From Candidatus Wallbacteria bacterium (lineage in GTDB: Bacteria > Muiribacteriota > JAQTZZ01), in the NCBI GenBank assembly GCA_028687545.1, contig JAQTZZ010000039.1, forward strand, positions 1 to 34,980: a stretch of DNA of 34,980 bases, given 5' to 3'. Shown here one piece after another: positions 1 through 34,980 of the stretch (within the stretch, counting starts at the first letter, position 1; each line of letters opens with the position of its first letter). Made by a program: the position numbers and the translations under genes. The notes below the pieces were generated by a model. The model did no database searches. It saw only the letters and a list, made by a program, of their open reading frames with translations, and was not told the origin of the DNA.

Positions 1-558
1 AGCCAGCCTGTCGGAGTCGAAGTCGCTGTCATTGTTCCTGGTAGTGCCTGCCTGCAGGCCGATGAAGCTCTGATACCGCCTGTTCAGCGGGTAGCTTGCC
101 TTGTAGTCGAAGAGATTGGCTTTCGCGGTGCTGTTGATGGACGAAACCCAGGTACTGCATGAATATTTATCCTGCTCGTAAACCTGTGCTCCGGAGATTT
201 CCATGAAACGGTGGAACTTCCAGGTGAAGCTGGACAGGATCTGGTCGATATCGGCGGTTTCCGGAGTTCCAAGGCTGGTGCTGATTGCAGGATCTTCGAG
301 CCTGGCCCAGGAATCATAAGTGACTCCGATTCTGAAACCATGATGCTCAGGAATTCTGGCGGTGGGAATCGTGATCAGGCCTGAAAGACCAGTGTCAGTT
401 CCTCCGATGAACATTGGATCAGGCTTGAATTTTTCCGGCTGGACCAGTTTTCCATTGAATCCGGAATTGATCAGGATTTTCCCCTGTTTGTCCAGCATGC
501 TGTCAGCGGCATGACAGGAAACAATCAGGAGGAAAAAAATGAAAATCGTCAATTTCAT
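1..558 (-). CDS. YjbH-like exported protein, N-terminal part (runs off window edge)
   Basis: The frame is open for all 186 codons from an ATG at 558 to the left edge, so the C-terminus lies outside the window. It starts MKLTIFIFFLLIVSCHAADS, a typical Sec signal peptide. Around residues 52-70 is a G-G-T-D-T-G-L-S-G-L-I-T-I-P-T-A-R segment. This resembles the N-terminal signature of YjbH-type outer-membrane/exopolysaccharide-associated proteins (Gly-Leu-Ile-x-x-Pro-Thr-Ala-Arg). The rest alternates hydrophobic and polar residues with many aromatics, as in beta-barrel strands (for example FTWKFHRFMEISG and YPLNRRYQSFIGLQAG). The stop of the upstream phosphoesterase-like gene is only 10 bases away on the same strand, so the two are probably co-transcribed. 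The family assignment rests on this short motif and on location, not on a full-length comparison. Confidence 0.6.
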   Translation of the reverse strand, partial: MKLTIFIFFLLIVSCHAADSMLDKQGKILINSGFNGKLVQPEKFKPDPMFIGGTDTGLSGLITIPTARIPEHHGFRIGVTYDSWARLEDPAISTSLGTPETADIDQILSSFTWKFHRFMEISGAQVYEQDKYSCSTWVSSINSTAKANLFDYKASYPLNRRYQSFIGLQAGTTRNNDSDFDSDRLA

Positions 559-568
559 GCAGGGAAAC

Positions 569-1333
569 CTAAAAGCTTTCAGCGTAATACTCGCTGTTTT
601 CCAAGTCGAACAGGGAAAACTTGCCGTCCTTCATTGAGCCAGGATTGATCACCCAGGTATTGTGAACAAAATCGATTCCCTGCCTGGAATTTGCGCTTCC
701 AGACAGCAGAAGGAATGGTGAAAATTCCACAATCAGATCATTAATCGATTTGCATCCTGTATGCTGCTCGCTTCTGTCCAGGTCCAGATTTGAGAAAGGC
801 GGAGTGTTCAGGATGAATACTTTGGGATACATGGAGTATTTAAATTTTCTGAATTTATACCTCAGCATGGAGAAAGGATAATAAACCGCAAAATGTTCTT
901 CACTTACAAACCCTTCGTTTTCCACGATTTTACCGCCATATCCCAGGAACATGTAATTGTCCCAGTCGATCTTGTCCTGATGGAGATACAGCAGATTCGG
1001 CTGGAAATTTTTCAGGATATCCTGCAGATATTGAAGCGGGGCATCAGAATCCCCAGGCACGATCAGCCCTGGAACACCGGTCAGGGAAAGGGTTTTGAAA
1101 AACTGGAAAAAAATGTTTTTCCCCCGCTCAATCTCTTCTTTGATGGTTGGGAGGTTGCGGCGTGCCCTGCGCCCTTCCCTGATGGCAGTCTCCCATTCCT
1201 GGAACATGATTCCTGGAACCAGGATATTACCGCAGAAAATCAGAAGGTCAGGTCTGGTTTTTTTGATGCTCTTTGACAATTTGTCGAGCTGTCCGAGGGA
1301 ACATTGAAAATCACTGGCAATATAAAGTCTCAT
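569..1333 (-). CDS. TT1561-like calcineurin-fold (metallophosphoesterase superfamily) protein
   Basis: This 254-residue cytoplasmic protein has no signal peptide. Its order of motifs follows the calcineurin phosphoesterase fold: a first strand with SDFQCSLG, then PDLLIFCGNI, then VPGDSDAP, a LNTPPFSN strand, and a final VINPGS. The usual metal ligands are missing or replaced: DxH is D-F-Q, GD is G-N, GNHE/D is G-D-S-D and GHxH is G-S-A-N. The pattern and the YGGKIVENEG segment match what I recall of the Thermus TT1561-type subfamily (Metallophos_3), which is degenerate in the same places. Catalytic activity is therefore doubtful. The ATG at 1333 has no obvious Shine-Dalgarno. It sits just upstream of the YjbH-like gene and is divergent from the LysM gene. 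Confidence 0.7.
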   Translation of the reverse strand: MRLYIASDFQCSLGQLDKLSKSIKKTRPDLLIFCGNILVPGIMFQEWETAIREGRRARRNLPTIKEEIERGKNIFFQFFKTLSLTGVPGLIVPGDSDAPLQYLQDILKNFQPNLLYLHQDKIDWDNYMFLGYGGKIVENEGFVSEEHFAVYYPFSMLRYKFRKFKYSMYPKVFILNTPPFSNLDLDRSEQHTGCKSINDLIVEFSPFLLLSGSANSRQGIDFVHNTWVINPGSMKDGKFSLFDLENSEYYAESF

Positions 1334-1360
1334 AAGTTATTTAAAATATCGTTAGAAAGA

Positions 1361-1389
1361 TTGACAAAGTTTAATTACAAAGCTAAAAT
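1361..1389 (+). promoter_or_regulatory. Sigma70-type promoter for the LysM gene
   Basis: A TTGACA at 1361-1366 is followed after exactly 17 bases by TAAAAT at 1384-1389. The -35 is perfect and the -10 has 5 of 6 matches. It points at the TTG start at 1431, giving a 5' leader of about 35 bases with a purine-rich Shine-Dalgarno (AGAGGG). Confidence 0.75.
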
Positions 1390-1430
1390 TTTCTAAAATA
1401 CAGATAATTACGGTAAAGAGAGGGAAAAAC

Positions 1431-2537
1431 TTGAAGCAGCTGATTCTTTTTTTTATGGTGAGTGGTCTTTTGTTGCATGTTTTTGCTGAGGACCTCACAT
1501 ATCGGATCCAGACAGGGGATACACTCAGCGGGCTCTCCCTGAAATACACCGGCACAGTGAACAATTACAAGGCAATTGCTGAATACAACAAGATTTCCAA
1601 CCCTGACAAGATCATAGCAGGCAAGGAGATCCTGATCCCCGGAGATATTCTTAATGAGGAAATCGCTGCCACAGAAGATAATACAACCGAAAAAATGAAT
1701 CCATCCACTAATCAGGCTCTGGCAGGTAAAGACCAGAAAACCAATCCTTTGTCAGAAGAAAAACTCGATTCACTTTCTTCTGAAATCATGAATAAAATCG
1801 AAAAGATGCGGGATGAGCGTAAAAAGCACTATCAGATGAGGGAAAGTATCGGCATGGTGAAAGCAGGGGAAGCGATCCGGGTGGAAGAGGACAAGCCTGT
1901 AACTTTGGAAGTTTCTGCCGGAAGGGATCTGGAAACGATTGAAAAAGACCGGAATTCAAGTGATTATATTATCAAACTCAATTCCAGTGAAGTCTTCACA
2001 GACGAAGCCAAACCGGCAAATCATCAAGATCGTCATAACTGGGTGCTTGGCGGGAGATATAACATCCAGCATCATCCGTCCGGTGATTCCATTGTTGACC
2101 TGAAACGCACTGGTTTTGCCGAAGCCAGCCTGCGTTACAGGACACATGGTGAAAACTGGCTGGGAGTGCAGGGTGGGGAATGGCATCAGAGCAATTCAGC
2201 TGATCAGAAGCTGGAATATGACAGGATCGGGCTGGTATACAGGTATTTCTTTGACAGGGATGTTAAATCCGACTCTGCCTGGTTCGCTGAAGCAGGGCTT
2301 TCATATTATTATACATATTACTGGTTCTGGACAGGTGGAGTTTACAATAAAGTGACCGACAATTCTACAGGTTTTGACCTGGGAGTCGGCTATGAAAAGA
2401 ATTTAAACCGGGATTTGTCATATGAATTGTTTATCAAAGGCCAGGTTGCACAGGCCAGGTTCACAGAATTAAATCCTGAACTTTCTGAGAGCCTGAACGA
2501 CATCTATACTGGGATAGGACTTAATTATAATTTCTGA
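1431..2537 (+). CDS. Exported LysM protein with C-terminal outer-membrane barrel
   Basis: The protein has 368 residues and starts at a TTG at 1431, preceded by AGAGGG. Residues 1-20 are a signal peptide ending near HVFAED. Residues about 22-71 are one LysM domain (YRIQTGDTLSGLSLKY, then IAGKEILIPGD), which binds peptidoglycan glycan chains in the periplasm. A charged, probably helical linker spans about 80-200. The last 165 residues are rich in aromatic, alternating strands and end GIGLNYNF. The terminal Phe is the signature read by the BAM complex in outer-membrane barrels. I infer an envelope protein linking outer membrane and cell wall. It has its own promoter, and its last 13 bases overlap the end of the convergent MerR/TPR gene. 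Confidence 0.75.
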   Translation: MKQLILFFMVSGLLLHVFAEDLTYRIQTGDTLSGLSLKYTGTVNNYKAIAEYNKISNPDKIIAGKEILIPGDILNEEIAATEDNTTEKMNPSTNQALAGKDQKTNPLSEEKLDSLSSEIMNKIEKMRDERKKHYQMRESIGMVKAGEAIRVEEDKPVTLEVSAGRDLETIEKDRNSSDYIIKLNSSEVFTDEAKPANHQDRHNWVLGGRYNIQHHPSGDSIVDLKRTGFAEASLRYRTHGENWLGVQGGEWHQSNSADQKLEYDRIGLVYRYFFDRDVKSDSAWFAEAGLSYYYTYYWFWTGGVYNKVTDNSTGFDLGVGYEKNLNRDLSYELFIKGQVAQARFTELNPELSESLNDIYTGIGLNYNF

Positions 2538-3130
2538 ACCAGGATTTCCTGGAAGATTTTAGCTACTTCTTTGTATTTAGGGGAATCAATTTCCACCACT
2601 TTGAGATAATAAGTCAGGGCTTCAGAATAGCGCTGCAGCTTAAGACGGTAGATTTCAGCAATTTCCATCAGGATTTCATCCTCATTCTCAGGATGTGTCG
2701 TCAATTTTTTCTGAAGCTCAGCCACCCGCAGCTCGAATTGGCTGTTCATTTCTTCCTGATTCAGGATTTCATCCGGATTGGAAAAAACCAGTAACTGAAT
2801 TTTCCCTTTTTGATACAAGAATAGAATTTTTTCCAGCTTAATGGTAAGTTCTGGTAAATATGAAGGAAGATCCGGCAGACTGCCTGTCTGGTCAAGGAGA
2901 GTGATGAATTTCTTGATGAATTTACTGGAAAAAAATTCCGATTCCTTCAATTCTTTGACCAGGAGCAGATAAAACACTACTTTTTCATTGTAGGAGTTGC
3001 CGCTCTGATGATGTCCGATGTGCTGATTAAGGTCATATTCCTCGCACCAGAAAATTATGGTGCGTTTTTTCAGTTTCAAACCAGTGACCAGGTCGTCAAT
3101 TCTGATGATTTTAGGTTTTTCCAGGCTCAT
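2525..3130 (-). CDS. MerR-like HTH protein with C-terminal TPR
   Basis: The protein has 201 residues. The first 65 resemble a MerR-family winged helix-turn-helix: RIDDLVTGLKLKKRTIIFWC, then an E-E-Y-D-L and HQSGNSYNEKVVFYLLLVK stretch. This mimics the family pattern of a first helix, W-E-x-E, a wing with S/G-x-R-x-Y, and a following helix, although the Arg of the R-x-Y wing is Ser-Tyr here. Residues about 140-200 form one or two TPR-like helical pairs (EILMEIAEIYRLKLQRYSEALTYY is the clearest). No effector domain is visible. It is divergent from the polysaccharide operon beginning at 3371, which makes it a candidate regulator of that operon; that role is inference. The ATG at 3130 lacks a clear Shine-Dalgarno. 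Its 3' end overlaps the LysM gene by 13 bases. Confidence 0.6.
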   Translation of the reverse strand: MSLEKPKIIRIDDLVTGLKLKKRTIIFWCEEYDLNQHIGHHQSGNSYNEKVVFYLLLVKELKESEFFSSKFIKKFITLLDQTGSLPDLPSYLPELTIKLEKILFLYQKGKIQLLVFSNPDEILNQEEMNSQFELRVAELQKKLTTHPENEDEILMEIAEIYRLKLQRYSEALTYYLKVVEIDSPKYKEVAKIFQEILVQKL

Positions 3131-3267
3131 TGCTGCATTGTATCATACAGCAGATCAAATGTAAACTCGGCCTGAGTCCTATCTTCAGAACTTGCCTGAA
3201 GTCAACATGTAAAATGTAGAAAACCTGAAGCGAAATCTGCCCGGATTTCCTGTTTTCCAAGCTGATT

Positions 3268-3283
3268 AGTGGTTTAAACCACT
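3268..3283. repeat. Perfect 16-bp palindrome upstream of polysaccharide operon
   Basis: AGTGGTTTAAACCACT reads identically on both strands. It lies in the 240-base intergenic stretch between the MerR-like gene and the polysaccharide operon, about 70 bases upstream of the predicted transcription start. It could be a regulator-binding site. There is no T-run, so it does not look like a terminator. Confidence 0.5.
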
Positions 3284-3311
3284 GATAGAGGGCAGCGGCT
3301 TTAGAGGCTCA

Positions 3312-3348
3312 TTGCATATTTTATCATGTTCAGGTAGCATATCCTGAA
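3312..3348 (+). promoter_or_regulatory. Putative promoter of polysaccharide operon with overlapping dyad
   Basis: TTGCAT (3312-3317), a 17-base spacer and TAGCAT (3335-3340) form a plausible sigma70 promoter. It gives a short leader to the SD GAGG (3362-3365) and the ATG at 3371. A dyad of TTCAGG (3329-3334) and CCTGAA (3343-3348), separated by 8 bases, brackets the -10 box. This is a position where a bound repressor would block transcription. A related pair, CTTCAG-N7-CTGAAG, lies at 3183-3201. The operator role is inference. Confidence 0.45.
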
Positions 3349-3370
3349 TCAAACTCTATTTGAGGTGTAT

Positions 3371-3532
3371 ATGCTGGATGAACTTCTGGAAATTTTGGCC
3401 TGCCCAGTGTGCAAGAAGGAAATCATTTACGACGCAGAAAATAATTTTATAATTTGCGAACTGTGCCGCAAAAAATACCCGGTAAAAAATGAGATCCCCA
3501 TCATGCTGGCTGATGAAGCTATGGATTTTTGA
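3371..3532 (+). CDS. Trm112/UPF0434-like zinc-ribbon peptide
   Basis: This is a 53-residue protein starting at an ATG preceded by GAGG at a 5-base spacing. It reads MLDELLEILACPVCKKEIIY, then a C-E-L-C pair, K-K-Y-P-V and IPIMLADEA. The two CxxC pairs and the I-P-x-M-L-x-D-E-A ending are the hallmark of the Trm112/YcaR (UPF0434) family, usually about 60 residues. Members are small zinc-binding scaffolds, some of which activate methyltransferases. No methyltransferase is encoded nearby. It is the first gene of the polysaccharide block, 20 bases ahead of the GGDEF gene. Confidence 0.85.
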   Translation: MLDELLEILACPVCKKEIIYDAENNFIICELCRKKYPVKNEIPIMLADEAMDF

Positions 3533-3552
3533 GATCCGGAGGAACAGTCTGA

Positions 3553-5469
3553 ATGCCAAGCCGCAAACTTAAAATCAAGCGTGAGATCAAAGAAGTTCAT
3601 CTGCGTCTTTTCCGCTCCTGCCTGAAAAAATATGGCCTGACAATGTCTGAAAAGGCTGTCAAATCAAGCCTGATACTGGAAGACGCCTGTGGGAAGTCTT
3701 TTTATTTCATTTACGACGACAAGCACTATGACCTGGATTTTCTCGAACTTGCGGTTGAGTTCCTTTTCGATAAATGTGACGGACTGACCGGTCTTCTGAA
3801 ACGTGAACCATTCCTGGAAGAGTTTACAGTGATGCTTCATTCGATGGCTGAGGATGAATATCATACATTGATGCTGCTTGATCTGGATTTCTTCAAAAAA
3901 ATCAACGATTCATACGGACATCTCGCAGGCGACAAGGTGCTTTCCGGATTTGCGCAGCTCCTGGAGCGTGAAACTTCAGGCAAATGCATTTGCGGCCGCT
4001 TTGGCGGGGAAGAGTTCATGGTCTTTCTTGTGCACAGGGAAAAGCGTGAAGCCTGGTCTCTGCTCGAGCGGCTTCGCGAGAAAGCTCTTGGATTGGACTA
4101 TGGAATCGGGACCAGTGTAAATTTCAGCGCTGGATTGATCACCCGTTGCGGCAGCAACAGTCCTGAGGACGAGTTCAATTTTCTGCTTGAAAAGTCCGAC
4201 ATTTCCCTGTACCAGGCTAAAAAGATGGGGAGAGGGCGGTCAGTTTCCTTCGATGAAGTGCTGGATTGCGGGGGTGCGATTTTATACAGGCTGCCTAATC
4301 ATGAAGCAATCATCAGTTTCGGACGCAAACACGGACTTGTAATGGGTGAAAAATTTTTTGTGATCGATCGCAGGATGAATGGCAGAGAGCTGATTCCAGG
4401 TACAAACGGGGACTTCCTTCCCAGGCGGGTCAAAGGTGAGATCTTTGTGCCTCACGACCCGACTGTGCTTCAGAATGAGACCAGCCTGGTGAACATTCTG
4501 TACGAATTGAAAGACTGGCCGGTTTCAGAAGGAGACGTTCTGGAAAAAGCAGAGGGCTCAACTGTGGAAATCCAGGGCGAGATTGTTTCCTATCGCTCAC
4601 TTGTGAAATACGACCTGGACTGGTTGAATCAAGAGGTCAGGAAACCTGAATTCCGGAAAAACACCCTGATCCTGCTCCTGATTGAGGATGCCGGAATCTG
4701 CATCAATAAATTCGGATATGATGTTTATCAGCGCCAGATCAGCGCTTTGCGGGATTTCTGGGGAAATCAGTTCGGAGGGAGCTCTCTGATCCTGAAACTT
4801 GGCGAACTTTGCTTTTTCGGGCCTGTTGGTGAAAATCAGCTCGCTTTGTTTGAAAAAAAAGTGGCACTTATTCAGTCTGAACGGATAGTAGGCATCATTT
4901 TTTCTGAGCCGTCCCACGATTTTTACGAGGAAGCGAAGAAAATACTGCCATATCTTTCGAAACACAAGCTGTACCGCTGGGACGACAACCTCTTTGTGGA
5001 GATAGGACTTGAAACCCTCAGGAAAGATCCTGAGAAAGGACTTATCTTTCTTAAAAACGCCGGGAATCTCCCTCTGATCGACAAGGGCAAGCTGAATGTA
5101 AATCTTTTTGCTGCATACAAGCTTACGCGAGACTGGAAAATGGCATTGGAAACCTTTTATAAAATACCTGACTCAGAACTCAATCATATCCTATGGGGTA
5201 TGGCCGGAGAGATTTATTTTTTTGCAGGTGATCCTGAGAGGGCTGAAAACTGCTATCAGACCAGCCTGAAATTGAAACCTGATTATGAGAATTCCCTGAA
5301 CAATCTTGCACAACTGTATATTACCTCATTTTTCAACGATCGGGTGAGGCTTGAGCTGGCATTGCAGCTAGTGAATTCCGCGCTGATTTCCAAGCCGGAC
5401 CAGCCAAATTTTCTGGATACGCTCAGGCAGCTCAACCTGTTGCTGGAGAATAAAAAATGTACAGACTGA
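3553..5469 (+). CDS. GGDEF diguanylate cyclase with C-terminal TPRs
   Basis: The protein has 638 residues with GGAGG ten bases before the ATG. Residues about 73-235 are a GGDEF domain: DGLTGL at 76-81, DLDFFKKIND at 110-119 (metal and substrate site) and an intact GGEEF at 151-155. It should therefore make c-di-GMP from two GTP. No RxxD inhibitory site is present at the usual spot before the motif, suggesting no product feedback there. Residues about 250-345 are a beta-rich segment resembling the FlgT-C-like fold (HGLVMGEKFFVID and later ETSLVNILY); this is a weak match. Residues about 500-630 carry TPR helices (AGEIYFFAGDPERAENCYQT). No signal peptide or membrane segment is seen. Its last 13 bases overlap the start of the sugar transferase gene, implying coupled expression. 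Confidence 0.88.
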   Translation: MPSRKLKIKREIKEVHLRLFRSCLKKYGLTMSEKAVKSSLILEDACGKSFYFIYDDKHYDLDFLELAVEFLFDKCDGLTGLLKREPFLEEFTVMLHSMAEDEYHTLMLLDLDFFKKINDSYGHLAGDKVLSGFAQLLERETSGKCICGRFGGEEFMVFLVHREKREAWSLLERLREKALGLDYGIGTSVNFSAGLITRCGSNSPEDEFNFLLEKSDISLYQAKKMGRGRSVSFDEVLDCGGAILYRLPNHEAIISFGRKHGLVMGEKFFVIDRRMNGRELIPGTNGDFLPRRVKGEIFVPHDPTVLQNETSLVNILYELKDWPVSEGDVLEKAEGSTVEIQGEIVSYRSLVKYDLDWLNQEVRKPEFRKNTLILLLIEDAGICINKFGYDVYQRQISALRDFWGNQFGGSSLILKLGELCFFGPVGENQLALFEKKVALIQSERIVGIIFSEPSHDFYEEAKKILPYLSKHKLYRWDDNLFVEIGLETLRKDPEKGLIFLKNAGNLPLIDKGKLNVNLFAAYKLTRDWKMALETFYKIPDSELNHILWGMAGEIYFFAGDPERAENCYQTSLKLKPDYENSLNNLAQLYITSFFNDRVRLELALQLVNSALISKPDQPNFLDTLRQLNLLLENKKCTD

Positions 5470-6776
5470 TCCTGGCGATTGACCTCCTGCTGATAAACCT
5501 TTCACTGATCGGATCTTTTTATTTCAGATTCGGAAATTTTCCCAGGGAAAACTTCATTTCTTACCTCCACATCTGGCCATTCATCACTATCCTGTATCTG
5601 TTAATTTTTGTGGCGCATAATCTTTACGAAGAGGAAGACCCTCTGTCCAACCTGGAAATTGTGTTCCATGTAAGCTCCAGCGCTATGATCGGGTTCGTCC
5701 TGATCAACTCCCTGGCATTCTTTGCCAGAGAATTCGCATTTCCACGCACTGTGATTGTGCTGTCTTTTTTCATCAATATTCTGCTGATCACCCTGAATCA
5801 TTTCATCTGGAAGCAGATCAGGGTGCTGAAACCTGAACGGCTGGTACTGGTAGGGAACAAAAAGGAACTTGACATTGTGGAAAACGACATCAGAAAATAT
5901 TCCAGATATTACGAAGTGGCTGCCTGCCTCTATCATGAATCAGAGAAAGGTGGATTGGCACTTGAACCAGAAAGCTGGCACAAAATCGTAGAAATGGTCA
6001 TGCAAAAACAGGTGGACCAGGTGATCATCAATGCTGAGGACTTCGGCAAGGTGGACATGATCGAGAAAGTGGATTATCTGCTGGAAAAAGGAATCAGGGT
6101 AAGAGTGATTCCTGGATTATATGAGATTTTTCTGGGCGGTATGAAAGTCAAGGAACTTGCCGGCATCCCATGCTGGGAAATGAACTATCTGCCTCCAACC
6201 TGGGTGATGCTCATCAAGCGCTTCCTGGATCTGCTGGTCTCTGCCTTGACTTTGACTGTTTGCACGCCGTTCTTTCCGCTGGTCTGTCTGTTGATCAAAC
6301 TTGATTCTAAAGGTCCTGTATTTTATTCCCAGGAGAGAGTCGGATACTGCGGAATAAAATTCAGGATTATGAAATTCAGGTCAATGATTTCTGATGCTGA
6401 GAGTCTATGCGGACCAGTGCTGGCATGCGAAAAAGATCCACGCATCACAAGGATAGGCCGGATACTGAGAAAATACAGGATCGATGAAATTCCTCAGCTC
6501 CTGAATGTGCTGAAAGGCGAAATGAGCCTGATCGGACCCAGGCCTGAACGGGAATTTTTCATCAACAGTTTTTCTCAGGAACACCCTTATTTCAATAAAA
6601 GGTTGAGAGTTAAACCTGGTTTGACAGGGCTGGCCCAGATTCTCGGAAGATACGAGACAGATCCAAACAATAAATTAAAATACGATCTTCTGTATATTCA
6701 GAATCTCAGCCTTTTTCTTGATTTCCAGCTGATTCTGATGACTGTCAGAGTTGTGCTGAGGGGTAAAGGTGCCTGA
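5457..6776 (+). CDS. Polyprenyl-phosphate sugar-1-phosphate transferase (WbaP/WcaJ type)
   Basis: The protein has 439 residues. The N-terminal half has about four membrane helices (residues 1-115), then a Rossmann-like CoA-binding-type segment (RLVLVGNKKELDIV). The C-terminal bacterial sugar transferase domain carries the family signatures: KRFLDLLVSA after residue 253, KGPVFYSQERVG at 285-296, KFRSM at 306-310, DEIPQLLNVLKGEMSLIGPR at 343-362 and RVKPGLTGLAQI at 384-395. Enzymes of this family transfer a sugar-1-phosphate to undecaprenyl phosphate at the inner membrane, starting a repeat unit of exopolysaccharide or O-antigen. The sugar cannot be told from sequence. The ATG at 5457 lies inside the end of the GGDEF gene, and its end overlaps the next GTG by 8 bases. 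Confidence 0.93.
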   Translation: MYRLILAIDLLLINLSLIGSFYFRFGNFPRENFISYLHIWPFITILYLLIFVAHNLYEEEDPLSNLEIVFHVSSSAMIGFVLINSLAFFAREFAFPRTVIVLSFFINILLITLNHFIWKQIRVLKPERLVLVGNKKELDIVENDIRKYSRYYEVAACLYHESEKGGLALEPESWHKIVEMVMQKQVDQVIINAEDFGKVDMIEKVDYLLEKGIRVRVIPGLYEIFLGGMKVKELAGIPCWEMNYLPPTWVMLIKRFLDLLVSALTLTVCTPFFPLVCLLIKLDSKGPVFYSQERVGYCGIKFRIMKFRSMISDAESLCGPVLACEKDPRITRIGRILRKYRIDEIPQLLNVLKGEMSLIGPRPEREFFINSFSQEHPYFNKRLRVKPGLTGLAQILGRYETDPNNKLKYDLLYIQNLSLFLDFQLILMTVRVVLRGKGA

Positions 6777-8523
6777 GGTCTCCAGGAGATCTTTTTTTCT
6801 TTATGGCTTCAGCCTGATTTTCATTCTGACAAGTTTTGTTTTTCTGAATCAGACATTTTATCCATACATGTTTGTCAAGGAATGGCTGTTAAGATTTTCT
6901 CTGTTTAGTTTAAGCATAGTCTATATATCATTGCATATGTTAAACAAAAAGAAAGTAGAATTCTTTACAACCAATTTCACATTAACCATGTTCACTCTGA
7001 TCCTATGGTCATTAATTTTAAAAATCTGTCATTTCGAAATTCTGATGGTGAATTTCTCACTTTTGATTAATCTAAGCCTGCTCTGGTTGTTTTTTTCCCT
7101 GTTCCAGGATGAAACAGTCAAACTGGAAAACCAGATTTTTATCTTCAGGCTGGTGGAAATCTGCGGAATAGCCATAGGATTGATAGCTTTGGCTCAGCTG
7201 TTTGATTTGTTCCACAATCTACAACCTGGGCGGGAAAAACTGCTGACAACACTCGGTAATGTTGATTTTACGGCTGCCTACCTGGGTTTTTCAGTTATCT
7301 GCTCCCTGATCCTGGTACTGAAAAAAACCAATCCTTTGTCAATCTTGAATCTGCTTAACATTCCGCTGATTTTTTATTGTCGCAGCAGAATTGTTTTTTT
7401 TGCCTTGATCCCAGCTCTGCTGATCCCTCTGTTCTACAGCAGGAAATATTTAAAAATCGGTCTTGTTTTTCTGGCTGTCTGCTTTTTCATGATCTGCTGC
7501 AATCAAAATTTCCGAAGCAGATATTATCAGGATGTTAAGAAAGTGTTTACAGGAGATGAAGAAAGATTTTTCATCTGGAAAGTCAGCCTTGAGATGCTGA
7601 AAGCAAATCCAATGGGTGTAGGGACAGGGAATTATGCATACTATTTCCCTTATTTTCAGAAAGTTTATTTTCAGAAAACAGCTGAGAAAGACTGGCCACA
7701 ATACAGGCTGAATTTCTTTGCAGAAGAAGCACATAATGAGTATCTACAATTTATATGTGAAACAGGAATCCCCGGATTTTTTTTACTGATAATTTTTTTT
7801 ATTTCTGTAATCAAACACTGGATTGAATCAGATTTATCCAAGCTTGGAAATCAGCTGGTTGTCTGCTGGTCTGCTTTCGGGATTATGCTCTGTTTTTTTG
7901 ATTTGACAATTCACGTGGTGCCTTTGGGAATTATTGTTTTGCTGACATTTATTATGATGGACACCTGCTATCGGAAGACCATTGTAGATGTAAAACCAAT
8001 GTCAGCAGTTATCCTGGTAGTGCTTGCAATTATTTTTTACTATAATTCATTCTCTGAAATTTTCTCTGAATTTTATCTTTATAAAGGTGTGAGTTCCAGC
8101 AATCCAGTCTTGAAAGTATTTTTTCTGGAAAAAGCTGTCAGCCTGGCTCCCAGAAATCCAAGAGCATTATTTGAAATGGGCAACTGCTGTATGGAGCAAG
8201 GCGAGTATCAGAAAAGCGCGGACTGGTTATTGAAAACTGCGGCGATTTCCAATATGCCTGCAGTTTTCAGCAATCTGGGAGGTGCTTTAACAATGATGGG
8301 AATGCTTGAGGAAGGAGAAAAGCAGATCAGGCTCGCTCTGGAGATGGACCCTCACAACTTTGCATATCAATATAAACTGGCGTATAATTATTTTGTTCAA
8401 AAAAAGATGAGTGAAGCTCAGACATTGTTGAATCGAATTGTAGGTGAAGAGACTGAACCGCAGCTCAAAATGCGGGCAGTGCGGTTATTAAACAGTATAA
8501 ATTCTTCAATAATCGGAAAATAA
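6769..8523 (+). CDS. O-antigen ligase/polymerase (Wzy/WaaL family) with TPR tail
   Basis: The protein has 584 residues, starting at a GTG that overlaps the previous stop by 8 bases. About a dozen hydrophobic segments fill residues 10-440. The loop AEEAHNEYLQFICETGIPGF (around residues 321-340) is the conserved H-N-x-(Y/F)-L-x-x-x-x-E-x-G-x-x-G motif of the Wzy_C/O-antigen ligase domain. Residues about 455-575 are TPRs (PRALFEMGNCCMEQGEYQKS, then SNLGGALTMMGMLEEGEKQI), probably periplasmic. The family polymerises lipid-linked repeat units or transfers glycans to a lipid or protein acceptor. Fused TPRs are common in protein-O-oligosaccharyltransferase-like members, so the acceptor is open. The gene is visibly richer in A/T than its neighbours, as is usual for wzy genes. 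Confidence 0.85.
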   Translation: MPEVSRRSFFLYGFSLIFILTSFVFLNQTFYPYMFVKEWLLRFSLFSLSIVYISLHMLNKKKVEFFTTNFTLTMFTLILWSLILKICHFEILMVNFSLLINLSLLWLFFSLFQDETVKLENQIFIFRLVEICGIAIGLIALAQLFDLFHNLQPGREKLLTTLGNVDFTAAYLGFSVICSLILVLKKTNPLSILNLLNIPLIFYCRSRIVFFALIPALLIPLFYSRKYLKIGLVFLAVCFFMICCNQNFRSRYYQDVKKVFTGDEERFFIWKVSLEMLKANPMGVGTGNYAYYFPYFQKVYFQKTAEKDWPQYRLNFFAEEAHNEYLQFICETGIPGFFLLIIFFISVIKHWIESDLSKLGNQLVVCWSAFGIMLCFFDLTIHVVPLGIIVLLTFIMMDTCYRKTIVDVKPMSAVILVVLAIIFYYNSFSEIFSEFYLYKGVSSSNPVLKVFFLEKAVSLAPRNPRALFEMGNCCMEQGEYQKSADWLLKTAAISNMPAVFSNLGGALTMMGMLEEGEKQIRLALEMDPHNFAYQYKLAYNYFVQKKMSEAQTLLNRIVGEETEPQLKMRAVRLLNSINSSIIGK

Positions 8524-8562
8524 GAGGCAGAAAGACAAAATTCCAAATAAGGAGGTATATTA

Positions 8563-8736
8563 ATGGAAAGTTTTGAAGGGCATCTGCTGGCAATCGCAGG
8601 AGCGATTATCATGGGGATCATGCTGGGACAGCTTGGCAACAAATTCGGAGGAGCACTGGTCGGACTGGTGATGGTCGTGATCGGAGCCGTAATCGGAGGA
8701 TATTTCGGACATATCCTTGATCAGAGAAGGAAATAG
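8563..8736 (+). CDS. 57-residue glycine-zipper membrane protein
   Basis: A strong Shine-Dalgarno (AAGGAGG, about 6 bases before the ATG) supports this small gene. The protein is almost entirely two hydrophobic helices rich in small residues (LLAIAGAIIMGIMLGQLG, then GGALVGLVMVVIGAVIGG) ending in a basic D-Q-R-R-K tail. Regular Gly spacing suggests tightly packed helices. I recognise no family. It lies 39 bases after the O-antigen ligase and 8 bases before the beta-repeat gene, so it belongs to the polysaccharide transcript. Confidence 0.75.
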   Translation: MESFEGHLLAIAGAIIMGIMLGQLGNKFGGALVGLVMVVIGAVIGGYFGHILDQRRK

Positions 8737-8744
8737 GCAAGATA

Positions 8745-9281
8745 ATGGATGAAGTCCTCAGGGCCAAACGGATCGAACTTACCGACAGCCAGGGAAAGCC
8801 GAGAATTGTGTTGAGTGTCGATTCGCATGACCGTCCGGTCTGCGAGATCAGGGATAAACTGCAGGAAGTGCGGTTCAAGATCGCCCTGGGTGTGGGAGAT
8901 CTTCCGGAGATTTCCATGTCAGGCCGGAAATACCCTGAATCAGGCGTTACAGTCGGTTTTGACTCGAACGAACAACCCTGTTTGAAGATACAGGGGAAGG
9001 ATAAGACTTCGTACATCAGACTTCATTTCGAGGAAGTGAATCCCAGGCTCACCTTCGAAGGGAACAAGGGCGAGTCCTGCATCTGGCTCAGAATTGATAA
9101 AGACGGAAAAACCAAGCTTTCCATGACTTCTGAAGAGGATTTCTGGGAGATCCCGACCTCAATCAATGCAGAAGTTGAGGCGCATAAAAAATCCGATAAA
9201 GACAAAAAAGAATCCCTGGATAAAGATCAGAAGAAGACAAGTAACCCTTTTTTCAGCGTACCTGATCGTAAAGAACGGTGA
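8745..9281 (+). CDS. Repetitive beta-strand protein, unknown function
   Basis: The 178-residue protein has no signal peptide or membrane segment. The first 135 residues are short alternating strands joined by D-x-x-G-K/N turns: VLRAKRIELTDSQGKPRIVL, FKIALGVGDLPEISMSG, VTVGFDSNEQPCLKIQGKDK and CIWLRIDKDGKTKLSMTS. This I-x-L-x-D-x-x-G-x-x-R-x-x-L periodicity occurs in poorly characterised bacterial proteins that are probably beta-solenoid or stacked-sheet folds. The last 35 residues are a charged Lys/Asp linker. Its stop overlaps the next GTG by 4 bases (GTGA), so it is translationally coupled to the leucine-rich-repeat protein. No function can be assigned. Confidence 0.75.
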   Translation: MDEVLRAKRIELTDSQGKPRIVLSVDSHDRPVCEIRDKLQEVRFKIALGVGDLPEISMSGRKYPESGVTVGFDSNEQPCLKIQGKDKTSYIRLHFEEVNPRLTFEGNKGESCIWLRIDKDGKTKLSMTSEEDFWEIPTSINAEVEAHKKSDKDKKESLDKDQKKTSNPFFSVPDRKER

Positions 9282-10411
9282 AAAGGTTCGGTTCTGTTGT
9301 TTTTTTCGTGATGGTTTCCGTTGCGCTCGGCGCTGAACTGACTTTTCCGGACCAGAATCTCGAAAAAGCGATTCTGGAAATTACCGGGCTCACCAAGCCT
9401 CCGGCTGACAGCCGGGCTTTCCAGTACATCACTGAACTTGATCTGTCCAATCGGGGAATCGAGAGCATCTCAGGGATCGAAGCCTTTTCGCACCTGAAAG
9501 TGCTGAATCTCAGTTTCAACAAAATCAAAGACATCAAGCCGCTCTGGAAATTCTACGGCCTCGAAAAACTCAATTTATACAGCAACGAAATCAACAATAT
9601 CGAGGCGATCGGAAGAATGAAAGCGCTCAGGGAACTGAATCTGGGCAGGAACAGGCTGGACTGGATGTGGCCGTTCAGCGAACTTCGCAATCTTGAGAAA
9701 CTGAACCTCGAGTTCAATTTCATCAGCTATCTGGTACCTCTGGTGGAGCTCAGAAAGCTCAGGGAGCTCGACATCTCAGACAATAAAATCGACTGCATCT
9801 ATTCGCTGGTGAATATGGTGAAAATGGAACGGCTGGACATTTCAGACAACCTGATTTCAAATATCAGCTATCTCTCGGACATGAAAAATCTGGTTTTATT
9901 AGAAATGAGCGGCAATCAGATCACTGACATCGCACCTCTTTCCGGAATGAGAGACTTGCGCAGCCTGCAGATCTCACATAACCGGATTTCCGACATTTCC
10001 CCGCTTTCAGAACTGATCAACCTGTTGGAACTGAATTTATCTTTCAATGAAATTTCGGATCTCAAACCTCTGAAGAAGCTTGTCTTCCTGACAAACCTCA
10101 ATCTGCAGAAAAACAGGCTGGATGACTTTTCCATACTGGGCAGGTTGAAAAGCCTGTCACAGCTGAATCTCAGTGCTGACGGCATAGTGGACGTTTCTCC
10201 ACTTGGAAGCCTCGACAAGCTCAAATATCTGTTTCTCAGCGAGAACAGGATTACTGATCTCACACCATTGAAAAAACTGGGTAACCTTAAAATACTTGAC
10301 ATCTCGCTCAATTCATTGAATGACGAGCAGGTGGGGGTTATCTCCAAGACCATGCCGGGCTTGAACCTGATCAATCATGCATCTCGAAAAGATTCCGGAA
10401 TGGAGTGGTGA
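9278..10411 (+). CDS. Exported leucine-rich-repeat protein (internalin-like repeats)
   Basis: The protein has 377 residues from a GTG coupled to the preceding gene. Residues 1-19 are a signal peptide (MKRFGSVVFFVMVSVALGAE). A cap segment follows (LTFPDQNLEKAILEITG), as in internalin-type LRR proteins. From about residue 49 there are 13 uninterrupted 22-residue repeats with the pattern L-x-x-L-x-(L/I)-S-x-N-x-I-x-D-(I/L)-x-P-L-x-x-L, plus a final partial repeat that closes the solenoid. There is no LPXTG, membrane anchor or transporter domain, so it is probably periplasmic or secreted. Such repeats bind proteins or glycans. Its place at the end of a polysaccharide operon suggests a surface or matrix partner, which is inference. 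Confidence 0.88.
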   Translation: MKRFGSVVFFVMVSVALGAELTFPDQNLEKAILEITGLTKPPADSRAFQYITELDLSNRGIESISGIEAFSHLKVLNLSFNKIKDIKPLWKFYGLEKLNLYSNEINNIEAIGRMKALRELNLGRNRLDWMWPFSELRNLEKLNLEFNFISYLVPLVELRKLRELDISDNKIDCIYSLVNMVKMERLDISDNLISNISYLSDMKNLVLLEMSGNQITDIAPLSGMRDLRSLQISHNRISDISPLSELINLLELNLSFNEISDLKPLKKLVFLTNLNLQKNRLDDFSILGRLKSLSQLNLSADGIVDVSPLGSLDKLKYLFLSENRITDLTPLKKLGNLKILDISLNSLNDEQVGVISKTMPGLNLINHASRKDSGMEW

Positions 10412-10421
10412 TTCTTATTTC

Positions 10422-12143
10422 TTACTTCAGTTCACGCCTGATTTTTTTAAGTAAATTGTCTTTTAAAAGGTCCTCAATCTTGACCGGTTTTGAAAACAGA
10501 TAGCCCTGGCCCAGGTCCACCCCGATCGCCCTGATCACGGAAAGATCCACCCTGTTGTCGATGAATTCTCCGATTGTCTTCAGGTTCAGAGTCCGCGCCA
10601 TGCCGGCGATGGCACGCACTATAGTCAGGTTTTCCGCAGACTTCTGGATTCCCTTGGTGAGGGAACCGTCGATCTTGATCACTGAGACGGCCCCGCTGTT
10701 TGAGAGGTCAGCCACTGTCTTGAATGAAGAATAACCGGTTCCGAAATCGTCGATCCCGAAGTGGAATCCGTATTTATCATGAATGAACTTCACGATGTCC
10801 GCGTTTTCCAGCAGGGACTGCTCTGTGAGTTCGATGGTAAGCTCCAGTCCGGAGCGGGAAAGCTCCCTGACTGTATGATCCAGGATTTTCCGGAATTGTT
10901 TGGATTTCAGCGAATTTGGACCAATGTTGATAAAGATGCGGGGGCAGATCTTCGCGATCTGGTCTGCGTAGCTGATGATTTTTTTGAAAACAAGAGAGTC
11001 GAGCTTCAGGATCTGGTCCAATTCGTAGATCAGGTCAATAAAGATATTCGCAGGCAGATAACTGCCTGTTTTTCCGATCCGCACCAGGGCTTCCAGATCA
11101 AAGATTTCTCCAGTGTTGAGATCAACGATCGGCTGGAAGAAGAGCTCGATCTTGTTTTCAGATAAGGCTTTCTGGACTTCGTCGAAGCAGAGGCTCTTTT
11201 CATGGAATTCATGCAGCAGTTCGTCCTGCTGGGCAGACATGCCGAGATAATATTTTTTTTCCGAGGATTTCTTGGCCTGGGATTTGGAGAATGAGAGGAG
11301 CTTGAGCACTTCGTCCACATGGTAATCTTTGGTATCACTGATCTCCAGAGTGCCGAGCGAGATCCTGGTTCTGATATGCTCGTCCACGAAAGTCAGGGTC
11401 CTGTCAGCGAGACGCTTGAGGACTGCCTTTTCGATCTTCCTGACTTCGGAGCGCTTTTTTGTGCTGTGCAGAACAACGAACTCATCGCCTGCGGCCCGGG
11501 AAAAGATGCTTTCCCCGCCTGACTCCCGCAGCACGTCAAAAATTGCCTCTTCCAGGGACTTGATCATCAGGTCGCCGGCCACCATGCCGTAAAATTTGTT
11601 GATGAATGAGAGTCCGCGCAGATCCATGATGCTCAGGAATCTGACTTTTTTTTCTCTGAGGTGATTGCTGAGTTTTTTGATGAAGTGATCTTTACCTACC
11701 AGATAATTAAGCTTCGCATAGAAAACTTCCCTCAGGTCGTCGGCATTGAGAATGCCGTGGCTGATCATTTCGTCGATGATCCGGCTGACCTTGATATGCA
11801 TTTCCACGATCAGCCGCTTCTCTTTAAGGTAGGAACAGCTTACCAGGAAATAGTTTTCCCCTTCCCTGGATTTGTGCACATGGATCGCCGAATATTGATC
11901 CAGCTGACTGTCCTGCATGATTTTCTTGGGGCAGGGGTATTCCATATTTTTCCAGCAGGGTGAGTCCAGACCGTGGATCACCTGCCAGCATTTCTTCTTT
12001 TTCCCCGGATTCCCATATTCCAGCACTGCCTCGTCGTTGAGAAACAGGACATTGTCATCCAGATCGATCACCAGCGCAGGTTCCCTGATTTCGCCGATGC
12101 CGATGATTTCAGGGGCCAGTGGTCCGTAACATTTGTTTTTCAT
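10422..12143 (-). CDS. GGDEF-EAL protein, likely c-di-GMP phosphodiesterase with degenerate cyclase domain
   Basis: I place the start at the ATG at 12143 (573 residues, weak SD GCGGGA); the frame stays open to a TTG at 12209. Residues about 15-115 are PAS-like (EPALVIDLDDNVLFLNDEAV) with a Cys-rich CWQVIHGLDSPC and later PCPKK, a C/H pattern seen in some sensor PAS domains. The GGDEF site reads AAGDEF at 217-222, so cyclase activity is probably lost, although it may still bind GTP. The EAL domain looks intact: EAL at 351-353, the FINIG Asn, ELTE, DDFGTGYSS starting at 465, IKIDG, the GEF Glu and GQGYLFSKP. It should hydrolyse c-di-GMP to pGpG. The gene converges on the polysaccharide operon, ending 10 bases from it. 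Confidence 0.87.
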   Translation of the reverse strand: MKNKCYGPLAPEIIGIGEIREPALVIDLDDNVLFLNDEAVLEYGNPGKKKKCWQVIHGLDSPCWKNMEYPCPKKIMQDSQLDQYSAIHVHKSREGENYFLVSCSYLKEKRLIVEMHIKVSRIIDEMISHGILNADDLREVFYAKLNYLVGKDHFIKKLSNHLREKKVRFLSIMDLRGLSFINKFYGMVAGDLMIKSLEEAIFDVLRESGGESIFSRAAGDEFVVLHSTKKRSEVRKIEKAVLKRLADRTLTFVDEHIRTRISLGTLEISDTKDYHVDEVLKLLSFSKSQAKKSSEKKYYLGMSAQQDELLHEFHEKSLCFDEVQKALSENKIELFFQPIVDLNTGEIFDLEALVRIGKTGSYLPANIFIDLIYELDQILKLDSLVFKKIISYADQIAKICPRIFINIGPNSLKSKQFRKILDHTVRELSRSGLELTIELTEQSLLENADIVKFIHDKYGFHFGIDDFGTGYSSFKTVADLSNSGAVSVIKIDGSLTKGIQKSAENLTIVRAIAGMARTLNLKTIGEFIDNRVDLSVIRAIGVDLGQGYLFSKPVKIEDLLKDNLLKKIRRELK

Positions 12144-12342
12144 GATAATCCCGCTGAGCAAAAGTCTCGTGGTGCAGGATTCCGCCAAAAGGTCGATTGG
12201 TAAAAACAAATGTAACGGTCCACTGGGACATCGAATTTAGCGGTTTTCATGATGCTGAAATTATAAAACAGATGACAGCCGGATGCAATGGCAGCATAAG
12301 TCAGTGGATTTGCGCACATCCGGATTCGGGGCTATATGATTC

Positions 12343-12384
12343 GTAAGGGCGACTTCGTGCTTGCGAACGGCCGTTAGCCCCTAC
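12343..12384. repeat. REP-like imperfect inverted repeat
   Basis: GTAAGGGCGA and, reversed, TTAGCCCCTAC form imperfect arms. Between them, AACGGCCGTT is a perfect 10-bp palindrome. It lies in the 264-base stretch between the GGDEF-EAL start and the next gene. That stretch also holds CCGGATG and CATCCGG as a 7-bp inverted pair, and I see no gene in it. It resembles dispersed intergenic palindromes with the GTAGGGGC core; the copy number elsewhere is unknown. Confidence 0.4.
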
Positions 12385-12407
12385 ATGCCTTTTAACAGGA
12401 GACAACC

Positions 12408-12965
12408 ATGAAATTACCCTTGATCTTGCTGCTGTTCTGCTTCTGCCTTGACTGTATAGCCACTACCAGATATGAAGCTGTGCTGACCCTGAAAAAACTC
12501 CAGGAACGCACCAGGGACGGTCTCCGCTATCAGGAATTCGTGGAACTATGGAAAGACACTGACTGCAGGGTAGGGGGTTATCTGGACAGGATGGAAGAAG
12601 GCAGGGAAGACCGGACCACACTTTCCATGCAGCGGGTGATGAATCATTACGGTTTCGCGAAAATGGTCTGGGATTATAAATTCGCAGGACCTGAATTCAA
12701 GGATTTCATAGTTGCCGAAAGCGCATTAGGCTGCAAAATCCTGGAAAAATACCCTGAGATCAAAAAAGAGACCTCAGCCGGTGAAGTGATTGACTGGATT
12801 CCCAATACCCGCGTGGCAGGCATCAGGATCGAAGCTGCAGTAGGCGTGATTTTCATGAAGGCATCCATGGAACTGTCTGAATTATTCAGGATGATGCATG
12901 GCGAGCACGACGAATCCGAGTTTGTTCATCAGACCACCGGCTACCCGAAGGATAGAGGGAGATGA
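12408..12965 (+). CDS. Exported hypothetical protein
   Basis: The 185-residue protein has a good Shine-Dalgarno (AGGAGA, 6 bases before the ATG). Residues 1-18 are a signal peptide (MKLPLILLLFCFCLDCIA); the Cys residues do not form a lipobox. The mature part is mostly helical with charged segments (LTLKKLQERTRDGLRYQEF, MEEGREDRTTLSMQRVMNHY) and no motif I recognise. Two Cys in the mature chain (near DTDCRVG and ALGCKIL) could form a disulfide. It converges on the next gene with the two stop codons directly abutting. Function is unknown. Confidence 0.7.
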   Translation: MKLPLILLLFCFCLDCIATTRYEAVLTLKKLQERTRDGLRYQEFVELWKDTDCRVGGYLDRMEEGREDRTTLSMQRVMNHYGFAKMVWDYKFAGPEFKDFIVAESALGCKILEKYPEIKKETSAGEVIDWIPNTRVAGIRIEAAVGVIFMKASMELSELFRMMHGEHDESEFVHQTTGYPKDRGR

Positions 12966-13553
12966 CTATTCGATTCTTCCGTGCTGTTCGTCGGGGAAAG
13001 GCAGGGCTTTCTTGGTATCCAGGTCATCCTTGAAGTAGAAGTCGCGGTAGCTGCCTTTCTTGTTCCAGATCTTGGTTCTGTACCACTGGCTGTAATTTTT
13101 GACCTTTTTCCTGGATTCCTTGATGATGTTGTTTACATCCAGATATTCATAGTAAAAATAGTTCAGCATGATTTCCAGCTTGCGTTCCACCCGCTCAGTC
13201 ATTTCATCCGGCGGCACCATTCCGAAGGTAGCCATGCTCCAGAGCCTGCCTGAGGGATTTCTGAGCTCCAGATACAGCCTGAAATAATCCCGTTCGAAAT
13301 CTTTGACTGTAAAAGTGGAAAATTCGAGATATATCTCATTAGTGGCCCTGTCATTGAGATGGATGAATCCATCCTCTTCCAGATAACAGCCGATCAGTTC
13401 GTAAAACCTGTGGTCAGTGAGATCGTAGCTGTCCGTCACCAGGCTGGAACTGAAATGCAGCTCGCGGATGCCCTTGAAACTGATGAAATAGTCGGTGTCA
13501 AAGGCGAATACGGCGGTAGCCATCAAAGTCAGGAAAACAAGTAGTAATTTCAT
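12966..13553 (-). CDS. Exported hypothetical protein
   Basis: The protein has 195 residues with a clear signal peptide (MKLLLVFLTLMATAVFAFDT). The mature part starts with beta-type segments (YFISFKGIRELHFSSSLV, IYLEFSTFTVKDFERDYFRL) and ends in a charged, helix-rich tail with many Lys and Tyr. I recognise no family motif and no catalytic signature. It faces the preceding gene tail-to-tail with zero spacing. Nothing points to a function beyond a periplasmic or surface location. Confidence 0.7.
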   Translation of the reverse strand: MKLLLVFLTLMATAVFAFDTDYFISFKGIRELHFSSSLVTDSYDLTDHRFYELIGCYLEEDGFIHLNDRATNEIYLEFSTFTVKDFERDYFRLYLELRNPSGRLWSMATFGMVPPDEMTERVERKLEIMLNYFYYEYLDVNNIIKESRKKVKNYSQWYRTKIWNKKGSYRDFYFKDDLDTKKALPFPDEQHGRIE

Positions 13554-13562
13554 ATCAAGATT

Positions 13563-13670
13563 CTACAACATCTTGTTGATTAGCACCACTTCGGACTCTT
13601 TTTCAAGCTTTTCCAGCAGTTTTTCACTTACTTCATGATCGAGAACTTGAATTCGAGATAGTACACTTGC
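13563..13670 (-). other. Possible remnant of a coding region (orphan C-terminus)
   Basis: In the 220-base gap between two minus-strand genes, one frame reads 35 codons without an ATG, from just after a TAG to another TAG. It contains a helical, gene-like tail (IQVLDHEVSEKLLEKLEKE). It could be the decayed end of a gene that once stood here. The rest of the gap shows nothing else I can support. Confidence 0.2.
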
Positions 13671-13773
13671 CTACTTTGTTTCACTTTTTCCATCTAGCCC
13701 TCCGTTTCCTATTTAGCATTAACAGAGTGTCAATTTTTCGTGGGCAAGATCATGGGGTCGATTTTGTTGATGA

Positions 13774-14829
13774 TTACTCCTTTGCACCGGCTTTGATCAG
13801 CAGAGCGGTAATCTCGTTGCATTTCAACTCTTTAGCCATAAATAAAGCAGTATGCCCCCATTTGTCGCGTGCGCTGAGATCTATTCCTTTGTTTATTAAT
13901 GCGCTCACTACTTCTCGCAAATTTAATAATACTGCTTCCATTAATAATGTCCTGTTAGCAGGTCCAATTACTGAAATAGTCGCTCCTTTTCCAATCAATT
14001 TTAAGGAAATGTCATTCGCCAGTCGCCTTGATCGGTCAATGTCTATATTGTATCTTTCTTTCCTCCAGCTAGAAATATCTTTCGTGATGGATTGCTTGCT
14101 CATAGTTTTGTAAAGATTTTCTGTAGTATCAAAATAAACAAACGATCTGCTGAACGCACGTAAAGAGTATTGTATCGGTGTCTCTCCCTGGTTGTCCAAT
14201 GCATTGAAATCAGCGTTATTATCTATCAAGGCGAGAGCAAGATCGTAGCAACCATATCTTATCGCCAACATCAGCGGTGTACATCCAGAGTTATCGCGTT
14301 CATCAAGCCCAGAGCTTTTTTTTATCAGTTCTAAGGCTTTTTTATAGTCAGCATGCCTAAATTCGGGAGATAATTCCCAGTTACTCAGAAGATTGATCAG
14401 GTTTTCATTAGTCGTGGTTTCAGGGAAATAATATTGTTTAAGATTATGCAATCTGCAGAGACATTCATAGCCTGAAATTAGATGTCTGAGTATAAGAACA
14501 CCGCCAAATGAAGGACAGTCTGGGAGAAATTCCGAGATGTGTCTTCCATCTTTTCTGTCGATCTTTCGCGCAACCCGTGCTTTCCCTGATTTTGTCCCTA
14601 CGTAAAGACTTGGTTGATGACTTGACTCATCTTGTTTCCAATTGTTGTAGAAATTCAGATTCAATTGGGAAAGATTTTCCGGAAGATAACCAAGATTGTC
14701 CAGCCAGCCTTCAATGAACAAGGGCATAGTGTTTCTCTGGTCCAAGCAATCTTCACGATTGGTCGATATCTGAACTCCCCAGTAAATCAAAATTAATGTA
14801 AACATTATCCCGATTTTCTTTAAGATCAT
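13774..14829 (-). CDS. Exported or membrane-anchored ankyrin-repeat protein
   Basis: The protein has 351 residues. Its N-terminus (KKIGIMFTLILIYWGVQIST) is a signal peptide or a membrane anchor. Two ankyrin blocks are visible. Residues about 175-225 contain DNSGCTPLMLAIRYGCYDLA, then DNNADFNALDNQGETPI. Residues about 290-351 contain NRTLLMEAVLLNLREVVSAL, then DKWGHTALFMAKELKCNEIT. Residues 30-160 have no family I recognise and hold several Cys. The ATG overlaps the stop of the caspase-like gene in an ATGA, so the two are translationally coupled and probably act together. Ankyrin partners of secreted enzymes are often inhibitors or immunity proteins, but that role here is a guess. The gene is A/T-richer than its neighbours. 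Confidence 0.8.
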   Translation of the reverse strand: MILKKIGIMFTLILIYWGVQISTNREDCLDQRNTMPLFIEGWLDNLGYLPENLSQLNLNFYNNWKQDESSHQPSLYVGTKSGKARVARKIDRKDGRHISEFLPDCPSFGGVLILRHLISGYECLCRLHNLKQYYFPETTTNENLINLLSNWELSPEFRHADYKKALELIKKSSGLDERDNSGCTPLMLAIRYGCYDLALALIDNNADFNALDNQGETPIQYSLRAFSRSFVYFDTTENLYKTMSKQSITKDISSWRKERYNIDIDRSRRLANDISLKLIGKGATISVIGPANRTLLMEAVLLNLREVVSALINKGIDLSARDKWGHTALFMAKELKCNEITALLIKAGAKE

Positions 14830-17800
14830 GGGAGAACCTCAGCCATATTACCCCTGGCATTCTGATACACCTCGACCGGAACATCCGGAATCAGCGACGC
14901 TTCCAGAATAGTTGTTGGTCTTTTCAAATCAATGTGATCGAAAAATATCTTAAAGTATCCGGTCCCCAGAATCATCGGTGGGGTACCCACCCATCCGAGC
15001 AGGCATTTGGTATGAAATCCCTTTAATGAAGAGGGAGTTTTGAACCAATGGTTAATGTTTTTTTCAGCTCCCAGATAACAGCAGTTCAGAATAATCAATT
15101 TGTTGGATCGAGTCTCTTTATCCAAGGCATATATTTGATATATCTGATCAGCTTTTACCAGATAAGTTGCTGGTTTTTCAGCATCCCAATCCGATGAATT
15201 CTCATAAACATCAAATGCACTGTAATCTGACATTTCTTCTCCGTGAGCAGTGATGTATACAACATCATAGTTCTGCAATGGAATAAAGTCGGTATAGCTG
15301 ACATCGAAATTCCGATAAGTTGGAGACAGATTTACATCCACACTGTAGCATCGCTGAATTGAATCGATTGTGGACGTTACTATTTCTATTGCTCGGGAGG
15401 CATTCCATTTGAAATCCCATTTGTAAAATGCCTGAAGAGCTTTCTGCAGTCCTTCTGATTCCTGATCAATATCCCTTGTAGCCGGTAAAGCCATGATCAC
15501 TAAAGCCGGTTTTTTAGGCGCATAATGATGTTTCACTGATCCCTGTTTGCTGTGGCTATAATCCAATTCGATCTCATGAGATCCGAGCGAACTGTCAGGA
15601 TTTGTTCTGAACGCACCATATGTTTTACCGAGCAAAGCAATTATGTCCTGCGAGTATTCCTTGTTTAACGGGACGATACCTGATGAAAGGAAAATCCCTG
15701 GACCAGTTTTATTACAGATTATTTCCCGCTCTTCTATGCTGCTCTTGATTTTAACTGTGACTGAATCAGCTTTCATCCCGGAATCAGCAACCCTGATAAA
15801 CATCCGTGTGTTTTTAGTCAAGTACTTTTCAGGATTCAAGTCAGCGCATTTCTCACGTGGGAATACTTGATTGGATGCCGCATAGTTATCAAGTCGTGTT
15901 TCGTTTGTGCCATATCCCGGACCCTTCCAGATCGGCAGTTCAAGGAAAATCACTTCACCGGAATATTTCAGATTGAATTTAAGCAGGTCTTCGCCTGGAT
16001 TTTCCCGGGGAAAATTTCTTGGCATCGCCTCGTTTTGAGCCATGGGAAGGGGTGAAACAATTTCGATTATGCTATTCTTGTCTTGCGATTCGAAAACATG
16101 GCTGTCTACATCGGTTTCATCATAAATAATCTCAGTTTCATGAGTCTCTGCCGGACTGGTAAAATACATTCTGATCTGATCCGGATTTTCGACAGAATAT
16201 TGAGTAGAGAATTTTAAGGTCATCGGAAGAGGCGTATTTACTTCAGGTGGCATTCCACGGTGCGCTCCATCCCAGGGAATATACATCGGCGCAAACTTTA
16301 TTCTCTTCCCGTCTTCATTCACCAGGCTCACAGGCACCTGATTATCCCCCTCAATCCATATTTCAGATGACACTGCCCTTGCGCCGTATCCACCCGCATC
16401 AATCCTGCATTTTGCTGTCAGGATCGTGTCCTGGAAATCGCCAGTGCCACCTTTGTAAGTTGCGGTGTTTCCGGAAGGTTCAAAGACATGGCCGTCACCT
16501 TCATTGCCTGTCTCTTCCCATTTCCATTCCCTGATCGAGCCTGATGGCACCATGGCCTGGGTGTCGTCAGGGTAGACTATGGTGGCTGTGAAGGTCTTTT
16601 TCTCACCTTCGGCAATGGTGTCAATCATCGGGTCGATCTTGACGTGGAGGAAATCTTTGAGCGTGTCTTTGGCTGGAATTACATACTTGTCATAGTACCA
16701 AGCCCCTTCATGATAGTTTTCCACCACCAGGGCCAGCAATTCCTGGGCATGGCTGTAGTTTTTGAGCTTTGCTTCGCATTTCCCCTGCCCGAGTTTGGAT
16801 GAAGGTTTGTAATCCGCGGCGTTCGACAATGTGTCGAGAGTCTTGTACTTGGCAAGCGCAGTCTGATAATCGTCAACAGCATAATAGCAGTCTCCGAGGC
16901 CTAGCCAGCTGCTGCCGATTGCCCATTGCGCCAGGTAGTCAGTGCCTGCACCATAATCTAAGATGAGCTGGTCATACCATTTGATGGCTTGTGCGTAGTT
17001 TTCGCAGCCCTTTTCAATGTCTCCGTGCGCAATTTTCGCTGCTGTCAGAGTGTAGCTGTCGGCTTTCGGAAAATCGATGATTTTCTGATATTCGCCAATG
17101 GCCTGCTGCCCGTATTTGTTTCTCACCTCTTTGTTCCCTGCCAGTTCCCAATTCGCTGTTCCTATTGCCCAGAGATTTGCGCTGAGCTTGTTTTGCGAAC
17201 GCAAACGTTCATAGTCGTATTTCCCTGTATTTTCAAAAACTGATTTCAGGTAGGAGTTGGCTTTCTCATAATTCTTTTTTGCATCTGCCAGATTCCCTTC
17301 CACTTTATACGAACTGGCGATAGTGCTGTAAACAGAACCCCTGGCTTCAAGCATATCATTGCTTTGCGGGTATTCCTGGATGAATTTTTCGTAGAAGTCC
17401 GCAGCAGTCAAAAGTTCAGCCCGATTATAAATCCTCTCTCCTGTATCGGAGTAATGCTCGTCGTAAATCGCTCCCCCAAGCTGCTCGTGAGAGTATCCTA
17501 ATTTCTCCAGCGCGCCTTCATAATAAAATGCGTTGTCCGAATATTTAGCTCTTACTTTCTCATAGGCTGCGATGGCCTGCTTGTAAAGGTCTTTTTTCTG
17601 GTCTATCGTGAAATGATATGTGTATGAATATCCGGGCAGGCTGTAGCATAGGTCCCCGGCCCTGGTCAGGGATTGCACCGCATAAGTGGGGTTGACTGTC
17701 GAGAATTCCTCTTCATATTTCAGGTATTCGGAAACTGCGGCTTTGCAATAGGTCAGTTTTTTCTCATTCGACAACTGATAGATTCCGTAAAGGTTGTCCC

Positions 17801-19019
17801 GGTCGAGGCAGATTTTATAACTGACATAGTATGGTTCTGCAAGGTTGTCCCCTGGTTTGTATACCCCAAGATACTCCTCTAACCATTTGATCGCAGCGAG
17901 ATAATACTCTTCTTTTTTTTCTGGAGTGATCCCTGAAACGGACGCCAGATATTCGCAGATCCAGCCCCGGTCATAACGCGACTTGATCAGGATTTTCTCA
18001 TCCTGCACTGTATCCATAAGCTGTGTGATGTAATTGATCCCTCGCAGCAGGTTGGCTTCAGTCCTGGGCAGGCGTACCATGAAGATGTTCACAATGCCGT
18101 CATAAGAAGCACGTTTATAAGGATCAGTGGTATCTACAGCTATGCTTTCCTTGTATGAGGACAGGGCTTTTTCATAATCACCCAGGGATACATGGCAGGA
18201 TCCGATTTTACATTTGCAGCCGTTCTGGGCTGCAAATGCAGCATCAGATGCTATCACCTGCTGATAAAGGTCTATGGCATCCTGATAACGCCCTTCGCTG
18301 TAAGCATATTCTGCTTTCTGATACAATTCCTGGGCAGCAGCTCTGATTTCCGTGCAGTATCTGTTATTTAGTTTGCTGTAAAGAAAAAAGGCTTTCCGAT
18401 AATAAGCGGTCCTGCGCTCGAATTCGGTTTTATCCCCTGTTTCTACGAATTCATACAGAATTTTGGAGTGAAAATCCACTGTCAGATTTCCAAAATTATC
18501 GATCAGCTTCCGAATTGCGCTGCCATAACCTGACAGATCAATCTGTGAAGCATCTGCCTGGCTTATTAATTTCCTGATCCTGGAAATGTAGCTTGAAAGA
18601 GTCCCATTTTCATTAACTGACTCAAGCTTTTCCAGTATTGTCTCAGCTGGCACGGACAAACCGTTTTTCCGGTTCGAGTCTGAAGCTGTGAAGCATGTTT
18701 CAAAAGCCTTGAAAGAGCCATCGCAGCCTTTTGACAAATCACTTGCAATAGTTAAAGCCAGCGGGATCGAGCTTTTTTCGATTTCATCCAGGGATGCTGC
18801 ATAAATCTGTTCGAGTGCTTCCTTGAGTTCCTGCTCAGTTACCTTGCCAGAGAGATAAAAGGTAAACAGGGTGGAATCTATCAGTGAAGTGATTGAATTG
18901 AGCTGAGCTGAAATATTTGTCGAGGCTGCAGGTTCTGGTTCAGGCGGCTGAGGAGGAGTCGGGAGATCAGGATAATCCCGTCCAATGATTTGTGCCATAT
19001 TATGTTGGGGGGGGGCCAT
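14826..19019 (-). CDS. Large TPR/Ig-like protein with C-terminal caspase-like (CHAT/C25-type) peptidase domain; signal peptide out of frame
   Basis: The main open frame encodes 1397 residues from an ATG at 19019. A Pro-rich start (PTPPQPPEPEPAAS) leads to many TPRs across about 225-785 (AEYAYSEGRYQDAIDLYQQV, YYAVDDYQTALAKYKT). Next come an Ig-like segment (about 790-890), a beta segment near 1065-1120 (MFIRVADSGMKADSVTVKI, resembling V-x-D-x-D-x-N adhesin repeats), and a caspase-like domain (about 1165-1390). The last has YDVVYITAHGEE with His1259 and KLIILNCCYLGA with Cys1313/1314, followed by LLGWVGTP, the His-Cys order of clan CD peptidases. The true start is probably the GTG at 19098, whose signal peptide is one base out of frame at the C9 run (19007-19015). 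As written, translation from 19098 stops at 19000. The protein would be exported if the frame were joined. It is coupled to the ankyrin gene. Confidence 0.8.
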   Translation of the reverse strand: MAPPQHNMAQIIGRDYPDLPTPPQPPEPEPAASTNISAQLNSITSLIDSTLFTFYLSGKVTEQELKEALEQIYAASLDEIEKSSIPLALTIASDLSKGCDGSFKAFETCFTASDSNRKNGLSVPAETILEKLESVNENGTLSSYISRIRKLISQADASQIDLSGYGSAIRKLIDNFGNLTVDFHSKILYEFVETGDKTEFERRTAYYRKAFFLYSKLNNRYCTEIRAAAQELYQKAEYAYSEGRYQDAIDLYQQVIASDAAFAAQNGCKCKIGSCHVSLGDYEKALSSYKESIAVDTTDPYKRASYDGIVNIFMVRLPRTEANLLRGINYITQLMDTVQDEKILIKSRYDRGWICEYLASVSGITPEKKEEYYLAAIKWLEEYLGVYKPGDNLAEPYYVSYKICLDRDNLYGIYQLSNEKKLTYCKAAVSEYLKYEEEFSTVNPTYAVQSLTRAGDLCYSLPGYSYTYHFTIDQKKDLYKQAIAAYEKVRAKYSDNAFYYEGALEKLGYSHEQLGGAIYDEHYSDTGERIYNRAELLTAADFYEKFIQEYPQSNDMLEARGSVYSTIASSYKVEGNLADAKKNYEKANSYLKSVFENTGKYDYERLRSQNKLSANLWAIGTANWELAGNKEVRNKYGQQAIGEYQKIIDFPKADSYTLTAAKIAHGDIEKGCENYAQAIKWYDQLILDYGAGTDYLAQWAIGSSWLGLGDCYYAVDDYQTALAKYKTLDTLSNAADYKPSSKLGQGKCEAKLKNYSHAQELLALVVENYHEGAWYYDKYVIPAKDTLKDFLHVKIDPMIDTIAEGEKKTFTATIVYPDDTQAMVPSGSIREWKWEETGNEGDGHVFEPSGNTATYKGGTGDFQDTILTAKCRIDAGGYGARAVSSEIWIEGDNQVPVSLVNEDGKRIKFAPMYIPWDGAHRGMPPEVNTPLPMTLKFSTQYSVENPDQIRMYFTSPAETHETEIIYDETDVDSHVFESQDKNSIIEIVSPLPMAQNEAMPRNFPRENPGEDLLKFNLKYSGEVIFLELPIWKGPGYGTNETRLDNYAASNQVFPREKCADLNPEKYLTKNTRMFIRVADSGMKADSVTVKIKSSIEEREIICNKTGPGIFLSSGIVPLNKEYSQDIIALLGKTYGAFRTNPDSSLGSHEIELDYSHSKQGSVKHHYAPKKPALVIMALPATRDIDQESEGLQKALQAFYKWDFKWNASRAIEIVTSTIDSIQRCYSVDVNLSPTYRNFDVSYTDFIPLQNYDVVYITAHGEEMSDYSAFDVYENSSDWDAEKPATYLVKADQIYQIYALDKETRSNKLIILNCCYLGAEKNINHWFKTPSSLKGFHTKCLLGWVGTPPMILGTGYFKIFFDHIDLKRPTTILEASLIPDVPVEVYQNARGNMAEVLP

Positions 19020-19098
19020 TAAATGAATTGTCTGACCCAGCAGAAAATACTGTGCCTACTAAACTTACCATCAAAATCAATGTGAAAATTGATTTCAC
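19000..19098 (-). other. Signal-peptide leader frame of the caspase-like gene, broken at poly-C
   Basis: A GTG at 19098 follows a strong Shine-Dalgarno (GGGAGGAAGA) and encodes MKSIFTLILMVSLVGTVFSA plus 12 more residues, then reaches TAA at 19002-19000. This is a textbook signal peptide with no mature protein behind it. Immediately past nine C the other frame runs open for over 1,380 codons. Deleting one C (C8), or adding two (C11), makes N-G-P-P-Q-H-N-M-A-Q continue from the signal peptide directly into the large protein. Confidence 0.8.
19007..19015. repeat. Homopolymer of nine G (+) / C (-) at the signal-peptide junction
   Basis: Nine consecutive G on the plus strand form by far the longest G/C run I noticed in the window. 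It sits between signal peptide and mature protein of the caspase-like gene, exactly where slippage would switch export and expression on or off. Runs of this kind are the usual substrate of slipped-strand phase variation. Confidence 0.85.
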
Positions 19099-19124
19099 TC
19101 TTCCTCCCTTTTGTTCTATACTCT

Positions 19125-19152
19125 ATTTTATCCGAAGCTGTAGTTTATTCAA
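19125..19152 (-). promoter_or_regulatory. Promoter of the caspase-like/ankyrin operon
   Basis: On the minus strand TTGAAT (19152-19147), a 16-base spacer and TAAAAT (19130-19125) form a good sigma70 promoter. The start of transcription would fall near 19118, about 20 bases before the GTG at 19098. That fits the signal-peptide start far better than the ATG at 19019. Two direct copies of CAAGTTG (19150-19156 and 19167-19173) overlap and precede the -35 and could be a regulator site. Confidence 0.6.
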
Positions 19153-19249
19153 GTTGCAATTTGTTACAAGTTGAAACAAGCAACGAACAATTTCTGCATC
19201 TGGATATTTAGCTATTTTATCAGTAGAATTGATTAAAGGATTTTAACAA

Positions 19250-20449
19250 ATGCTGTACGATTTCATCATCATCGGGGCAGGGCCGGCCGGATTGTTCGCA
19301 GCCGCAAATGCAGGCGGCAAGGTACTTCTGCTGGAAAAGATGCCTGAGCCAGGCAGAAAGCTTCTGCTTTCCGGTTCAGGCAGATGCAACCTTACCCATC
19401 AGGGGCAGATTGAGGATTTTCTGCCGTTTTACGGAAAAAACGGTAATTTTCTCAGGCCTGCTTTCAGATGCCTGGACAATCTGCAGCTGATGCATTTTTT
19501 TGAGCAGAGAGGAATCGGATTCAGGGGAGACGAGAACGGCAAGCTGTTCCCTGAAGGCGGATCTGAAGCTGTACTCAAAGTCCTGCTCGAAGAATGCAGG
19601 AAAAAGCAGGTCAGGATTGCCTGCTCCGAACGGGTGGAGAAAGTCGAGAAAAGGGGCATGGCATTTTCAGTCAGGACCGGAAATATTTATGAATCAAAAG
19701 CCGTCCTGATTACCACAGGCGGGAAATCATACCCAGGCACAGGCTCGACAGGAGACGGCTATGGGCTGGCGGCCGGGCTGGGACACGATATCATTGAACC
19801 CAGGCCTGCCCTGGCGCCGATTTATGTGAAGGAGTATCCGTTTTCCGGGCTCTCCGGAATTTCATTTCAGGATTGCGGTGCATCCTTATGGCGGAGCGGA
19901 AGAAAAATCGGGATCACACATGCTGATTTCATGTTCACACACAGGAATCTGAGCGGACCTGCGGTGATGACGCTTTCGGCACAGGCTTTGCCCGGGGACG
20001 AACTGCAACTCTGCTTCCTGCCTCCTGATCAGGAAAAGCGTTTCAACTGTGAATTTTTCGAGTCAGTACGTGCTGCCGGGAAAAAACAGCTGAAAAGTGT
20101 ACTCAGGGAATCAGCCCTGCCGGCGAGACTGGTCGAGGTGATTTTTTCCAGGCTGGGAATCGATCAGGATTTCAAGGCAGCCGATGCTTCCAACAAGCTG
20201 CTGGAATCTTTATTGAACTCCATCACCAGATATTCGCTGACAGTAGAAAAAACCGGCGGTTTCAATGAAGCCATGGTGACTGCTGGCGGAGTCAGTCTCA
20301 AAGAGATCGATCCGAACTCAATGCAGTCGAAAATCGTGCTTGGGCTTTATTTTGCCGGGGAAGTTCTGGATCTGGACGGTGACTGCGGAGGCTACAACCT
20401 GCAGGCCGCTTTTTCCACTGCCGCCCTGGCTGTAAAAGCAAACTGCTGA
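19250..20449 (+). CDS. BaiN/YhiN (HI0933)-type FAD-dependent oxidoreductase
   Basis: The 399-residue protein has AAAGGA before the ATG. The N-terminus is an FAD dinucleotide fold (DFIIIGAGPAGLFAAANA), then EKMPEPGRKLLLSGSGRCNL, the K-x-x-x-S-G-x-G-R-C-N-x-T signature of the HI0933-like family. An ITTGGKSYPGTGSTGDGYGL motif and the C-terminal FAGEVLDLDGDCGGYNLQAA complete the family pattern. Family members are soluble flavoproteins, some reducing dehydro bile acids (BaiN) or annotated as aminoacetone oxidases; the substrate here is unknown. Length matches the family (about 390-420). It starts a three-gene run with the HExxH protein, 16 bases downstream. Confidence 0.92.
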   Translation: MLYDFIIIGAGPAGLFAAANAGGKVLLLEKMPEPGRKLLLSGSGRCNLTHQGQIEDFLPFYGKNGNFLRPAFRCLDNLQLMHFFEQRGIGFRGDENGKLFPEGGSEAVLKVLLEECRKKQVRIACSERVEKVEKRGMAFSVRTGNIYESKAVLITTGGKSYPGTGSTGDGYGLAAGLGHDIIEPRPALAPIYVKEYPFSGLSGISFQDCGASLWRSGRKIGITHADFMFTHRNLSGPAVMTLSAQALPGDELQLCFLPPDQEKRFNCEFFESVRAAGKKQLKSVLRESALPARLVEVIFSRLGIDQDFKAADASNKLLESLLNSITRYSLTVEKTGGFNEAMVTAGGVSLKEIDPNSMQSKIVLGLYFAGEVLDLDGDCGGYNLQAAFSTAALAVKANC

Positions 20450-20464
20450 CACCCTCACATCAAT

Positions 20465-21028
20465 ATGACTCAATCCAGAAAAGTTGAGCTGAAACTGCTG
20501 CTGCCGTCGCCTGAGGCTGAACTTCTGCATCCGGCACGGGAATTTCTGGAATCCTGCCTGAAAGAGGGTCTGATCAAAAACCTGCCTGAAATTCCTCCTG
20601 CTGTCATGATTCCCGGTCACCCTGGCCGCCAGGCGGCTGCCTCCAACAGATTCATGACAAACAAAATTGTCTTTGATCCCGCTGAATTCAAGGCCCCGGT
20701 TGAAATCCAGGCCGGCCTGATCCTGCACGAGCTGATCCATGTCAGCCAGAATCAGAGGCCTGCCACTTTCCTTTACCTGATCCTCCGCAATCCTTTCTAT
20801 CACTTCCTGGGTCAGGAAGCTGAAGCCAACAAATTTGAGGCGGCTTTTTATTCGGAAATCATGAAAAAAGGTTTGGAAGACAGTGAAATGTATACCCAGA
20901 CCCTGTTGAGCGAATATCAGGATGCCACCCAGTCCCAGGCTTATGCGCTGGGAACCCTGGATTCCACTTTGACATTTATCTGGCGGGTGGCCTGGGTGGC
21001 TGCCATTTTCATGTCTCTTGTGAAATAG
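20465..21028 (+). CDS. Putative zinc metallopeptidase (HExxH) with C-terminal membrane segment
   Basis: The 187-residue protein contains LILHELIHVSQNQ, an HExxH zinc site (His88, Glu89, His92). It is followed about 25 residues later by GQEAEANKFE, which can supply the third ligand (Glu118 or Glu120), as in gluzincin-type DUF4157-like peptidases. The preceding MTNKIVFDPAEF strand fits the edge strand of such folds. The C-terminus is hydrophobic (LTFIWRVAWVAAIFMSLV), probably one membrane helix. There is no signal peptide, so the catalytic part is probably cytoplasmic. I cannot name a family or substrate. The ATG at 20465 is 15 bases after the flavoprotein stop. Confidence 0.7.
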   Translation: MTQSRKVELKLLLPSPEAELLHPAREFLESCLKEGLIKNLPEIPPAVMIPGHPGRQAAASNRFMTNKIVFDPAEFKAPVEIQAGLILHELIHVSQNQRPATFLYLILRNPFYHFLGQEAEANKFEAAFYSEIMKKGLEDSEMYTQTLLSEYQDATQSQAYALGTLDSTLTFIWRVAWVAAIFMSLVK

Positions 21029-21086
21029 TTCTGATTTCTTGCAAGAGTCCCTGTGGGGGTGTAATTTTATTGTAGCTGGAGGGCTC

Positions 21087-21605
21087 GTGAAAAAAATATT
21101 GATTTCGATTCTATTCTTTTCTTTTCACCTGGTTCTTTGTGCTGACCTGCAGGTGCAGGGGCAAAAAGTGATTCTGGACAAGGAGGAATGGTTCCAGATA
21201 TTCCAAAGCAGTTTCAGCCTGAACTGGAATCATTATCTGCTGATCGAGCTTGACCTTGCGGCAGGCGAAAAATTCAATTTCATGGTGGAATGCAACGAAA
21301 ACCGTTATTTTGACATCCTGATCCTGGACCGGGAAAGCCTCCGCAATTACAAGAAGATGCTGGAGACAGAACAGGGAGTTTTGAATCCGATCCTGGTACG
21401 CAACTGCTGCCAGAAATGGGATTTTGTCTTTACCCCTGTTGAAAAGAAAAAATACTACCTGATCATCGATAATACTCATCAGCCTGAAGGCGGCCATTTT
21501 TTCCGCAGAAAGCTGTATCCGAAAATCACGGTCCTGGAAAAGAAATGGATGACAGGGCGGATCATGGGAGTAAGGCGGGATGATTCGATAGGGGAACTGT
21601 ATTAG
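21087..21605 (+). CDS. Exported hypothetical protein
   Basis: I choose the GTG at 21087, which follows GGAGGG and gives a clean signal peptide (MKKILISILFFSFHLVLCAD); the frame extends 48 bases upstream without a better start. The mature protein of about 152 residues is beta-rich (HYLLIELDLAAGEKFNFMVE, YYLIIDNTHQPEGGHFFR). This resembles the jelly-roll segments that bind partners in bacterial pre-peptidase C-terminal domains, a loose resemblance only. No catalytic motif is seen. Its stop codon lies inside a long hairpin (21601-21650). Confidence 0.65.
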   Translation: MKKILISILFFSFHLVLCADLQVQGQKVILDKEEWFQIFQSSFSLNWNHYLLIELDLAAGEKFNFMVECNENRYFDILILDRESLRNYKKMLETEQGVLNPILVRNCCQKWDFVFTPVEKKKYYLIIDNTHQPEGGHFFRRKLYPKITVLEKKWMTGRIMGVRRDDSIGELY

Positions 21606-21650
21606 TTACTGTTAAAACCGAGCTCCTGCGAGGTTTTTACAGTAACTAAT
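21601..21650. terminator. Long hairpin overlapping the stop codon (terminator or attenuator candidate)
   Basis: Bases 21601-21619 and 21632-21650 are complementary over 19 positions with one mismatch, enclosing a 12-base loop. The left arm contains the TAG stop of the preceding gene. The right arm has five T but no U-run follows, so it is not a classical intrinsic terminator. It lies 25 bases ahead of the first M16 gene and could stop, slow or stabilise the transcript. Confidence 0.5.
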
Positions 21651-21675
21651 CACTTCCTAAAAATTTGGAGGCATC

Positions 21676-24600
21676 ATGAAATTCGTTTCCGGAAGTGTTT
21701 ATCACGGTTTCAAACTCCTGAAAAAAAAGAAGATCAGCGAAGTCAATTCCACAGGGTTGATCTTTGAGCATGAAAAATCCGGAGCCAGGCTTTCTGCGCT
21801 TTCCAATTCCGATGACAACAAGGTCTTTTCCATCTCCTTCAGAACTCCGCCATATAACGACACCGGATTGCCCCATATCCTTGAACATTCGGTGCTGTGC
21901 GGATCCAGAAAATTCAAAAGCAAGGAACCCTTCGTCGAGCTGATCAAGGGTTCGCTCTCCACCTTCGTGAATGCCATGACCTTTTCGGATAAGACCATGT
22001 ATCCTGTAGCCAGCAGGAATGAGAAGGATTTTTTCAACCTGATGGATGTGTATCTGGATGCTGTCTTATACCCCAACATCCATCTGAAACCCGAGATCCT
22101 GATGCAGGAAGGATGGCATTACGAACTCGATACGCCTGACAGCCCGCTTTCCTATAAAGGGGTAGTCTACAATGAGATGAAAGGAGCTTATTCATCTCCT
22201 GAACGCATCCTGAGTAAGGAGATCCAGAAATCCCTGTTCCCGGACAATGCCTACGGTTTCGATTCCGGCGGTGACCCTGAGGCCATTCCCACTCTCACGC
22301 TGGCTGAATTCCGTAGGTTCCACCGCACCTATTACCACCCCTCCAACAGTTACATTTTCCTCTATGGAAATGGAGATCTTGACAAACAGCTCGGATTCAT
22401 CAATGACAATTATCTGAAAGATTATGACCGTATCAGCCTGGATTCCAGGATTTCCATGCAGAAAGAGTTCGGATCGATTGAGATTATCAGGGAGTATCCT
22501 GTGCCCCAGTCTGCTGATACTGCAGGCAAAGCTTTCCTCAGCCTGAACTGGCTGGTAGGGAAACCCCTATCCTCGGAATTTTACATCGCCTTTGACATCC
22601 TGCGCTCCATGCTGCTCGACACTCCTGGAGCACCGCTGAAAGAAGCGCTGATCAAATCCGGGCTGGGCAAGGATGTGATGGGGCAGTTCGAAGAGGGTCT
22701 GCTGCAGAACTATTTCAGCGTGATCGTGAAATACTCAGACGAACACAGAAAAGACGAATTCAGAAAGATTGTGAACGACACCCTGAAAAAAATGGTGAAA
22801 GACGGCATAGACCGTGAACTGGTGGCAGCCTGCATCAACAGGAAGGAATTCGAGCTGCGCGAAGCTGAAGGCCACGGCCTTCCCAAAGGTCTTCATTATA
22901 ATTTCATGATGATGGACAGCTGGCTGCATGAAGGAGACCCCTTTGCCAATCTTTCCTTTTCCAGGAATTTCAGGAAAATCAGGAAAGCTTTGACCAGTGA
23001 TTATTTTGAAAAACTGATCAAAAAGTATCTGCTCTCTTCCAGACACAGCACACTCCTGGTCATGAAGCCTGAAAAAGGCCTGCTGGAGAAAAATCAGGCA
23101 GCACTTTCTGCTGCGCTTACGCAGCATAAGGAAACCCTGTCCAGAATCGACCTGGAAAAGCTCACAGCCGAAACCGCCAGGCTCAAGCAGCTGCAGTCTA
23201 CACCCGATGAAGCTGGAGCGCTTGAAACAATCCCGCTTTTGTCTCTTTCTGACATTGACAGGAAGATTACTGAAATTCCACTTACTGTGATTGACCTGAA
23301 TTCGGTCCAGGTCTTGAAACATGGAATTTTCACAAGCGGCATCGCCTATCTGAATCTTTATTTCGATTCCTCGGTTGTCAGAGAGGAGCAGATCCCATAT
23401 CTTGGCCTGCTGTCAGGACTTCTGACCAAGATCAGCACAAAGTCCAATCATTACAGCCAGCTGACAAAAAAAATAAACACCCATACCGGAGGGGTTTCCT
23501 TCTTTCCGGAATCTTATCCTGAGCGGAACACTGATTCCATCTACTTCCCCAAGTTCCTGGTGAAAGCAAAAGCACTGGTGGCGGAATTTCCGGAACTTCT
23601 CAAAATCCTCGGCGAAATCATGCTGGAAAGCGATTTTTCTGATGGAGACAGGCTGCTGGAGGTGATCCGGGAAATCAAATCCAGGCTGGAAATGAGAATC
23701 CCGATGGAGGGACATCTTTATTCCTGGAGACGGGTTCGCTCTTATTATTCACAATACGGAAAGTATGAGGAACTGGTGAAAGGAATTTCTTTTTACCAGT
23801 TCATTGCTGATCTCGAGAAGAATTTCGAAAAGAAGTCAGACAGTCTGAAAAAAATCTTGAGCGGGATCTTCAGGACTCTGTTCTCAAGACAGGCACTGGT
23901 CGCATCCATCACATCCGACGAATCCGACTGCGGCAATCTGATTGCAGAGCTGTCAGGTCTCTGTGAAAAACTTCCAGACACGAGTGCAGCAAAACAGAAT
24001 TACAGATTCGATCTGACTGTGGAAAACGAAGGGTTGATGACCCAGAGTCAGGTGCAGTTTGTGGCCAAAGGTTATAATTACAGACAGCTCGGACTTGATT
24101 ATTCAGGTAACCTTGCAGTGCTGAAAACCATCGTCGGCCTTGACCATCTCTGGAACAAGGTCCGCGTCCAGGGTGGCGCATACGGAGCTCATATCATAGT
24201 GGGCAGGGAAGGAAATCTCAGTTTCGGCAGCTACAGGGATCCCAATCTGTCGGAAACTCTGAAAATCTACGATGAAACCGGGGATTATCTGCGCGGATTC
24301 AATCCGGACCGCAGGGAGATGACCAAGTACATCATAGGCACGATCGGGCATCTGGACAGCCAGATCACTCCGTCCGCAAAAGCTGATGCCTCTGACCGGA
24401 ACTACCTCTGCCGGGTGACTAACGAGGATCTGCAGCGGGAGCGTGATGAGATCCTGTCTACTGGAATGGAAGATATCCGGAAAATGGCCGGGGTCTTTGA
24501 CAAACTTACAGGGAAAAAATGCCTGTGCGTACTTGGCAATGAGAGCAGGATCGAAAAAGAAGGCAATCTGTTCGGGAAAAAATCTCGAGTGTTCGAATAG
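21676..24600 (+). CDS. M16C metallopeptidase (PreP-like), first of tandem pair
   Basis: The 974-residue protein starts at an ATG preceded by TTGGAGG. The inverted zinc motif HxxEH is LPHILEHSVLCGS (His67, Glu70, His71), with the third ligand Glu167 in GVVYNEMKGAYSSPER. The C-terminal half has RVQGGAYGAH, the substrate-positioning Arg/Tyr region of the presequence-protease group. Size and order (catalytic M16, inactive M16, peptidase_M16C_assoc, two more M16 repeats) match PreP/insulysin-like clamshell enzymes that degrade short unfolded peptides. No signal peptide is seen, so it is probably cytoplasmic. The next gene is a paralogue starting 2 bases after this stop. Confidence 0.92.
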   Translation: MKFVSGSVYHGFKLLKKKKISEVNSTGLIFEHEKSGARLSALSNSDDNKVFSISFRTPPYNDTGLPHILEHSVLCGSRKFKSKEPFVELIKGSLSTFVNAMTFSDKTMYPVASRNEKDFFNLMDVYLDAVLYPNIHLKPEILMQEGWHYELDTPDSPLSYKGVVYNEMKGAYSSPERILSKEIQKSLFPDNAYGFDSGGDPEAIPTLTLAEFRRFHRTYYHPSNSYIFLYGNGDLDKQLGFINDNYLKDYDRISLDSRISMQKEFGSIEIIREYPVPQSADTAGKAFLSLNWLVGKPLSSEFYIAFDILRSMLLDTPGAPLKEALIKSGLGKDVMGQFEEGLLQNYFSVIVKYSDEHRKDEFRKIVNDTLKKMVKDGIDRELVAACINRKEFELREAEGHGLPKGLHYNFMMMDSWLHEGDPFANLSFSRNFRKIRKALTSDYFEKLIKKYLLSSRHSTLLVMKPEKGLLEKNQAALSAALTQHKETLSRIDLEKLTAETARLKQLQSTPDEAGALETIPLLSLSDIDRKITEIPLTVIDLNSVQVLKHGIFTSGIAYLNLYFDSSVVREEQIPYLGLLSGLLTKISTKSNHYSQLTKKINTHTGGVSFFPESYPERNTDSIYFPKFLVKAKALVAEFPELLKILGEIMLESDFSDGDRLLEVIREIKSRLEMRIPMEGHLYSWRRVRSYYSQYGKYEELVKGISFYQFIADLEKNFEKKSDSLKKILSGIFRTLFSRQALVASITSDESDCGNLIAELSGLCEKLPDTSAAKQNYRFDLTVENEGLMTQSQVQFVAKGYNYRQLGLDYSGNLAVLKTIVGLDHLWNKVRVQGGAYGAHIIVGREGNLSFGSYRDPNLSETLKIYDETGDYLRGFNPDRREMTKYIIGTIGHLDSQITPSAKADASDRNYLCRVTNEDLQRERDEILSTGMEDIRKMAGVFDKLTGKKCLCVLGNESRIEKEGNLFGKKSRVFE

Positions 24601-24601
24601 G

Positions 24602-27469
24602 GTGAGACACGGGTTCAGGCTGCTGCGCGAGCAGCGGATCAGCTCAGTCGGTTCAGACTGCCATTTTTTCAGGCATGAAAAAAGCGGAGCTGATCTCCTT
24701 TTTCTCGATAATCCTGACGACAACCGGGTTTTTTCCATCGCGTTCCGCACACCCCCTCCGGACAACTCAGGACTCCCGCATGTAATTGAGCATTGCGTGC
24801 TCTGCGGATCCAGAAAATATCCGCTGAAGGACCCCTTCATCGAGCTCGACAAAGGCTCGCTCTGCACTTTTCTGAATGCCATGACCATGCCGGACTCCAC
24901 CGTGTTTCCAGTGGCCAGCAGGAACAGGGCGGATATTTTCAACCTGATGGATGTTTACCTGGATGCGGTTTTTTACCCGAAGCTGCTGCAGGACCCGAGA
25001 ATCCTGAAACAGGAAGGGATCAGGCTGCAGCCTGGCAAGCAGAGGCGCTTCATCCCAAATGGTGTGGTTTACAACGAGATGCGCGGATTTTTTGCCGCTC
25101 CCGAAGCACTGCTGCTTTCCCGCGCGCAGAGATCGCTGTTCCCGGACAACGAGTATGGCTGTGAATCCGGCGGAGACCCGGATCTGATGCTTGACCTCAC
25201 TCATGAGAAGGTCGTTTCCTTTCACCGCAGATATTATCATCCTTCGAACTGCCTGATTTTTCTATATGGAAGATGGGACCTGGACGAAGTAACAGCTTAC
25301 CTGGACAGGGAATACCTTAGTGGATTCGAACTTTCACTCCCTGCCTCCCGGATCGGACTGCAGCCGGGACTTAGTAAGCCTCTGGATCTGGAGCTTTCCT
25401 ATCCGGTTTCAGGCAGAGTGGCTGGAAAAACCTGCTACAGCCTGAATTTTGCCACCGGTCTCTCTACTGACCTGGAATTCCAATATCTGCTGGAGATTCT
25501 GAAATACGCCCTGTTCGACAAGCCGGGTGCTGTCCTCAGGGAGAAACTGGCCGGAATGGGCAAGGACTCCTTTACTGTCCTCTCAAGGCTGAACCTCCAG
25601 CCCGTCTTTTCGATAGTAGTCAGGGACGCACCTGCCGGAAAAAAGACTGAGTTCAGGGATTTGATTTTCAACACCTTAGCGGATGTGCAGCGGGACGGGA
25701 TTGATCCGCAGATCTTAAAAGCCGGACTGAATCGTCTGGAATTTGCGGTCAGGGAAGGAGAAGGAGGCGACGTCCAGCGCGGGATAAACTGCAACTTTTT
25801 TGCACTCGGGAACTGGATTCACGGTTGCGACCCTTTCCTGTCGCTGGATTTCGAGGCTATCCTCAGGAGAATTTCGATGGATACTGCTACAATCTCGACC
25901 ATGATCAGGAATTGCTTTCTGGAAAACCAACATCAGTCACTTTTCACCCTGATTCCTGAATCAGGTCTGCTCAGAAAGAGGGAGCAGGAGCTCAGAATGC
26001 GCCTGAGAGCCATGGGGAAGGCTGCCACAACCCAGGAATGGAAGAAGCAGCTTGAAGCTGACTTGGATTTCCGCGAATGGCAGGCCATACCCGAAAATGC
26101 GGATAAAGCCTGTCTCCCACTGCTTGAACTGTCTGAAATCGACAGGAACCAGGAGCGGATCCTGCAGAATCTTTCAAGGCATGATGAGGTCATAGTTCTT
26201 CAACTGCCGCAGCAGACGTCAGGAATCTGCTATCTTGACCTTTATTTCGATGTGTCGGGGTTGAATTGCGACGAAATCCCTTATCTTGGTCTGCTTGCGA
26301 CACTGCTTGGCAGGTTGAGCACGAGGAAACGCAGTTTTTCAGAGCTGTCCACTCTGACAGATCTTTATACCGGTGGAATCGAGTTCGACGTTCAGACTTT
26401 TTCGGAATCAGATTCTGTTTTCCATCCCAGGCTCTGTGTGAGAGCTAAAGCTCTAGCCAGGGAGCTGCCCAGGCTTTTCGAGCTTTTGACAGAGCTGATT
26501 ACTGAACAGGTCTTTTTTGAAGCAGGGAGACTGCTGGAACTTTATTATGAACTGAAATGCGGAATCGAGGAAGACATCGTTTCCCAGGGTGAGGATTTCG
26601 CGAGGCGCAGGCTGCTTTCTTATTTTTCGGGAGTGGAAAGGTATGAGGAATTACTTTCAGGACTGTCTTTTTACAGTTTTCTCCGCAAAATCGAAGGGAA
26701 AATGAAATCTTCAGGCAAAAAAGTTGCGATAGAACTGGAAAGGGTCTACAGACTTGTTTTCAACAGGCTGCACCTGGCCTGTTTCACAGCATCTGCCGAG
26801 GAATCAGGGAATTTCGAGCTGCATTTTGAGAGATTCAGAAAATCCATTCCGCAGATCAAATCCCAGCGGGCTTCGTTTGATTCCAGTGATGACCTGAAAA
26901 ACGAGGGTCTGGCTGTAGAGCGGGAAGTCCAGAGCATCGCGCAGGGCTATAATTTCAACCGGCTGGGATGCTCATACTCCGGGAAAATGGCGGTGCTGGA
27001 ATCGATCGTGACTCTGGATTATCTCTGGGAAAAAGCCCGCGGGAGCGGTGCTTACGGGGTTTACCTGTCGCTTGAGCGAAACGGCAATGCCTGTTTTGTA
27101 TCCCATTCCGATCCGAATCTGGCTGAAACCCTGCAGATGTTCAGGGAGACAGGAAAATATCTGGACAATTTCAGACCGTCAGAGCGGGAAATGCGGAAAT
27201 ACATCATCGGCACGATCGGAAAATTCGACGAGTATCTCACTCCAGCCCAGAAAGGCGAGCGGGCTGCCTGCGATTTCCTGAGCGGAAGAAGCCACGAGGA
27301 TCTGCAGCGGGAACGCGATGAAATATTAAGCACAACGCCTTCTGATATCCGGAGTTTCGCAGGCATGATCGACGAACTGACAAAAAAAAACTGTCTCTGT
27401 GTTCTGGGCAGTGCGCCTAAGATCAGGAAAAGCCGCAGCCTGTTCAGTTCAGTTTCCAGATTGATTTAA
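24602..27469 (+). CDS. M16C metallopeptidase (PreP-like), second of tandem pair
   Basis: The protein has 955 residues from a GTG at 24602, chosen because alignment with the first copy begins there (MRHGFRLLREQRIS against YHGFKLLKKKKIS). The frame is open upstream inside the first gene, but that part has no counterpart. The zinc site is intact: LPHVIEHCVLCGS (His60, Glu63, His64) and GVVYNEMRG (Glu159). The C-terminal site reads ARGSGAYGVY, so the Arg-x-x-Gly-Gly of the first copy is altered. The two copies are clearly diverged rather than recently duplicated. The GTG 2 bases after the previous stop suggests coupled translation. A strong terminator follows at 27493. Confidence 0.9.
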   Translation: MRHGFRLLREQRISSVGSDCHFFRHEKSGADLLFLDNPDDNRVFSIAFRTPPPDNSGLPHVIEHCVLCGSRKYPLKDPFIELDKGSLCTFLNAMTMPDSTVFPVASRNRADIFNLMDVYLDAVFYPKLLQDPRILKQEGIRLQPGKQRRFIPNGVVYNEMRGFFAAPEALLLSRAQRSLFPDNEYGCESGGDPDLMLDLTHEKVVSFHRRYYHPSNCLIFLYGRWDLDEVTAYLDREYLSGFELSLPASRIGLQPGLSKPLDLELSYPVSGRVAGKTCYSLNFATGLSTDLEFQYLLEILKYALFDKPGAVLREKLAGMGKDSFTVLSRLNLQPVFSIVVRDAPAGKKTEFRDLIFNTLADVQRDGIDPQILKAGLNRLEFAVREGEGGDVQRGINCNFFALGNWIHGCDPFLSLDFEAILRRISMDTATISTMIRNCFLENQHQSLFTLIPESGLLRKREQELRMRLRAMGKAATTQEWKKQLEADLDFREWQAIPENADKACLPLLELSEIDRNQERILQNLSRHDEVIVLQLPQQTSGICYLDLYFDVSGLNCDEIPYLGLLATLLGRLSTRKRSFSELSTLTDLYTGGIEFDVQTFSESDSVFHPRLCVRAKALARELPRLFELLTELITEQVFFEAGRLLELYYELKCGIEEDIVSQGEDFARRRLLSYFSGVERYEELLSGLSFYSFLRKIEGKMKSSGKKVAIELERVYRLVFNRLHLACFTASAEESGNFELHFERFRKSIPQIKSQRASFDSSDDLKNEGLAVEREVQSIAQGYNFNRLGCSYSGKMAVLESIVTLDYLWEKARGSGAYGVYLSLERNGNACFVSHSDPNLAETLQMFRETGKYLDNFRPSEREMRKYIIGTIGKFDEYLTPAQKGERAACDFLSGRSHEDLQRERDEILSTTPSDIRSFAGMIDELTKKNCLCVLGSAPKIRKSRSLFSSVSRLI

Positions 27470-27492
27470 AATTAAGAAATTGAATCTGATAA

Positions 27493-27520
27493 AAAAAGTC
27501 CTGCCTGAGCAGGACTTTTT
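27493..27520. terminator. Bidirectional intrinsic terminator
   Basis: AAAAAGTCCTGC, a CTGA loop and GCAGGACTTTTT form a perfect 12-bp stem with A-run and T-run on either side. It can end transcription of the M16 pair on the plus strand and of the convergent two-repeat protein on the minus strand. Confidence 0.92.
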
Positions 27521-27539
27521 AAATCTTCACTAAAACAGA

Positions 27540-28391
27540 TTACTTGCTGATCGATTCAAAAATCACTTTAACAGGTTCATTGCCTTTCGGGTTGGCTGGA
27601 TTGTAGCTGTTATCGTATTCAACATCTACTGAATCGATGTAGACCTTTTCGTAATAGATACTGAGCCTGCCCTCGTTGAAATAGCCGTCGTCAGTCGTGG
27701 CATTGAACAGGTACCACCAGTCGTAGAACGGATAATTACCCTTTGGAACATAGCGGGTTCCTTCCATACGCCAGTTGATGTAAAGCCAGGCATAGGCCTT
27801 GCCTTCTGTGCAGTACCAGCGGATCCTGATCTGGCGGATCTTCTTCTTTGGTTCGAGCTGGAATCTGTAATCCCTGCCCGGTTCATACCAGCCGGGCCAG
27901 TTGTAACGGTCATTATACTCGTCATTGGCGTCAGTGATCACCTGATCCAGACTGCGAGGTGCTGGCTGATAGGCCTTGGGATAGTAATTCCCTGTATTGT
28001 TGAAATAATTGGATGGATAACCAGGATTTGCGGGTTGATTCAGCACAGGCTGATAGCCGTAATCAACATATACTCCAAAAATCTTGACTGTGTCGTTGTA
28101 GACTTTGATGGTGCCTGCGGTGAGATTGGCTGGAGTGGTGCTGACATACCATCTTTCCTTGACACCCATGGCTGCGGATGCTACGTTTCTGGCGCCGCAG
28201 CTCTGGCTTCCCAGGTAGAGCATGCCCACTGCGTTCCCGCCGTTGTCTGACCAGGTCACTTCCACATAATTAATTCTCATGCCTGGCTGCACAGGGAAAT
28301 TATAGTCCTGGCCCGGATAGAGCCATCCGTCGTAAACTGCGGCAGAGGCTGCCAGGCTGAACAGTAAAAGAGCGCAGACGGTAAGTCTCAT
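27540..28391 (-). CDS. Exported protein with two repeated beta domains
   Basis: I choose the ATG at 28391, which follows GGGAGGAGA and gives a signal peptide (MRLTVCALLLFSLAASAA); the mature chain has about 265 residues. Two homologous domains are visible. Each begins with W-(L/Y)-x-P-G-x-D-Y-x-F-x-(V/L)-(Q/E)-P: GWLYPGQDYNFPVQPGMRIN near the start and GWYEPGRDYRFQLEPKKKIR after an N/P/Y-rich linker. Each ends in a (V/I)-K/Y-I-x-(G/S)-V-x-V-(D/E)-Y strand (TVKIFGVYVDYGY, KVYIDSVDVEYDN). The fold is probably a beta-sandwich, secreted or periplasmic. I recognise no named family. A near-consensus promoter lies at 28441-28468 on this strand. Confidence 0.8.
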   Translation of the reverse strand: MRLTVCALLLFSLAASAAVYDGWLYPGQDYNFPVQPGMRINYVEVTWSDNGGNAVGMLYLGSQSCGARNVASAAMGVKERWYVSTTPANLTAGTIKVYNDTVKIFGVYVDYGYQPVLNQPANPGYPSNYFNNTGNYYPKAYQPAPRSLDQVITDANDEYNDRYNWPGWYEPGRDYRFQLEPKKKIRQIRIRWYCTEGKAYAWLYINWRMEGTRYVPKGNYPFYDWWYLFNATTDDGYFNEGRLSIYYEKVYIDSVDVEYDNSYNPANPKGNEPVKVIFESISK

Positions 28392-28440
28392 GAAAATCTC
28401 CTCCCTGAATTCTAAGCTCTCCGGCTTATTTGTTAACAAA

Positions 28441-28468
28441 ATTATATCCAGGTCTGGTTATATGTCAA
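28441..28468 (-). promoter_or_regulatory. Near-consensus sigma70 promoter for the two-repeat exported protein
   Basis: On the minus strand TTGACA (28468-28463), a 16-base spacer and TATAAT (28446-28441) match both consensus hexamers exactly. Transcription would begin near 28434, giving a leader of about 40 bases with the GGGAGGAGA Shine-Dalgarno. Both boxes being perfect suggests strong constitutive expression. Confidence 0.85.
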
Positions 28469-28554
28469 GGTGTTTCGGAGCTGGATTAATTCACATTCCA
28501 CCTCAAGCTGAAGTCCAATATACGACTGATCTGATTCGGTCGATAGGTACTGCT

Positions 28555-29172
28555 ATGAGAACTGTTCTGGCTGTTTTACTGTTTTACTGCCTGACTCTGA
28601 TGGCTGGCGAAAAAGTTACCAGGGATGACCTGGTGCGCCTGATCGCAAGAAACGACAAGAATGTGGAGTCAGTAAGCGGGTATCTCCCGTATTCGCTAGG
28701 GCTGGATGAGGAAAAGTATTTCAGAGAGCTTCTGCATTATGCATCTGATTTCAAACGATCACAGCGTGAATTCCTGCTGATCCTGGACCTCTGCGGTCAG
28801 TGTCCAAGCGTAACCGGGGAAGTCGGGACAATCATTGCGCCCTATACCACTGAGATCGCACATCACAATTACCTGGATTTTTTAAAATTAAACATCTTGC
28901 GTGCTGACCTGGAAAAAATAGACAGGCACAGGCTGCGGGAATTTTTAATCAAGCGCTGCGAGGATTTCATTACTGACAGCGAGCGATTCAAAATTCTGCT
29001 CGTGGAACTCGATCCCTGCAAGCCCCCGCCGCCAAGAGTAGTGATCGTGCCTCTTTCACCACCCCCGCCCGCCGCCACCGCCCCGGCCGCCACCGCTGAA
29101 ACCTCTGCCACCGGATCTGGAACTGAAGCTGCCCCTTCCACCGACTCCTCCGGAGGGACCGCTGGATATTGA
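28555..29172 (+). CDS. Exported hypothetical protein with Pro/Ala-rich tail
   Basis: I choose the ATG at 28555, which gives a signal peptide (MRTVLAVLLFYCLTLMAGEK); the frame is open 165 bases upstream, but that stretch lies in the divergent promoter region. The mature part to about residue 160 is helical and charged (LVRLIARNDKNVESVSGYLP, FLKLNILRADLEKIDRHRLR), with one CxxC (DLCGQCP). From about residue 160 it becomes low-complexity Pro/Ala/Thr/Ser (PCKPPPPRVV, PPPPAATAPAATAETSATG). That tail lies antisense to the Gly-rich end of the DUF2207 gene over 117 bases. No function is recognised. Confidence 0.65.
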   Translation: MRTVLAVLLFYCLTLMAGEKVTRDDLVRLIARNDKNVESVSGYLPYSLGLDEEKYFRELLHYASDFKRSQREFLLILDLCGQCPSVTGEVGTIIAPYTTEIAHHNYLDFLKLNILRADLEKIDRHRLREFLIKRCEDFITDSERFKILLVELDPCKPPPPRVVIVPLSPPPPAATAPAATAETSATGSGTEAAPSTDSSGGTAGY

Positions 29173-30945
29173 ATTAGCTACAACTGAATTGAAGCCTGAA
29201 TTGAGAACTTTCGGGAAACTGTAATAACAAATCCTGCCTCCTCCTGTATACCAGGAAGGTTCCTCTGCCTGTGCCAGCACTGCAGTGAACTTTTCTCCCC
29301 AGGGGATTTCCACGTCCAGGGCCAGGGCATAGGGAAGATTCCGCTCAAACAATGTTTTGTTCAATTCAGGTGATCTGCCGCTGAATCTGTCTGCATCAGC
29401 GATACCCAGAAACATTTTCAATCCCAGCAGTTCCTCGATCAGCCTCAGGCCTTTCAAAGTGGGAGCAGGCAGCAGGAAGAAAAAAAGCGTGTCAATTGCA
29501 CTGATCAGAGTGATCAGGATGGCGATCGCCGGATTGAGATCGTATAATTGCACTATCTGATAAATCAGCCAGACGTTGAGAATCGTACAGACAATGCCCA
29601 GGGAGAGGTACAGACCGGATTTTACCGGTCCTTCCAGGCCGAGGTTACTGTCAAGTTCATGTCTGATCCCTGCTCCGATCGCGCAGGATGTCAGGATGTT
29701 TCCTGAAACCAGAATCAGTGTGATTGCCAGCATGGCCTCGATACTTTCGCCGTACAGGATCATCAATCCCCAGGTGATGAGTGACAGGCTCAAGCCGATG
29801 ATGAAACAGCCAAAGTTGCTGGAATAATAATCTTCAAGCCAGTTTTTCTCCATGTATTTATCCAGCTTGATCAGGGCACTGGAAAGTGAATGGGAATAAT
29901 CAGGACCGACTTTCAATTTGTCGGCAGAGCTGAAAATCTCTTTAGCGATGATCATTTCATCATCTGAAAGCCGGCTTTCGTCTGTCCCGGTTTTTTCCAG
30001 GGAATACGACTTATCCTGCACGTTTATCTTCAGGTATCCTTTAACTGCCATGCTGATGATGGCTGAAAGCAGGCTTTGATTGTCGGTCTCGCGATTGATC
30101 AGGAATCTGGCTGCAGCAGGGGAAATGCCCGCAGGTCCCTCAAATCTCGGGAAGATTGAACCAGCCCTGGGGTCCTGCCCCACCTTATACCAGACCAGCA
30201 GGAAATAGCAGAGAAGCAGCACTGTCCCGACCAGTCCGATGAACAGGTTCAGATTGTCTCCTACAAAATCCTGGAATTTGAGGGGAGGAGCGGTTGTCAG
30301 ACCTTTCGGCCAGCCAAGCACAAAGGTGATGCCTTCCAAAGGCTGCAGCACCCGCTTATTCTTTACTGCATATCCGGTATTGAGATTTTCCGTTGTGAGG
30401 ATCTGCTCCCTGCTGCCGTATTTCCCGCCAAAGCACTCGAAGGAAGTGATTTTACCCCTGAATTGCTGCGGAATTGTCAGATTTACATCAGCAGACAGGA
30501 TAGGATAATTCCAGCCATTGCCGATCGCGTTGAAGTAAAGTTCGTCATGATCCGTAAAAATTCCGAATACCCGGCTGAGCTTGAATTTGATGTCATAGGT
30601 GTGAATGCCGCGGGACAAAATTCTGTCAGGCGACCCGATTACAATCATCGCTGAACTGAATGTTCTTTCCACTTCATAGGATTCCGGATTTCCGTCCATC
30701 TCGATGGAAAGGATCGAAAAACCGCATTTTTTTGTCAATCCGAAAGAATTGACATAGGAAACAGGGAAATCCCTGCAGATCCCATGGCGGATTTCATCCA
30801 GTTCCGTCTGGACCCTGATTTTTTCATAGATCAGGATTGAGTCATCAGGATTGATTTCTATGTTTACGAGATAGTTCTGGATGTGATCGCAGATTCCTGC
30901 AGAAGCGGCAATAAAAACTATGAACAGAAACAGGAATATTTTCAT
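29056..30945 (-). CDS. DUF2207 membrane protein with glycine-rich C-terminus
   Basis: I choose the ATG at 30945 (629 residues) because AAGGAGCG stands before it and a signal peptide follows (MKIFLFLFIVFIAASAGICD). The extracytoplasmic domain (about 25-230; YLVNIEINPDDSILIYEKIR, GICRDFPVSY) has the usual DUF2207 opening. A membrane helix comes next (LFIGLVGTVLLLCYFLLVWY), then a segment with AARFLINRETDNQSLLSAII and SMAVKGYLKINV, typical of the family, and several more helices before residue 520. The chain ends in a Gly/Arg/Ser-rich tail (GGRGGGGGRGW) as in other DUF2207 proteins. It is 16 bases downstream of lemA on the same strand, a widespread pairing. Function is unknown in the family. Confidence 0.9.
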   Translation of the reverse strand: MKIFLFLFIVFIAASAGICDHIQNYLVNIEINPDDSILIYEKIRVQTELDEIRHGICRDFPVSYVNSFGLTKKCGFSILSIEMDGNPESYEVERTFSSAMIVIGSPDRILSRGIHTYDIKFKLSRVFGIFTDHDELYFNAIGNGWNYPILSADVNLTIPQQFRGKITSFECFGGKYGSREQILTTENLNTGYAVKNKRVLQPLEGITFVLGWPKGLTTAPPLKFQDFVGDNLNLFIGLVGTVLLLCYFLLVWYKVGQDPRAGSIFPRFEGPAGISPAAARFLINRETDNQSLLSAIISMAVKGYLKINVQDKSYSLEKTGTDESRLSDDEMIIAKEIFSSADKLKVGPDYSHSLSSALIKLDKYMEKNWLEDYYSSNFGCFIIGLSLSLITWGLMILYGESIEAMLAITLILVSGNILTSCAIGAGIRHELDSNLGLEGPVKSGLYLSLGIVCTILNVWLIYQIVQLYDLNPAIAILITLISAIDTLFFFLLPAPTLKGLRLIEELLGLKMFLGIADADRFSGRSPELNKTLFERNLPYALALDVEIPWGEKFTAVLAQAEEPSWYTGGGRICYYSFPKVLNSGFNSVVANSISSGPSGGVGGRGSFSSRSGGRGFSGGGRGGGGGRGW

Positions 30946-30961
30946 CAGGCGCTCCTTGAAA

Positions 30962-31516
30962 TTAAAATCTGACTGGAGGCGATTCGTCTTCCTGCGCAGC
31001 CAGCTCAAAGTATTCCCTGGACTTGAAATTGGCTGCTCTGGCTATCAGCAGGGCAGGGAACGACTGGGCCAGCACGTTGTAATTCCGCACTGCTCCATTG
31101 TATAAACGCCGTGAATTCTGGATCGCATCCTCAACTGCTGAAATTTCCTTCTGCAGTGAGAGAAAATTCTGGTCTGCCTTGAGATCAGGATAGGATTCGG
31201 CGAGGGCCAGGATGGATCTGATGCTTCCCGCGAGCCTGGATTCGCTTGCTGAGCGCTCAGGCAGTGCCCCTGTATCCAGGCATTCGCTCCTGGTCTTGGC
31301 AATGTCTTCCAGCACTCTTTTTTCATGTGCGCTGTAGGCTGAAACCGCATCCACGAGCTTAGGGATCAGATCATGCCTGCGCTTGAGCTGCACATTTACG
31401 TCAGCTTCAGCTTCGCAGGTGATATTATAGAGCCTGATCAGGTAGTTGAATAGGAGCGCGAAGATGAGTACCAACGATAAAATTGAAAACAGAAGAGTTC
31501 CAAATGTAACTGACAT
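30962..31516 (-). CDS. lemA: LemA family protein
   Basis: The protein has 184 residues; the ATG at 31516 follows GGAGGG. Residues 5-29 are a membrane helix with the N-terminus out (TLLFSILSLVLIFALLFNYL). The LemA hallmark comes next: N-x-x-x-x-x-E-A-x-V-x-x-x-L-K-R-R-x-D-L-I-P-x-L-V (VNVQLKRRHDLIPKLVDAVS), then HEKRVLEDIAKTR and YNVLAQSFPALLIAR. The rest is a helical bundle facing the cytoplasm. The usual A-x-N-N-L is replaced by other residues, within normal family variation. LemA function is unsettled; it commonly pairs with DUF2207 or HtpX. Here it is the first gene of the pair. Confidence 0.93.
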   Translation of the reverse strand: MSVTFGTLLFSILSLVLIFALLFNYLIRLYNITCEAEADVNVQLKRRHDLIPKLVDAVSAYSAHEKRVLEDIAKTRSECLDTGALPERSASESRLAGSIRSILALAESYPDLKADQNFLSLQKEISAVEDAIQNSRRLYNGAVRNYNVLAQSFPALLIARAANFKSREYFELAAQEDESPPVRF

Positions 31517-31586
31517 CAACCCTCCACAGTTTATTTTTTAAAAATTTATCACCTTATCACCTGCAAATTTCAAATGTGCTGCATTG

Positions 31587-31616
31587 ATTTTAAGTCTGAA
31601 AAGTAAGTTTTGTCAA
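31587..31616 (-). promoter_or_regulatory. Promoter of lemA operon
   Basis: On the minus strand TTGACA (31616-31611) is followed after 18 bases by TAAAAT (31592-31587), or after 17 by TTAAAA. It gives a leader of about 65 bases to lemA. The -35 is part of a 10-bp inverted repeat with the divergent promoter. Confidence 0.6.
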
Positions 31617-31646
31617 CCTGAACATTAACCCAGCCCTTGACAAAAC
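31607..31646. repeat. Perfect 10-bp inverted repeat joining two divergent -35 boxes
   Basis: GTTTTGTCAA (31607-31616) and TTGACAAAAC (31637-31646) are exact complements separated by 20 bases. Each arm holds the -35 of one divergent promoter. It may be only the shared consensus, or a common operator. Confidence 0.55.
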
Positions 31647-31664
31647 GGGTTTCCGGACTAAAAT
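31637..31664 (+). promoter_or_regulatory. Promoter of the exported hydrolase
   Basis: TTGACA (31637-31642), a 16-base spacer and TAAAAT (31659-31664) give a start near 31671 and a leader of about 25 bases to the ATG at 31696, with GGGG as a weak Shine-Dalgarno. Confidence 0.7.
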
Positions 31665-31695
31665 TAGATTAAAGATCAGGACTACAGGGGATAAG

Positions 31696-32802
31696 ATGAC
31701 AAGAATTCTATTTCTATTTATTTTTCTGACTTCTATTTTTAAAGTTTCGGCATCTGATGACAGCAGTATCATGGCTTCTGTATTCGATCAGTTGCAGCAG
31801 AAAGACGACAAGGAATTAAAAAGTGCATACTGCGGATACATCAGGCTGGAAGAAAAGGCCGAAGCTCTGCACGCTTACGCTCAGTCGCTGGCAGACAGCG
31901 GCAATGTGACTGAGGAGCAGGTGAAAAATGTCACTGCAGCTTACAAGGCCCTGGCTGTCCGGCGCACGGATCTTACCAGGAAAATACTGGATTCCAGGGG
32001 AAAACCCAAGGATTCCATCAGGATGCACGAAGATGTAATCAGCCTGAACAACGAAATTTTCGATAAGACATACGTCAATCTCGGTTACGACGATCCGGCA
32101 GAATTCATGAAGCGGGTGGACAGCGGAGTCTATCTGCTCGATCCATATCAGCAGGGCAAGGCTGTGGTGCTGTTCGTGCACGGCCATGGCGCAAGCCCCA
32201 GCGATTTCGACTTCATCAACAAGAATCTGGATAAGAATCGCTTCCAGGCCTGGGCTTTTTACTATCCGAGCGGAGAGGCTGTCAAAGACACTTCAGCCAG
32301 GCTTCTGAATGAAATCAAGGCACTCAAAGCCAAGTACAATTTCACGGATCTGTATATAGTCGGCCACAGCCTGGGCGGAGTGATCACCCGCGACTTGTTC
32401 GCCCAGAACAAAGATACTCCTGTCCCTGGCCTGAAAGGAATCATGACTCTCGCCAGCCCTAACAAGGGCGTATCCTTCAAGATCCCCTGGATGTTCGAGC
32501 TGGTCTGCCTGGTGATCCTGGATCATGTGGACAAGTCTTTATCTGAACTGTATGTGAACAGCCCGCTGCTGAACGAAATCAACGGACACCCTGTGCAGGG
32601 CGTGAAATTCGTCACTTATGCAGGCAACAAACCGAAAAACTGGTTTTATTCATTCACTTCGAAAATCATGGGCGGAGTCAACGACGGCCTGGTCAAGGTG
32701 GAAAATGCCGCGATCGACGGGGCTGCCAACACAGTCCTGCCCGAAGATCACAGCACAATCAGGCTTTCCCAGAATGTAGTTCAAGCCCTGAACAAGATCT
32801 GA
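31696..32802 (+). CDS. Exported alpha/beta hydrolase (lipase/esterase-like)
   Basis: The protein has 368 residues. Residues 1-19 are a signal peptide (MTRILFLFIFLTSIFKVSAS). A helical segment (about 40-140) precedes the catalytic fold. The strand VVLFVHGHGASPSD (residues 157-170) carries the oxyanion HG. The nucleophile elbow is IVGHSLGGVI with Ser225. The GGVNDGLV loop places Asp330 and EDHSTIRLS places His352, so the Ser-Asp-His triad is complete. The G-H-S-L-G-G pentapeptide and N-D-G-(V/L)-V loop resemble the PGAP1/DUF676-type lipase group. The substrate, an ester or lipid in the periplasm, cannot be named. It is divergent from lemA with back-to-back promoters, and a foldback repeat begins at its stop codon. 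Confidence 0.87.
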   Translation: MTRILFLFIFLTSIFKVSASDDSSIMASVFDQLQQKDDKELKSAYCGYIRLEEKAEALHAYAQSLADSGNVTEEQVKNVTAAYKALAVRRTDLTRKILDSRGKPKDSIRMHEDVISLNNEIFDKTYVNLGYDDPAEFMKRVDSGVYLLDPYQQGKAVVLFVHGHGASPSDFDFINKNLDKNRFQAWAFYYPSGEAVKDTSARLLNEIKALKAKYNFTDLYIVGHSLGGVITRDLFAQNKDTPVPGLKGIMTLASPNKGVSFKIPWMFELVCLVILDHVDKSLSELYVNSPLLNEINGHPVQGVKFVTYAGNKPKNWFYSFTSKIMGGVNDGLVKVENAAIDGAANTVLPEDHSTIRLSQNVVQALNKI

Positions 32803-32925
32803 CCGGCTGTTGAAAAACGGCCATCTGCGGCGTTGCACTCAACCTCGATCGGTCACCGTACGTTTAAGTACGGCTCCCTTACTCGGTTTCGTGCGCCTTG
32901 CATCTGGCCATTTTTGAACAGCCGG
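32803..32925. repeat. 123-bp two-level foldback repeat
   Basis: Bases 32803-32823 and 32905-32925 are 21-bp arms pairing with two mismatches (CCGGCTGTT... and ...AACAGCCGG). Inside, CCGTAC and GTACGG around GTTTAA form a second hairpin. The stretches between (GGCGTTGCACTCAACC and GGTTTCGTGCGCC) pair partly. The whole can fold into one long hairpin. It follows directly on the hydrolase stop and may act as its terminator. The layout resembles dispersed palindromic repeats seen between genes in many bacteria. Confidence 0.7.
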
Positions 32926-32971
32926 TTAAGGTGAAGTCTCTGAACATTAAAATTTGTCAGGGTTGAAATCC

Positions 32972-33057
32972 TTGTGGGGTGGCCGGAGTTACCTTTTGGA
33001 CTTCTGAGCTTGCCGAAGAAGGTCAAAATGGTAACGCAGAGACAGGACCAGCCACAA
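32972..33057. repeat. Second imperfect foldback in the same gap
   Basis: Outer arms TTGTGGGGTGGCC (32972-32984) and GGACCAGCCACAA (33045-33057) pair imperfectly. Nested TTACC-TTTT and AAAATGGTAA pair inside, and CTTC/GAAG closes near the tip. With the element above it fills most of the 350-base gap between hydrolase and aminotransferase. I see no gene in that gap. GTCTCTG (32936-32942) and CAGAGAC (33037-33043) are an alternative 7-bp pairing. Confidence 0.4.
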
Positions 33058-33153
33058 ATCAAGGCCTTCGAACAACATCCGGCTGCACACCACAAAAATT
33101 TGCCAAATTCATCAAGTAAGCTATAATGCCTGCAGTAAATACCCGGAGGGTTG

Positions 33154-34473
33154 ATGAAGAAGAATCAAATTCTAAAAGTATCCCGCATGGCGGAAAATCT
33201 TACAGGCTCTGAGATCATCAAGCTGGCAGGCGAGATCCGCGAAAGAATCCAGAGAGGGGAACAGATCTACAACTTCACGATCGGAGATTTCGATCCCTCC
33301 ATTTTTCCGATCCCGGTAGAGCTCAAGTCTGGAATCATCGCGGCTTATGAGAAAGGCGAAACCAATTATCCTCCAGCTGACGGCATGCTGCAGCTCAGAA
33401 AATCAGTGGCCGGGTTTTTAAAAACCAGAGGAGGCCTGGAATACGGCGAACAGCAGATACTGATTGCAGGCGGAGCCAGACCCCTCATCTATACTGCTTA
33501 CAGGACCCTGGTCGATCCGGGGGATACTGTGATCGTGCCTGTGCCGTCCTGGAACAACAATCATTACTGTCATCAGATGGCTGCAAAGCCAGCTTTCATA
33601 GAAACCACTGCTTCGCACAATTTCATGCCGACTGCAGATGAAATTGCCCCTCATATTGAAGAGGCATCCCTGATCGCCTTATGCTCTCCCCAGAATCCTA
33701 CAGGCACTGTTTTCGATAGGAATGAACTGGCCAGAATCTGCCAACTGGTAATTTCTGAAAACAGAAGCCGGAAAAAGGGAGTGAAACCACTTTATGTTCT
33801 GTACGACCAGATTTACTGGATGCTCACATCCGGGAAAATAAAGCATTACGATCCTGTCTCGCTTTTCCCTGAGATGAGAGATTACACGCTTTATATTGAT
33901 GGAATCTCCAAGTCATTTGCAGCCACAGGAGTCAGGGTGGGATGGGCTTTCGGACCGCAGAGGGTGCTGGATAAGATGAAAGCGATCCTCGGCCACATCG
34001 GGGCCTGGGCTCCCAGGGCTGAACAGATCGCCTGTGCCGGATTTCTATCACAGAATGAAGCTGTCGACCGTTTTCTTCTTAAATACCGTGCAGATATCAA
34101 TTCGAAGCTCTTCGCCTTTCACGAAGGTTTCCAGCAGCTGAAAAAGGAAGGCTTTCCCGTTGATTCAGTGACTCCCCAGGCAGCCATTTATCTTACAGCC
34201 AAGATTGACATCACAGGCGCGAAAACCCAGGCTGGGGTGAAACTGGCTACCACAGCCGATGCTACGGCTTATCTTCTGGATGAAGCCCGGATCGCGCTGG
34301 TGCCGTTCTATGCTTTTGGCGCCGGGCTGACCTCGCCCTGGTACAGGCTTTCTGTCGGAACTGCAGTCAACCGGGACATCGGGAAATTTTTCATTGGATT
34401 ACGGGATGCGCTTGGCAGGCTCATAAAAAATAAAATCACACCAGACAGAGCCGCCTCCTCCGAATCAGGATAA
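33154..34473 (+). CDS. Class I/II PLP-dependent aminotransferase
   Basis: The protein has 439 residues; the ATG at 33154 follows GGAGGG by 3-4 bases, with a TTG just before it as an alternative. The fold type I markers are present: NYPPADGMLQLRKSVAGFL near residue 71, the glycine-rich GGARPLIY, SPQNPTGTVF (Asn181), YVLYDQIYW (Asp218, which binds the PLP nitrogen) and DGISKSFAATGVRVGW with Lys253 as the PLP Schiff-base lysine. The SPWYRLSVGTA Arg near the C-terminus would bind the substrate carboxylate. It most resembles the aspartate aminotransferase Ib group, slightly longer than usual (about 400). The amino donor cannot be fixed. It stands alone behind the foldback repeats. Confidence 0.9.
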   Translation: MKKNQILKVSRMAENLTGSEIIKLAGEIRERIQRGEQIYNFTIGDFDPSIFPIPVELKSGIIAAYEKGETNYPPADGMLQLRKSVAGFLKTRGGLEYGEQQILIAGGARPLIYTAYRTLVDPGDTVIVPVPSWNNNHYCHQMAAKPAFIETTASHNFMPTADEIAPHIEEASLIALCSPQNPTGTVFDRNELARICQLVISENRSRKKGVKPLYVLYDQIYWMLTSGKIKHYDPVSLFPEMRDYTLYIDGISKSFAATGVRVGWAFGPQRVLDKMKAILGHIGAWAPRAEQIACAGFLSQNEAVDRFLLKYRADINSKLFAFHEGFQQLKKEGFPVDSVTPQAAIYLTAKIDITGAKTQAGVKLATTADATAYLLDEARIALVPFYAFGAGLTSPWYRLSVGTAVNRDIGKFFIGLRDALGRLIKNKITPDRAASSESG

Positions 34474-34586
34474 TTTTCAGGATATTTTTTTCCTTTTTAT
34501 TTTCTCCGGCCTGAACTGGATCATCATTTTACTTGATTTTCCGGGCATTTTTCCGCTCTGCAGATTTTGGCATGGAACTTGATACA

Positions 34587-34592
34587 TATAAT
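34587..34592 (+). promoter_or_regulatory. Putative -10 box for the small helical protein
   Basis: A perfect TATAAT lies 31 bases before the ATG at 34624. No good -35 stands 16-18 bases upstream. TTGGCATGGAACTTGAT at 34567-34583 instead resembles a sigma54 -24/-12 element (two mismatches, including the C of -12 GC). Which factor is used is unclear. Confidence 0.4.
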
Positions 34593-34623
34593 GATTATGA
34601 AAAACAGCAAAAAGGAGGGAAGA

Positions 34624-34821
34624 ATGGACAGGATCAGGAAGAATCTCCTGAAAATACAGGAAAATATAGATATCGCTTTTTTTGAAGCAATTGCTTCTGA
34701 AAACGAGAATATTCCAGAGAAAAAAAGCTTTCGTCTCGCTCAGGTGGCGCGGAATCTGAAAGACTCACTGATAATATTCAACGAAATAGTCAGCAAGGAG
34801 ACAAACAGGCTGAAACACTAA
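34624..34821 (+). CDS. 65-residue helical hypothetical protein
   Basis: An AAGGAGGG Shine-Dalgarno ends just upstream of the ATG at 34624, which is why I prefer it over the in-frame TTG at 34567. The protein is predicted all-helical and charged (MDRIRKNLLKIQENIDIAFF, then FRLAQVARNLKDSLIIFNEI), with no signal peptide and no recognised family. It could be a small coiled-coil or adaptor protein. The last 159 bases of the window after it hold only a weak TTGACA-16-CAAAAT promoter (34912-34939) and an A-run. Confidence 0.65.
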   Translation: MDRIRKNLLKIQENIDIAFFEAIASENENIPEKKSFRLAQVARNLKDSLIIFNEIVSKETNRLKH

Positions 34822-34980
34822 TTGTGATATTTCTGCTGAACAAACGGCACATACCAGCAATAATAATTGTAAATAATTCCTAATAAAACGACTTCGATTC
34901 CATAGATTCTTTTGACAACTGCATATAGACATTCAAAATTGCAAAAAAAAGTATAAGGCTGATCCTCGTAAATCAGTTCG

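Follow-up and report, generated by a model that had tools for sequence, protein, structure and literature searches.

A run of nine cytosines lies between an intact signal peptide and a large caspase-like open reading frame in the window, i.e., the whole 34,980-nucleotide stretch analysed here, which represents contig C39 in an assembly of 108 contigs and 4.54 Mb. This run is probably a slippage-prone, phase-matched joint that connects a 5′ cassette to the body of a polymorphic TPR/caspase-like effector, the window copy being in the +1, OFF state. Since the same junction recurs in eleven relatives, the run has the appearance of an inherited on/off switch and recombination joint rather than of a random error. 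In the following, labels such as C18, C22, C39, and C397 designate contigs and the family genes they carry; C7 to C12, when applied to the tract, give the number of C's. The elements of the locus are listed from 5′ to 3′ in the direction of transcription.

19150..19169, minus strand: TTGTAACAAATTGCAACTTG, a pair of TTGTAAC-like heptamers with a 10-bp step, a candidate response-regulator operator
19125..19152, minus strand: promoter-like TTGAAT-N16-TAAAAT, read from the sequence; the same layout is present 5′ of paralogues C18 and C22
19102..19108, minus strand: Shine-Dalgarno sequence GGGAGGA
19000..19098, minus strand: leader open reading frame of 32 aa, comprising signal peptide, C9, and stop
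14826..19019, minus strand: big open reading frame of 1,397 codons with proline-rich linker, TPR region, Ig-like middle, and caspase/CHAT-like C-terminus
19007..19015, minus strand: C9 tract, exactly nine C; the in-frame length is C8, so one C is extra
18994..19015, minus strand: seam element C9-AACATAATATGGC, matched exactly in paralogue C18 (there with C8)
19000..19002, minus strand: TAA stop of the +1 state
18996..18998, minus strand: ATG in phase with the big open reading frame, one base after the +1 stop TAA
14829..15632, minus strand: C-terminal domain with clan CD histidine (TAHGEE) and cysteine (LNCCYLG); AF2 pLDDT 77
13774..14829, minus strand: partner gene encoding an N-terminal hydrophobic segment and ankyrin repeats; its start overlaps the stop of the big open reading frame

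The initial annotation of this DNA had described a Shine-Dalgarno sequence and a signal peptide beginning at GTG 19098 that run into nine C and then a stop at 19000, followed by a neighboring frame open for about 1,390 codons. Re-reading of the sequence agrees with this layout (leader product on the minus strand: MKSIFTLILMVSLVGTVFSAGSDNSFNGPPPT), and the open frame measures 1,397 codons, from 19019 to 14826. The further proposal that removing one C or adding two would join the two frames is borne out by simulation of different tract lengths: C8 and C11 allow read-through into the big frame, C9 leads to a stop at codon 33, C12 likewise stops at once, and C7 and C10 terminate at about codons 72–73. 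The homopolymer is thus positioned such that a change of a single C toggles between full-length and truncated product, as is characteristic of simple-sequence contingency loci. The body of the window gene is uninterrupted, with catalytic histidine and cysteine intact. The ATG at 18998–18996 had not been recorded in the initial annotation.

Runs of at least eight C are rare in the 4.54 Mb genome, which contains only 11 distinct ones, three of them at the same site in paralogues. Among the five full-length paralogues encoded in this genome (C18, C41, C15, C22, and C16), C18 and C41 harbor an in-frame C8 at this site (at C18:32982 and C41:34020) and remain open for 1,465 and 1,511 codons, respectively; no C run is found in C15, C22, or C16. 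In C18 and the window gene, the stretch TTTAATGG-Cn-AACATAATATGGC is identical. The nearest relative compared, the metagenome-assembled genome Candidatus Wallbacteria bacterium STB_16 (G001), which represents another genus within the family, contains nine tract-bearing members with seven (C6, C281, C258b, C113, C199, C374, and C379), eight (C397), or nine (C369) C. A search with the seam pattern C7–C9 followed by AWNNNNWTATG (CCCCCCCAWNNNNWTATG) returned 12 matches in two genomes, which coincide exactly with the 12 family members; 38 further genomes from the phylum and the reversed controls gave no match, nor did a scan of viral contigs for the seam. When contigs were searched with the single window protein, no match was obtained, and a search with the family alignment matched only STB_16. 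In all, the homopolymer recurs, at the same place between signal peptide and body, in 11 further genes, of which the window's own genome has two and STB_16 nine. Four full-length family members lack it altogether, and ten of the 12 tract copies are in frame.

The tract length that preserves the frame is set solely by the preceding codon, being seven after GTT or ACA, eight after GGC or AGC, and nine after ACC. Measured against this rule, only the window gene and STB_16 C397 deviate, each by one extra C (+1). C397 carries C8 where C7 would be in frame, and the cassettes of C6 and C374, 91–95% identical to that of C397, have C7; this length difference, like that between the window gene (C9) and C18 (C8), is one between paralogues, not between alleles of one locus. 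The Pro-Pro pair at the seam is encoded as CCC-CCC in 12/12 members, compared with 0/20 of the other Pro-Pro pairs in the family (Fisher 4e-9, a value that overstates independence because the 12 members are related). CCC accounts for 14–20% of proline codons, and when the window gene or C18 is compared with the remaining members, four-fold degenerate codons agree in only ~23–37% of cases. Judged from these comparisons of non-independent members, the tract appears to be kept as a DNA feature beyond the needs of the protein, as expected of a contingency locus.

The tract also marks a place at which sequences have been exchanged. In STB_16, one type of promoter/signal-peptide cassette is shared by C281, C258b, and C199 (94–96% over 80 nt) and another by C6, C374, and C397 (89–95%), while one type of body is shared by C6 and C281 (93% over the first 60 nt and 93% over 1,443 bp) and another by C199, C374, C397, and C113 (82–95%). 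Identity changes to background at the tract: in ungapped comparisons across it, C281 drops from 94–96% to 33–37% against C258b and C199, and C6 climbs from 50% to 93% against C281. All four combinations of the two cassettes with the two bodies are present (A-I, A-III, B-I, and B-III), the four-gamete pattern that classically indicates recombination; since the copies resemble each other without being identical, chimeric assembly of a single repeat is not the simple explanation. In the window's genome the seam signal is weaker and older, C18 being similar to C39 from its upstream region through the tract and slightly beyond, and to C15 thereafter. By this evidence, the C run in STB_16 qualifies as a recombination seam between exchangeable promoter/signal-peptide cassettes and bodies, and this crossover-seam role of the tract adds to what the initial annotation had proposed.

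In the mechanism we favor, the C run would join an exchangeable 5′ cassette, which supplies promoter, start, and signal peptide, to the body of an effector that is secreted. As the joint would code for Pro-Pro-(Gln/His) in the form of an unbroken C7–C9, any cassette and any body could be joined in phase. Slipped-strand mispairing would add or remove one C and thereby turn the protein OFF or ON. At the window copy, with C9 instead of C8, ribosomes would make the 32-aa signal peptide and then stop, and export would be restored once one C is lost or two are gained. We infer reversible slippage, its rate, and selection for switching. The contingency locus envisaged in the initial annotation is partly supported: the conserved tract, the frame geometry, and the two +1 copies make it the best fit. 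The predominance of the ON state, the presence of MutS and MutL genes, and the shortness of the tracts (7–9 C) weigh against frequent switching, and the absence of the tract from four full-length members also counts against this reading. Ten in-frame copies, where about four of 12 would be expected under random phase, suggest that ON is favored or switching is rare, and rarity is also suggested by the mismatch-repair genes; absence of mismatch repair is ruled out as a cause, since both MutS and MutL are encoded. Conservation of the tract could also serve recombination rather than slippage. The STB_16 contigs inspected for coverage are mostly at ~3x, so the extra C of C397 could be an error.

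With a tract that is conserved, mostly in frame, and found twice in the +1 state, it is less likely that everything comes down to one slip in the assembly or to a programmed +1 shift that is fixed. A plain inactivating frameshift, by which one paralogue lately lost its frame at a mutation-prone run that is otherwise kept, e.g., as a seam, would do without any selected switch. We regard this as improbable though worth serious consideration: it accommodates the ten in-frame copies and the mismatch-repair genes, and seam recombination alone could keep the element; however, use as a seam does not obviously demand CCC at the two codons in diverged genomes, the reading frame is otherwise undamaged, and C397 represents a second, independent +1 copy. 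Alternatively, the true tract might be C8 and the gene simply ON, the ninth C being a consensus or assembly error. Homopolymers are error-prone, the window stems from a 108-contig assembly, and most relatives are in frame, but two C8 tracts in the same assembly read in frame, indicating that C runs are not generally over-counted. Such an error, which is distinctly unlikely in our estimation, would moreover leave the conserved seam and the slippage geometry in place.

Very little weight is given to the idea that the fusion is produced from the C9 gene as it stands, by programmed +1 ribosomal frameshifting at CCC-C or by transcriptional slippage. CCC-C is a shift-prone proline context and the shift needed is indeed +1, but ten of the 12 copies need no shift, which means that frameshifting is not a conserved requirement of the family; poly-C is not known as the usual run for transcriptional slippage. 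Pairing of the C run, as an RNA element, with the G-rich ribosome-binding site is close to dismissed: strong pairing is predicted in three of seven members tested, but none in the other four, the window copy included (P=0.01), so that as a family-wide explanation it is largely refuted. A variant of the switch has to be considered as well. In the +1 state of 12/12 members, the leader terminates 4–16 nt past the tract and no more than 8 nt from a body-frame ATG. This ATG is located at a distance of 8 nt from the end of the tract in all 12 tract-bearing members, within TRATATG in five. With the leader stop beside a body-frame ATG, a signal-less form made by restart is conceivable, and the joint might be a dual-purpose device, a phase-matched crossover site and a slippage switch whose +1 state relocates the protein by ATG restart to a signal-less cytoplasmic form. 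This we consider a rather unlikely extension of the simple OFF state.

Poly-G/C tracts of seven or more vary in the gonococcus (PMC1097732), and 5′ tracts have been proposed as general inactivation switches (PMC2831843). The poly-C joint resembles contingency loci of Neisseria, Campylobacter, and Bordetella, as well as the 5′ tract of L. monocytogenes inlA, in being a short 5′ homopolymer whose out-of-frame state truncates the product just after it. It differs in that the tract is common to a paralogous effector family of an uncultured group and is also a recombination seam, and in that the switching is putative. A related combination of features is seen in vaa of Mycoplasma hominis, where a 5′ homopolymer with an 8-base ON state occurs together with exchangeable downstream cassettes (PMC524362). 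Yet vaa is a single adhesin gene with a poly-A tract and exchange at the 3′ end, whereas here many genes swap promoter/signal-peptide cassettes at poly-C. No paper on phase variation in Wallbacteria was found in the literature searched. Our analysis suggests that, in an uncultured candidate group, a single short DNA joint may combine contingency-style switching with the shuffling of cassettes and would thereby govern the export of polymorphic caspase-like proteins; if this is confirmed, phase variation would reach into environmental candidate phyla, and polymorphic effector systems would gain a mechanism of N-terminal exchange.

The window protein is rich in TPRs, and its conserved middle is Ig-like by eye only, no profile matching it. 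The best PDB fold matches of the C-terminal domain are SAVED-CHAT and caspases (Foldseek 8tl0: E 1.9e-4, prob 1.00, TM-score only 0.42), consistent with a caspase-like fold, and across the family the catalytic cysteine is present in 14/14 members and the histidine is nearly invariant. On the strength of the modeled fold and the dyad, the C-terminus is classified as caspase/CHAT-like, clan CD. It has the His-Cys dyad and caspase-like fold in common with CHAT/caspase peptidases but differs from them in that it stayed below the cut-off of every Pfam and NCBIfam model and in belonging to a protein that is exported rather than to an immunity effector of the cytoplasm. Directly downstream of each family gene examined lies a small gene whose product has a signal peptide or a membrane segment, of the ankyrin type for the window, C15, and C41, a small membrane protein for C18, and PepSY-like for C16 (subthreshold Pfam match) and C22 (by eye). 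Standalone C-terminal cassettes occur at C181 and L130 in STB_16. Taken together, the family has the anatomy of polymorphic toxin systems, for which caspase-like C-terminal domains have already been described (PMC3482391): a signal peptide for export, a long repeat body that is conserved, a variable C-terminal enzyme (caspase-like included), an adjacent partner that varies, and standalone cassettes. In contrast to those systems, exchange here also occurs on the N-terminal side and involves a homopolymer joint, and the toxin and immunity roles are putative. By this analogy, the caspase-like protein may have effector activity, with the partner as a putative inhibitor or immunity protein.

Several further observations concern the family loci. 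Orphan C-terminal fragments form arrays with partner-like genes 3′ of family genes in STB_16 (L061/L128 on C181, L130, and L129). The tract-bearing C369 (L064 / L138) has a C-terminus unrelated to the caspase-like domain, with a Cys/His pattern that is transglutaminase-like by eye and no Pfam match. On C22 of the window's own genome (L132, 1645–2412), a 255-aa open reading frame after the partner gene repeats a portion of the TPR region found in the family gene upstream and is likely a remnant of duplication.

The paired TTGTAAC heptamers are common to the 5′ cassettes of C39 and C22. Across the genome, the repeat pattern has 17 matches, versus 2 for the reversed control, and recurs at ~16 other sites (L097–L113) with a 10-bp step, i.e., OmpR-like spacing. 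About a dozen other genes lie downstream of such repeats, many of them apparent exported hydrolases (by eye papain-like and clostripain-like peptidases and amylase-like proteins). From their distribution, the sites look like an exported-hydrolase regulon, and the association supports the view that the protein is normally exported. At L102, L105, and L108, the repeats are followed after ~60–130 nt by a near-identical, transcribed-looking leader of ~110 nt (GAGGTACCCCCCTCAGTTC...CCTGTAGTCCACTTATACTCTAGTCCTCT, then a hairpin and T run), which stands behind the same promoter each time and has no obvious gene; these leaders are possibly a small RNA family, and Rfam contained no family matching them or the window. 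A G8 run at L033 (1502–1509) directly precedes the ATG of a signal-peptide-like protein, so that changes in its length would alter the spacing of the ribosome-binding site. Elsewhere in the window (21676–27469), tandem genes encode PreP-like M16C metallopeptidases of 974 and 1008 aa.
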